The notes under the pieces: generated by a model
What the model saw: the letters and a program-made list of their open reading frames with translations, nothing else
What the model was told of the DNA's origin: nothing
Database searches by the model: none
Shown: positions 1 through 43,807 of the stretch, in pieces
Position numbering within the stretch: the first letter of the stretch is position 1
Layout of the letters: the number at the start of each line of letters is the position of its first letter
Assembly: GCA_021731165.1 (NCBI GenBank)
Contig: JAKFXY010000020.1
Coordinates: forward strand, 4,992-48,798
Source of the DNA: Acidobacteriota bacterium
GTDB lineage: Bacteria; Acidobacteriota; Vicinamibacteria; Vicinamibacterales; UBA2999
DNA length: 43,807 nucleotides
Reading direction: 5' to 3'
Translations under genes and position numbers: made by a program

Positions 1-87
1 TTGCTGCTCGCTGCGATGTCTCTGTGGCTGGCGTTTGTCTCGTTAGCGCTCATGCTGGAAGGAGACGACCAATGGAAAATGCGCTGA
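1..87 (+). CDS. C-terminal fragment of a hydrophobic protein (5' end outside window)
   Basis: Frame 1 open from base 1 to TGA at 85-87: LLLAAMSLWLAFVSLALMLEGDDQWKMR*. Confidence 0.4.
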   Translation: MLLAAMSLWLAFVSLALMLEGDDQWKMR

Positions 88-182
88 TACTCTTCGGCGG
101 CATCGCACTGATCGCCTCGATCATCGTGCTGCTCGACTGGCTCGGACGCCGCAAGGACCGGCAGTCGAAGCTCAGTTCGTAA
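72..182 (+). CDS. 36-aa single-TM small membrane protein
   Basis: ATG at 72, overlaps the upstream ORF by 16 nt, preceded by GGAG-like RBS (ctggaaggag); MENALILFGGIALIASIIVLLDWLGRRKDRQSKLSS*. Confidence 0.45.
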   Translation: MENALILFGGIALIASIIVLLDWLGRRKDRQSKLSS

Positions 183-2892
183 GTCCTGCTGTCCAGTTGA
201 CGAGGACGGTGAGGGGTGCTTGGGTCCTCTCACCCGCCGGTGTCAGGACCAGAAAGCGCCGGCCGTCGGGAGAGACGCCGTACTGATCGTAGGAGCTGTT
301 CACGCTGAGCGTCGTACGGAAGAGCGCCTTCGGGGTGCCAGGCACGATACTCATCCCCGCGTTTGTCCCGGCGCTTCCGGCAGTGGTCCCGGCGGTGGTC
401 CCGACAGTGAGATCGACAGCCGTCATCGTCCCATCCAGCGCCAGGTAGAAGAGCTCTTGTCCGTCGGCACGCCATTTCGGTTGCGCGCCTCCGGAGGTGG
501 ACACGCGTACACGCTGTCCCGGCCCTGGAAACGGCTGAACGTAGATCTCGACCCGACCCGAATCCGACGAGCTGTACGCCAGCCAGCGCCCATCGGGAGA
601 TACCTGCGGTTCGTTTGCTCCGCCTGTGCGAGTGAGTTGGATTGGCGTGCCCGCAGCGGTCGACGTGCCACCAGACCGTGCATCAGCGGGCTGTGACTCT
701 CCAGGCAGCGGGAGTGCCCAAAGGCTCCCTCTGGCGCTGTAGACGAGATGTCGCCCATCACGTGACCAGTCCTCCAGCACCAGTCCTCCACCGAGTCCCG
801 AGATGAACGCGGCCTCGTCAGTGCCGTTCGCCGCCTTGCGGACGATCGATCCCTCTCCCACCGCGTAGTAGGCGAGCTCTCGCCCATCCGGAGACCAGAC
901 CGGGTCACTCCTGTCCGCCGCGAGGCGGGTGGGTGTTCCCCGCTCGGCGTCGATCACCCAGATCTCCGGTTGCGAGCGGGTGGTGCGCTGGGCAGCCACG
1001 TACGTCCCATCGTGAGAGATGACCATCTGCTGATATGGCGCCGCTTCTCCCAATGGCCGCAGACGCGCACCCGCGCGGTCGAACCAGGTCATCTGCACGG
1101 CGTCCGCCGGCGTCGATCGAAAGGAGACGACTCCGGCCGGCGACACGGCAAATGCGGTCGCCCCGCCCGTGCTCGACGTCACGTCTTCCGCGATCGACAC
1201 GACATCCCCTGACAACTGGCCTCGAGCGAGGTCGAATGGCTGTGCCAGCAAGACCGATTGCCTCACGAAGAGCAAGTATCCCGGCGGCGCAAAGAACGCC
1301 CCTGAATCCGCGGGCCCAAGCGGTGTCGCCTCGGGAGAATCCAGGGCGCCCAGAAACAGCGTGCCTGCATTGGCACCGACGTTGAGATAGACGAAGCGGC
1401 GGCCGTCCGGCAGAAAGCGCGGATACCGATGCGACGCGTCCTTGCGATTCACGTCCAAGGTCGTGGCCGGCGCGGGCTCGCCGCCCGCGGCGGACACACG
1501 CAGCACGCCACCGTCAGATCGCCCGAAGAGGATGACGCCATCGGCGTTCCAACTGCCACCGACAGCGGACGCGGCGTCGCACAGCGCCAAGGCCGATCCG
1601 CCGGACGGTGAAATCCGCTTGAGCTTGCCATCGGCGAAGAAGCCGATGAACCGGCCGTCGGGCGACCAGAACGGAGAGGTCGCGCCTTCAGTACCAGCCA
1701 GTGGCCTTGCCTCGACCGCGTCAAGCGATCGCACCCACAGCTGCGCGGGAAGACCAGGCTTGACCGCCACGAACACCATATGACGCCCATCGGCGGAAAT
1801 GGCCTGCGCGGGAGACCCAAAGGCGACCGGGAAAGCCGTACCTGCCGGCGCGGCAATGGTGAACCGAATTACCCGAGGGTCAGGCGGCGCCGGCCGCAGG
1901 TGCGGACTGATCAAAGCGGCCGCCGCAACCGCCGTGGCAAGCCCCGCGACAGACCAGGGGGCCAGCCGCATGCGTCTCGGTCGAGCAGGAGCCGCCGAGA
2001 CGGTCGCGGTGGGACTGGAGGCGCCCGAAGGTCCTTCGAGCGCAAACGCGAGATCGTGGGTGGACTGAAAGCGCGCTGCCGGATTCTTCTCGAGGCAGCG
2101 CTCGACGACACGCACGACGGCTGCCGGTACGTCGTTCCTCATCGACGCGAGCGGCGGCGGATCGTCCTTCACGATCGCCATCATCGTGTCCATCGCGGTA
2201 TCGCCCCGGAACGCCCGCTGGCCCGACAACATCTCGTAGAGCACCGCGCCAAAGGCGAAGATGTCGGCCCGGTGATCGGCCACCAGCCCCCGCACCTGTT
2301 CCGGCGCCATGTAGCCGACGGTGCCGAGCACCATTCCGGCCAGCGTGCCGGGCGGGCTCGTCGGCAGCATGCTGGCCCCAACGGCAGCCGGCTCGGTCTC
2401 TGTCAGCTTCGCGAGGCCGAAGTCGAGGATCTTGACCCGCCCGTCGGCGGTGATGAACACGTTGTCCGGCTTCAGATCGCGGTGGACGATGCCCTTGTCG
2501 TGCGCGGCGGCGAGGCCATGAGCAATCTGGACGGCGTACTCGAGCGTCTTCCGCAGCGGCAGCGGTGCGCCGGCCAGTTCCGTGCCCAGCGTCCCCCCCT
2601 CGAGCAACTCGGAAACGATGTAGGGAGACGGAGCGTCGGAACCTGGCGCCTGGTACGCGCCGATATCGTAGACCGCGAGGATGTTGGGGTGATTGAGCAC
2701 CGCGGCGGCGCGCGCTTCCTGTTCGAAACGTACCAGCCGCTCAGGATCGGCGGCGGCCGCTCCTGGCAGCACCTTGATGGCGACATCGCGGCTCAGCCGG
2801 AGATCGCGGGCACGGTACACTTCGCCCATCGCCCCAGCGCCCACGAGCGCCGCGACTTCGTAGGAACCGAGCCGCGTTCCCGCTGCCAGCAT
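172..2892 (-). CDS. Serine/threonine protein kinase with C-terminal PD40/TolB-like beta-propeller
   Basis: Kinase motifs GAGAMGEVYRARD, VAIKVL, HRDLKPDN, DFGLAKL, GYMAPEQVRG; TM segment near the middle; repeated SPDGRxxAY PD40 motifs. Start MLAAGTRLGSYEV at 2892 preferred over the ORF-track start (3096), which would overlap the divergent gene. Confidence 0.93.
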   Translation of the reverse strand: MLAAGTRLGSYEVAALVGAGAMGEVYRARDLRLSRDVAIKVLPGAAAADPERLVRFEQEARAAAVLNHPNILAVYDIGAYQAPGSDAPSPYIVSELLEGGTLGTELAGAPLPLRKTLEYAVQIAHGLAAAHDKGIVHRDLKPDNVFITADGRVKILDFGLAKLTETEPAAVGASMLPTSPPGTLAGMVLGTVGYMAPEQVRGLVADHRADIFAFGAVLYEMLSGQRAFRGDTAMDTMMAIVKDDPPPLASMRNDVPAAVVRVVERCLEKNPAARFQSTHDLAFALEGPSGASSPTATVSAAPARPRRMRLAPWSVAGLATAVAAAALISPHLRPAPPDPRVIRFTIAAPAGTAFPVAFGSPAQAISADGRHMVFVAVKPGLPAQLWVRSLDAVEARPLAGTEGATSPFWSPDGRFIGFFADGKLKRISPSGGSALALCDAASAVGGSWNADGVILFGRSDGGVLRVSAAGGEPAPATTLDVNRKDASHRYPRFLPDGRRFVYLNVGANAGTLFLGALDSPEATPLGPADSGAFFAPPGYLLFVRQSVLLAQPFDLARGQLSGDVVSIAEDVTSSTGGATAFAVSPAGVVSFRSTPADAVQMTWFDRAGARLRPLGEAAPYQQMVISHDGTYVAAQRTTRSQPEIWVIDAERGTPTRLAADRSDPVWSPDGRELAYYAVGEGSIVRKAANGTDEAAFISGLGGGLVLEDWSRDGRHLVYSARGSLWALPLPGESQPADARSGGTSTAAGTPIQLTRTGGANEPQVSPDGRWLAYSSSDSGRVEIYVQPFPGPGQRVRVSTSGGAQPKWRADGQELFYLALDGTMTAVDLTVGTTAGTTAGSAGTNAGMSIVPGTPKALFRTTLSVNSSYDQYGVSPDGRRFLVLTPAGERTQAPLTVLVNWTAGLTN

Positions 2893-2920
2893 CGAGTGGC
2901 GAATTATATCGTGGCGTAAA

Positions 2921-4954
2921 ATGTCTCGTCCGATGAAGCGAGCCAAGACCTTCACCCGCGAGCATATCGTCGCCACGGCATGTCCGCTTGATTGTCCCGA
3001 CTCCTGCAGCCTCGATGTCACCGTCCAGAACGGCAAAATCACCGAGGTAGACGGTTCAAGGCTCAACCCGGTCACGGGCGGATATATCTGCGCCAAAGTC
3101 CGCCGGTTCCCGGAACGAGTCTACGGGCGCGACAGGCTGCTCTACCCGGCGGTGCGAATTGGGCCCAAGGGGTCGGCGCGATTCGAACGGGTCTCGTGGG
3201 ACACGGTGCTCGACCTTGTCGCCACTCGGATGCGGGAGGCGCGCGATCGGTTCGGCGGAGAGTCGATCCTCCCCTATTCGTACGGCGGCTCCAACGGCCT
3301 GCTGACGCAGGATACGAGCGACGCACTGCTCTTCCGTCGGCTCGGTGCCTCTCGGCTGGCGCGAACGCTTTGTGCCGCACCGACCGGCGCAGCCAACATG
3401 GCCATGTACGGCAAGATGCCGTCGGTCACCTACGAGGACTTTCCCGAAGCCCGGCTGATCATTCTCTGGGGCGTCAACCCATCCGCGTCGGGCATTCACC
3501 TAGTGCCGTACATCCGCGAGGCACGGAAGCGCGGCGCCACGCTCGTGGTCGTCGATCCGCGCACCACCCCGTTGGCGAAGCAGGCCGATATTCACCTCGC
3601 CGTGCGGCCTGGCACGGATCTCCCCGTCGCGCTCGCCATTCATCGGCACCTCTTCGAGGAGGGGCTCGCGGACGAAGCGTTCCTCTCGGCCCACACGCGC
3701 GGCGCGGACATGCTTCGCGAACGGGCGCGGCCGTGGACCTTCGATCGGGCCGCGCAGGAAGCCGGCATCGACGCTGGAGTGCTGCAACAGGTCGCGGAGA
3801 TGTACGCCGCGGCGTCTCCGGCGCTCATTCGCTGCGGGTGGGGACAGGAGAGGAACCGCAACGGCGGCAACGCTTCCCTCGCCATTCTGGGGCTGCCGGC
3901 CGTTGGAGGAAAGTTCGGCGTACGCGGCGGCGGCTACGCGATGAGCAACTCCGCGTCGTGGGGAATCACGCGGCCCTGGGTCGGCCCGGAACAAGCGACG
4001 CGGCTCGTGAACATGAACCAGCTCGGGCGCGCACTGCTCGACTACACGGACCCGCCGGTCTCGGTCCTGTTCGTCTACAACTGCAATCCGGCCGTCACCG
4101 TGCCGCACCAGCAGCGCGTGCTCGAGGGGCTTGCCCGCGAGGATCTCTTCACGGTGGTGTTCGAGCAGGTGATGACCGACACCGCGCGCTACGCCGACGT
4201 CATCCTTCCCAACACGACCTTCCTCGAGGGCTACGACATCGCCAAGGCCTACGGGCCGCTCACGATGCGACTCGCCAAGCCTGCCATTGAGCCGATTGGT
4301 GAATCGCGTTCGAACGCGGACGTCTTCGGCGACCTGCTCACGAAGCTTGGCCTGGACGACCCCTCCGATCCGAAAGGCGAGATCGAGGAGATGTTGAACA
4401 TCTTTGCGCGGCTGCCGGCGTCGATTGGCACCGAGCTTAGCGAGTCGGGTGCCGCCGCGCCGCCGTTCGAGGGACGGCCGGTGCAGTTCGGCAACTGTTG
4501 GCCGCTGACGCCCGATGCCAAGGCTGATCTCTTTCCACGGCACCTGGACTCCCTGGCACCCGCGGGGTTGTACGGCTACCAGCCCGACCCTGGCACCCCT
4601 ATGTACCCGCTGGCACTCATCTCGCCGGCCAGCAATCGCACCATCAGCTCAACACTCGCGGAGCTGCCGAGACCCGAGGTCCGGCTGTTGATGCATCCAG
4701 ACGATGCCGCGGCACGCGGGCTGACGGATGGCGACCTCGTGCGCATCTACAACGCGTTGGGCGAGGTGCGCTGCAGGGTCACGATCGGTGACACGATCCG
4801 GCCGGGCACGGTGTCGTTGCCCAAGGGGCTCTGGCGGAAACACACGGCCAACGGCTACACCGGCACGTCGCTCGTCCCTGACACGCTCACCGACCTGGGA
4901 GGAGGCGCCTGCTTCAACGACGCGCGGGCGCAAGTGGAAAGACTGGCGAACTAG
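2921..4954 (+). CDS. Molybdopterin-dependent oxidoreductase (anaerobic dehydrogenase family)
   Basis: CPLDCPDSCSL...ICAKV Fe-S motif, WGVNPSASG, VVDPRTTPLAKQADIHLAVRPGTD, C-terminal molydopterin dinucleotide-binding region. Confidence 0.9.
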   Translation: MSRPMKRAKTFTREHIVATACPLDCPDSCSLDVTVQNGKITEVDGSRLNPVTGGYICAKVRRFPERVYGRDRLLYPAVRIGPKGSARFERVSWDTVLDLVATRMREARDRFGGESILPYSYGGSNGLLTQDTSDALLFRRLGASRLARTLCAAPTGAANMAMYGKMPSVTYEDFPEARLIILWGVNPSASGIHLVPYIREARKRGATLVVVDPRTTPLAKQADIHLAVRPGTDLPVALAIHRHLFEEGLADEAFLSAHTRGADMLRERARPWTFDRAAQEAGIDAGVLQQVAEMYAAASPALIRCGWGQERNRNGGNASLAILGLPAVGGKFGVRGGGYAMSNSASWGITRPWVGPEQATRLVNMNQLGRALLDYTDPPVSVLFVYNCNPAVTVPHQQRVLEGLAREDLFTVVFEQVMTDTARYADVILPNTTFLEGYDIAKAYGPLTMRLAKPAIEPIGESRSNADVFGDLLTKLGLDDPSDPKGEIEEMLNIFARLPASIGTELSESGAAAPPFEGRPVQFGNCWPLTPDAKADLFPRHLDSLAPAGLYGYQPDPGTPMYPLALISPASNRTISSTLAELPRPEVRLLMHPDDAAARGLTDGDLVRIYNALGEVRCRVTIGDTIRPGTVSLPKGLWRKHTANGYTGTSLVPDTLTDLGGGACFNDARAQVERLAN

Positions 4955-5024
4955 CCAGACCCTACAATCGGACCGGTGAGCTACGGGGCGTGTGCCGACC
5001 CGCCAAAGCGGGTTACCATCGTTC

Positions 5025-5351
5025 ATGGCTCAGTGCGACCCCGCCCCCAACGACGCACCGCCGGCCGGGAACAAGAGCGGCCGGACGGTGAAATGCGTGA
5101 AGTTCCAGAAGGACATGCCGGCGCTCGACGCGGCGCCCTGGCCCGGTGAGCTCGGACAGCGCGTCTACGAGAACGTCTCGGTGGAGGCGTGGAAGCTCTG
5201 GGAGGAACGCATGAAGATGATCCTCAATGAGTACCGCCTCATGCCCTGGCAGAAAGAGGCCCAGGAGATCATCGCCAAACAGATGGAAGACTTCTTCTTC
5301 GGCGAAAGCGCGGCACTGCCGCCCGGCTACGTGCCCCAGCAGACGAAATAA
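5025..5351 (+). CDS. yggX: Fe(2+)-trafficking protein YggX-like
   Basis: VKCVKFQKDMPALDAAPWPGELGQRVYENVSVEAWKLWEERMKMILNEYRL resembles the YggX pattern (PGELGKRIY...EAW..W...INE). Confidence 0.8.
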   Translation: MAQCDPAPNDAPPAGNKSGRTVKCVKFQKDMPALDAAPWPGELGQRVYENVSVEAWKLWEERMKMILNEYRLMPWQKEAQEIIAKQMEDFFFGESAALPPGYVPQQTK

Positions 5352-5374
5352 CGCGTCAAGGTAGCCTGAGGCCT

Positions 5375-6670
5375 TCAGGTCTCCCGGACCACCGTCAGTT
5401 CGCGTCCGATCTCGAAATGCAAGTGCGCGTGTGCGGCTCGCACGGCGCCCTCGGCCTCCGCCGGCACGGCGGCGTGGCCGAAGATGAACCCGAGGTAACT
5501 CCTCCCCTCCGGTAGCGGGAGCACGACGGTATCCAGCTTTGCGGTGATCCGGATTTCGTCGATGCCTCTGACGAGCCCCGCCTCCTCCACCCCTTCCACC
5601 CCTTTGTAGACGCCGAGACGTGGGATGGGGATCATCATCACCGCCGACGCCCGCGCCTCGCGCACGAACCCGCTGACGTCCTCGCCCACGGCGTGGCGCA
5701 GCAGCAGCTCTTCGAGCGAGTGAATGGCGTGCGAAGCAAGACCCGCCGATCCCGCCTCGAAGCGCAATGCCCGGGAACAGAGTCCCCCGATCGGACGGGC
5801 GGCGACCTCCAGCATGTACACCCCGTTCTCGTTGACGCGGCACTCGGCGTGGACAGGCCCATGGCGCAGTCCCAGCGCCTCGCACCCGCGGGCCACCGCA
5901 TCGGCGATCGCGGCCTGGACCGTTGCAGGCTCTCGCGAGGGAGTGACGTAGATCGTCTCCTCGAAGAACGGTCCGTCCAATGGATCCGGCTTGTCGAACA
6001 TCGCCAACACGCGCAGTGTGCCGGCCGTAAGGACGCCTTCGACGGCATACTCGCGCCCCGGAATGAACGACTCGATGATGAGCTCGTCGTGCGCGGCGTC
6101 GCGCTCGAGCTGCACGTCCGATGCCTGTAGCAGTCTCCGCACCCGCGCGCAGGCGGCCGTGAGCTCACCGGCATCGTTGACACGCACGACGCCGCGGCTC
6201 CCGGAGAGCGCCAGCGGCTTGACGACGGCCGGGTAGGTGAGCGCGGCCGCGATGGTCGCGGCATTCACCGAGACCGGGGCATGGCGGAAGTCGGGGACTG
6301 GAAGCCCTGCTCTTTTGAACGCGCGACGACTCTCGAGCTTGTTGCGACTGGCCGCGGCGGCAGAGGGAGGATTGCCGGGGAGACCAAGGCGCTCCGCCAC
6401 GAGCGCGGCCAGCACGGTGGGACGATCGCCAACAGCGAGGATCCCTGCTGGCCGCGTGCCCCCCAATCCCGCCATGACGGCATCAGCCGATAGTGCCTCC
6501 TCGTGGAAACGCACTGGAATCGCGCGATCCCACCAGGGATCGTCGAGCTGATCGCAGCGATCGCTCGCAAAGACCAGACGGATGCCGAGCCGCTCGGCCG
6601 CCTCGCCGAACGAGCGAATCTGGTAGCCGGTCGTCGTGGCGAAGAGCAGAACGGTCTTCACATCGCTCAT
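5375..6670 (-). CDS. ATP-grasp domain protein (carboxylase / amino-acid ligase-like)
   Basis: PAVVKPLALSGSRGVVRV, ELIIESFIPGREYAVEGVL, HAECRVNENGVYMLEVAARPIGGLCS; ATP-grasp fold signature. Confidence 0.88.
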   Translation of the reverse strand: MSDVKTVLLFATTTGYQIRSFGEAAERLGIRLVFASDRCDQLDDPWWDRAIPVRFHEEALSADAVMAGLGGTRPAGILAVGDRPTVLAALVAERLGLPGNPPSAAAASRNKLESRRAFKRAGLPVPDFRHAPVSVNAATIAAALTYPAVVKPLALSGSRGVVRVNDAGELTAACARVRRLLQASDVQLERDAAHDELIIESFIPGREYAVEGVLTAGTLRVLAMFDKPDPLDGPFFEETIYVTPSREPATVQAAIADAVARGCEALGLRHGPVHAECRVNENGVYMLEVAARPIGGLCSRALRFEAGSAGLASHAIHSLEELLLRHAVGEDVSGFVREARASAVMMIPIPRLGVYKGVEGVEEAGLVRGIDEIRITAKLDTVVLPLPEGRSYLGFIFGHAAVPAEAEGAVRAAHAHLHFEIGRELTVVRET

Positions 6671-6685
6671 CAGAGACCGCGAATC

Positions 6686-8098
6686 TCAAATGAACTTCAA
6701 GTCGTCGGCGGCCGGTTCCGCGCAGCAGTACCACGGCTCATCGAGGTAGGCCACCGAACGCGACGCGCGTCGTGCGACCTTCATCGGCGGCACGCCCGCA
6801 TGCTGTCGGGCCAACGCCGCCAGCGCATGGAACGTCTCCCCGCGAGCACCGCGGACACGGGCTCCCACCAGCCGCATGGCCGCGTCCTGCAGCGCATCCA
6901 CTCGCGCATCCGTGTGGCGCCACGGCCAGGTCAGCGACGCCGGATCGAACGCGCTGACTGAGGCCGCGATGTCCGGCAGCTCGAGCAACGGCGATCCCGA
7001 GGTCACGAGCAGTCGGATGACGAGCTGAATCGGGGCCACCTGGTCCACGAGATCCTCTTCGTCGAGCAGGTCGAGCAGCTCGACGTACCCCTCCACGGTC
7101 GTCCAGGGAGTGAAGGGCACGAACGTCGGCGAAAGCGTCAGCCCCGCCGCTCTCGTCAGCGCGACCGCCTCGAGGAAATCGGCGCGGGTGTGGCCCTTGC
7201 GCAGGTGCGCGAGCACTTCGTCGTCAATTGATTCGACCGCGCTCGTGATGAAGAGGCATCCAGTGGCCGCGAGCAGCGGCAGCATGTCGGCATGGCTCAA
7301 CAGGTGCTCGATCTTGATGGTCGCGTCATAGGTGACGCCGGGATGGGCCGTCCTAAACCGATCGAGAATCCTGCGAGCATGTGCCGGCCCGTTGAAGAAA
7401 TCAGGATCGCCAAAAGAAATATGCTGCGCTCCAGCCGCGACCTGCGCGGCAATGTCGTCCATCACCACGTCTACCGCAACGGTCCGGAACTGGCCGTTGT
7501 ACACGGGCACGATTGGGCAATGGCGACACAGGTGCTTGCAGCCGCGCGTGGCATCCGTGCTCCCGACAACCCGGGTCGAGCCATCGGGCATCACCAACCC
7601 CGCATACCGCTGAAGAGGCGGCAGCCCCGCTCGATCCGGCTGGATCAGCGTGAGTCGGGCAATGCCGCGGGCCGCGGAGTCAGTGCCTTGGGTCCGAGAC
7701 GTTGGGCCTTGAGCTTCGAGCCCTGGGCCTTGAGCCTTGGCATTTGCCGCGATCTCGACGAGCTCGGCTTCTGACTCGGGGCCGAGCACGTGCGTGACCC
7801 CCCGCTCGGTCAGCCAGTCCCGATTGAGCGGCGCGTAGAGGCCGTAAGCGGCAAGCATCGCTCCAGGGTTCAGTCGCCGCGTACGCGTGATGAGCGGCCC
7901 AGCCAGACGGGTGGCGGTGTGCATCGGGAGATAGAACGCCACGATCGACGCGTCGGCGATCTGCTGGTCCGTAAGCCGCTCGCGTGACGTGTCCACGCAC
8001 GCCGTCTCGATGCCTGCCCGGCGCAGCCATGCCGCCGGCGAGGCAAGACCGAATGGCTGACGGCCAAGGTCATAAGTGGACACGAGCAGGGCGCGCAC
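6686..8098 (-). CDS. B12-binding-like radical SAM protein with C-terminal CCAEP motif
   Basis: CKHLCRHCP (CxxxCxxC) radical SAM motif; N-terminal cobalamin-domain-like region; C-terminal DEPWYCCAEPAADDLKFI (codons TGC TGC GCG GAA CCG). GTG start at 8098. Confidence 0.88.
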   Translation of the reverse strand: MRALLVSTYDLGRQPFGLASPAAWLRRAGIETACVDTSRERLTDQQIADASIVAFYLPMHTATRLAGPLITRTRRLNPGAMLAAYGLYAPLNRDWLTERGVTHVLGPESEAELVEIAANAKAQGPGLEAQGPTSRTQGTDSAARGIARLTLIQPDRAGLPPLQRYAGLVMPDGSTRVVGSTDATRGCKHLCRHCPIVPVYNGQFRTVAVDVVMDDIAAQVAAGAQHISFGDPDFFNGPAHARRILDRFRTAHPGVTYDATIKIEHLLSHADMLPLLAATGCLFITSAVESIDDEVLAHLRKGHTRADFLEAVALTRAAGLTLSPTFVPFTPWTTVEGYVELLDLLDEEDLVDQVAPIQLVIRLLVTSGSPLLELPDIAASVSAFDPASLTWPWRHTDARVDALQDAAMRLVGARVRGARGETFHALAALARQHAGVPPMKVARRASRSVAYLDEPWYCCAEPAADDLKFI

Positions 8099-8115
8099 CG
8101 CTCCATTATCACGTT

Positions 8116-9645
8116 ATGCTTGCCCGCATGGCGATGAGCGCCGCACCCCAGGCAAGCACGGAGCCGGTCTTTCCGACCGACACCGGATTTTTTGGCCACC
8201 CGCGCGGCCTCTCCACGCTCTTCTTCACCGAGATGTGGGAGCGCTTCAGTTACTACGGGATGCGCGCCCTTCTCATCCTCTTCATGACGGCACCGCTGAC
8301 GGCGGGAGGGCTGGGATTCGAGACGGGACAAGCCGCGGCGATCTACGGCCTGTACACCTCGATGGTGTACATGACCACGCTCCCAGGCGGTTGGATTGCG
8401 GACCGCCTCATCGGCGCGCAGCGCGCGGTACTCTACGGCGGGATTCTCATCGCCTGCGGCCACTTCAGCATGGCCTTTCCCTCGCTCATGACGTTCTATC
8501 TGGGCCTCTTCCTCATCGTGATCGGCACCGGGCTGCTCAAGGGCAACGTCAGCGTCATCGTCGGCCGCCTCTACGCGCCAGACGACGTGCGGCGAGACGC
8601 GGCCTATTCCATCTTCTACATGGGCATCAACCTTGGCGCCATGATCGCGCCGCTCGTCTGCGGGTACCTCGGGCAACGGGTGAGCTGGCACACCGGCTTT
8701 GCCGCCGCCGGCGTGGGCATGACGCTCGGGCTGATCCAGTACTCCGCGGGCCGGAAGCATCTCGGCGTCGCCGGCCTTCACCCTGCCGACGCCGGGTCGC
8801 CTGCCGAGACGGCTCGGAGACGGCGCAGCGCTCTCGTGTGGTCCGCGGCCGTCATCAGCGGCTGTGCGCTCTTCGGGATCGGCGCCGCCACGGGGGTACT
8901 GCCTGTCACGGCCACCGCGGTGGCCGACGTGGCCGGCTATTTCCTCCTGATCGTCACGGTCGCCTTCTTTGGCTGGCTGTTCTTTTCGCCAGGCTGGACC
9001 CCTGAGGAGCGTAAGCGCCTGTACGTCATCGGCGTCCTGTTCCTGGCCGCTGCCCTGTTCTGGTCGGAGTTCGAGCAGGCGGGATCCACGCTCAGCCTGT
9101 TCGCCGATCGCGACACGAATAGCTCGTTGCTCGGCTGGGCGTTTCCGAGCAGCTGGTTCCAGTCGATGAACGCGCTCTTCATCATCGCGTGCGCTCCGGT
9201 GTTCGCCTGGCTGTGGGTCAGGCTCGGTCGGCGTGGCAAGGAGCCGTCCAGCACGGCGAAGTTCGCCGTGGGACTCATGCTCGTCGGCGCGGGGTTCGCC
9301 GTTCTCGTCGTCGCCGGTACGATCGCGCAGCAGGGAGTGAGGGTCAGCCCGCTCTGGCTGACCGTGGTCTATCTCCTTCACACCTGGGGTGAGCTGACAT
9401 TGAGCCCTGTGGGACTGAGCGCCATGTCGAAGCTGGCCCCTGTCCGCATCGGTGGGCTCGTCATGGGTGTCTGGTTTCTGGCAGCGTCTGTCGGCAACTA
9501 CATCGGCGGACGACTGGCGGCGTTCTACGAGTCGATGCCGCTTCCCACGCTGTTCGGCATGGTCGCGGCCTTCGGCGTTGGTGCGGGGATTGTGTTGCTG
9601 TTGCTGGCGCGGCCGATCACCCGCCTCGAAGGCAGGCCACAGTAG
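8116..9645 (+). CDS. Peptide MFS transporter (POT/PTR family)
   Basis: FFTEMWERFSYYGMRALLILFM, GGWIADRLIGAQRAVLYGG, FYMGINLGAMIAPLVCGYLGQ; start ATG 8116 (or 8128). Confidence 0.92.
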   Translation: MLARMAMSAAPQASTEPVFPTDTGFFGHPRGLSTLFFTEMWERFSYYGMRALLILFMTAPLTAGGLGFETGQAAAIYGLYTSMVYMTTLPGGWIADRLIGAQRAVLYGGILIACGHFSMAFPSLMTFYLGLFLIVIGTGLLKGNVSVIVGRLYAPDDVRRDAAYSIFYMGINLGAMIAPLVCGYLGQRVSWHTGFAAAGVGMTLGLIQYSAGRKHLGVAGLHPADAGSPAETARRRRSALVWSAAVISGCALFGIGAATGVLPVTATAVADVAGYFLLIVTVAFFGWLFFSPGWTPEERKRLYVIGVLFLAAALFWSEFEQAGSTLSLFADRDTNSSLLGWAFPSSWFQSMNALFIIACAPVFAWLWVRLGRRGKEPSSTAKFAVGLMLVGAGFAVLVVAGTIAQQGVRVSPLWLTVVYLLHTWGELTLSPVGLSAMSKLAPVRIGGLVMGVWFLAASVGNYIGGRLAAFYESMPLPTLFGMVAAFGVGAGIVLLLLARPITRLEGRPQ

Positions 9646-9739
9646 AACCGCTGGAGAGAAAGCCTCACGCGTGAAGGAACCGGGCGGTGAGTCGAGGGAG
9701 GCCACACCGCGGTGGCCCCCATCGACCTCCGACGGTCGG

Positions 9740-10363
9740 CTAGTCCGGGCTGCCTCCGGCAAATGGCGGGGCTACGCCATTGCACATCGTCGATTCGTCC
9801 GGAAGCGGATTCGGCGGTGTCGTGGATGGATTCGGCTGGTGAATCTCCACATCTCCCCCACCCGGCCGGCTGTTGTTCAACGCTCTCATGGAGACGACGT
9901 AGCCGTTGGAGAGCCTGATGCCGAATGCATCGGCCAGGCCCGGCTCACCGTTGTCGGTCACCTGGACACGGAAGTACACCGGCTGAGGCTCATCACGGTT
10001 TGTCGTGGCGAGGCCGCAGATGTCCCGGATGTTCGAGCCGACGAAGGGCGTGCCGTAGCCGGTGATCTGCACGCTGTCGATGTGGTACCCGGTCGTGTGA
10101 TCCATGAAGTTCAGGTGTCCCCAGAAGGCGCCGTTCTTACAGCCGCCATGCGCACCGAAGTTGGCTTTCTTCCCTGAGTCCGTGATCACGAACCCGCCGC
10201 TTGTCGCAAAATCGCATGGGGTCGGCACAATCGGTGCCTCGCCCTGCGCGCGTGCCGCGGGACCCAGAGCCGACACCATGAGGGCCAACGCGGCCGCGAG
10301 CGCCGAAGCCTGCCCGAACCTCACAACGTTCTGCCGTAACCAACCGCTTTTCTCACTCACCAT
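9740..10363 (-). CDS. Secreted protein, post-COAP-1-like domain
   Basis: Signal peptide MVSEKSGWLRQNVVRFGQASALAAALALMVSALGPAARAQ then GGFVITDSGKKANFGAHGGCKNGAFWGHLNFMDHTTGYHIDS; start 10363 chosen for the signal peptide. Confidence 0.6.
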   Translation of the reverse strand: MVSEKSGWLRQNVVRFGQASALAAALALMVSALGPAARAQGEAPIVPTPCDFATSGGFVITDSGKKANFGAHGGCKNGAFWGHLNFMDHTTGYHIDSVQITGYGTPFVGSNIRDICGLATTNRDEPQPVYFRVQVTDNGEPGLADAFGIRLSNGYVVSMRALNNSRPGGGDVEIHQPNPSTTPPNPLPDESTMCNGVAPPFAGGSPD

Positions 10364-10578
10364 GTACCCCCACTCTGGAAGCGCGTTTGAACCGATGTCG
10401 CACCCCATGGCGCGATCATCCGTTCGATGTCTGTGAGCATGCGTGGTGCCAGAGGACGACGTGAGCACCGTTGTGCAAGCCTGGGCATCTGTATCGACGG
10501 GAGCACAAGGCGATCGTGCGACCGTGTCGTCGCAGCACGGATTCTGTGAGCGGCATCTCGCGAACGACGGCGGCCCGA

Positions 10579-11568
10579 CTACACTCCGTGCGCCCGGGCC
10601 CCGAGCAGCCGTTCGCTCAGCACGCTCCAGACGGCGAGCGACAGCCGCCGGCGGTGGTGCCGCGCCATTTCGCCGCACCAGAACTCACCGGACACGACTT
10701 CGCATTCCGGCGGAAGGACACCAAGCTCCAGTGGCTCCTTGTGTTCAGCGGAATATCGCATGAGGCCATCGAACGACGGGCGGCCGGTATTGGCGATCAC
10801 CACGTCCACCTGGCGGCCGATGGCGCCGGACACCCAACGCGCTGCATCGGCGGCGGTGAACGTGGCCATGCTGCGCCCTTCCGTTAGCAGGTTCGCGATC
10901 AGGATGATCGGGCCGTTCACGCCGGCGAGCGATTCCCGCACGCCGTGCACCAGCAGTGGCGGCATGAGGCTCGTGAAGAAGCTGCCGGGGCCGATGATAA
11001 CGGCGTCGAATCCCCCGATGGCGGCGGCGACCTTCGGATGAATGGCCGCTTCCGGCTCGAGCCAGAGACGGGTTACCGGTTCGCCGTGCTTCTGACCCGC
11101 ATCGACTTCGACCTCGCCCTTCGTCTGCGTCCCGTCGGCGTACTCGGCACAGACAGTCGCCGGCTGCACGCTCACCGGCCACACGCGCCCTCGACAGCCG
11201 AGCAACCCGCGCAGTCCGTCCACGGCGGCGAGAAAGTCCCCGCTGTACTGCTCCATCATCGAGAGCAGGAGGTTCCCGCCGGTATGGCCGCCAAGCCGCT
11301 CGTGGTGCTCGAGCGTGGGCAGGCGCGACAACAGCACGCGGCGCGCCTCCCCCTCGTTCCGGGACATCGCGAGCGCGCACTTCAGGACATCCCCCGGGGG
11401 CAGCACGCCCAGCTCATCACGAAGCTGGCCTGAGCTGCCGCCGCTGTCGAACATCGTCACGACAGCGTTGAGATGGAGCCAGGGGTTCCTCTTCAGACCT
11501 CCGAGCAAACTCGGCAGTCCAGTACCGCCGCCGACACAACCGATGTTCAGCTCACGTAACTTCACCAT
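10579..11568 (-). CDS. yvcK: Gluconeogenesis factor YvcK/CofD-like protein
   Basis: CVGGGTGLPSLLGGLK, VVTMFDSGGSSGQLRDELGVLPPGDVLKCALAMS, GHTGGNLLLSMM, IIGPGSFFTSLMPPLLVHGV. Confidence 0.92.
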   Translation of the reverse strand: MVKLRELNIGCVGGGTGLPSLLGGLKRNPWLHLNAVVTMFDSGGSSGQLRDELGVLPPGDVLKCALAMSRNEGEARRVLLSRLPTLEHHERLGGHTGGNLLLSMMEQYSGDFLAAVDGLRGLLGCRGRVWPVSVQPATVCAEYADGTQTKGEVEVDAGQKHGEPVTRLWLEPEAAIHPKVAAAIGGFDAVIIGPGSFFTSLMPPLLVHGVRESLAGVNGPIILIANLLTEGRSMATFTAADAARWVSGAIGRQVDVVIANTGRPSFDGLMRYSAEHKEPLELGVLPPECEVVSGEFWCGEMARHHRRRLSLAVWSVLSERLLGARAHGV

Positions 11569-11611
11569 GCAATTCTAGAGCGCTTTCCGCTGGATTTTTC
11601 TGTGCCACCGT

Positions 11612-11678
11612 CCTTCGACTCCCCTTCAGGACGTCCGATCCTTCGAGGTTGCTCAGGATCGTCCTGGCTTGTCGAAGG
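11612..11678. repeat. Intergenic degenerate inverted repeat (CCTTCGAC...TCAGGAC / GTCCTG...GTCGAAGG type)
   Basis: ccttcgactccccttcaggac (11612-11632), ccttcgaggttgctcaggatc (11639-11660), gtcctggcttgtcgaagg (11661-11678). Confidence 0.7.
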
Positions 11679-11751
11679 AGGATCGAAGTCGAGGCGCGTG
11701 GTTCGCCGTCGCGACAACCTGCACCGTGGCCGCGGGCACTAGAATGAACTG

Positions 11752-12459
11752 ATGGAGACGACATGGCGACCGGCGGCTGAATCGTTGGTACGGGATCTCC
11801 GCACCGTCTTCGGCGATCGTCTCCGATCGGTGGTCGTCTACGGGCGACATCTCGACGGCGCGGTCGATGCCCCGCTCACGTGTCTCGCTCTGGTCACCGG
11901 CCTGTCCGCAAGTGACCTGGACGGATGCGCTTCGCTCGCGCCGCGCTGGCAACGTGACCGGATCGCGGTTCCTCTCATTCTGCCGGAGGAGGAATTCCGC
12001 CGCTCGCTCGACGCGTTCCCGCTCGAATACGGCGAGATTATCCGCGCCCATGAGCGCGTCCACGGCAACGACCCGTTCGAGGGGGTCACGATTGCACGCG
12101 ACGACCTGCGACGCGCGTGCGAAACCCAGATCAAGAGTCACCTCGTACACTTGCGCGAGGGCTACATCTCGGCGGGCGCGCACCCGGGTCGTGTCGCGGA
12201 GATGGTCACCGCTTCCGCGGCCGCCTTCGCCGCGCTCCTGAGGAGCGTGGCACGGCTCGCGGGCCTCGAGGTGCGCGACCGCGCGGAAGCGACGCGCGAA
12301 GGCGCCCGCGCGGCGGGGCTCTCCGACGGGCTGGTCCGCGACATCATCGCTCTGGAGCATCCCTCCGGCATGGCACCAGCCGATCCGGCTCGTCTGTTCC
12401 CCGAGTATCTGGCCGCCGTCGAACAGCTTGCCCGTACGGTTGACACCTGGCGAGCATGA
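11752..12459 (+). CDS. Conserved hypothetical protein, nucleotidyltransferase-like
   Basis: 235 aa, LRTVFGDRLRSVVVYGRHLDG resembles an N-terminal NTase-fold segment; followed by a helical region. Confidence 0.6.
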   Translation: METTWRPAAESLVRDLRTVFGDRLRSVVVYGRHLDGAVDAPLTCLALVTGLSASDLDGCASLAPRWQRDRIAVPLILPEEEFRRSLDAFPLEYGEIIRAHERVHGNDPFEGVTIARDDLRRACETQIKSHLVHLREGYISAGAHPGRVAEMVTASAAAFAALLRSVARLAGLEVRDRAEATREGARAAGLSDGLVRDIIALEHPSGMAPADPARLFPEYLAAVEQLARTVDTWRA

Positions 12460-13301
12460 CCACGACGACTCTCCACGCCATGAAGGTCATGCGGCACCGC
12501 ATACACGATGCCCCACATCTTCGTGCGCTTCGTGGTTGTTTGATTCTCGTCCTTCTCGTAGCGGCGACCGCGGCTGCGCAGGAACCACCCGCGCTCACGG
12601 CGCCGGTCAACGATTTCGCGAATGTCATCGACCAGGGCAGCGCGCAGTCGATGGAGACGCTCATCCGATCGCTCCAGCAGGCCAGCGGCGACGTGGTCGT
12701 TGTCGCCACGGTTGAGACCGTTGCCCCGTACGCCGACATCCGCGAGTACGCCGTGAAGATGTTTCAGAACCGCGGCCGTGGGATCGGCCAGGGCGGCAAG
12801 GACAACGGCCTGCTCGTACTGCTGGCGGTGAAGGAACGTCAGGTGTGGGTAGAGGTCGGCTACGAGCTCGAGCAGTTCGTCACCGACGGCTTCGCCGGGC
12901 AGGTCAGCCGTGAGTTCATGGTGCCGGAGTTTCGGCAGGCCAACTACGGCGCCGGGCTCCTCGCCGGAGTCTCGCGCATCGTCGCGCGCATAGCCGATGG
13001 GCGGAACGTGACGCTGCAGGGGGTCCGGCTACCGCGCTCCAGGGACACGCCCGACACCGGGCCAGGCGGGACTCTTCTCATCGCCATCGTCGTCATCTTC
13101 ATTCTGTTGAATGCCATCGCCGGCCGCACCCGACGCCGCCGGGGCGTCGGGCCCTGGAGCGGATGGCACAGCGGCGTCGGGCCATTTGGGGGACCGTTCG
13201 GGGGCGGCTTTGGCGGGTTCGGGCGTGGCGGTGGAGGGGGCGGCTTCGGTGGCTTCGGCGGCGGCCGAAGTGGCGGAGGCGGCGGAGGGGCTGGATGGTA
13301 G
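12456..13301 (+). CDS. TPM domain protein (YgcG-like) with Gly-rich tail
   Basis: LTAPVNDFANVIDQGSAQSMETLIRSLQQASGDVVVVATVETV...GQGGKDNGLLVLLAVKERQVWVEVGYELE; C-terminal TM and GGGFGGFG-rich tail. Confidence 0.87.
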   Translation: MTTTTLHAMKVMRHRIHDAPHLRALRGCLILVLLVAATAAAQEPPALTAPVNDFANVIDQGSAQSMETLIRSLQQASGDVVVVATVETVAPYADIREYAVKMFQNRGRGIGQGGKDNGLLVLLAVKERQVWVEVGYELEQFVTDGFAGQVSREFMVPEFRQANYGAGLLAGVSRIVARIADGRNVTLQGVRLPRSRDTPDTGPGGTLLIAIVVIFILLNAIAGRTRRRRGVGPWSGWHSGVGPFGGPFGGGFGGFGRGGGGGGFGGFGGGRSGGGGGGAGW

Positions 13302-13304
13302 GCA

Positions 13305-13325
13305 GTGCACAATGCACTATGCACA
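13305..13325. repeat. Short degenerate repeat GTGCACAATGCACTATGCACA
   Basis: TGCACA/TGCAC words repeated three times in the 37-nt gap between the TPM and lemA genes. Confidence 0.55.
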
Positions 13326-13338
13326 AAGGTGTGAGGCT

Positions 13339-13917
13339 ATGACTCGACAGATTCGCTCGATCGTGCTGGTGTTGCTGGTGGCGGCGGCAGCCGGGCTCTC
13401 GTCCGGCTGTTCATACAACACGTTCGTGTCACAGGAAGAGGCAATCAAGGCCCAGTGGGCACAAGTGGAGAATCAGTTGCAGCGACGTAACGACCTGATT
13501 CCCAACCTCGTGGAAACCACCAAGGGCATCGCCCAGCAGGAGAAGGACGTCTTCGGCCAGATTGCCGAATCGCGTGCCAGGCTGGCGGGCGCGCGGACGC
13601 CCGACCAGACGATGCAGGCCGCCAACGAGCAGAGCGCGGCCCTCGCGCGCCTCCTCGTGGTCGTCGAGAACTATCCGCAGCTCCGGTCGAACGAGACGTT
13701 CAACCGGCTGATGGACGAGCTCTCTGGAACGGAGAATCGCATTGCCGTCGAACGGATGCGGTACAACGAGCGCATCCAGACGTACAACACGGCGCGGCGC
13801 CAGTTCCCCGCGAACATCACCGCGGGCATCTTTGGTTTCAAGGAATACCCGTTGTTCAACGCTCCTCCAGAGGCCGAGCGCGTGCCGCGCGTGGACTTCG
13901 GACAGAAGCCTTCATAG
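13339..13917 (+). CDS. lemA: LemA family protein (lipoprotein-like signal)
   Basis: LSSGCSYNTFVSQEEAIKAQWAQVENQLQRRNDLIPNLVETTKGIAQQEKDVF. Confidence 0.93.
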   Translation: MTRQIRSIVLVLLVAAAAGLSSGCSYNTFVSQEEAIKAQWAQVENQLQRRNDLIPNLVETTKGIAQQEKDVFGQIAESRARLAGARTPDQTMQAANEQSAALARLLVVVENYPQLRSNETFNRLMDELSGTENRIAVERMRYNERIQTYNTARRQFPANITAGIFGFKEYPLFNAPPEAERVPRVDFGQKPS

Positions 13918-13926
13918 GAGATCGCC

Positions 13927-14424
13927 ATGGCCATCGCGGACGCGCTGCTCCCCGAGTTCGACCACGAGACAGGCACGACACGTAAACTGCTCGAACGTGT
14001 GCCCGACGGCAAGTTCGACTGGAAACCGCACGCGAAGTCGATGTCGCTCGGCCAGCTGGCGAGCCACCTGGCGACGATGATCAGTTGGGGCACGATGACG
14101 TTGAAGCAGTCGGAAGTCGATCTCTCCGGGCCCTTCACGCCGCCGGCGATCGGGACCCGGGCCGAACTGCTGGCGACCTTCGACAGGGAGACGGCAGCGG
14201 CGCGGGCGTCACTCGCGGCCGCGAGCGACGCGGACTTCATGGCGCCCTGGAGTCTCAAGCGCGACGGGAAGACCCTCTTCACGATGCCCAAGGTTGCCGT
14301 CATGCGCTCGTTCGTGATGAACCACATGATTCACCACCGCGGCCAGCTGAGCGTCTATCTGCGGTTGCACGACGTCCCTGTGCCGTCGATCTACGGCCCG
14401 AGCGCGGACGAGGCCACTTTCTAG
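13927..14424 (+). CDS. DinB family protein
   Basis: GKFDWKPHAKSMSLGQLASHLATM...MNHMIHHRGQLSVYLRLHDVPVPSIYGPSADE. Confidence 0.9.
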   Translation: MAIADALLPEFDHETGTTRKLLERVPDGKFDWKPHAKSMSLGQLASHLATMISWGTMTLKQSEVDLSGPFTPPAIGTRAELLATFDRETAAARASLAAASDADFMAPWSLKRDGKTLFTMPKVAVMRSFVMNHMIHHRGQLSVYLRLHDVPVPSIYGPSADEATF

Positions 14425-14425
14425 C

Positions 14426-15916
14426 GTGACGTCTCCCCGGTGGCCGGTGGCCGCAATCGTCGGCGCCGGCCTCATCTTCGCGCTCCTGGCCACCGCGAAC
14501 GCCGCGGGCTATCGCTATGGCGTGTCCGACCAGGGCTTCTACGTTTCGGCGATCTTCGAGGACCTGCACCCTGGCGCCTATCCCCGGGACCGGGTCGTAC
14601 TCGCTCCGCAAGGCTCGCTGACGACGATCGACGAGATCGGCGCGGCCATCATTCGGCATACGGGCATCTCCCTGCCCCTTCTGTGCGCGATGGGATACAT
14701 CGCGGCCCTCGCGGGGCTCTGGGCCGCCATCTGGCTCATCGGCGGCTCGTTGTATCAGTCGACCTGGAGCACGGTTGCTCTTGGCCTGGCATTGACGCTG
14801 CGCCACCGCGTGACTCAAACAGGCGCCAACACACTCGAAGGCTACTTTCACCCACGCATGCTGGCCTTTGCGCTCGGAGCGCTCGGTTTGGCTGCATTCC
14901 TTCGACACCGCGCGTGGACGGCGATCGCACTGGTCGCGCTTGCCGCCCTGATTCATCCGACCACCGCTATCTGGTTCGCTGTCCTGCTCGGACCGGCGCT
15001 CGTGGTGTCAACCCCGTCGCTTCGACGACCTCTGCTGGCCGGGGCCGCAGTCGGCGCGGTTTTCGCGGGTTGGGCGCTCCTTGGGCCGCTCCGCCCACGC
15101 CTGGCGATCATGGATGACCTCTGGATCAGCGCCTTCGCCGGAAAAGACTACGTGTTTCCCACGGCGTGGCCGGTGAGCACCTGGGCGCTCAACCTGATGT
15201 TGCCCGCGCTGATCTTCTGGATCCTGAAGGTTCGGGCACGAACAGCGACGGCGGGGATGGATGCAGGGATCATGGCCGGAGCCGCCGCCCTGCTCGCCTG
15301 CTTCCTGATCTCGCTGCCCTTCATTCACACGCATGTCGCGCTGGCCGTGCAACTGCAATCCTCGCGTGTGTTTTGGCTGCTCGACCTGCTCGCGACGATC
15401 TACCTGACCTGGTGGCTGGTCGATCGGCCATCGGCCACGCGTGCGGCAACCCATCGGCGTCGGGTCGTGGTCGTCGCGCTTCTCGCGGCGCTCACCGTCG
15501 GTCGCGGCGGTTACATCGTCTTCTTCGAACATCCCGAGCGCCGCTTTGCGCGAATGGGACTGCCGGCGACGGATTGGCAGGACGCCATGGACTGGCTTCG
15601 AGGCCAGCCACTCGACACTCACGTGCTCGCCGATCCCAATCACGCCTTCAAGTACTCCACCAGTGTGAGGATTGGCGCGGAGCGCGACGTGCTCCTCGAG
15701 GGCGGGAAGGATTCAGCGATGGCGCTGTACGCGCGTGAGGTGGGCGTGCGGGTGGTCGAACGCTCGGCGGCCATCGGTGACTTCGCCCAGATGACGCCGG
15801 AGCACGCGCGCGAGCTGGCCGGACGCTACGACCTCGACTATCTGGTCACGGAGGCGGACCTCGCGCTGCCCATGGCCTACCGCAATGCGCAGATGCGCAT
15901 CTACTCGCTCAAGTAG
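14426..15916 (+). CDS. Polytopic membrane protein of unknown function
   Basis: 496 aa, many hydrophobic segments; GTG start at 14426, 1-nt overlap with the next gene (TAGTG). Confidence 0.75.
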   Translation: MTSPRWPVAAIVGAGLIFALLATANAAGYRYGVSDQGFYVSAIFEDLHPGAYPRDRVVLAPQGSLTTIDEIGAAIIRHTGISLPLLCAMGYIAALAGLWAAIWLIGGSLYQSTWSTVALGLALTLRHRVTQTGANTLEGYFHPRMLAFALGALGLAAFLRHRAWTAIALVALAALIHPTTAIWFAVLLGPALVVSTPSLRRPLLAGAAVGAVFAGWALLGPLRPRLAIMDDLWISAFAGKDYVFPTAWPVSTWALNLMLPALIFWILKVRARTATAGMDAGIMAGAAALLACFLISLPFIHTHVALAVQLQSSRVFWLLDLLATIYLTWWLVDRPSATRAATHRRRVVVVALLAALTVGRGGYIVFFEHPERRFARMGLPATDWQDAMDWLRGQPLDTHVLADPNHAFKYSTSVRIGAERDVLLEGGKDSAMALYAREVGVRVVERSAAIGDFAQMTPEHARELAGRYDLDYLVTEADLALPMAYRNAQMRIYSLK

Positions 15917-16932
15917 TGGCGCGCGTGGCCTTCGAGCCCTCCCCGTACCGGCCGCTCTTCAAGGGCGGCCACACGCAAACGCTCTACGCATGGGCCAGGC
16001 CGCGACACTTCCCAGACTTGCCCGCGCCCTCCGCACGCTACTTCGATGTGGCCGCCGACGCGCGCGTGCTCGCCCATTGCCACTGGCATGAGCATCCCGC
16101 CGACCATCCGACGCTGCTCCTCCTGCATGGGCTCGAGGGATCCAGCTTCGCGCACTACATGGGCGGCATCTCGAACAAGGCCTGGGCGGCCGGCTGGAAC
16201 ATCGTGCGCCTCAACCAGCGCAATTGCGGCAACACCGAGCACCTGTCGCGGGGCCTCTACCACTCCGGGTTGACCGACGACCCGCTCTTCGTGGTGCGCG
16301 AGATCATCGAGCGCGACGGCATCCGCGCTGTGGCTATCGCTGGGTACTCGTTGGGGGGCAACCTCACGCTGAAGCTGGCCGGCGAACTGGGGGATGCCGC
16401 ACCACCGGAACTGAAAGCCGTCTGCGCCGTGTCGCCGACCATGGACCTGGCGTTGTGCGTGAAGGCCCTCGAGCGCCGAACGAACTACCCGTATCAGTGG
16501 AACTTCGTGCGGAACCTGAAGGGACGCATGCGCCGGAAGGCCGCGGCGTTTCCCGGGACGTTCGACCTCTCGCCGCTCGGGCGCATCTGGACCGTGCGCC
16601 AGTTCGACGAAGCGTACACGGCGCCGCATCACGGCTTCGTGGATGCCGCTGACTACTACCACAGGGCCAGCGCGCTGCGAGTCGTCGATCGCATCCGGGT
16701 GCCGGCGCTGATCCTGACCGCGGCCGACGATCCATTTGTCCCGGTCGATCCGTTCCGCGACCGCTCGGTGACGGGCAACCCGAACATCACCGTCGCGATC
16801 ACGCCGCACGGCGGCCATTGCGCGTATCTGGAGCACGTGGCGCCGGGGTACGACGGGTATTGGGCGGAGCGTGAGCTACTGCGGTTCGCCCAGGCACATT
16901 TTCACGGGCCCAGCTCCGCGACGAGGAGCTGA
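15916..16932 (+). CDS. Alpha/beta hydrolase (YheT/EMB8 family)
   Basis: FKGGHTQTLYAW, LLLLHGLEGSSFAHYM, NQRNCGNTEHLSRGLYHSG, GYSLGGNLTLKLAGELG, ITPHGGHCAYLE; GTG start. Confidence 0.92.
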   Translation: MARVAFEPSPYRPLFKGGHTQTLYAWARPRHFPDLPAPSARYFDVAADARVLAHCHWHEHPADHPTLLLLHGLEGSSFAHYMGGISNKAWAAGWNIVRLNQRNCGNTEHLSRGLYHSGLTDDPLFVVREIIERDGIRAVAIAGYSLGGNLTLKLAGELGDAAPPELKAVCAVSPTMDLALCVKALERRTNYPYQWNFVRNLKGRMRRKAAAFPGTFDLSPLGRIWTVRQFDEAYTAPHHGFVDAADYYHRASALRVVDRIRVPALILTAADDPFVPVDPFRDRSVTGNPNITVAITPHGGHCAYLEHVAPGYDGYWAERELLRFAQAHFHGPSSATRS

Positions 16933-17126
16933 GCACACTCCGGCGTCACCCTGCTCCACGCCTCCACGATTTTCAGGGTGGGCATCCGGTAAAAGGTGTA
17001 GTTGATCTCGACCGTCGAAAAACGCTCGGCATAGTACGGCAGCATCCTCGCCGTCGGCAGCGTCGGCGGATAGAAGCGGCCCTTCCACTCCGGGTAGTTG
17101 TAGCCGGAGGTACCAACCCGGATCAT
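16902..17126 (-). pseudogene. Truncated DUF72 protein (N-terminal ~65 aa only)
   Basis: MIRVGTSGYNYPEWKGRFYPPTLPTARMLPYYAERFSTVEINYTFYRMPTLKIVEAWSRVTPE matches the DUF72 N-terminus; stops after 74 aa, last codons antisense to the hydrolase 3' end. Confidence 0.75.
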
Positions 17127-17143
17127 TTGGTAGAGTTAAGCAC

Positions 17144-18022
17144 ATGACTCGTTTCAACGGCATCACCCTCCTACGCATCGCGTGTTTCGTGCTGCTGGCC
17201 GCAATCGCCGGTGGGTGCAACCGCGGGCCAGAGCCGAGGAAGTACGAGCTGAAAGGGCAGATCCTGGCCATCCAGCCCGAGCGGCAGGAGCTGCTCGTGA
17301 AGCACGAGGACATCGCAGGCTTCATGCCCGCCATGACCATGCCCTACAAGGTGTCGGATGCGGCGCTGCTGGCCGGCAAGGAGCCTGGCGATCTCATCAC
17401 CGCCACGCTCGTCGTCGGTGAAACCGAGGCGCACCTGTCCACGCTGACGAAGACCGGCCACGCGGCGATCGAAGTACCGCCGACGCAGCCCGAAGTGTCC
17501 GCCCTGGAGATGGTGCAGGAGGGCAAGCCGGTCCCGGACGCTCCCCTCTTCGATGAAGACGGCAAGCCGCGTCCGCTCGCCTCCTACCGGGGCCACCGCG
17601 TCGCGCTCACCTTCATCTACACGCGCTGCCCGGACGCGGAGTTCTGTCCCCTCATGAACCAGAACTTTCTCGCGGTTCAGAAGATCATCGCGAGCACGCC
17701 CGAGCTCTCTGACGTGCAGCTCGTCTCGATCAGCTTCGACCCGGAGTTCGACACCCCTGCCGTGCTGAAGGCGCAGGCGCAGAGACTCAAGGCGGACCCC
17801 CTGCGCTGGCATTTCGTCACGGCCCCGGCGGCCGCAATCGGGAAGTTCGCCTCGCTCTTCGGCGTGACCGTCACGAGCAACGGCACCCCGACGCTGATTC
17901 ACAATCTCGGAACGGCGGTGATTGACCCGGACGGACGTCTCGTGAAGCTGTACTCGACCAACCAGTGGACTCCCGCTGAACTCGTTGCCCAACTCAAAGC
18001 GGCCCCCGCTCCCGCACGCTGA
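17144..18022 (+). CDS. SCO1/SenC family protein with N-terminal CusF-like copper-binding domain, lipoprotein signal
   Basis: LLAAIAGGCNRGPEP lipobox; KYELKGQILAIQPERQELLVKHEDIAGFMPAMTMPYKV (CusF-like); ALTFIYTRCPDAEFCPLMNQNF; TPTLIHNLGTAVIDPDGRLV. Confidence 0.9.
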   Translation: MTRFNGITLLRIACFVLLAAIAGGCNRGPEPRKYELKGQILAIQPERQELLVKHEDIAGFMPAMTMPYKVSDAALLAGKEPGDLITATLVVGETEAHLSTLTKTGHAAIEVPPTQPEVSALEMVQEGKPVPDAPLFDEDGKPRPLASYRGHRVALTFIYTRCPDAEFCPLMNQNFLAVQKIIASTPELSDVQLVSISFDPEFDTPAVLKAQAQRLKADPLRWHFVTAPAAAIGKFASLFGVTVTSNGTPTLIHNLGTAVIDPDGRLVKLYSTNQWTPAELVAQLKAAPAPAR

Positions 18023-18698
18023 TCGGATCGAGCCGCCCGCGCTGCCGTTGACGCCTGCCGAGCGGCGGCTCGTCAGCAGCCTGGCCACGCCGGGCGCTGT
18101 TCAGCGCTGGCTCAATCTGCTTCCCTACAACGTGGAAAAGGGCGGCGAAACGCTCCGGAGTTTCCGCGGCGTGGTGCGCACCGGCACGGCACATTGCCTC
18201 GAGGCGGCCCTCTCGGCGGCGGTGATTCTCGAGCAGCACCGCTATCCTCCGCTCGTCCTCAGCTTTGAATCGATCGACCTGCTCGATCACGTGATCTTCG
18301 TGTACCGCGGCGCAGGCGGATGGGGATCGGTGGCGCGCTCGCGGGATCCTGGGCTGCACGGCCGCAAGCCTGTCTTTGCCACGCCACGCGCACTGGCGCT
18401 CAGCTACCTTGACCCGTACATCGACTTCACGGGGCGCGTGAAAGCGTACGGGGTCGTCGATCTACGCGAGGTGCTTGGCCGCTACGACTGGCGCCTCGCC
18501 GCCACCAACGTCTGGAAAGTGGAACAGGTGCTGCTCGACTGGCCACACCGGCCTCTCGTCTACTCGGACCGCCGCGCCGACCGGTGGCGGCGCCGCTACC
18601 GCGCCTTCCGCGACGCATATGGCTACAAGCCCTGGAAGTTCTACCCGCGGCGCGACCGGTGGACGGCGCTGCCGCCGGACGTCAGAAAGCGCGGCTGA
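17985..18698 (+). CDS. Transglutaminase-like domain protein
   Basis: NLLPYNVEKGGETLRSFRGVVRTGTAHCLEAALSAAVILEQHRYPPLVLSFESIDLLDHVIFVYR (C/H/D triad arrangement). Confidence 0.75.
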   Translation: MPNSKRPPLPHADRIEPPALPLTPAERRLVSSLATPGAVQRWLNLLPYNVEKGGETLRSFRGVVRTGTAHCLEAALSAAVILEQHRYPPLVLSFESIDLLDHVIFVYRGAGGWGSVARSRDPGLHGRKPVFATPRALALSYLDPYIDFTGRVKAYGVVDLREVLGRYDWRLAATNVWKVEQVLLDWPHRPLVYSDRRADRWRRRYRAFRDAYGYKPWKFYPRRDRWTALPPDVRKRG

Positions 18699-18709
18699 GG
18701 TCGCACGCC

Positions 18710-19012
18710 TCAGTCCAGATCGAAGTCCCTCGCGGGTCTGCTGACCGGCTCCTGCCTGGCCTGCTTCAGCGCCTCCTCGAATCGGCGTGCGAGCGCATCG
18801 CCGCGCGTCTTCTCGGACTCGACCGACTGTTCGAACAGCGCGTCGCGACGCGCCTCCTCGGCTGCGAGAATCCTCTGGGCCTGGTTCAACTCTGGCTTGT
18901 CGGCGCGCTCTGGAACGTGATGCGACACGATTCGACCCAGATTGGTGTCCACCACGAGCATGGCCTGGCAACAGGGGCACGTCAGCTCGATCTCGCTCTT
19001 CAACTTCGCCAT
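18710..19012 (-). CDS. Small zinc-ribbon-like hypothetical protein
   Basis: MAKLKSEIELTCPCCQAMLVVDTNLGRIVSHH; CPCC motif and coiled-coil C-terminus. Confidence 0.65.
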   Translation of the reverse strand: MAKLKSEIELTCPCCQAMLVVDTNLGRIVSHHVPERADKPELNQAQRILAAEEARRDALFEQSVESEKTRGDALARRFEEALKQARQEPVSRPARDFDLD

Positions 19013-19028
19013 GGGGCTATTCTAGTGG

Positions 19029-19086
19029 GTAGTTGGTAGATGGTCGTCAATCCTGACTACCAACTACGAACGACCAACCACCAACC
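19029..19086. repeat. Inverted repeat in the divergent intergenic region
   Basis: GTAGTTGGTAG (19029-19039) and exact reverse complement CTACCAACTAC (19057-19067), followed by gaacgaccaaccaccaacc. Confidence 0.85.
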
Positions 19087-19087
19087 G

Positions 19088-19819
19088 ATGCCCGACGGCC
19101 ACTGGCGCACCCTCCGTGTCGCCACCTACAACGTCCACCGCTGCCGCGGCCTCGACGGCCGCACGAACCCCGAGCGCATCGCGGAGGTCATCCGCGCGAT
19201 CGAGCCGGACGTCATCGCGCTTCAGGAGGTCCTCGGGGCAGGACCGAACTCCGGAGGCCATGCCGAGGAACTGGGCGCGCTGCTCGGCATGGGCTGCGTC
19301 ATGGCCGCGACCCGCCATCTTCGCGGGCACACGTTCGGCAACGTCGTCCTCAGCCGGCTGCCCATCCGCCATCATTCCCAGTACGACCTGTCGTGGAAGA
19401 CCTGCGAGCCCCGCTGCGCGCAACGGGTGGATGTCGCCGTCGGCGAGGACACGCTGCACCTGTACAACGTGCACCTCGGCACGGCGTTCCTGGAGCGTCG
19501 CCACCAGGCCGGACGCCTGAGCACGATTCTTCATGACCGGCGGGTCGGACAGCCGAAGGTGGTGCTCGGCGACTTCAATGAATGGATGAAGGGACTTGCC
19601 ACGTCGATGCTGAGTGAGCGGCTCCAGAGCATCGACCTGAGGAAACACCTGAGCCGCCGGCGCACGTATCCGGGTGTGTTCCCGGTGTTGCACCTGGATC
19701 ACATCTACTACGACGGACGGATGGAGGTCGTGAAGCTCGAGCTGCCGCGGACGCGGCTATCCCTGATGGCGTCGGATCATCTGCCGCTGGTGGCAGAGCT
19801 GAGAGTCCAGTTTACCTAG
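19088..19819 (+). CDS. Endonuclease/exonuclease/phosphatase family protein
   Basis: LRVATYNVHRCRGLDGRTNPERIAEVIRAIEPDVIALQEV, VLGDFNEW, LDHIYYDGRMEV, SDHLPLVAEL. Confidence 0.92.
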   Translation: MPDGHWRTLRVATYNVHRCRGLDGRTNPERIAEVIRAIEPDVIALQEVLGAGPNSGGHAEELGALLGMGCVMAATRHLRGHTFGNVVLSRLPIRHHSQYDLSWKTCEPRCAQRVDVAVGEDTLHLYNVHLGTAFLERRHQAGRLSTILHDRRVGQPKVVLGDFNEWMKGLATSMLSERLQSIDLRKHLSRRRTYPGVFPVLHLDHIYYDGRMEVVKLELPRTRLSLMASDHLPLVAELRVQFT

Positions 19820-20040
19820 CCTTCTTCTTCGTACTCTTCTTCTTCGAGCGACAGGAAGCGGGTCGGCGGGCGAAGCGCCTCCCGGTAGTCGTACACCGGC
19901 AGGTCGCGCACGTGAAGCGCCATCACGCATCCGGGTCCCTTTTCGTCAACCATGACAGTGACTGGACTCCCCTCGACGCCTTCGCGGAACGCCAGACGGC
20001 AGCCACAAGCGAGGCGCGCGTGCGTGAATCCCTTCAACAT
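19816..20040 (-). CDS. Small hypothetical protein (74 aa, acidic tail)
   Basis: MLKGFTHARLACGCRLAFREGVEGSPVTVMVDEKGPGCVMALHVRDLPVYDYREALRPPTRFLSLEEEEYEEEG; co-oriented with the upstream tlpA-like gene. Confidence 0.55.
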   Translation of the reverse strand: MLKGFTHARLACGCRLAFREGVEGSPVTVMVDEKGPGCVMALHVRDLPVYDYREALRPPTRFLSLEEEEYEEEG

Positions 20041-20052
20041 ACGCGGATCATA

Positions 20053-20739
20053 CTACAACCCTTCTCCGGTGACCTTCGGCTGATCCAGCAGGGCGATGAT
20101 CTCCTTCTCGAATTGCTCGCGAGTCCCGATCCCGGAGTGCTTCTTCGCGATCCGGGCGTCTCGGCCGATGATGACCGATACCGGGATGCCCCACAGCGGA
20201 CCGAACGCGTCCTGCACATCCTCGCGCCCATTGCCGACGAGCACCGGGTAGTTGATCTTGTACTGGGCAGCATAGGGCCTCAGCTTTTCGACCGGGTCGT
20301 CTACCGAGAAACCCAGAACCACCAGGTCGTCGGCGTACTTCGTTTGAAGCTCGACCAGAGCGGGAATCTCCGCCCGGCACGGCCCGCACCACGTGGCCCA
20401 GAAGTTCAAGAGGATGATCTTTCCCTTGAAGGACGCCAGCTTCACACTCACGCCGTTCATGTCCTTGAGCGTGAAGTTGAGCGGCGCCTCCTTCCCGGTG
20501 ACGGCCGCGTCGTTGGGATCGCTTGTCGCGATGGCCAGCCCATCCGCCGGCGGCGGCGGCGCGTCCTCCTCCACGCCCGAACCGGGGGAGAGCATCATGA
20601 GCAGGATGATGGCCACGGCCACGATGCCCATCGCGGCAAAAGCGCCGGCGCGGCTCATTCGCCGTTCTGGGAGGGGCTCGGGCGGCTCCGGCGAATCACC
20701 CCGGCTGCCATTCGCGAATCCACGATCGCTATTCGCCAT
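20053..20739 (-). CDS. TlpA-like membrane-anchored thioredoxin family protein
   Basis: FKGKIILLNFWATWCGPCRAEIPALVELQTKY; N-terminal TM; alternative ATG at 20658 (MSRAGAFAAMGIVAV). Confidence 0.9.
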   Translation of the reverse strand: MANSDRGFANGSRGDSPEPPEPLPERRMSRAGAFAAMGIVAVAIILLMMLSPGSGVEEDAPPPPADGLAIATSDPNDAAVTGKEAPLNFTLKDMNGVSVKLASFKGKIILLNFWATWCGPCRAEIPALVELQTKYADDLVVLGFSVDDPVEKLRPYAAQYKINYPVLVGNGREDVQDAFGPLWGIPVSVIIGRDARIAKKHSGIGTREQFEKEIIALLDQPKVTGEGL

Positions 20740-20743
20740 TGCT

Positions 20744-21595
20744 CTAATGCGCCTCCTGCCGTACGTAGCTGGCTACATTGGCGAGGTCCCCGCCGGTCGC
20801 CGAGGATACCATCACGTAGGTGTTCGACCCGCGCGACCAAATACGAGCGCGATGACCGAGCGATGTAACGTCGGCATCGGCTCGGGCCACACCTTCAAGG
20901 ATGAAGAGCGAGACATCCTGGCCGTGCGCTCGGTACATCACGTGGGGAATTCGGCCGTCGGCATAGAGGCACCTTCGCGCGCCAACCAATCCTAACCCTA
21001 CGGGCCCCGAAGAGGGCGGCACGTGGAGATCCCAGCCGTAGCGCGCCCGCAGCATGGCTTCAACCTGCCCGGCATCGGCCGTGGCGCCCTGTGGCGGGAA
21101 ACCGCGGAAGCACTTCATGTGATCCGCGGTGAGCTGTGCCGCAAGCAGGGTATCGGAATGTTGTGTGGCGACCGCCACCATCGCGGCAGCGGTGAGGGCG
21201 ACAAACAGCACGGCCAGCCCGACGGGCGCGAAACGAGAGATCCAACCGGTGGCGTGCACGAGCGCCAGCCGGTGCTCGCGCGCCAGCGCCTCGCACCGGG
21301 TCCGTAGTCCAGGCGGCAGGGTGGTCTCGCTGTCGGAGGAACGCAGCCGCTGGGCGCAGCCACGCAGCACGGTGCGTCCGGCCTGGCCATCCGCGGCCGC
21401 GCCACGGCACGGCGGACAGGCCGCCAGGTGATCGTCAACGTGCCCGCGCTCATCCGGCGGCAGGTTACCGTCGACGTATTGCGTTATCCGCTCGGCGACT
21501 CGCCGACAGTCCTCTATCGCCACGGTAGACCTCTGCCCTCTGACGTTGGACCCCTGCCTGACTCGGAACGGTTCATCGTCGCCCTCCTGCCTCAA
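20744..21595 (-). CDS. ZAS-type anti-sigma factor with TM and extracytoplasmic domain
   Basis: DCRRVAERITQYVDGNLPPDERGHVDDHLAACPPC (Hx3Cx2C) then TM FAPVGLAVLFVALTAAAMVAVA and C-terminal domain; GTG start at 21533 (VAIEDCRRV) avoids overlap with the sigma gene. Confidence 0.85.
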   Translation of the reverse strand: MRQEGDDEPFRVRQGSNVRGQRSTVAIEDCRRVAERITQYVDGNLPPDERGHVDDHLAACPPCRGAAADGQAGRTVLRGCAQRLRSSDSETTLPPGLRTRCEALAREHRLALVHATGWISRFAPVGLAVLFVALTAAAMVAVATQHSDTLLAAQLTADHMKCFRGFPPQGATADAGQVEAMLRARYGWDLHVPPSSGPVGLGLVGARRCLYADGRIPHVMYRAHGQDVSLFILEGVARADADVTSLGHRARIWSRGSNTYVMVSSATGGDLANVASYVRQEAH

Positions 21596-22187
21596 CGGTG
21601 GCCCGAGCCATGCCGCGTCCTTCGCGCAGCCGCTCGAACAGGAGACGGCGGCCGCGCGAAATCCTCGACATCACCGTGCCAAGCGGCACGCCGAGCACTT
21701 CGGCGATCTCTCCGTAGGAGAACTCTTCAACGTCGCGCATCCAGACCGCCTCGCGGAACGCCTCGGGCAGCGCGTCCAGCGCAGCCTGCAGATCGACGTC
21801 GAGCGACTGTCGCAGCAGGATGCGCTCGGGCGTATCGAGTGCGGCGGGGCCGTCCGGCCGCGTGGCGGCCTGCTCCACACGGTCGCTGTCCACTTCCACC
21901 GTGTCCCGCGCGCGCCCCCGGCGTCGATTCCGCCACGTGTTGTGCAGAATGGCGTAGAGCCAGGCTCGCAGGTTGGTGCCCCGCTCGAAACGATTGGCAA
22001 AGCGGAGCGCCTTCACCACCGTATCCTGGACCAGGTCCTCCGCGTCCGCGCGGTTGCGCGTCAGTCGGAGCGACGTGGCGTATAGCGGTTCCAGAAAGCC
22101 GAGCACCTCCGACGCGAAAGCGTCCGCGCGAATCGGATCGGATGGCGGTCGGCGTCCAAGCATCAAGCGCTCGGGTCCTTGGGGCAT
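21573..22187 (-). CDS. ECF RNA polymerase sigma factor, SigR-like
   Basis: VLGFLEPLYATSLRLTRNRADAEDLVQDTVVKALRF..FERGTNLRAWLYAILHNTWRNRRR; sigma4 FSYGEIAEVLGVPLGTVMSRISRGRRLL; ATG 22163 is a likely alternative start. Confidence 0.93.
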   Translation of the reverse strand: MPQGPERLMLGRRPPSDPIRADAFASEVLGFLEPLYATSLRLTRNRADAEDLVQDTVVKALRFANRFERGTNLRAWLYAILHNTWRNRRRGRARDTVEVDSDRVEQAATRPDGPAALDTPERILLRQSLDVDLQAALDALPEAFREAVWMRDVEEFSYGEIAEVLGVPLGTVMSRISRGRRLLFERLREGRGMARATVEAGGRR

Positions 22188-22213
22188 AACCCCCGCGGCG
22201 ACCCGTTTATTCC
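22188..22213 (-). promoter_or_regulatory. Candidate ECF (SigR-type) promoter GGAAT-N18-GTT
   Basis: Minus strand: GGAAT (22213-22209), 18 nt, GTT (22190-22188), immediately upstream of the ECF sigma gene. Confidence 0.55.
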
Positions 22214-22470
22214 GTCCTCAAGTCTACGGCGGATGACGGCCCGCACGGACTCGTTGCCGCGGTTTCCGTCAATTCTGGCGCGACGCGAGGCGAGCCCATC
22301 GGTACGTCCTTTGCTGCCCCGCAACCGCGGCGGCTCATTGCGAGCGTTGAACGGCCGGCAGTATGATCGGCCTCCCATGGGCGCGGTGAATACCGCGGCC
22401 GGAATGACCGTCAGACCAGAGTGCCGGTGGTAATAAAACCCCTCGGCCCGTCTGCTAGGAGTAGAACGAC

Positions 22471-25400
22471 ATGAGCGACTGCACACGGCGCGGGACATGG
22501 CTCCCACTCGCTGTCGCCGCGCTGGCGGCCGCCATCGCGTCCGCACCGCTGCCGGCCTCGGCACAAACGCCCTATGTTCCCTACTTCGGGAAGAACCAGA
22601 TCCGCTACGACAACTTCCGGTGGCAGATCTACACCACGGATCATTTCGAGATCTACTACTACCCCGAGACCGAACAGCACCTGGAGCGCGTGGCCAGCTA
22701 TGCCGAGAGTGCCTACCAGCACATCAGCTCGGAGTTGCGTCACGATCTGGCCTTCAAGGTCCCGCTCATCGTCTTCAAGACGAGCAGCGAGTTCCAGACG
22801 CAGAACGTCATCCCGGGCGCGGCACAGGAGGGTGTCGGCGCCTTCGCCGAGCCGACTCGCCAGCGTATCGTGCTGCCGATTGACGATCCGCCCGATCTCC
22901 TCTACCGCCTGATCGTCCACGAGCTCACGCACCAGTTCGAGTTCGACATCATCCCGACCTCCCTCATCCGCCGCAGCGTGCCGCTGTGGGTCAACGAAGG
23001 GCTGTCCGACTACATGACGGGCATCTGGCAGCCGCTCGACCTGGCGTCGATCCGCGACGCCGCCGTGGCCGACATCATCCCGAAGATGAGCCGGATGGAC
23101 GAATACGGCAATTTCACGAACGTCCGCATGGTCTACAACCTGGGCCACGCGGTGTTCGAGTTCATCGAGTCACGCTGGGGCAAGGAAGGACTGCGGCAGT
23201 ATCTGTTCGCGCTGCGCAAGGCGGTGATCGGCGGTGGCGAGGACGCCTACATGGAGGCGCTGCGCCTCACGCCAGAGGAGTTCGACCAGCAGTTCGAGAA
23301 GTATCTGAAGGACCGCTTCAAGCCGTTCCGCGACAAGGAGCGGCCGTCGGACTACGGGCGCAACCTCGCACCGGACCCCGAGAAGTCGGCGTTCACGGCG
23401 GCGGTGTCGGTCGAACCGTCGCCGTCCGGAGATCTCATGGCCGTGGCCACCTTCAATCGGAAGGACCGCGAGCTCGACTTCGTGCTCGCCTCGGCCAAGG
23501 ACGGCTCGGTCATCCGCAACCTGACCAACGGCTTCGATCAGGACAAGGGCTTCGAGTTCATCGTGCAGCCTGGCGGCCGCTTCAATACGGTGCCCTGGAT
23601 GTCCTGGTCGCCGACCGGAGACCGCCTCGCCTACTTCGTGCGCACGGAGAAGTCGCGCACGCTCATCATGCAGAACGTCCTCAACCGCGATATCGAACAA
23701 CGGATTGTGATGCGGTCCGTGGACGATCCCGAGTCGCCGGACATCTCACCCGACGGACGCCAGGTGGCGTTCGCAGCGCTGCGGAGCGGCGTCGGCGACA
23801 TCTTCACTGTCAATCTCCAGAGCGGAGAGGTGACGAACCTGACGAAGGACAACTTCGGCGACTCGGGCCCGACCTGGTCGCCCGACGGCCGATCCATCGT
23901 CTACATCGCGCGCGTCAGCGGCAACGAGAAGCTGTTCCGCATCGACGTGGCCAGCGGCGTCAAGACGCAGCTCACCTTCGGCACGCACGACGACAGCGCC
24001 GCGCAGTTCATCGACGCCGACACGCTCGTGTTCTCGTCAACCGCCACCGACCCGAGCAAGTCGATCGAACCCGATGTCGCACGCAACGGCAACATCTACA
24101 ACATCTGGACGCTCGGCCTGAAGAACGGTGAGCTGCGCCAGTACACGGATGTCGCGGTGAGCAACGTGTCTCCGGTGCTGCTCCGCGAGGGCGGCAGTTC
24201 CTCGCGCATCGCGTTCGTCAGCACGTACAAGGGCGAGTACGAACTGCACACCCTCGACCGGAAGGAGGCCATCGTCACGGCGGCGTCGGCCGACTTCGGC
24301 GCGCCGGGCCCCATCATCGACTTCCAGGCTCCGCTCGCACACATGCTGCTGCCCGACAAGAAACGGAAGAAGGGATCGTTCGAGAAGATGTTCCTCGACG
24401 GACGCCCACCGGTGAACGTCGGCGTCACGAGCGGCGGCGACGTCTTTGGCGGTACCGCGGTCGCATTCAGCGACGTGCTGGGCGACAAGCAATTCAACCT
24501 GTACGCCGCGTCGATTTCGCAGTACCGCACTCTGGCGCTCTCGTACTCGAACATCGCGCGCCGCTTCAACTACATGTTCCAGGGCTTCTCGCAGACGTCG
24601 TTCTTCTACGGCAACCTCGAGAACGTCTTCTACGACCCGATTTACAGCGGCCAGATCGACAGGGACTTCGCGCTGGCGACACGCACCATCCGGGGTGGAA
24701 GCGCGTTCGGCATCTGGCCGTTCAACCGGTACCGGCGAATCGAGGTGTCTGGCGGTGTCATGCAGTACCGCGAGTCATTCAACGATCCGAGTCTCCAGCA
24801 GTACTCACAGGGGTACCAGCAGGAGCAGTTCGGCCGCCAGCTCTTCCAGTCTGGCACCTACGTGCCGTTGGGCGTCTCGCTCGTGCAGGAGACCACGGTG
24901 TTCCGCGAGTTCGGACCGCTCGCCGGCAACACGATGCGGCTTGCCTACGAGGTGTCGCCGAAGATCGGCAACACGCTCTCACGGCAGACAACCGACGTCG
25001 ATGCCAGGTACTACCTCCGTCTCGGCGGGTCAGGCCTGCTCGCGCTGCGGGCGAAGGGCTTCAAGAGCTGGGGCAGCTCCCCCGACTTCATGTACTTCGG
25101 GGGCAACTCGGAGCTGCGGGGGTACGACTACTTGTCCCTCATCGGATCGAAGGCCGGGTTCCTGAACGCCGAGCTGCGCTTTCCGCTCATCGAAGCCATG
25201 CTGACCCCGGTCGGGGTGCTTGGCGGAATTCGAGGCGTGCTGTTCGCCAACATGGGCGGAGGGAGCTTCGAGGGCCAGAAGGGTGCCGAGGGCGGGAACT
25301 ATAAGTGGTTCTCCACCTCGGCGGTTCGGTACACACCCGTCGACAGCTACACCACCGATGCGCTGGGGAACCAGATCGCGGTTCCGGGTACGCCGGTCAC

Positions 25401-25605
25401 TGTGTCGGGCCTTCGCCTCGTGGACGCCCGCGCCTCGTACGGCGTGGGGCTCGAGACCTTTGCGCTCGGCTTCCCCATCCATTTTGACTGGTCGTGGAAG
25501 ACGCTCCTGAACAAGGATTGGGAGGATGCGCTGTTCGCCGCCTACGGCGGAAGCAAAGAGTTCCGGAAACCGAAGTTCGCCGTCTGGATCGGCTACGACT
25601 TCTGA
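22471..25605 (+). CDS. Multidomain exported protein: peptidase MA-like metalloprotease + PD40 propeller + outer-membrane beta-barrel
   Basis: Signal peptide; LIVHELTHQFEFD (HExxH) and WVNEGLSDYMTG; PD40 motifs SPDGRQVAFAAL, SPDGRSIVYIAR; Bac_surface_Ag-like C-terminus ending in aromatic F (AVWIGYDF). Confidence 0.85.
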   Translation: MSDCTRRGTWLPLAVAALAAAIASAPLPASAQTPYVPYFGKNQIRYDNFRWQIYTTDHFEIYYYPETEQHLERVASYAESAYQHISSELRHDLAFKVPLIVFKTSSEFQTQNVIPGAAQEGVGAFAEPTRQRIVLPIDDPPDLLYRLIVHELTHQFEFDIIPTSLIRRSVPLWVNEGLSDYMTGIWQPLDLASIRDAAVADIIPKMSRMDEYGNFTNVRMVYNLGHAVFEFIESRWGKEGLRQYLFALRKAVIGGGEDAYMEALRLTPEEFDQQFEKYLKDRFKPFRDKERPSDYGRNLAPDPEKSAFTAAVSVEPSPSGDLMAVATFNRKDRELDFVLASAKDGSVIRNLTNGFDQDKGFEFIVQPGGRFNTVPWMSWSPTGDRLAYFVRTEKSRTLIMQNVLNRDIEQRIVMRSVDDPESPDISPDGRQVAFAALRSGVGDIFTVNLQSGEVTNLTKDNFGDSGPTWSPDGRSIVYIARVSGNEKLFRIDVASGVKTQLTFGTHDDSAAQFIDADTLVFSSTATDPSKSIEPDVARNGNIYNIWTLGLKNGELRQYTDVAVSNVSPVLLREGGSSSRIAFVSTYKGEYELHTLDRKEAIVTAASADFGAPGPIIDFQAPLAHMLLPDKKRKKGSFEKMFLDGRPPVNVGVTSGGDVFGGTAVAFSDVLGDKQFNLYAASISQYRTLALSYSNIARRFNYMFQGFSQTSFFYGNLENVFYDPIYSGQIDRDFALATRTIRGGSAFGIWPFNRYRRIEVSGGVMQYRESFNDPSLQQYSQGYQQEQFGRQLFQSGTYVPLGVSLVQETTVFREFGPLAGNTMRLAYEVSPKIGNTLSRQTTDVDARYYLRLGGSGLLALRAKGFKSWGSSPDFMYFGGNSELRGYDYLSLIGSKAGFLNAELRFPLIEAMLTPVGVLGGIRGVLFANMGGGSFEGQKGAEGGNYKWFSTSAVRYTPVDSYTTDALGNQIAVPGTPVTVSGLRLVDARASYGVGLETFALGFPIHFDWSWKTLLNKDWEDALFAAYGGSKEFRKPKFAVWIGYDF

Positions 25606-25609
25606 TCGT

Positions 25610-27139
25610 CTAGCTCTTCTGCAGCCGCAGTTCGCTCCGGGCCAGATCCATCGTCACCCGGTAGCCGCTCAGAAACTTGTGGCCGATGATCCCGCCGAGC
25701 TGGAAGCCGAGCAGCGCGCTTGGCGCCCGGAGGTTCAGGACGACGAGCGGAAAATTACGGTACTCGATTCGATCGAAATCCAGGCTCTGACCCGCGAGAA
25801 GGAACGCATCGCGATCCCATCCCGACGTGCCGTACACCTTGAGCGGGATGCGCCGATACGCCGCCACCTCGGCTGAGGGCGCCGTGAGCTGGTCCGCCAG
25901 ATCAGTGCTGATTGAAATGACCTCGCCACCGGTATCGACGACGAAATAGGCCGGCTTGGTGGAGTTGACCAGCCCGCGCACCATCGCGAGGCGATGAACA
26001 CGCATTGGCAGACGGAAGTCCGCGCCGACGTCCGGCATGTCATGGCCGATCGTCAGGAGACGCTGCTTGTAGTCGATCGCCATCGACATCCCGAGGGAGA
26101 GCGGCGAGAAGCTCTCCCCCTCCCGCTTGGGGATTCCGCGCAGCGCCGGGTTCTTGATGAGCACGGGCAGGTTGCGCACCTGGAGCGTCCCGATGTCGAG
26201 CGAGTTGACTCGCGCCAACTGGAGCCCACGTAGACCGACTTCACCAACGCCGGCGCTGAGAGTGTAGGTGATCGGCTGCACACCCTGTCTTTGGGCGGTC
26301 TCGCGCGAGACAACCGTTTCCTCGGAGCCGGTGTCGAGCACGAAATCCTGCCTGCTGCCGCCGTTGACACGAGCCTCGACGACGATCTTGTCCTTGACCA
26401 GCCGGAACGGCACCGTGTGCAGCGAGCGAAGATCCTCGGGATCGACGTCTACTGGAATCTTTCCCTGGAAGGCTTCGAGAAAACGTACCTGGGCGCGCGA
26501 CCAGGCGGCTTTGTCGCTCCGGTCCTTGTTCGGCAGCAGGTTGATGAAGTTCGTATAGGCGTTGGCGGCTTCGTCGAAGCGGCCGAGCCGCTCGTAGATG
26601 TCTCCAATCGTGGCGTGAATCTCGCCATCTCTGGGCGCCGCCGCGACGGCCGTCAGCGCCTCGTTCAGCGCCTGGTCGAGCTGGCTGCGCGTGGCGTGGG
26701 AACGCGCCACGCCGAAGCGCGCGCGCGACGAACCGGGGTTCCGGGCCAGCACGTCGCGGTAGATGGCGTCTGCCTCGTCGAAGAGACCCGACGACCACAG
26801 CGAATCACCGTAAAGGGTGATCGCTTCCGAATCCGCGGGGGCATCCTTCCTGAGGGTCTCGGCTTCCAGTCGCGCCGTGTCGAACCGGGCGAGCCTCAGC
26901 GCGGTCTTGACCTTCCCCTTCCGCGCGCGAAGAGCGAGCGCCCGGTCCTCGGCGTGCGTGGCCTTGTCGAACGCCTGGAACGCCTCGGGATAGCGGGTTT
27001 CCTCGGAGAACAGATTGCCAAGTTGGAGTTGGACCTCCGCATCGCCGGAGGTAATCGCGTCCGAGGCACGCAGCACCAGCGTGCATGCTGCCGCAATCGC
27101 GGCGGTGAACACGGCGAACCGGAGCGTGCTACGCGTCAT
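25610..27139 (-). CDS. TPR protein with two retropepsin-like aspartyl protease domains
   Basis: Signal-like N-terminus MTRSTLRFAVFTAAIAAACTLVL; TPR repeats; VNGGSRQDFVLDTGSEETVVS and KPAYFVVDTGGEVISIS; the ORF-track extension to 28357 overlaps other genes and is spurious. Confidence 0.85.
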   Translation of the reverse strand: MTRSTLRFAVFTAAIAAACTLVLRASDAITSGDAEVQLQLGNLFSEETRYPEAFQAFDKATHAEDRALALRARKGKVKTALRLARFDTARLEAETLRKDAPADSEAITLYGDSLWSSGLFDEADAIYRDVLARNPGSSRARFGVARSHATRSQLDQALNEALTAVAAAPRDGEIHATIGDIYERLGRFDEAANAYTNFINLLPNKDRSDKAAWSRAQVRFLEAFQGKIPVDVDPEDLRSLHTVPFRLVKDKIVVEARVNGGSRQDFVLDTGSEETVVSRETAQRQGVQPITYTLSAGVGEVGLRGLQLARVNSLDIGTLQVRNLPVLIKNPALRGIPKREGESFSPLSLGMSMAIDYKQRLLTIGHDMPDVGADFRLPMRVHRLAMVRGLVNSTKPAYFVVDTGGEVISISTDLADQLTAPSAEVAAYRRIPLKVYGTSGWDRDAFLLAGQSLDFDRIEYRNFPLVVLNLRAPSALLGFQLGGIIGHKFLSGYRVTMDLARSELRLQKS

Positions 27140-27191
27140 GCAACCCAACCTTTCTGGGCCTCGACTTTTTCGACTCGAATCGCGAAGGATG

Positions 27192-27455
27192 CTACGTCTT
27201 CTGGTAGAACCGCGCGTTGGCCCCGATGAAATGCTCCCACTTCTCCGGAGTTTCGTCCAGCGCGAAGATCGCTTCAACCGGGCACGCGGGCACGCACGCG
27301 CCGCAGTCGATGCACTCGTCCGGGTGAATATAGAGCATTTCCGCTGCGTCGAACCCCGCTTCGTCCTTGCGCGGGTGAATGCAATCCACGGGGCAGACGT
27401 CCACGCACGCACTGTCCTTCGTCCCGACACAGGGTTCGCAGATGATATACGCCAC
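27192..27455 (-). CDS. 7Fe-type ferredoxin family protein
   Basis: CEPCVGTKDSACVDVCPVDCIH and CIDCGACVPACPVEAIF; GTG start at 27455 with upstream GGAG. Confidence 0.92.
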   Translation of the reverse strand: MAYIICEPCVGTKDSACVDVCPVDCIHPRKDEAGFDAAEMLYIHPDECIDCGACVPACPVEAIFALDETPEKWEHFIGANARFYQKT

Positions 27456-27646
27456 GCGACACTCCAAACCGGCAAGGTCCCCGCTTCCGCCGCCTCGGCG
27501 GGCTGACCCGATCCCCGCCGTCGCTCGGCTGAGCGCCAGCCCCGAAGTATACCCGGAGAGAGCGTCTGCGCCTCGCGCCCGAGGCTGCGACCGGGTACGA
27601 AAGCCACGGGCGGGCGGAACCGTGCCGGTATAATCGCCGCGCTCGA

Positions 27647-29437
27647 GTGACAGGCGTGCTTTCCTCCCTCACGAACCGGATCTTCCTCGCGTGCACGCTG
27701 CTGGCGATGCTCTCGCTCGGCTTCGCGTTCTACTACATCAACGCGCGAGCCACGACGGAAGCGGAGGCCGAGTTGAGGCGTGGCCTCAATGAAGCGAGCA
27801 CCCTGGTGGATCAGAACCGCGTAAATCTGACCGAGACATTTACGCGCCTCACGCGACTCATCGCCGATCTTCCGAAGCTGAAAGCCGCGGTGGAGACCGG
27901 CGACGCTCCGACGGTGCAGCCACTTGCGGATGAATACCGCCAGGAGCTCGCCGCGGACGTCCTCGTGCTCGCGGGCCCGCGCGGGACGGTGCTGGGTGCC
28001 GCGGGTGCCGATCCTTCCGCCCTGCTGGCGCTCCTCCCCCGTCAACCGTCGTCGGAGGAGCTGGCACTGTTCTCCAGGCACCCGAAAGGCCTGCTGCAGA
28101 TCGTCAGCGTGCCGGTTCAGCTCGCGGGTGAACCACCGGAGATTCTCGGCCGCCTGACCGTCGGCTTCTTTCTCGACGACACGCTCGCGGCCCAGTTCAA
28201 GCGCCTGACCGGCAGCGAGATTGCGTTCGGGGTTGACGGCCGCATCCTCGCATCGACCCTGGCGCCAGAACTTCGTGACCGGCTCCGCCCGATGATGCAG
28301 TCGCGCGATGTCGCGTCGGTCACACTCGGCACGGAGGAGTTCCTCGGCGTCAGCCACCCGCTGCTACCCACCCCTCGGGCCGAGGCCGACGCGGACACGC
28401 CCATGGCACTCGTGCTCCGCTCTCGGACGGAGCGGCTGCGCTTTCTCAACACAATTCGCACCGGGCTGGCAGGCGTACTGGTCCTGACGCTCGTCCTCGC
28501 CACCATCGTGAGCTACGGCGTCGCCCGGACGGTCACCAAGCCTCTCAGCGCGGTGACCGGCGCCATGCGCGAGGTCGCTGCCACCGGCGACCTCACACGC
28601 AAGGTCTCCCTTCACAGCGGGCCGTGGGACGACGAGGACGCGCGGCTGTTGGCCTCGGCGTTCAATACGCTCACTGACTCGATTGCCCGTTTCCAGGCGG
28701 AGGCGGCGCACAAGGACCGGCTCTCGTCACTCGGCCGGCTGTCCACGGTGATTGCCCACGAGATCAGGAATCCGTTGATGATCATCACGACGTCGTTGGG
28801 CACCCTGCGTCAGGACGATGTCTCGGCGGCCGAACGGCGCGAAGCGGTGACGGACATCGCCGACGAGACCCGTCGTCTGAATCGAATCGTCGCGGAGGTG
28901 TTGGACTTCGCGAAGCCGATTACCTTCGAGCTGGCCGAGGCCAGCATCAACGACGTCTGCCGAGACTCGGCGGCGGCGGCGTGGGCGGGCGAAGCGAACT
29001 GCGGCGCACACCTCGATCTCGACGCCGCGCTGCCGGCCGCCGTCACGGACGCGGAACGGCTGCGAACGGCGCTCGTCAATATTCTCGCCAACGCTCGGAA
29101 TGCCGTGCACGCCGCGGAGAGCGCCGATATGCAGGCTCGCGGCGGCAGCCGGGCGGCGGCGGTGACGGAGCCGGCGGTCCGCGTCACGACGAAGCGGGAC
29201 GGCGACCGCGTGCGCCTGTCGATTCAGGACCGCGGCATCGGCATCACGCCCGAGGACCTCGTGCACATCTTCGACCCGTACTTCACGACGCGCCGCGCCG
29301 GGACCGGCCTCGGCCTGCCGATTGCCAAGAACATCATCGAAGGGCTTGGCGGCCATCTGGAGGTCACGAGCAGGCATGGCGAAGGCACGGAGATTCGCAT
29401 CGACCTGCCGTTGACGGCACGCGAGGCACACGCATGA
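27647..29437 (+). CDS. Sensor histidine kinase (periplasmic sensor, HAMP, HisKA, HATPase_c)
   Basis: Two TMs, HAMP (TVTKPLSAVTGAMREVAATGDL), H-box STVIAHEIRNPL, RDRGIGITPEDLVHIFDPYFTTRRAGTGLGLPIAKNIIEGLGG; GTG start. Confidence 0.94.
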   Translation: MTGVLSSLTNRIFLACTLLAMLSLGFAFYYINARATTEAEAELRRGLNEASTLVDQNRVNLTETFTRLTRLIADLPKLKAAVETGDAPTVQPLADEYRQELAADVLVLAGPRGTVLGAAGADPSALLALLPRQPSSEELALFSRHPKGLLQIVSVPVQLAGEPPEILGRLTVGFFLDDTLAAQFKRLTGSEIAFGVDGRILASTLAPELRDRLRPMMQSRDVASVTLGTEEFLGVSHPLLPTPRAEADADTPMALVLRSRTERLRFLNTIRTGLAGVLVLTLVLATIVSYGVARTVTKPLSAVTGAMREVAATGDLTRKVSLHSGPWDDEDARLLASAFNTLTDSIARFQAEAAHKDRLSSLGRLSTVIAHEIRNPLMIITTSLGTLRQDDVSAAERREAVTDIADETRRLNRIVAEVLDFAKPITFELAEASINDVCRDSAAAAWAGEANCGAHLDLDAALPAAVTDAERLRTALVNILANARNAVHAAESADMQARGGSRAAAVTEPAVRVTTKRDGDRVRLSIQDRGIGITPEDLVHIFDPYFTTRRAGTGLGLPIAKNIIEGLGGHLEVTSRHGEGTEIRIDLPLTAREAHA

Positions 29438-30801
29438 GCGCCATACGCGGCTCGATCCTGCTCACCGACGATGAAGAAAAGATCCTCAAGCGGCTCGGCC
29501 GGGCACTGAGGGACGACGGCCACGAAGTGATCGAAGCGGGGTCCGCCCGGGAAGCCCAGAAGCTGCTTGGGGAACGGCCGTTCGACCTCCTCGTGGTGGA
29601 CAACGTCATGCCGGGTATGACAGGGCTCGAGCTCATTCGCGACCTCGGGCTCACCATGTCTCCGTCCGAACGCCCGCAGGTGTTGATGATGACGGCCCAT
29701 GCCTCGGTGGAGAACGCCATCGAGGCCATGAAGCTCGGGGCGCTCGACTATCTCCAGAAGCCGTTCGAGGTGGAGGAGCTGCTCGTGGTGGTCCGCCATG
29801 CACTCGAACACCAGCGCCTGCGCACCGAGCGCCAGTACCTGATCAGCGAGCGCAACGCCGAGTTCAACCACTATGGCATCGTCGGCCGGAGCCGCGCGAT
29901 GGAGGAGGTCATCAAGCGCGCCGAGCTGGTCGCGCAGACCAAGAGCACCGTGCTCATCACCGGCGAAACAGGGACGGGCAAGGAAATGGTGGCCCGCGCC
30001 ATCCACCATCACAGCGCACAGCGCGATATGCCGCTCATCAAGGTGAACTGCGCGGCCATCCCGGACACGCTCCTCGAATCGGAGCTGTTCGGCCACGTCC
30101 GCGGCGCCTTCACCGGCGCCACGATGACCAAACGCGGCAAGTTCGCGCTGGCCGACGGCGGGTCCATCTTCCTCGATGAAATCGGGACGTTGACTACCGC
30201 GGTCCAATCGAAGCTGCTCCGGGTCCTGCAGGAGCGCGAGTTCGAGCCTCTCGGAGCGGAGCGGACGCAGCGCGTGGATGTACGCGTGATTGCCGCCACC
30301 AACCGCGACCTGAAACAGATGGTCGGCGACGGCCGGTTCCAGGAGGACCTGTACTATCGGCTCAATGTGATCCCCATCGTGATCCCGCCGCTCCGCGATC
30401 GCCGGGACGACATCCCAGTCCTCATCGAGCACTTCGTGGACAAGCACAAGGGCCGCACCGGCAAGCCGATCGAGCGCGTGGATGACGAGGTCATGCAGAT
30501 CCTGCAGCGGTACGAGTGGCCCGGCAACGTCAGGGAGCTGGAGAACACCATCGAGCGCGCCGTGGTGCTCGCCACCAGCGCCGTGCTGACGCCTCAGTCC
30601 GTGTCTCTGCTCGGTGCGACGTCGGCGCCGCCTCCGGGTCTGCCGTCGCTCCGGCTTCATCAGAACATCGAGTGGGTGGAGAAGGAGACGGTCCGCCGTT
30701 CGCTGGAACAGTCGGGGGGAGTCAAGAAGGAGGCCGCCGAGCTGATGGGGATCAGCCAGCGAGCGCTCAGTTACTACCTGAGCAAGTACCGCATCGATTA
30801 G
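29434..30801 (+). CDS. Sigma-54-dependent response regulator (NtrC family)
   Basis: Receiver (LLTDDEEKIL, DLLVVDNVMPGMTG), AAA+ GETGTGKEMVARAIH, GAFTGA loop, C-terminal Fis-type HTH; ATGA overlap with the kinase gene. Confidence 0.95.
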   Translation: MSAIRGSILLTDDEEKILKRLGRALRDDGHEVIEAGSAREAQKLLGERPFDLLVVDNVMPGMTGLELIRDLGLTMSPSERPQVLMMTAHASVENAIEAMKLGALDYLQKPFEVEELLVVVRHALEHQRLRTERQYLISERNAEFNHYGIVGRSRAMEEVIKRAELVAQTKSTVLITGETGTGKEMVARAIHHHSAQRDMPLIKVNCAAIPDTLLESELFGHVRGAFTGATMTKRGKFALADGGSIFLDEIGTLTTAVQSKLLRVLQEREFEPLGAERTQRVDVRVIAATNRDLKQMVGDGRFQEDLYYRLNVIPIVIPPLRDRRDDIPVLIEHFVDKHKGRTGKPIERVDDEVMQILQRYEWPGNVRELENTIERAVVLATSAVLTPQSVSLLGATSAPPPGLPSLRLHQNIEWVEKETVRRSLEQSGGVKKEAAELMGISQRALSYYLSKYRID

Positions 30802-30978
30802 GGTCAGGGCCAGACCTGTCGCCGCAGGGTGACAGTAACTTACCGATGGCGTCTGCGATTACCGGTCCTGTAACTCCGGTCCCGCCTCATCCCTACGATT
30901 TGCCCTCGTTTTCACGCGATTCTCCCCGCGGGTGGCAGGCATCGGGATTGCTAGGACATACCGAGGTCCGATTTCCAG

Positions 30979-31377
30979 ATGATGCCGCGCGCATGCTCCG
31001 TTGCCCTCACAGCCCTTGCGGTCGCGCAGGTGACCATGACCATGTCCTGGCCGAGTGTCGAAGCACGCCAGGCCGCTGAGCCGCGCGTGATTGAGGTGGT
31101 CGCGAAGAGGTACTCCTTCGAACCGGCGATCATCGAAGTCACAGAAGGCGAGCCCATTCGCCTCCTGGTCAAGTCGGGAGACGGGGTGCACGGGTTTCAA
31201 GTCAAGCAGTTCAAGATTGGCAAGGAGATCCCGCGCGGCACCGAAGCGGTCGTGATCGACTTCACGCCCAACGTGGCGGGCCGCTTCCCCATCCTCTGCT
31301 CGGAATACTGTGGAGACGGCCACGACGACATGAGGGGCACACTCGTGGTCGCGGCACGCGCGGTTCACACACCGTAG
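30979..31377 (+). CDS. Exported cupredoxin with CuA-type motif (COX2-like)
   Basis: CSEYCGDGHDDM (Cx3Cx3Hx2M) and N-terminal signal-like region; KRYSFEPAIIEVTEGEPIRLLVKSGDGVHGFQV. Confidence 0.85.
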   Translation: MMPRACSVALTALAVAQVTMTMSWPSVEARQAAEPRVIEVVAKRYSFEPAIIEVTEGEPIRLLVKSGDGVHGFQVKQFKIGKEIPRGTEAVVIDFTPNVAGRFPILCSEYCGDGHDDMRGTLVVAARAVHTP

Positions 31378-31389
31378 GAGAACCGATTG

Positions 31390-32262
31390 ATGCGGATACG
31401 TATGTTCATGATGGCGCTCGCCATCACCGCCGGGCTCGGGCCGGCGTACGCCGCCGGCGTTGAGAACGCCGGCGACCAGACGCCGACGGGGCAGCAAGCC
31501 GCACCCTCCGCGCCCCCGGATGACCCGGACTTGGACATCAATTCGCTCCAGCCGGAGTTCACCATCGTCAATCTGCCAACGACCCTGCGAATGCCCCGCA
31601 ACAAGTTGGCATTCCGGCTGACGCACCGTTTCGGCCGTCCGCTCGGCGCCGGGACTTTCGGCAACCTCGCCGCGGACCTCTTTGGCCTCGATACCGGCGC
31701 GCAGGTTGGCCTCGAGTTGCGCTACGGCCTCATGCGCGGGACACAACTCGGTATCCATCGCACGAGCGACCGAACAGTGGAACTCTTCGGGCAGCACGAC
31801 CTGTGGCGGCAGAGCGCGGGACATCCCGTGGGCCTCGGGATCAACGTCACCGTCGAGGGCATGAACAACTTCAAGGAAAGATACACCCCATCGCTTGGCC
31901 TCGCCTTGTCTCGCGAGATCAAGGGCGTCGGATCGGTGTACGCCGAACCGATGTGGGTAGGCAACGTCAACGTCTTCGAATCCTTCGTCAGCGGCGACGA
32001 CAACACGGTCTTGGTTGGACTCGGCGCCCGAATTCGCCTGCGACCCACCGTCTACTTCGTCGGTGAGTTCGCACCGCGGCTCGCGGGCTACGACGCCGGT
32101 GCGCACCACCGCTCAATCGGCATCGAGAAGCGCGCCGGCGGCCACTCGTTCCAGCTCAACTTCTCCAACGGTACCGGGTCCACGATCGGGCAACTCGCGC
32201 GCGGCGGCACCGGGAGCGACGACTGGTACATCGGATTCAACATCTCCAGGAAGTTCTTCTGA
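31390..32262 (+). CDS. DUF5777-like beta-barrel protein
   Basis: Signal peptide; FTIVNLPTTLRMPRNKLAFRLTHRFGRPL; amphipathic strands, C-terminal F (NISRKFF). Confidence 0.75.
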   Translation: MRIRMFMMALAITAGLGPAYAAGVENAGDQTPTGQQAAPSAPPDDPDLDINSLQPEFTIVNLPTTLRMPRNKLAFRLTHRFGRPLGAGTFGNLAADLFGLDTGAQVGLELRYGLMRGTQLGIHRTSDRTVELFGQHDLWRQSAGHPVGLGINVTVEGMNNFKERYTPSLGLALSREIKGVGSVYAEPMWVGNVNVFESFVSGDDNTVLVGLGARIRLRPTVYFVGEFAPRLAGYDAGAHHRSIGIEKRAGGHSFQLNFSNGTGSTIGQLARGGTGSDDWYIGFNISRKFF

Positions 32263-32675
32263 TGCGGGTACACACGCTCTGGTTCCCAACCCTGATCCTG
32301 GCTGCCACGCTGGCCGCGGCCACCTGCGGCGGCAGCTCGTCGCCGACGACGCCGTCACCGTCGCCCGCGCCTGCACCATCGCCGGCTCCGTCCACGAACA
32401 CGATTACGATCTCCGCGAGCGGCGTGTCGCCGAAGACGATCACCGTGCCGCCAGGGACGCGCGTGACGTTCGTCAACAACAGCAACTCGCCGCATGACAT
32501 GAGCTCGGACCCTCATCCGGAGCACACCGACTGCCCCGAGATCAATCAGGTGGGGTTCATCTCGGCTGGTCAAACGAAGCTGACGGGCAACCTCAACACG
32601 CCGCGTACGTGCGGCTACCACGATCACAATCAGCCCTCCAACACATCGCTCCAGGGATCGATAGTGATTCAGTAG
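32262..32675 (+). CDS. Cupredoxin domain lipoprotein with Pro/Ser linker
   Basis: Signal + CGGSSSPTTPSPSPAPAPSPAPST linker; ITISASGVSPKTITVPPGTRVTFVNNSNSPHDMSSDPH...RTCGYHDH; start overlaps the previous stop (TGATG). Confidence 0.8.
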   Translation: MRVHTLWFPTLILAATLAAATCGGSSSPTTPSPSPAPAPSPAPSTNTITISASGVSPKTITVPPGTRVTFVNNSNSPHDMSSDPHPEHTDCPEINQVGFISAGQTKLTGNLNTPRTCGYHDHNQPSNTSLQGSIVIQ

Positions 32676-32713
32676 ACCCTGGGCAGTGATCGATTGGCGA
32701 AACTCGATGTACA

Positions 32714-33106
32714 TTGATTCGTCGCCGTCAGTCGATCACGAGCTGGCTTGCGACGCTTCTCGTGACTGACGACAACCCGCCTTCAACCCTCCGAATTCCC
32801 GTGGCCGTCCTTCTCGGCCTCGCGGCGCCACCCATCGGCCTGCTGGCCTGGATCGCGTTGAGCGGCTCGCGCCGGAACGACTACCTGCGCTCACCGTGGG
32901 TTCGGACGGGCATGGCTCTCGGCATTGCCAGCGCGCTCCCCCTCCTCACCGTCGCCGGCGCGGCGGGACTGGGCCTCTGGCCTGATCCGAATCCCAATCC
33001 GATCGGCCTCGGGCTCCTGCTGTTCGCGGGCGGCGGCGTGGCGACGGTACTCATCGCGGCGGGGATCGTCCTCATCGGCAAGGGCGAACCGCGCACTCGA
33101 GAGTAG
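32714..33106 (+). CDS. Small multi-TM hypothetical membrane protein
   Basis: 130 aa with about three hydrophobic segments; TTG start. Confidence 0.5.
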   Translation: MIRRRQSITSWLATLLVTDDNPPSTLRIPVAVLLGLAAPPIGLLAWIALSGSRRNDYLRSPWVRTGMALGIASALPLLTVAGAAGLGLWPDPNPNPIGLGLLLFAGGGVATVLIAAGIVLIGKGEPRTRE

Positions 33107-33180
33107 CGATCCACGACGATGCAGAGCTGGCGAGCCGTGCTCTCCCGCGAGTCGTCCACGTCAATTACACTAGGTACTAT

Positions 33181-34099
33181 CGTGCCTCTCGACGCGCCTC
33201 TGACCTTCATCGGACCCAAGACCCCCAAGCCGGAATGGCTGAAAGTTCGAGCACCTGGGTCGGAGAACTTTCTCCGGCTCAAGGGAATCATGAAGGATCT
33301 GCGGCTCAATACCGTGTGCGAGGAGGCCCGCTGCCCGAACATCGGGGAGTGCTGGCATCAGGGCACGGCCACGTTCATGATCCTCGGTGAGATCTGCACG
33401 AGGGCATGTGCGTATTGCGCCGTCAGCCACGGCAGACCGAACGAGCTCGACGTCGCCGAGCCGGCCCGCGTGGCGAGCGCCATCGAGGCGATGGCGCTGA
33501 AACACGCCGTGATTACCTCCGTCGATCGCGACGACCTGGCCGACGGCGGCGCCTCGATTTTCGCGGACACAATCCGACAGACCCGGGCGCGCGTTCCTGG
33601 CTGCCGCATCGAAGTGCTCATCCCGGATTTTCAGGGACACGAGGCGTCGCTGCGCACGGTGCTCGACTCCGGCCCCGACGTGCTGAACCACAACATCGAG
33701 ACCGTGCCCCGCCTCTATCGGATGGCGCGATCCGGCGGTCGCTATCCGCGATCGCTGGAGCTCCTCGATCGGTCGCGCCACTATGCTCCCGCCATCGCCA
33801 CGAAGACGGGCATCATGGTCGGGCTCGGCGAGGAGATCGACGAGGTGATGACGGTGTTCGACGATCTCCGCGGCGTCGGCGTGTCGATCCTGACGATTGG
33901 GCAGTACCTCAGGCCGACCCCGGCGCACGCGCCGATGGCGCGCTATTACCACCCCACGGAGTTCGCCCACCTGAAATCGGAAGCACTCGCCCGCGGCTTC
34001 GTACACGTGGAATCAGGTCCGCTCGTCCGCAGCTCGTACCATGCGAGCGAGCAGGCGGACGCCTACGACGCCCGGCAGCAAGCAGACGACACGGCCTAA
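33181..34099 (+). CDS. lipA: Lipoyl synthase
   Basis: CEEARCPNIGECW, TFMILGEICTRACAYCAVSHGRP, DVLNHNIETVPRLY, KTGIMVGLGE, GQYLRPT; GTG 33181 (VPLDAPLTF) or ATG 33119. Confidence 0.96.
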
Positions 34100-34111
34100 G
34101 CGCCGCCAGTC

Positions 34112-34852
34112 CTACTTCGCCATCCGCAGGATGCGTGTAATCGGATCGTAGAACCGGCTGACCACCCGTTCCTTGAGCGGGATGATGGCGTTGTCGGTGA
34201 TGTGGATGTGCTCGGGACACACCGTCGTGCAGCACTTCGTGATGTTGCAGTAGCCGATGCCGTGCTCGTTCTTGAGGTCCGGCACGCGGTCCTCGGTGTC
34301 GAGCGGGTTCATCTCGAGGTTGGCCGCGTAGACGAGGAAGCGCGGGCCGATGAACTCGTCGTGCTTGTTGTGGTCGCGCAGCACGTGACAGACGTCCTGG
34401 CACAGGAAGCACTCGATGCACTTCCGGAACTCCTGGACTCGATCCACGTCGCGCTGCGCCATCCGCCACGTGCCATCCGGTGCGTCGGGCTTTCGCGGCA
34501 GGAACTTCTTGATGGTCTTCTTCACGCGGAAGTTCCAGGAGACGTCCGTGACGAGATCCTTGATCGGCGGAAAGGCGCGCATCGGCTCGACGGTGATCGG
34601 CTCCCAGAGGTTCAACTGGCTCATGCGCGTCATGCACATCAGGCGCGGCTTGCCGTTGATCTCCGCCGAACAGGACCCGCACTTGCCGGCCTTGCAGTTC
34701 CAACGGACCGCGAGATCGTTGGCTTGCTCGGCCTGAATCTTGTGCACGACGTCCAGCACGACCATCCCCTCCGTCACCTCGGTGTGGAAGGTCTGGAACG
34801 TGCCGTCACCGCCCTCGTGCGTGCGCCAGATCTTGAATGTCGCTTTCGCCAT
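34112..34852 (-). CDS. sdhB: Succinate dehydrogenase / fumarate reductase iron-sulfur subunit
   Basis: CKAGKCGSCSAEINGKPRLMC, KCIECFLCQDVCHVL, CNITKCCTTVCPEHI. Confidence 0.94.
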   Translation of the reverse strand: MAKATFKIWRTHEGGDGTFQTFHTEVTEGMVVLDVVHKIQAEQANDLAVRWNCKAGKCGSCSAEINGKPRLMCMTRMSQLNLWEPITVEPMRAFPPIKDLVTDVSWNFRVKKTIKKFLPRKPDAPDGTWRMAQRDVDRVQEFRKCIECFLCQDVCHVLRDHNKHDEFIGPRFLVYAANLEMNPLDTEDRVPDLKNEHGIGYCNITKCCTTVCPEHIHITDNAIIPLKERVVSRFYDPITRILRMAK

Positions 34853-34962
34853 TTAGTGGAGATTCTCCTCGAAACAAATAGCGGGCCGCTCCGTTGTCAC
34901 AGCCCGATGGATCGCGCTTGGCGGTTGGTTGTCATCCCACCCCCAGCAGTGCGACCGGCCCA

Positions 34963-36780
34963 CTAAGTCTTCTGCTCCTCGATAACGGCTTTGAGGTGGT
35001 CCGGTATCGGAGGCAATGGCGCCCGCGACACCTGCACGGACCCGCCAGGGCCCTGCTTGGTCATGACGTTGAAGGTGGCGAATTCCGGGAGCTTCTCCGG
35101 GTAGTCCTCGCGGAAATGGCCGCCACGGCTTTCCTTCCGCTCGATCGCCGAGAGCGCCACCGCTTCAGACACCGCCAGCAGGTTGCGCAGGTCCAGCGCC
35201 GTGTGCCAACCGGAGTGGTACTCACGGTGGCCCGTGACGCCGACGCGCGACGCGCGCGCCTTGAACGTCTGGATCCGCTTCACCGCCTCCTGCATTTCGT
35301 CCTCGAGCCGTACGATGCCGACCAGCGCCTGCATCGACTCCTGGAGATCGGCCTGAACGGTATAAGGATTCTCGCCCGCCTCGCCGCGATCGAACGGCGC
35401 GAGCGCCTCCTCGATCGCGCGATCCACGGCGGCATCATCCACGCGCGCCTGGCCGTTCTCGCGCGAGAACGTGGCCGCGTACTCACCGGCGCGCTTGCCG
35501 AACACGATCAGATCGGAGAGCGAGTTGCCGCCAAGGCGATTCGCACCGTTGATGCCGGAAGCGCACTCACCGGCGGCAAAGAGGCCAGGGATGCTCGACA
35601 TTTGCGAGTCGCCGTCCACGCGGATGCCGCCCATCACGTAGTGAGTCGTCGGACCGACTTCCATCGGCTCCTTCGTGATGTCGAGGTCGGCGAGCTCCTT
35701 GAACTGGTGGTACATGCTCGGAAGCTTGCGCTTGATGTGCTCCTCGGCGTTCCCCACCTTCTCCTTGATCCACGCGATATCGAGGTAGACGCCGCCGTGT
35801 GGAGAGCCACGCCCGGCCTTCACCTCGCGGTTGATGCAGCGCGCCACGTGGTCGCGCGTCAGCAGCTCGGGCGGACGGCGGGCGCTCTTGTCGTGTTGCA
35901 CGTAGCGCCAGCCCTCCTCGGGATCGGAGGCCGTCTGCGGCTTGTAGTTGTCGGGGATGTCGTCGAACATGAAGCGGCGCCCTTCGCTGTTCTTCAGGAT
36001 GCCTCCCTCACCGCGCACGCCCTCGGTGACGAGAATCCCCTTCACGCTCGGCGGCCAGACCATCCCGGTGGGATGGAACTGGATGAACTCCATGTCGATG
36101 AGCTCGGCGCCGGCGCGGTAGGCCAGTGCATGACCATCGCCGGTGCCCTCCCAGCTGTTGCTCGTGACCTTGTAGGCACGGCCGATGCCGCCGGTCGCCA
36201 GAATCACCGCCTTGGCGGAGAAAACGTGAAAGCGCCCGCGCTCGCGGTCGTAGGCCACCACGCCGGCGGCCCGACCGCCATCGAGCAGCAGCTCGATGAC
36301 CGTGTGCTCCATGTGCACCGTCACGCCCAGGTAGGTCGTGTGATCCTGGAGCGTGCGAATCAGCTCCAGACCGGTGCGATCGCCTACGTGCGCCAGCCTC
36401 GGATAGCGGTGACCGCCGAAGTTGCGCTGGTTGATGCGGCCATCCGGGGTCCGGTCGAAGACCGCGCCCCACCCCTCGAGCTCCCGCACACGATCGGGCG
36501 CCTCCTTGGCGTGCAGCTCCGCCATCCGCCAGTTATTGACGTACTGGCCTCCGCGCATCGTGTCGGCAAAATGCACTTTCCAGCTGTCGCGGTCGTCGTT
36601 GTGGGCCATGGCCGCGGCCATGCCCCCTTCCGCCATGACCGTATGCGCCTTGCCGAGCAGCGACTTGCAGATGAGCCCCACCGACACGCCGGCATTGGCC
36701 GCCTCGATGGCCGCGCGCAGCCCCGCGCCACCGGCCCCGATCACGAGCACGTCGTAGCTGTAGGTCGAGTAGGCGGCCAT
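34963..36780 (-). CDS. sdhA: Succinate dehydrogenase / fumarate reductase flavoprotein subunit
   Basis: YDVLVIGAGGAGLRAAIEAANAG, MAEGGMAAAM, GGIRVDGDSQMSSIPGLFAAGECASGINGANRLGGNSL; start 36780 (MAAYSTYSYD). Confidence 0.95.
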   Translation of the reverse strand: MAAYSTYSYDVLVIGAGGAGLRAAIEAANAGVSVGLICKSLLGKAHTVMAEGGMAAAMAHNDDRDSWKVHFADTMRGGQYVNNWRMAELHAKEAPDRVRELEGWGAVFDRTPDGRINQRNFGGHRYPRLAHVGDRTGLELIRTLQDHTTYLGVTVHMEHTVIELLLDGGRAAGVVAYDRERGRFHVFSAKAVILATGGIGRAYKVTSNSWEGTGDGHALAYRAGAELIDMEFIQFHPTGMVWPPSVKGILVTEGVRGEGGILKNSEGRRFMFDDIPDNYKPQTASDPEEGWRYVQHDKSARRPPELLTRDHVARCINREVKAGRGSPHGGVYLDIAWIKEKVGNAEEHIKRKLPSMYHQFKELADLDITKEPMEVGPTTHYVMGGIRVDGDSQMSSIPGLFAAGECASGINGANRLGGNSLSDLIVFGKRAGEYAATFSRENGQARVDDAAVDRAIEEALAPFDRGEAGENPYTVQADLQESMQALVGIVRLEDEMQEAVKRIQTFKARASRVGVTGHREYHSGWHTALDLRNLLAVSEAVALSAIERKESRGGHFREDYPEKLPEFATFNVMTKQGPGGSVQVSRAPLPPIPDHLKAVIEEQKT

Positions 36781-37583
36781 CAGAGGATCCTCAGGTCCGT
36801 GAAGATCCCCATCGAGCAGCAACGGATATAGATATCCGAGAAGCCGACGGAGAAGAGGCTGCACCAGGCAAACAACTGGTGCCTGTGGTTGAGGGCCGTC
36901 GAGCAGGCATACGCCTTGTCGCAGACCGGATGCTTCGAGACCTCGTCGAACACGCCGCCGACGACATGGCGCATGACGTGGCAACCGAGCGTGTAGGAGC
37001 TCAGGAGGACGACGTTGACGGCGAGGATGAGCGTGCCGACGCCGATGCCGAATACTTCCTCGCCGGTGGCCGGATCGAGAAACCACATCGCCTTCCACAC
37101 GTCGTACGAGAGCAGGAAGAGGAAGATGACCGCGATCCACATGAAGTAGCGGTGCGCGTTGTGCAGAATCAGGGGGAACCACTGCTCACCCCAGTAGCTC
37201 TTGCGCGGCTCACCGACGGCGCACGAGACCGGATCCCCCCAGAACGCCTTGTAGTACGCGCCGCGGTAGTAATAACAGGTGAAGCGAAAGAGACCCGGGA
37301 ACGGGAGAATCAGGAGCGCCGGGGAGAACGGCGCCAATGACGGCCACCATGCGGGCTTCGGGCCGAACCATGCGTGCGGCGAATCGCCCCAGATCTCCGG
37401 CGCGTAGAACGGCGACAGGTAGGGACCGAATGCGTAGTGCTCGCCCTGGAACGCCGCCCACGTCGAGTAGACGACGAATGCGCCCAGCCCGATGAAGACG
37501 ACGATCGGCGTCACCCACCAGGCGTCGCGCCGGTTCGTCTCACCGAAACCACGCGGCACCACCCTCACCGGAATCGCTTCCAT
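36780..37583 (-). CDS. Succinate dehydrogenase membrane anchor (single-gene type)
   Basis: 267 aa with 5-6 hydrophobic segments and conserved His (HNAHRYFMW, GCHVMRHVV), abutting sdhA. Confidence 0.75.
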   Translation of the reverse strand: MEAIPVRVVPRGFGETNRRDAWWVTPIVVFIGLGAFVVYSTWAAFQGEHYAFGPYLSPFYAPEIWGDSPHAWFGPKPAWWPSLAPFSPALLILPFPGLFRFTCYYYRGAYYKAFWGDPVSCAVGEPRKSYWGEQWFPLILHNAHRYFMWIAVIFLFLLSYDVWKAMWFLDPATGEEVFGIGVGTLILAVNVVLLSSYTLGCHVMRHVVGGVFDEVSKHPVCDKAYACSTALNHRHQLFAWCSLFSVGFSDIYIRCCSMGIFTDLRIL

Positions 37584-37679
37584 ATACCTCCGAGATGGAA
37601 AGACTGATTGAGCCAACCTCGTACGATATAGGGGGACTCGCGCAGAATCAAGGCCGGAGCAGCTCCAGCGCTCTCGGCG

Positions 37680-37982
37680 CTACGTTTCGTAGTCGATCAC
37701 GCGCCGCTCCACGCGCACGTCCTTGACGAACGACGCGAGCGCCTTGTGCGCGGGATGGTCCTGATATGCCTGATACGCGGCGCGCGACTCGAACTCGGAG
37801 TACAGCGCGACATCAGCCGAGTCGGCTTCATGAATCACGTCGATCCCGACTTCGAGACGACGGAGACCATCCATCATATTGGCCAACTCCTCGAGTCGTG
37901 CCTTCATGAGGCGCGCATTCTCGGCACGACTGCGGCCCGCAGCCGTTTCCTTCAATTTCCACAAGACAATATGGGTGAACAT
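37680..37982 (-). CDS. Dabb (stress-responsive A/B barrel) family protein
   Basis: MFTHIVLWKLKETAAG...LRRLEVGIDVIHEADSADVALYSEFESRAAYQAYQDHPAHKAL. Confidence 0.9.
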   Translation of the reverse strand: MFTHIVLWKLKETAAGRSRAENARLMKARLEELANMMDGLRRLEVGIDVIHEADSADVALYSEFESRAAYQAYQDHPAHKALASFVKDVRVERRVIDYET

Positions 37983-37997
37983 AAATCCCGTTCCAAG

Positions 37998-38078
37998 AAC
38001 GCCACAGAGACACAGAGGCCACAGAGATCATGGGGTTGACAAGAATACCTCCGTGTTCTCTGTGCCTCTGTGGCGTTT
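37998..38078. repeat. Imperfect inverted repeat of ACAGAG-rich word (CGCCACAGAGACACAGAGG type)
   Basis: aacgccacagagacacagaggccacagaga (37998-38027) vs tctctgtgcctctgtggcgttt (38057-38078). Confidence 0.85.
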
Positions 38079-38095
38079 GACTGAGAACCCGGAAG

Positions 38096-38134
38096 CGTGT
38101 ACAAGCCGAAGCGGAAACAGCGGCGAAGGCGCCG

Positions 38135-38159
<25 letters not shown>
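38096..38159. repeat. 30-bp inverted repeat with 4-nt loop overlapping the lpd 3' end
   Basis: Arms 38096-38125 and 38130-38159; 26 of 30 positions complementary, two of the four mismatches G:T; loop AAGG. Confidence 0.9.
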
Positions 38160-39564
<1,405 letters not shown>

Positions 39565-39565
<1 letters not shown>

Positions 39566-40905
39566 CAGCCGAGCAGCGACAGGAGGAACGGCTGTTCGAT
39601 TGCCTCAACCACCCAGCGGAGGAAGCGCATCGCATCGGCGCCGTCGATCACGCGGTGATCGTAGGACAGTGACAACGGGAGGAGCTGGCGCGGCTCCCAG
39701 GCATTGCTTTTCCAGACCGGCTCGAGAATTCCGCGCGACACGCCGAGGATCGCGACTTCCGGCCAGTTGATGATTGGCGTGAAGTAGGTCCCGCCGATCC
39801 CGCCGAGGTTCGAAATGCTGATGCCGCCGCCGCTCATCTCCTCGAGCGTCAGCTTCTTGCTGCGGGCCTTCTCGGAGAGCTCGTGCATTTCGATGGCGAT
39901 CTGGGTGATGTTTTTCCGGTCGGCGTCCTTGATGACAGGGACGAGCAGACCTCGATCGGTATCCACCGCGACGCCGACGTTCACATACTTCTTGTAGATG
40001 ATCTCGTTGGAGGTCATGTCCACCGAGGTGTTGAACTGCGGGAACTGCTTCACCGCGGCAGCCAGCACCTTCACGAGCACCGCGGTGACCGTGAGGTTGC
40101 CGCCGGACTTTTCGACCTGCCCGCGGAACATCGCCCGCAGTTCCTCCATCGGGGTGATGTCGGCCTTGGCGAACTGAGTGACGTGCGGAATGGTGGTCCA
40201 GGCGTGGCTGAGATGTTCGGCCGTCTTCCGGCGGATGTTGTTCATCGGCTGCCGGTCGATCTCGCCCCACTTCTGAAAGTCCGGCAGAGACACTGCCGCC
40301 GGTGCGCCAGACTGGCGGGACGTGGCACCGGTGGCCCCGACGCTGCTCAGGATCCGCCTCGCGTGCTCCTTGACGTCTTCATCGGAGATACGGCCGTTCC
40401 CGCCGCTTCCCTGCACTTCATGGATATCCACGCCGATCTCGCGTGCGAGCCGCCGTACCGATGGCGAGGCCGGCGCAGGGACTCCCGAGCCAGCCGGCGG
40501 TGAGGGCTTCGAGGCCGGTATCGGCTCCGGCGCGGGCTTGGAGGCCCGCGGCATCGGCACGACCTTCTGTTCCTTGGGTTCCGCGGAAGCCCGCCCCTCG
40601 ACTCCGCCCAGAGGGGCTACGCCAGCCTTCCTTGAAGCCGCCGCCCCGTTGCCCGCCCCGCGCCCAGCCGAGGGGTCATCCACCACGAGGACGACGGAGC
40701 CGACCTTCACCTTGTCACCAGGCTTGACCCTGACCTCCGTGATGCGGCCAGCCACCGACGAGGGCACCTCTATGGTGGCCTTGTCGGTCTCGAGCTCGAG
40801 CACGGACTGGTCACGGGCGACGGTATCGCCGACTTTCACGAGCACGCGGGTGACGTCGCCCTGCGCGACGTTTTCACCCAGTTCTGGAATCTTGAACTCC
40901 GCCAC
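39565..40905 (-). CDS. aceF: Dihydrolipoamide acetyltransferase (pyruvate dehydrogenase E2)
   Basis: N-terminal lipoyl domain (VLELETDKATIEVPSSVAGRI), peripheral subunit-binding domain (ASPSVRRLAREIGVDIHEVQGSGGNGRI), catalytic SLSYDHRVIDGADAMRFL. Confidence 0.96.
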
Positions 40906-40930
40906 TAATCAGCTCCGCACAATTGCGACA

Positions 40931-40980
40931 GGCCACGGCGGCACGGACACGCCTCTCTGTCTCCGTGGCCACGTGTCGTG
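40931..40980. repeat. Degenerate inverted repeat in the aceE-aceF gap
   Basis: GGCCACGG (40931-40938) / CCGTGGCC (40963-40970); flanking GACACG / CGTGTC words. Confidence 0.65.
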
Positions 40981-40994
40981 ACTATCGCCACGAA

Positions 40995-43718
40995 TCAGGC
41001 TGTTGCCGGGTTGGGCTTGTCGGGATTGATGCCCAGATCCTTGATGGCCTTCTGCACGACTCCGGCGTCGAGCTTGCCGTCCTGCATGAGCGCGCTCAGC
41101 GTCGCGGCCGTGATGAACTTCGCGTCCACCTCGAAGAAGTCGCGGAGCGACGCGCGCCCCTCGCTCCGCCCAAAGCCGTCGGTCCCGAGCGACGTCAGCT
41201 TCCTGGGCATCCAGCGATCGATTGAGTCCGGCAAGGCCTTCACGTAGTCCGACGCGGCCACGATGACACCCTCGGTCTCACCGAGACACTGTGTTACGTA
41301 CGGCACCCGGGCCGGCTGGCCAGGATGGAGACGGTTCCAGCGCTCCGCGACATGCCCGTCGCGATAGAGCTCCTGGTAGCTGGTCACGCTCCACACGTCA
41401 GCCGCCACGTCATACGACTCGAGCATCTGCTGCGCCTTCAGCACTTCGTTGAGAATGGCGCCGCTGCCGAGCAACTGTGCCCGCAGCCCGGGCGTCTTCT
41501 TCGACTCGGTGTTTCCGAGCGCGGTCGATCCCGAAGCGCCGCGTGCAGGAGCGGCGCGGAGCCGATAGAGCCCCTTGAGGATGCCTTCGCGCGCGCCCTC
41601 GGGCATCGGCAGCATCTCGTACTGCTCGTTCATCACGGTGATGTAGTAGAAGATGCTCTCGCCGTCCTTGTACATCCGCCGGATGCCGTCCTCGATGATC
41701 ACCGCGATCTCATAGCCGAACGTTGGATCGTAGGAGAGGAGCGTCGGCACGGCGAGCGAAAGAAGGTGACTGTGGCCATCCTGATGCTGCAGCCCTTCTC
41801 CGGCAAGGGTCGTCCGGCCGGCCGTCCCGCCCAGAAGGAAGCCGCGGGTACGAGTGTCGGCCGCCGCCCACACGAGGTCGCCCACGCGCTGCATGCCGAA
41901 CATCGAGTAGTAGATGAAGAATGGGATGGTGTTGATGCCGTGCGTCGCATACGCGCTGCCTGCGGCGATGAACGAGGAGATTGAGCCAGCCTCGGTAATG
42001 CCTTCCTCGAGAATCTGCCCCTCCTTCGCCTCCTTGTAGTAGAGCAGCGTATCCACGTCCACCGGCTCGTACAACTGACCGACATGGGAGTAGATCCCGA
42101 CCTGACGGAAGAGCGACTCCATCCCGAACGTGCGCGCCTCGTCCGGCACGATCGGTACGACGAGGTCGCCGATCTCCTTGTCCTTCAGCATCTTCGACAA
42201 CATGCGCACGAACGCCATCGTCGTTGACACCTTGCGGCCGTCGCTGCCTTTGTGGAATTCGGCGAAGAGCTCCGGCAGCGTGTCGGCCTTGAGCGGCTCG
42301 ACTTCAACGGAGCGCGTCGGAACGAAGCCGCCCAGCTGCGTCCGCCGCTCGAGCATGTAGCTGACTTCCGGGCTGTTGTCCGACGGCCGATAGAATGGCG
42401 CCTTCGCCACGTCCTCGTCACCGATCGGAATGCCGAAGCGCGTGCGGAATGCCTTCAGCTCGTCTTCGTTCAACTTCTTCTGCTGGTGCGTGATGTTCTT
42501 CCCCTCGCCCGCCTCACCGATGCCGTAGCCCTTGATGGTGCGCGCGAGGATGACGGTGGGCTGCCCGGTGTGCTCGACGGCGGCCTTGTACGCGGCGTAG
42601 ACCTTGATGGGATCGTGCCCGCCGAGCGTCAGCTTCTTGAGCTGCTCGTCCGAGAGATGCTTGACCATGTCGACGAGCGCCGGATCGACACCCCAGAAAT
42701 GGTTGCGGACGTAGTCGCCAGACTCCACGGCGTACTTCTGATACTCGCCGTCCACCACTTCGCCCATCCGCTTGATGAGCAGCCCGCCGTGATCCTTCTC
42801 GAGCAGCGCGTCCCACTCGCCGCCCCAGATCACTTTCAGGACGTTCCAGCCCGCGCCCCGGAATGCCGCCTCGAGCTCCTGGATGATCTGACCGTTGCCG
42901 CGAACCGGACCGTCGAGGCGCTGGAGGTTGCAGTTGATGACGAAGATGAGGTTGTCGAGCTTCTCTCGAGAGGCCAGAGTAATCGCCCCCAGCGTCTCCG
43001 GCTCGTCGGTTTCGCCGTCGCCGAGAAACGCCCAGACCTTCGAGTTCGATCGCTTCTTGAGGCCGCGATCCTCGAGGTAACGCATGAAGCGGGCTTGGTA
43101 GATCGCGCAGATCGGTCCGAGGCCCATCGACACCGTCGGGAACTCCCAGAAGTCCGGCATCAGCCAGGGGTGGGGGTACGACGAGAGGCCGCCGCCCTCC
43201 TTCAGCTCGCGTCGGAAGTTCTCCAACTTCTCAACGGGCAGTCGCCCTTCGACGAACGCGCGCGCGTAGATGCCTGGCGCCGCGTGTCCCTGGAAGTAGA
43301 TGATGTCACCGTCGTGGTTGTCGCCCTTGCCCTTGAAGAAGTGGTTGAATCCCACCTCATAGAGCGTGGCGGCCGAGGCGAATGTGGAAATGTGGCCGCC
43401 GATGCCCTCCTCCGCCTTGTTCGCCTTGACCACCATCGCCAGCGCGTTCCACCGCACCAGGCTCTTGACGCGGCGCTCGATCTCCCGGCTCCCCGGGAAA
43501 GGCGGCTGTTCCGCGGCGGGGATGGTGTTGACGTAAGGGGTGTTGGCGGTGAAAGGCTGCCTGACGCCCTTCTGCCTGGCATAGTCCGAGAGGTCGTGAA
43601 GCAGGCGGCTGACCCGTGTCGGGCCACCGGACTGAAGGACGTAGTCAAGCGATTCGAGCCATTCGCGAGTCTCGACCGCTTCGAGCTCCGCCGCGTCCTT
43701 CGGTGCAGTGTTGCGCAT
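40995..43718 (-). CDS. aceE: Pyruvate dehydrogenase E1, homodimeric type
   Basis: VRQPFTANTPYVNTIPAAEQPPFPGSREIERRVKSLVRWNALAMV, FLGDGETDEPETLGAI, GRTTLAGEGLQHQDGHSHLLSLAVP; ATG 43718 or GTG 43736. Confidence 0.97.
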   Translation of the reverse strand: MRNTAPKDAAELEAVETREWLESLDYVLQSGGPTRVSRLLHDLSDYARQKGVRQPFTANTPYVNTIPAAEQPPFPGSREIERRVKSLVRWNALAMVVKANKAEEGIGGHISTFASAATLYEVGFNHFFKGKGDNHDGDIIYFQGHAAPGIYARAFVEGRLPVEKLENFRRELKEGGGLSSYPHPWLMPDFWEFPTVSMGLGPICAIYQARFMRYLEDRGLKKRSNSKVWAFLGDGETDEPETLGAITLASREKLDNLIFVINCNLQRLDGPVRGNGQIIQELEAAFRGAGWNVLKVIWGGEWDALLEKDHGGLLIKRMGEVVDGEYQKYAVESGDYVRNHFWGVDPALVDMVKHLSDEQLKKLTLGGHDPIKVYAAYKAAVEHTGQPTVILARTIKGYGIGEAGEGKNITHQQKKLNEDELKAFRTRFGIPIGDEDVAKAPFYRPSDNSPEVSYMLERRTQLGGFVPTRSVEVEPLKADTLPELFAEFHKGSDGRKVSTTMAFVRMLSKMLKDKEIGDLVVPIVPDEARTFGMESLFRQVGIYSHVGQLYEPVDVDTLLYYKEAKEGQILEEGITEAGSISSFIAAGSAYATHGINTIPFFIYYSMFGMQRVGDLVWAAADTRTRGFLLGGTAGRTTLAGEGLQHQDGHSHLLSLAVPTLLSYDPTFGYEIAVIIEDGIRRMYKDGESIFYYITVMNEQYEMLPMPEGAREGILKGLYRLRAAPARGASGSTALGNTESKKTPGLRAQLLGSGAILNEVLKAQQMLESYDVAADVWSVTSYQELYRDGHVAERWNRLHPGQPARVPYVTQCLGETEGVIVAASDYVKALPDSIDRWMPRKLTSLGTDGFGRSEGRASLRDFFEVDAKFITAATLSALMQDGKLDAGVVQKAIKDLGINPDKPNPATA

Positions 43719-43807
43719 GGGTCCTCGTGGGTTCACGGTTACAGATCGATTCTACTATTCACCGAAGACTTCTGATGAAGACAGTTTCGTCCGATCGTCC
43801 CCCGCCC

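Follow-up and report, generated by a model that had tools for sequence, protein, structure and literature searches.

A conserved SigH-type promoter motif ahead of an acidobacterial ECF sigma factor gene and its probable role in autoregulation

The closest described systems to the locus studied here are SigR-RsrA of Streptomyces and SigH-RshA of Mycobacterium and Corynebacterium (group ECF12), with which it shares the promoter consensus GGAAYR-N17/18-GTT. In SigR-RsrA and SigH-RshA, as here, the sigma factor gene is followed by that of a zinc anti-sigma factor whose CHCC ligands have an identical spacing, and there is a link to thioredoxin; the autoregulation of sigR would likewise have its parallel in the circuit proposed below. 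However, the sigma factor of our locus, sigma1, belongs to a separate acidobacterial clade, and whereas RsrA is a cytoplasmic protein of 105 aa, the anti-sigma factor here has a transmembrane (TM) helix and a predicted periplasmic cysteine domain. Moreover, the thioredoxin belongs to the envelope type (TlpA/ResA), and a housekeeping-like box precedes the ECF promoter, an order reversed from that of sigRp2/p1.

Membrane anti-sigma factors in which some 50 residues separate two conserved cysteines are also found in the ECF16 systems of Alphaproteobacteria (SigF-NrsF, EcfF-OsrA and BcrS-AbcS); the NrsF cysteines are at 131 and 181 (PMC3511200), those here at 138 and 185. YedY/MsrP belongs to the ECF16 regulon, and relatives of our genome have promoter sites ahead of MsrP. 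In contrast to the ECF16 sigma factors, sigma1 is SigH-like, and NrsF has six TM helices, whereas the protein here combines a single one with a zinc ASD domain. Finally, in about 100 of its residues, the predicted periplasmic domain is like part of RseB/MucB of the periplasmic stress sensors RseA-RseB and MucA-MucB, but only part of RseB is matched, and here the domain forms part of the anti-sigma factor itself and has invariant Cys and His residues. By analogy, the system may be likened to SigR-RsrA in its promoter and zinc switch and perhaps to NrsF on its periplasmic side. For this ECF system, present in most of the genomes sampled from an order that has been little studied, the locus offers a concrete promoter consensus and a corrected start codon. 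It also points to a testable putative two-sigma circuit and to a candidate sensor whose thiol sites would lie on both sides of the membrane. Features are listed in Table 1; the window is the whole stretch of DNA analysed (43,807 nt).

Table 1. Positions of the promoter elements and genes of the locus within the window
Feature	Position	Strand	Remarks
Possible weak housekeeping -10, TAGACT	22221-22226	-	Upstream of ECF promoter; TATACT/TACAAT in most relatives
-35 element GGAAT	22209-22213	-	GGAATA at 22208-22213, without variation in an alignment of 28 ortholog promoters
-10 element GTT	22188-22190	-	18 nt from GGAAT; spacer peaks at 18 and 19 only
Predicted start ATG	22185-22187	-	Abuts GTT; probably outside this promoter's transcript and probably not the start
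Expected transcription start	22180-22184	-	About 4-8 nt past GTT, from known ECF promoter geometry
ECF sigma factor sigma1	21573-22163	-	Corrected start; 196 aa, MLGRRPPSDP...; best NCBIfam TIGR02947 SigH_actino
Membrane-anchored zinc anti-sigma factor	20744-21523	-	C6-x25-H32-x3-C36-x2-C39; one predicted TM helix; predicted periplasmic domain
TlpA/ResA-type membrane-anchored thioredoxin (WCGPC)	20053-20739	-	Last gene of presumed operon

Promoter motif and start codon of sigma1

The letters of the minus strand read as the original prediction had it, with an exact GGAAT-N18-GTT at 22188-22213 (spacer 22208-22191) and an ATG directly after GTT. A single occurrence of this pattern is by itself unremarkable and proves nothing: dinucleotide shuffles give 0.51 exact matches per window, and of the two observed, the second (32774-32799), antisense within an ORF, looks like chance. 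The significance of the motif comes not from this count, but from its deep conservation in soil Acidobacteria. In 29 of 31 ECF orthologs of the same order, GGAAT-N18/19-GTT is found no more than 200 nt ahead of the conserved domain, against 0.11 expected from dinucleotide shuffles; when spacers of 12 to 25 nt were scanned in the 31 orthologs, 19 genes had N18, 10 had N19 and there was one other match. It might be argued that GGAAT-N18-GTT is a chance match in a G+C-rich genome, given the expectation for the window and the fact that most other sites of a looser pattern in the own genome fall within coding sequence, but positional conservation in 29 orthologs with a fixed spacer already refutes this, and we give the idea practically no credence. 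The ATG at 22187 touches GTT and is therefore upstream of any transcript start made by this promoter; very probably the predicted start is wrong and the real one is the next in-frame ATG, 22163, which lies 24 bases later and 24 nt past GTT. We base this on three features of the orthologs: those bearing the motif mostly have the ATG 22-35 nt past GTT (18 in two of family f1); in several relatives (L010, L023, L027 and L035) an in-frame stop between GTT and the corresponding ATG makes the longer protein impossible; and an N-terminus M(F/L/V)xRR, scored as a simple pattern, is found in about half (18 of 33), which the MLGRR at 22163 fits.

On the other hand, ATG 22187 could be a genuine alternative start on upstream housekeeping transcripts, giving an isoform longer by eight residues. 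Streptomyces has two such forms, SigR and SigR' (PMC5472188), and 19 of 30 orthologs (within L011-L043; 0.32 expected) have TATACT or TACAAT at 1-62 nt ahead of GGAAT, where it is a probable tandem housekeeping promoter. We nonetheless consider this start improbable: the residues ahead of MLGRR show no conservation among relatives, several of which have the in-frame stops mentioned above, no Shine-Dalgarno sequence stands at a normal distance ahead of 22187 in the window, and the window's own TAGACT box is weak and, by eye, without a clear -35. The preferred start at 22163 (MLGRRPPSDP) is also the one first proposed.

An alignment of 28 ortholog promoters reads GGAATA ... G(G/T)GTT, in which GGAATA and GNGTT are invariant. 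This consensus equals the experimentally refined one of M. tuberculosis SigH, GGAAYR-N17/18-GTT (PMC4803200), and, with the 29 conserved sites, supports the SigR-type promoter claimed at the outset. Among distant homologs from other phyla, 18 of 75 have the exact N18 motif (0.24 expected). The findings suggest that the SigR promoter code is common to different phyla. Strong homologs of the sigma1 protein (P0001) were found in 116 of the 149 genomes of its order, a count that is not of orthologs only, as its weaker matches belong to other ECF factors; the named relatives carrying them are Acidobacteriota. All of this evidence is sequence-based, and the genomes are mostly MAGs. Two orthologs, L016 and L026, have no ECF motif upstream, with TATACT still present, and an Rfam search of the window gave no matches.

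In a subclade of family f5 (L033, L036, L242, L243 and L245), the sigma1 frame has just one ATG upstream, and this is located within the promoter (GGAATAAATG...), directly after an in-frame TAA or, in L245, slightly further in. Sigma1-dependent transcripts could thus not make sigma1 from a usual codon there; they may skip it and mainly yield the anti-sigma factor and TlpA, for which the internal rshA promoter of C. glutamicum is a parallel (PMC3489674).

Sigma1, sigma2 and the reach of the motif

TIGR02947 is the best family for sigma1, with 152.7 bits against a curated cut-off of 251.55. Its closest match among solved structures is M. tuberculosis (Mtb) SigH, whose recognition helix GTVMSR it keeps. 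In a tree of 116 proteins, acidobacterial sigma1 forms a separate clade (support 99/100, with some long branches) that adjoins the actinobacterial SigR/SigH clade (100/99) without falling inside it. Because of this clade and the scores below cut-off for TIGR02947 and, in the anti-sigma factor, TIGR03988 (RsrA; 29.8 bits against 62.5), we regard sigma1 as SigR/SigH-like but not as a member of the SigR family. Recognition of GGAAY(R)-N17/18-GTT, the mark of the SigR/SigH type, is indicated by the conserved upstream motif. Our literature search found no description of this acidobacterial sigma/anti-sigma system.

GGAATA-N17/18-GTT occurs at 10 places in the own genome (~87% complete), 8 of which are in or against coding sequence on inspection of ORFs. 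Two contain GGAATAA, each 24 nt ahead of an ATG: that of sigma1 and that of a second ECF sigma gene, sigma2 (P0004, contig C114), the only other strong site. Patterns worked better than a profile search with the promoter model (R1), which returned the sigma1 site only. Across 40 family genomes, the strict pattern GGAATAA-N14/15-GKGTT was found at 33 places and the reversed pattern, a rough control only, at 1. These comprise 11 sigma1 sites (one a remnant in G063), 14 sigma2 sites and 8 others, namely a COG2907-type FAD oxidase (2), polyprenyl synthase (3), a DsbD N-terminal domain, fasciclin and one chance match. A strict match occurs in 95 of the order's 149 genomes (reversed pattern, 12); apart from sigma1, the matches are mostly ahead of sigma2, with others ahead of MsrP (NF003767, 477-480 bits), NadA, fasciclin and COG2907. 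A slightly looser pattern adds a DUF4331 gene, and relatives also add TlpA sites. As to the motif before thiol-redox genes, a check put forward with the original prediction, the only other strong site of the own genome was that of sigma2, and TlpA, DsbD and MsrP sites appeared in relatives. With only one other strong site, a broad thiol regulon like the large cytoplasmic one of SigR-RsrA is not seen in this ~87%-complete genome.

Sigma1 is the best candidate reader of the promoter, since it is most like Mtb SigH and has the GTVMSR helix in common with it. Somewhat unlikely, in our judgment, is a reading of this class of promoters by sigma2, or by both factors with overlapping specificity, and not by sigma1 alone. 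The motif stands before 25 of the 27 sigma2 genes of the family (another is truncated where its contig stops), and sigma2 with the motif persists in eight genomes where the profile did not find sigma1 (G072, G143, G129, G095, G146, G124, G132 and G062); in G008, sigma1 is broken. Against this, the SigH-like protein is sigma1 (153 bits for TIGR02947 versus 61 for sigma2), and no anti-sigma gene was found in the neighbourhood of sigma2, so that self-activation alone would be unrestrained. Furthermore, in G063, where sigma1 is deleted, sigma2 has no motif, which fits a cascade from sigma1 to sigma2. Within genomes, the -10 flanks of the two promoters agree slightly more than under permutation (22 versus 17.9 and 17 versus 12.9 of 35), which is not decisive. 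Shared specificity of sigma1 and sigma2 is possible.

A strict dependence of sigma2 on sigma1 is weakened by the genomes that have sigma2 and the motif but no sigma1, not all of which are easily explained by MAG gaps.

The spacers of sigma2 promoters often hold an inverted repeat, AAGACC-N5-GGTC (e.g., L126 1501-1526). The mean longest stem is 3.46, against a shuffled mean of 2.39 and maximum of 3.09, and an additional regulator might use the repeat as its operator.

Anti-sigma factor, operon and proposed circuit

Downstream of sigma1, a GTG start at 21523 opens the gene of a 259-aa zf-HC2 anti-sigma factor. C-x25-H-x3-C-x2-C is present in all orthologs checked, with spacing identical to that of the RsrA ligands Cys11, His37, Cys41 and Cys44 (PMC4960319). 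Anti-sigma factors of the RsrA type are small, soluble and cytoplasmic, in contrast to this larger protein with its hydrophobic helix; the six TM helices of NrsF/OsrA are likewise unmatched, as the predicted model has one. The AlphaFold model (mean pLDDT 88.9) comprises a helical ASD, one long hydrophobic helix and a C-terminal beta domain, of which ~100 residues resemble RseB/MucB (Foldseek E 5e-4, 14% identity). In an alignment of 25 sequences (A3), C77 is nearly invariant and a hydrophobic segment is conserved, past which D134, H135, C138, W164, R183, C185, G190, H194 and Y197 are invariant; the predicted topology would place C138 and C185 in the periplasm. DUF3379 matches 12 of the 25 members at E up to 1 (best 3e-7), and the literature search found no paper coupling this domain to sigma factors.

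The gene order is sigma1, zinc anti-sigma factor and TlpA/ResA-type thioredoxin. In G063 (L130 1500-2462), most of sigma1 and the anti-sigma gene have been lost through a deletion that joins the promoter and the first ~45 sigma1 codons to tlpA, which is kept.

From the motif position and the type of sigma factor, the operon is very probably autoregulated, as had been surmised at first. We are confident, on these sequence grounds, that the element is the autoregulatory promoter of the sigma/anti-sigma/TlpA operon, read by sigma1 in a feedback released by oxidation. We infer its reader, signal, feedback and direction as follows. RNA polymerase with sigma1 would read GGAATA-N17-GTT and start about 4-8 nt past GTT, and the first usable start on this mRNA would be ATG 22163. 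With the system at rest, sigma1 would be bound by the zinc domain of the membrane-anchored anti-sigma factor, until oxidation of cysteines in the cytoplasmic CHCC site, the periplasmic pair or both releases it. Free sigma1 would raise expression of its operon, whose periplasmic thioredoxin could bring back the reduced state; sigma1 would probably also activate the sigma2 gene and genes for repair of envelope oxidation. We counted against this circuit the two orthologs without the motif, the f5 start codon inside the promoter, the presence of a single other strong site in the own genome, and the at least eight genomes with a sigma2 motif and no sigma1 plus the one with a broken sigma1, given which another sigma factor, perhaps sigma2, may also be a reader.

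More speculatively, and with considerable doubt, the locus could represent an undescribed two-sigma system for envelope oxidation in Acidobacteriota. Its single-pass anti-sigma factor, with a cytoplasmic RsrA-type zinc switch and a periplasmic Cys/His site, would integrate redox on both sides of the membrane and control a SigR-like sigma factor that activates itself, an orphan sigma2 with the same promoter, and the repair genes TlpA, DsbD and MsrP.

On the plus strand, a divergent gene at 22471-25605 encodes a protein of 1044 aa that has TolB-like repeats and, at the C-terminus, a part resembling a beta-barrel. The intergenic control region may be common to it and the operon, and such a gene also adjoins the promoter in L130. 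About 2 kb beyond the tlpA gene, 17144-18022 (plus strand) encodes, by eye, a SCO1/SenC-like lipoprotein of thioredoxin fold.
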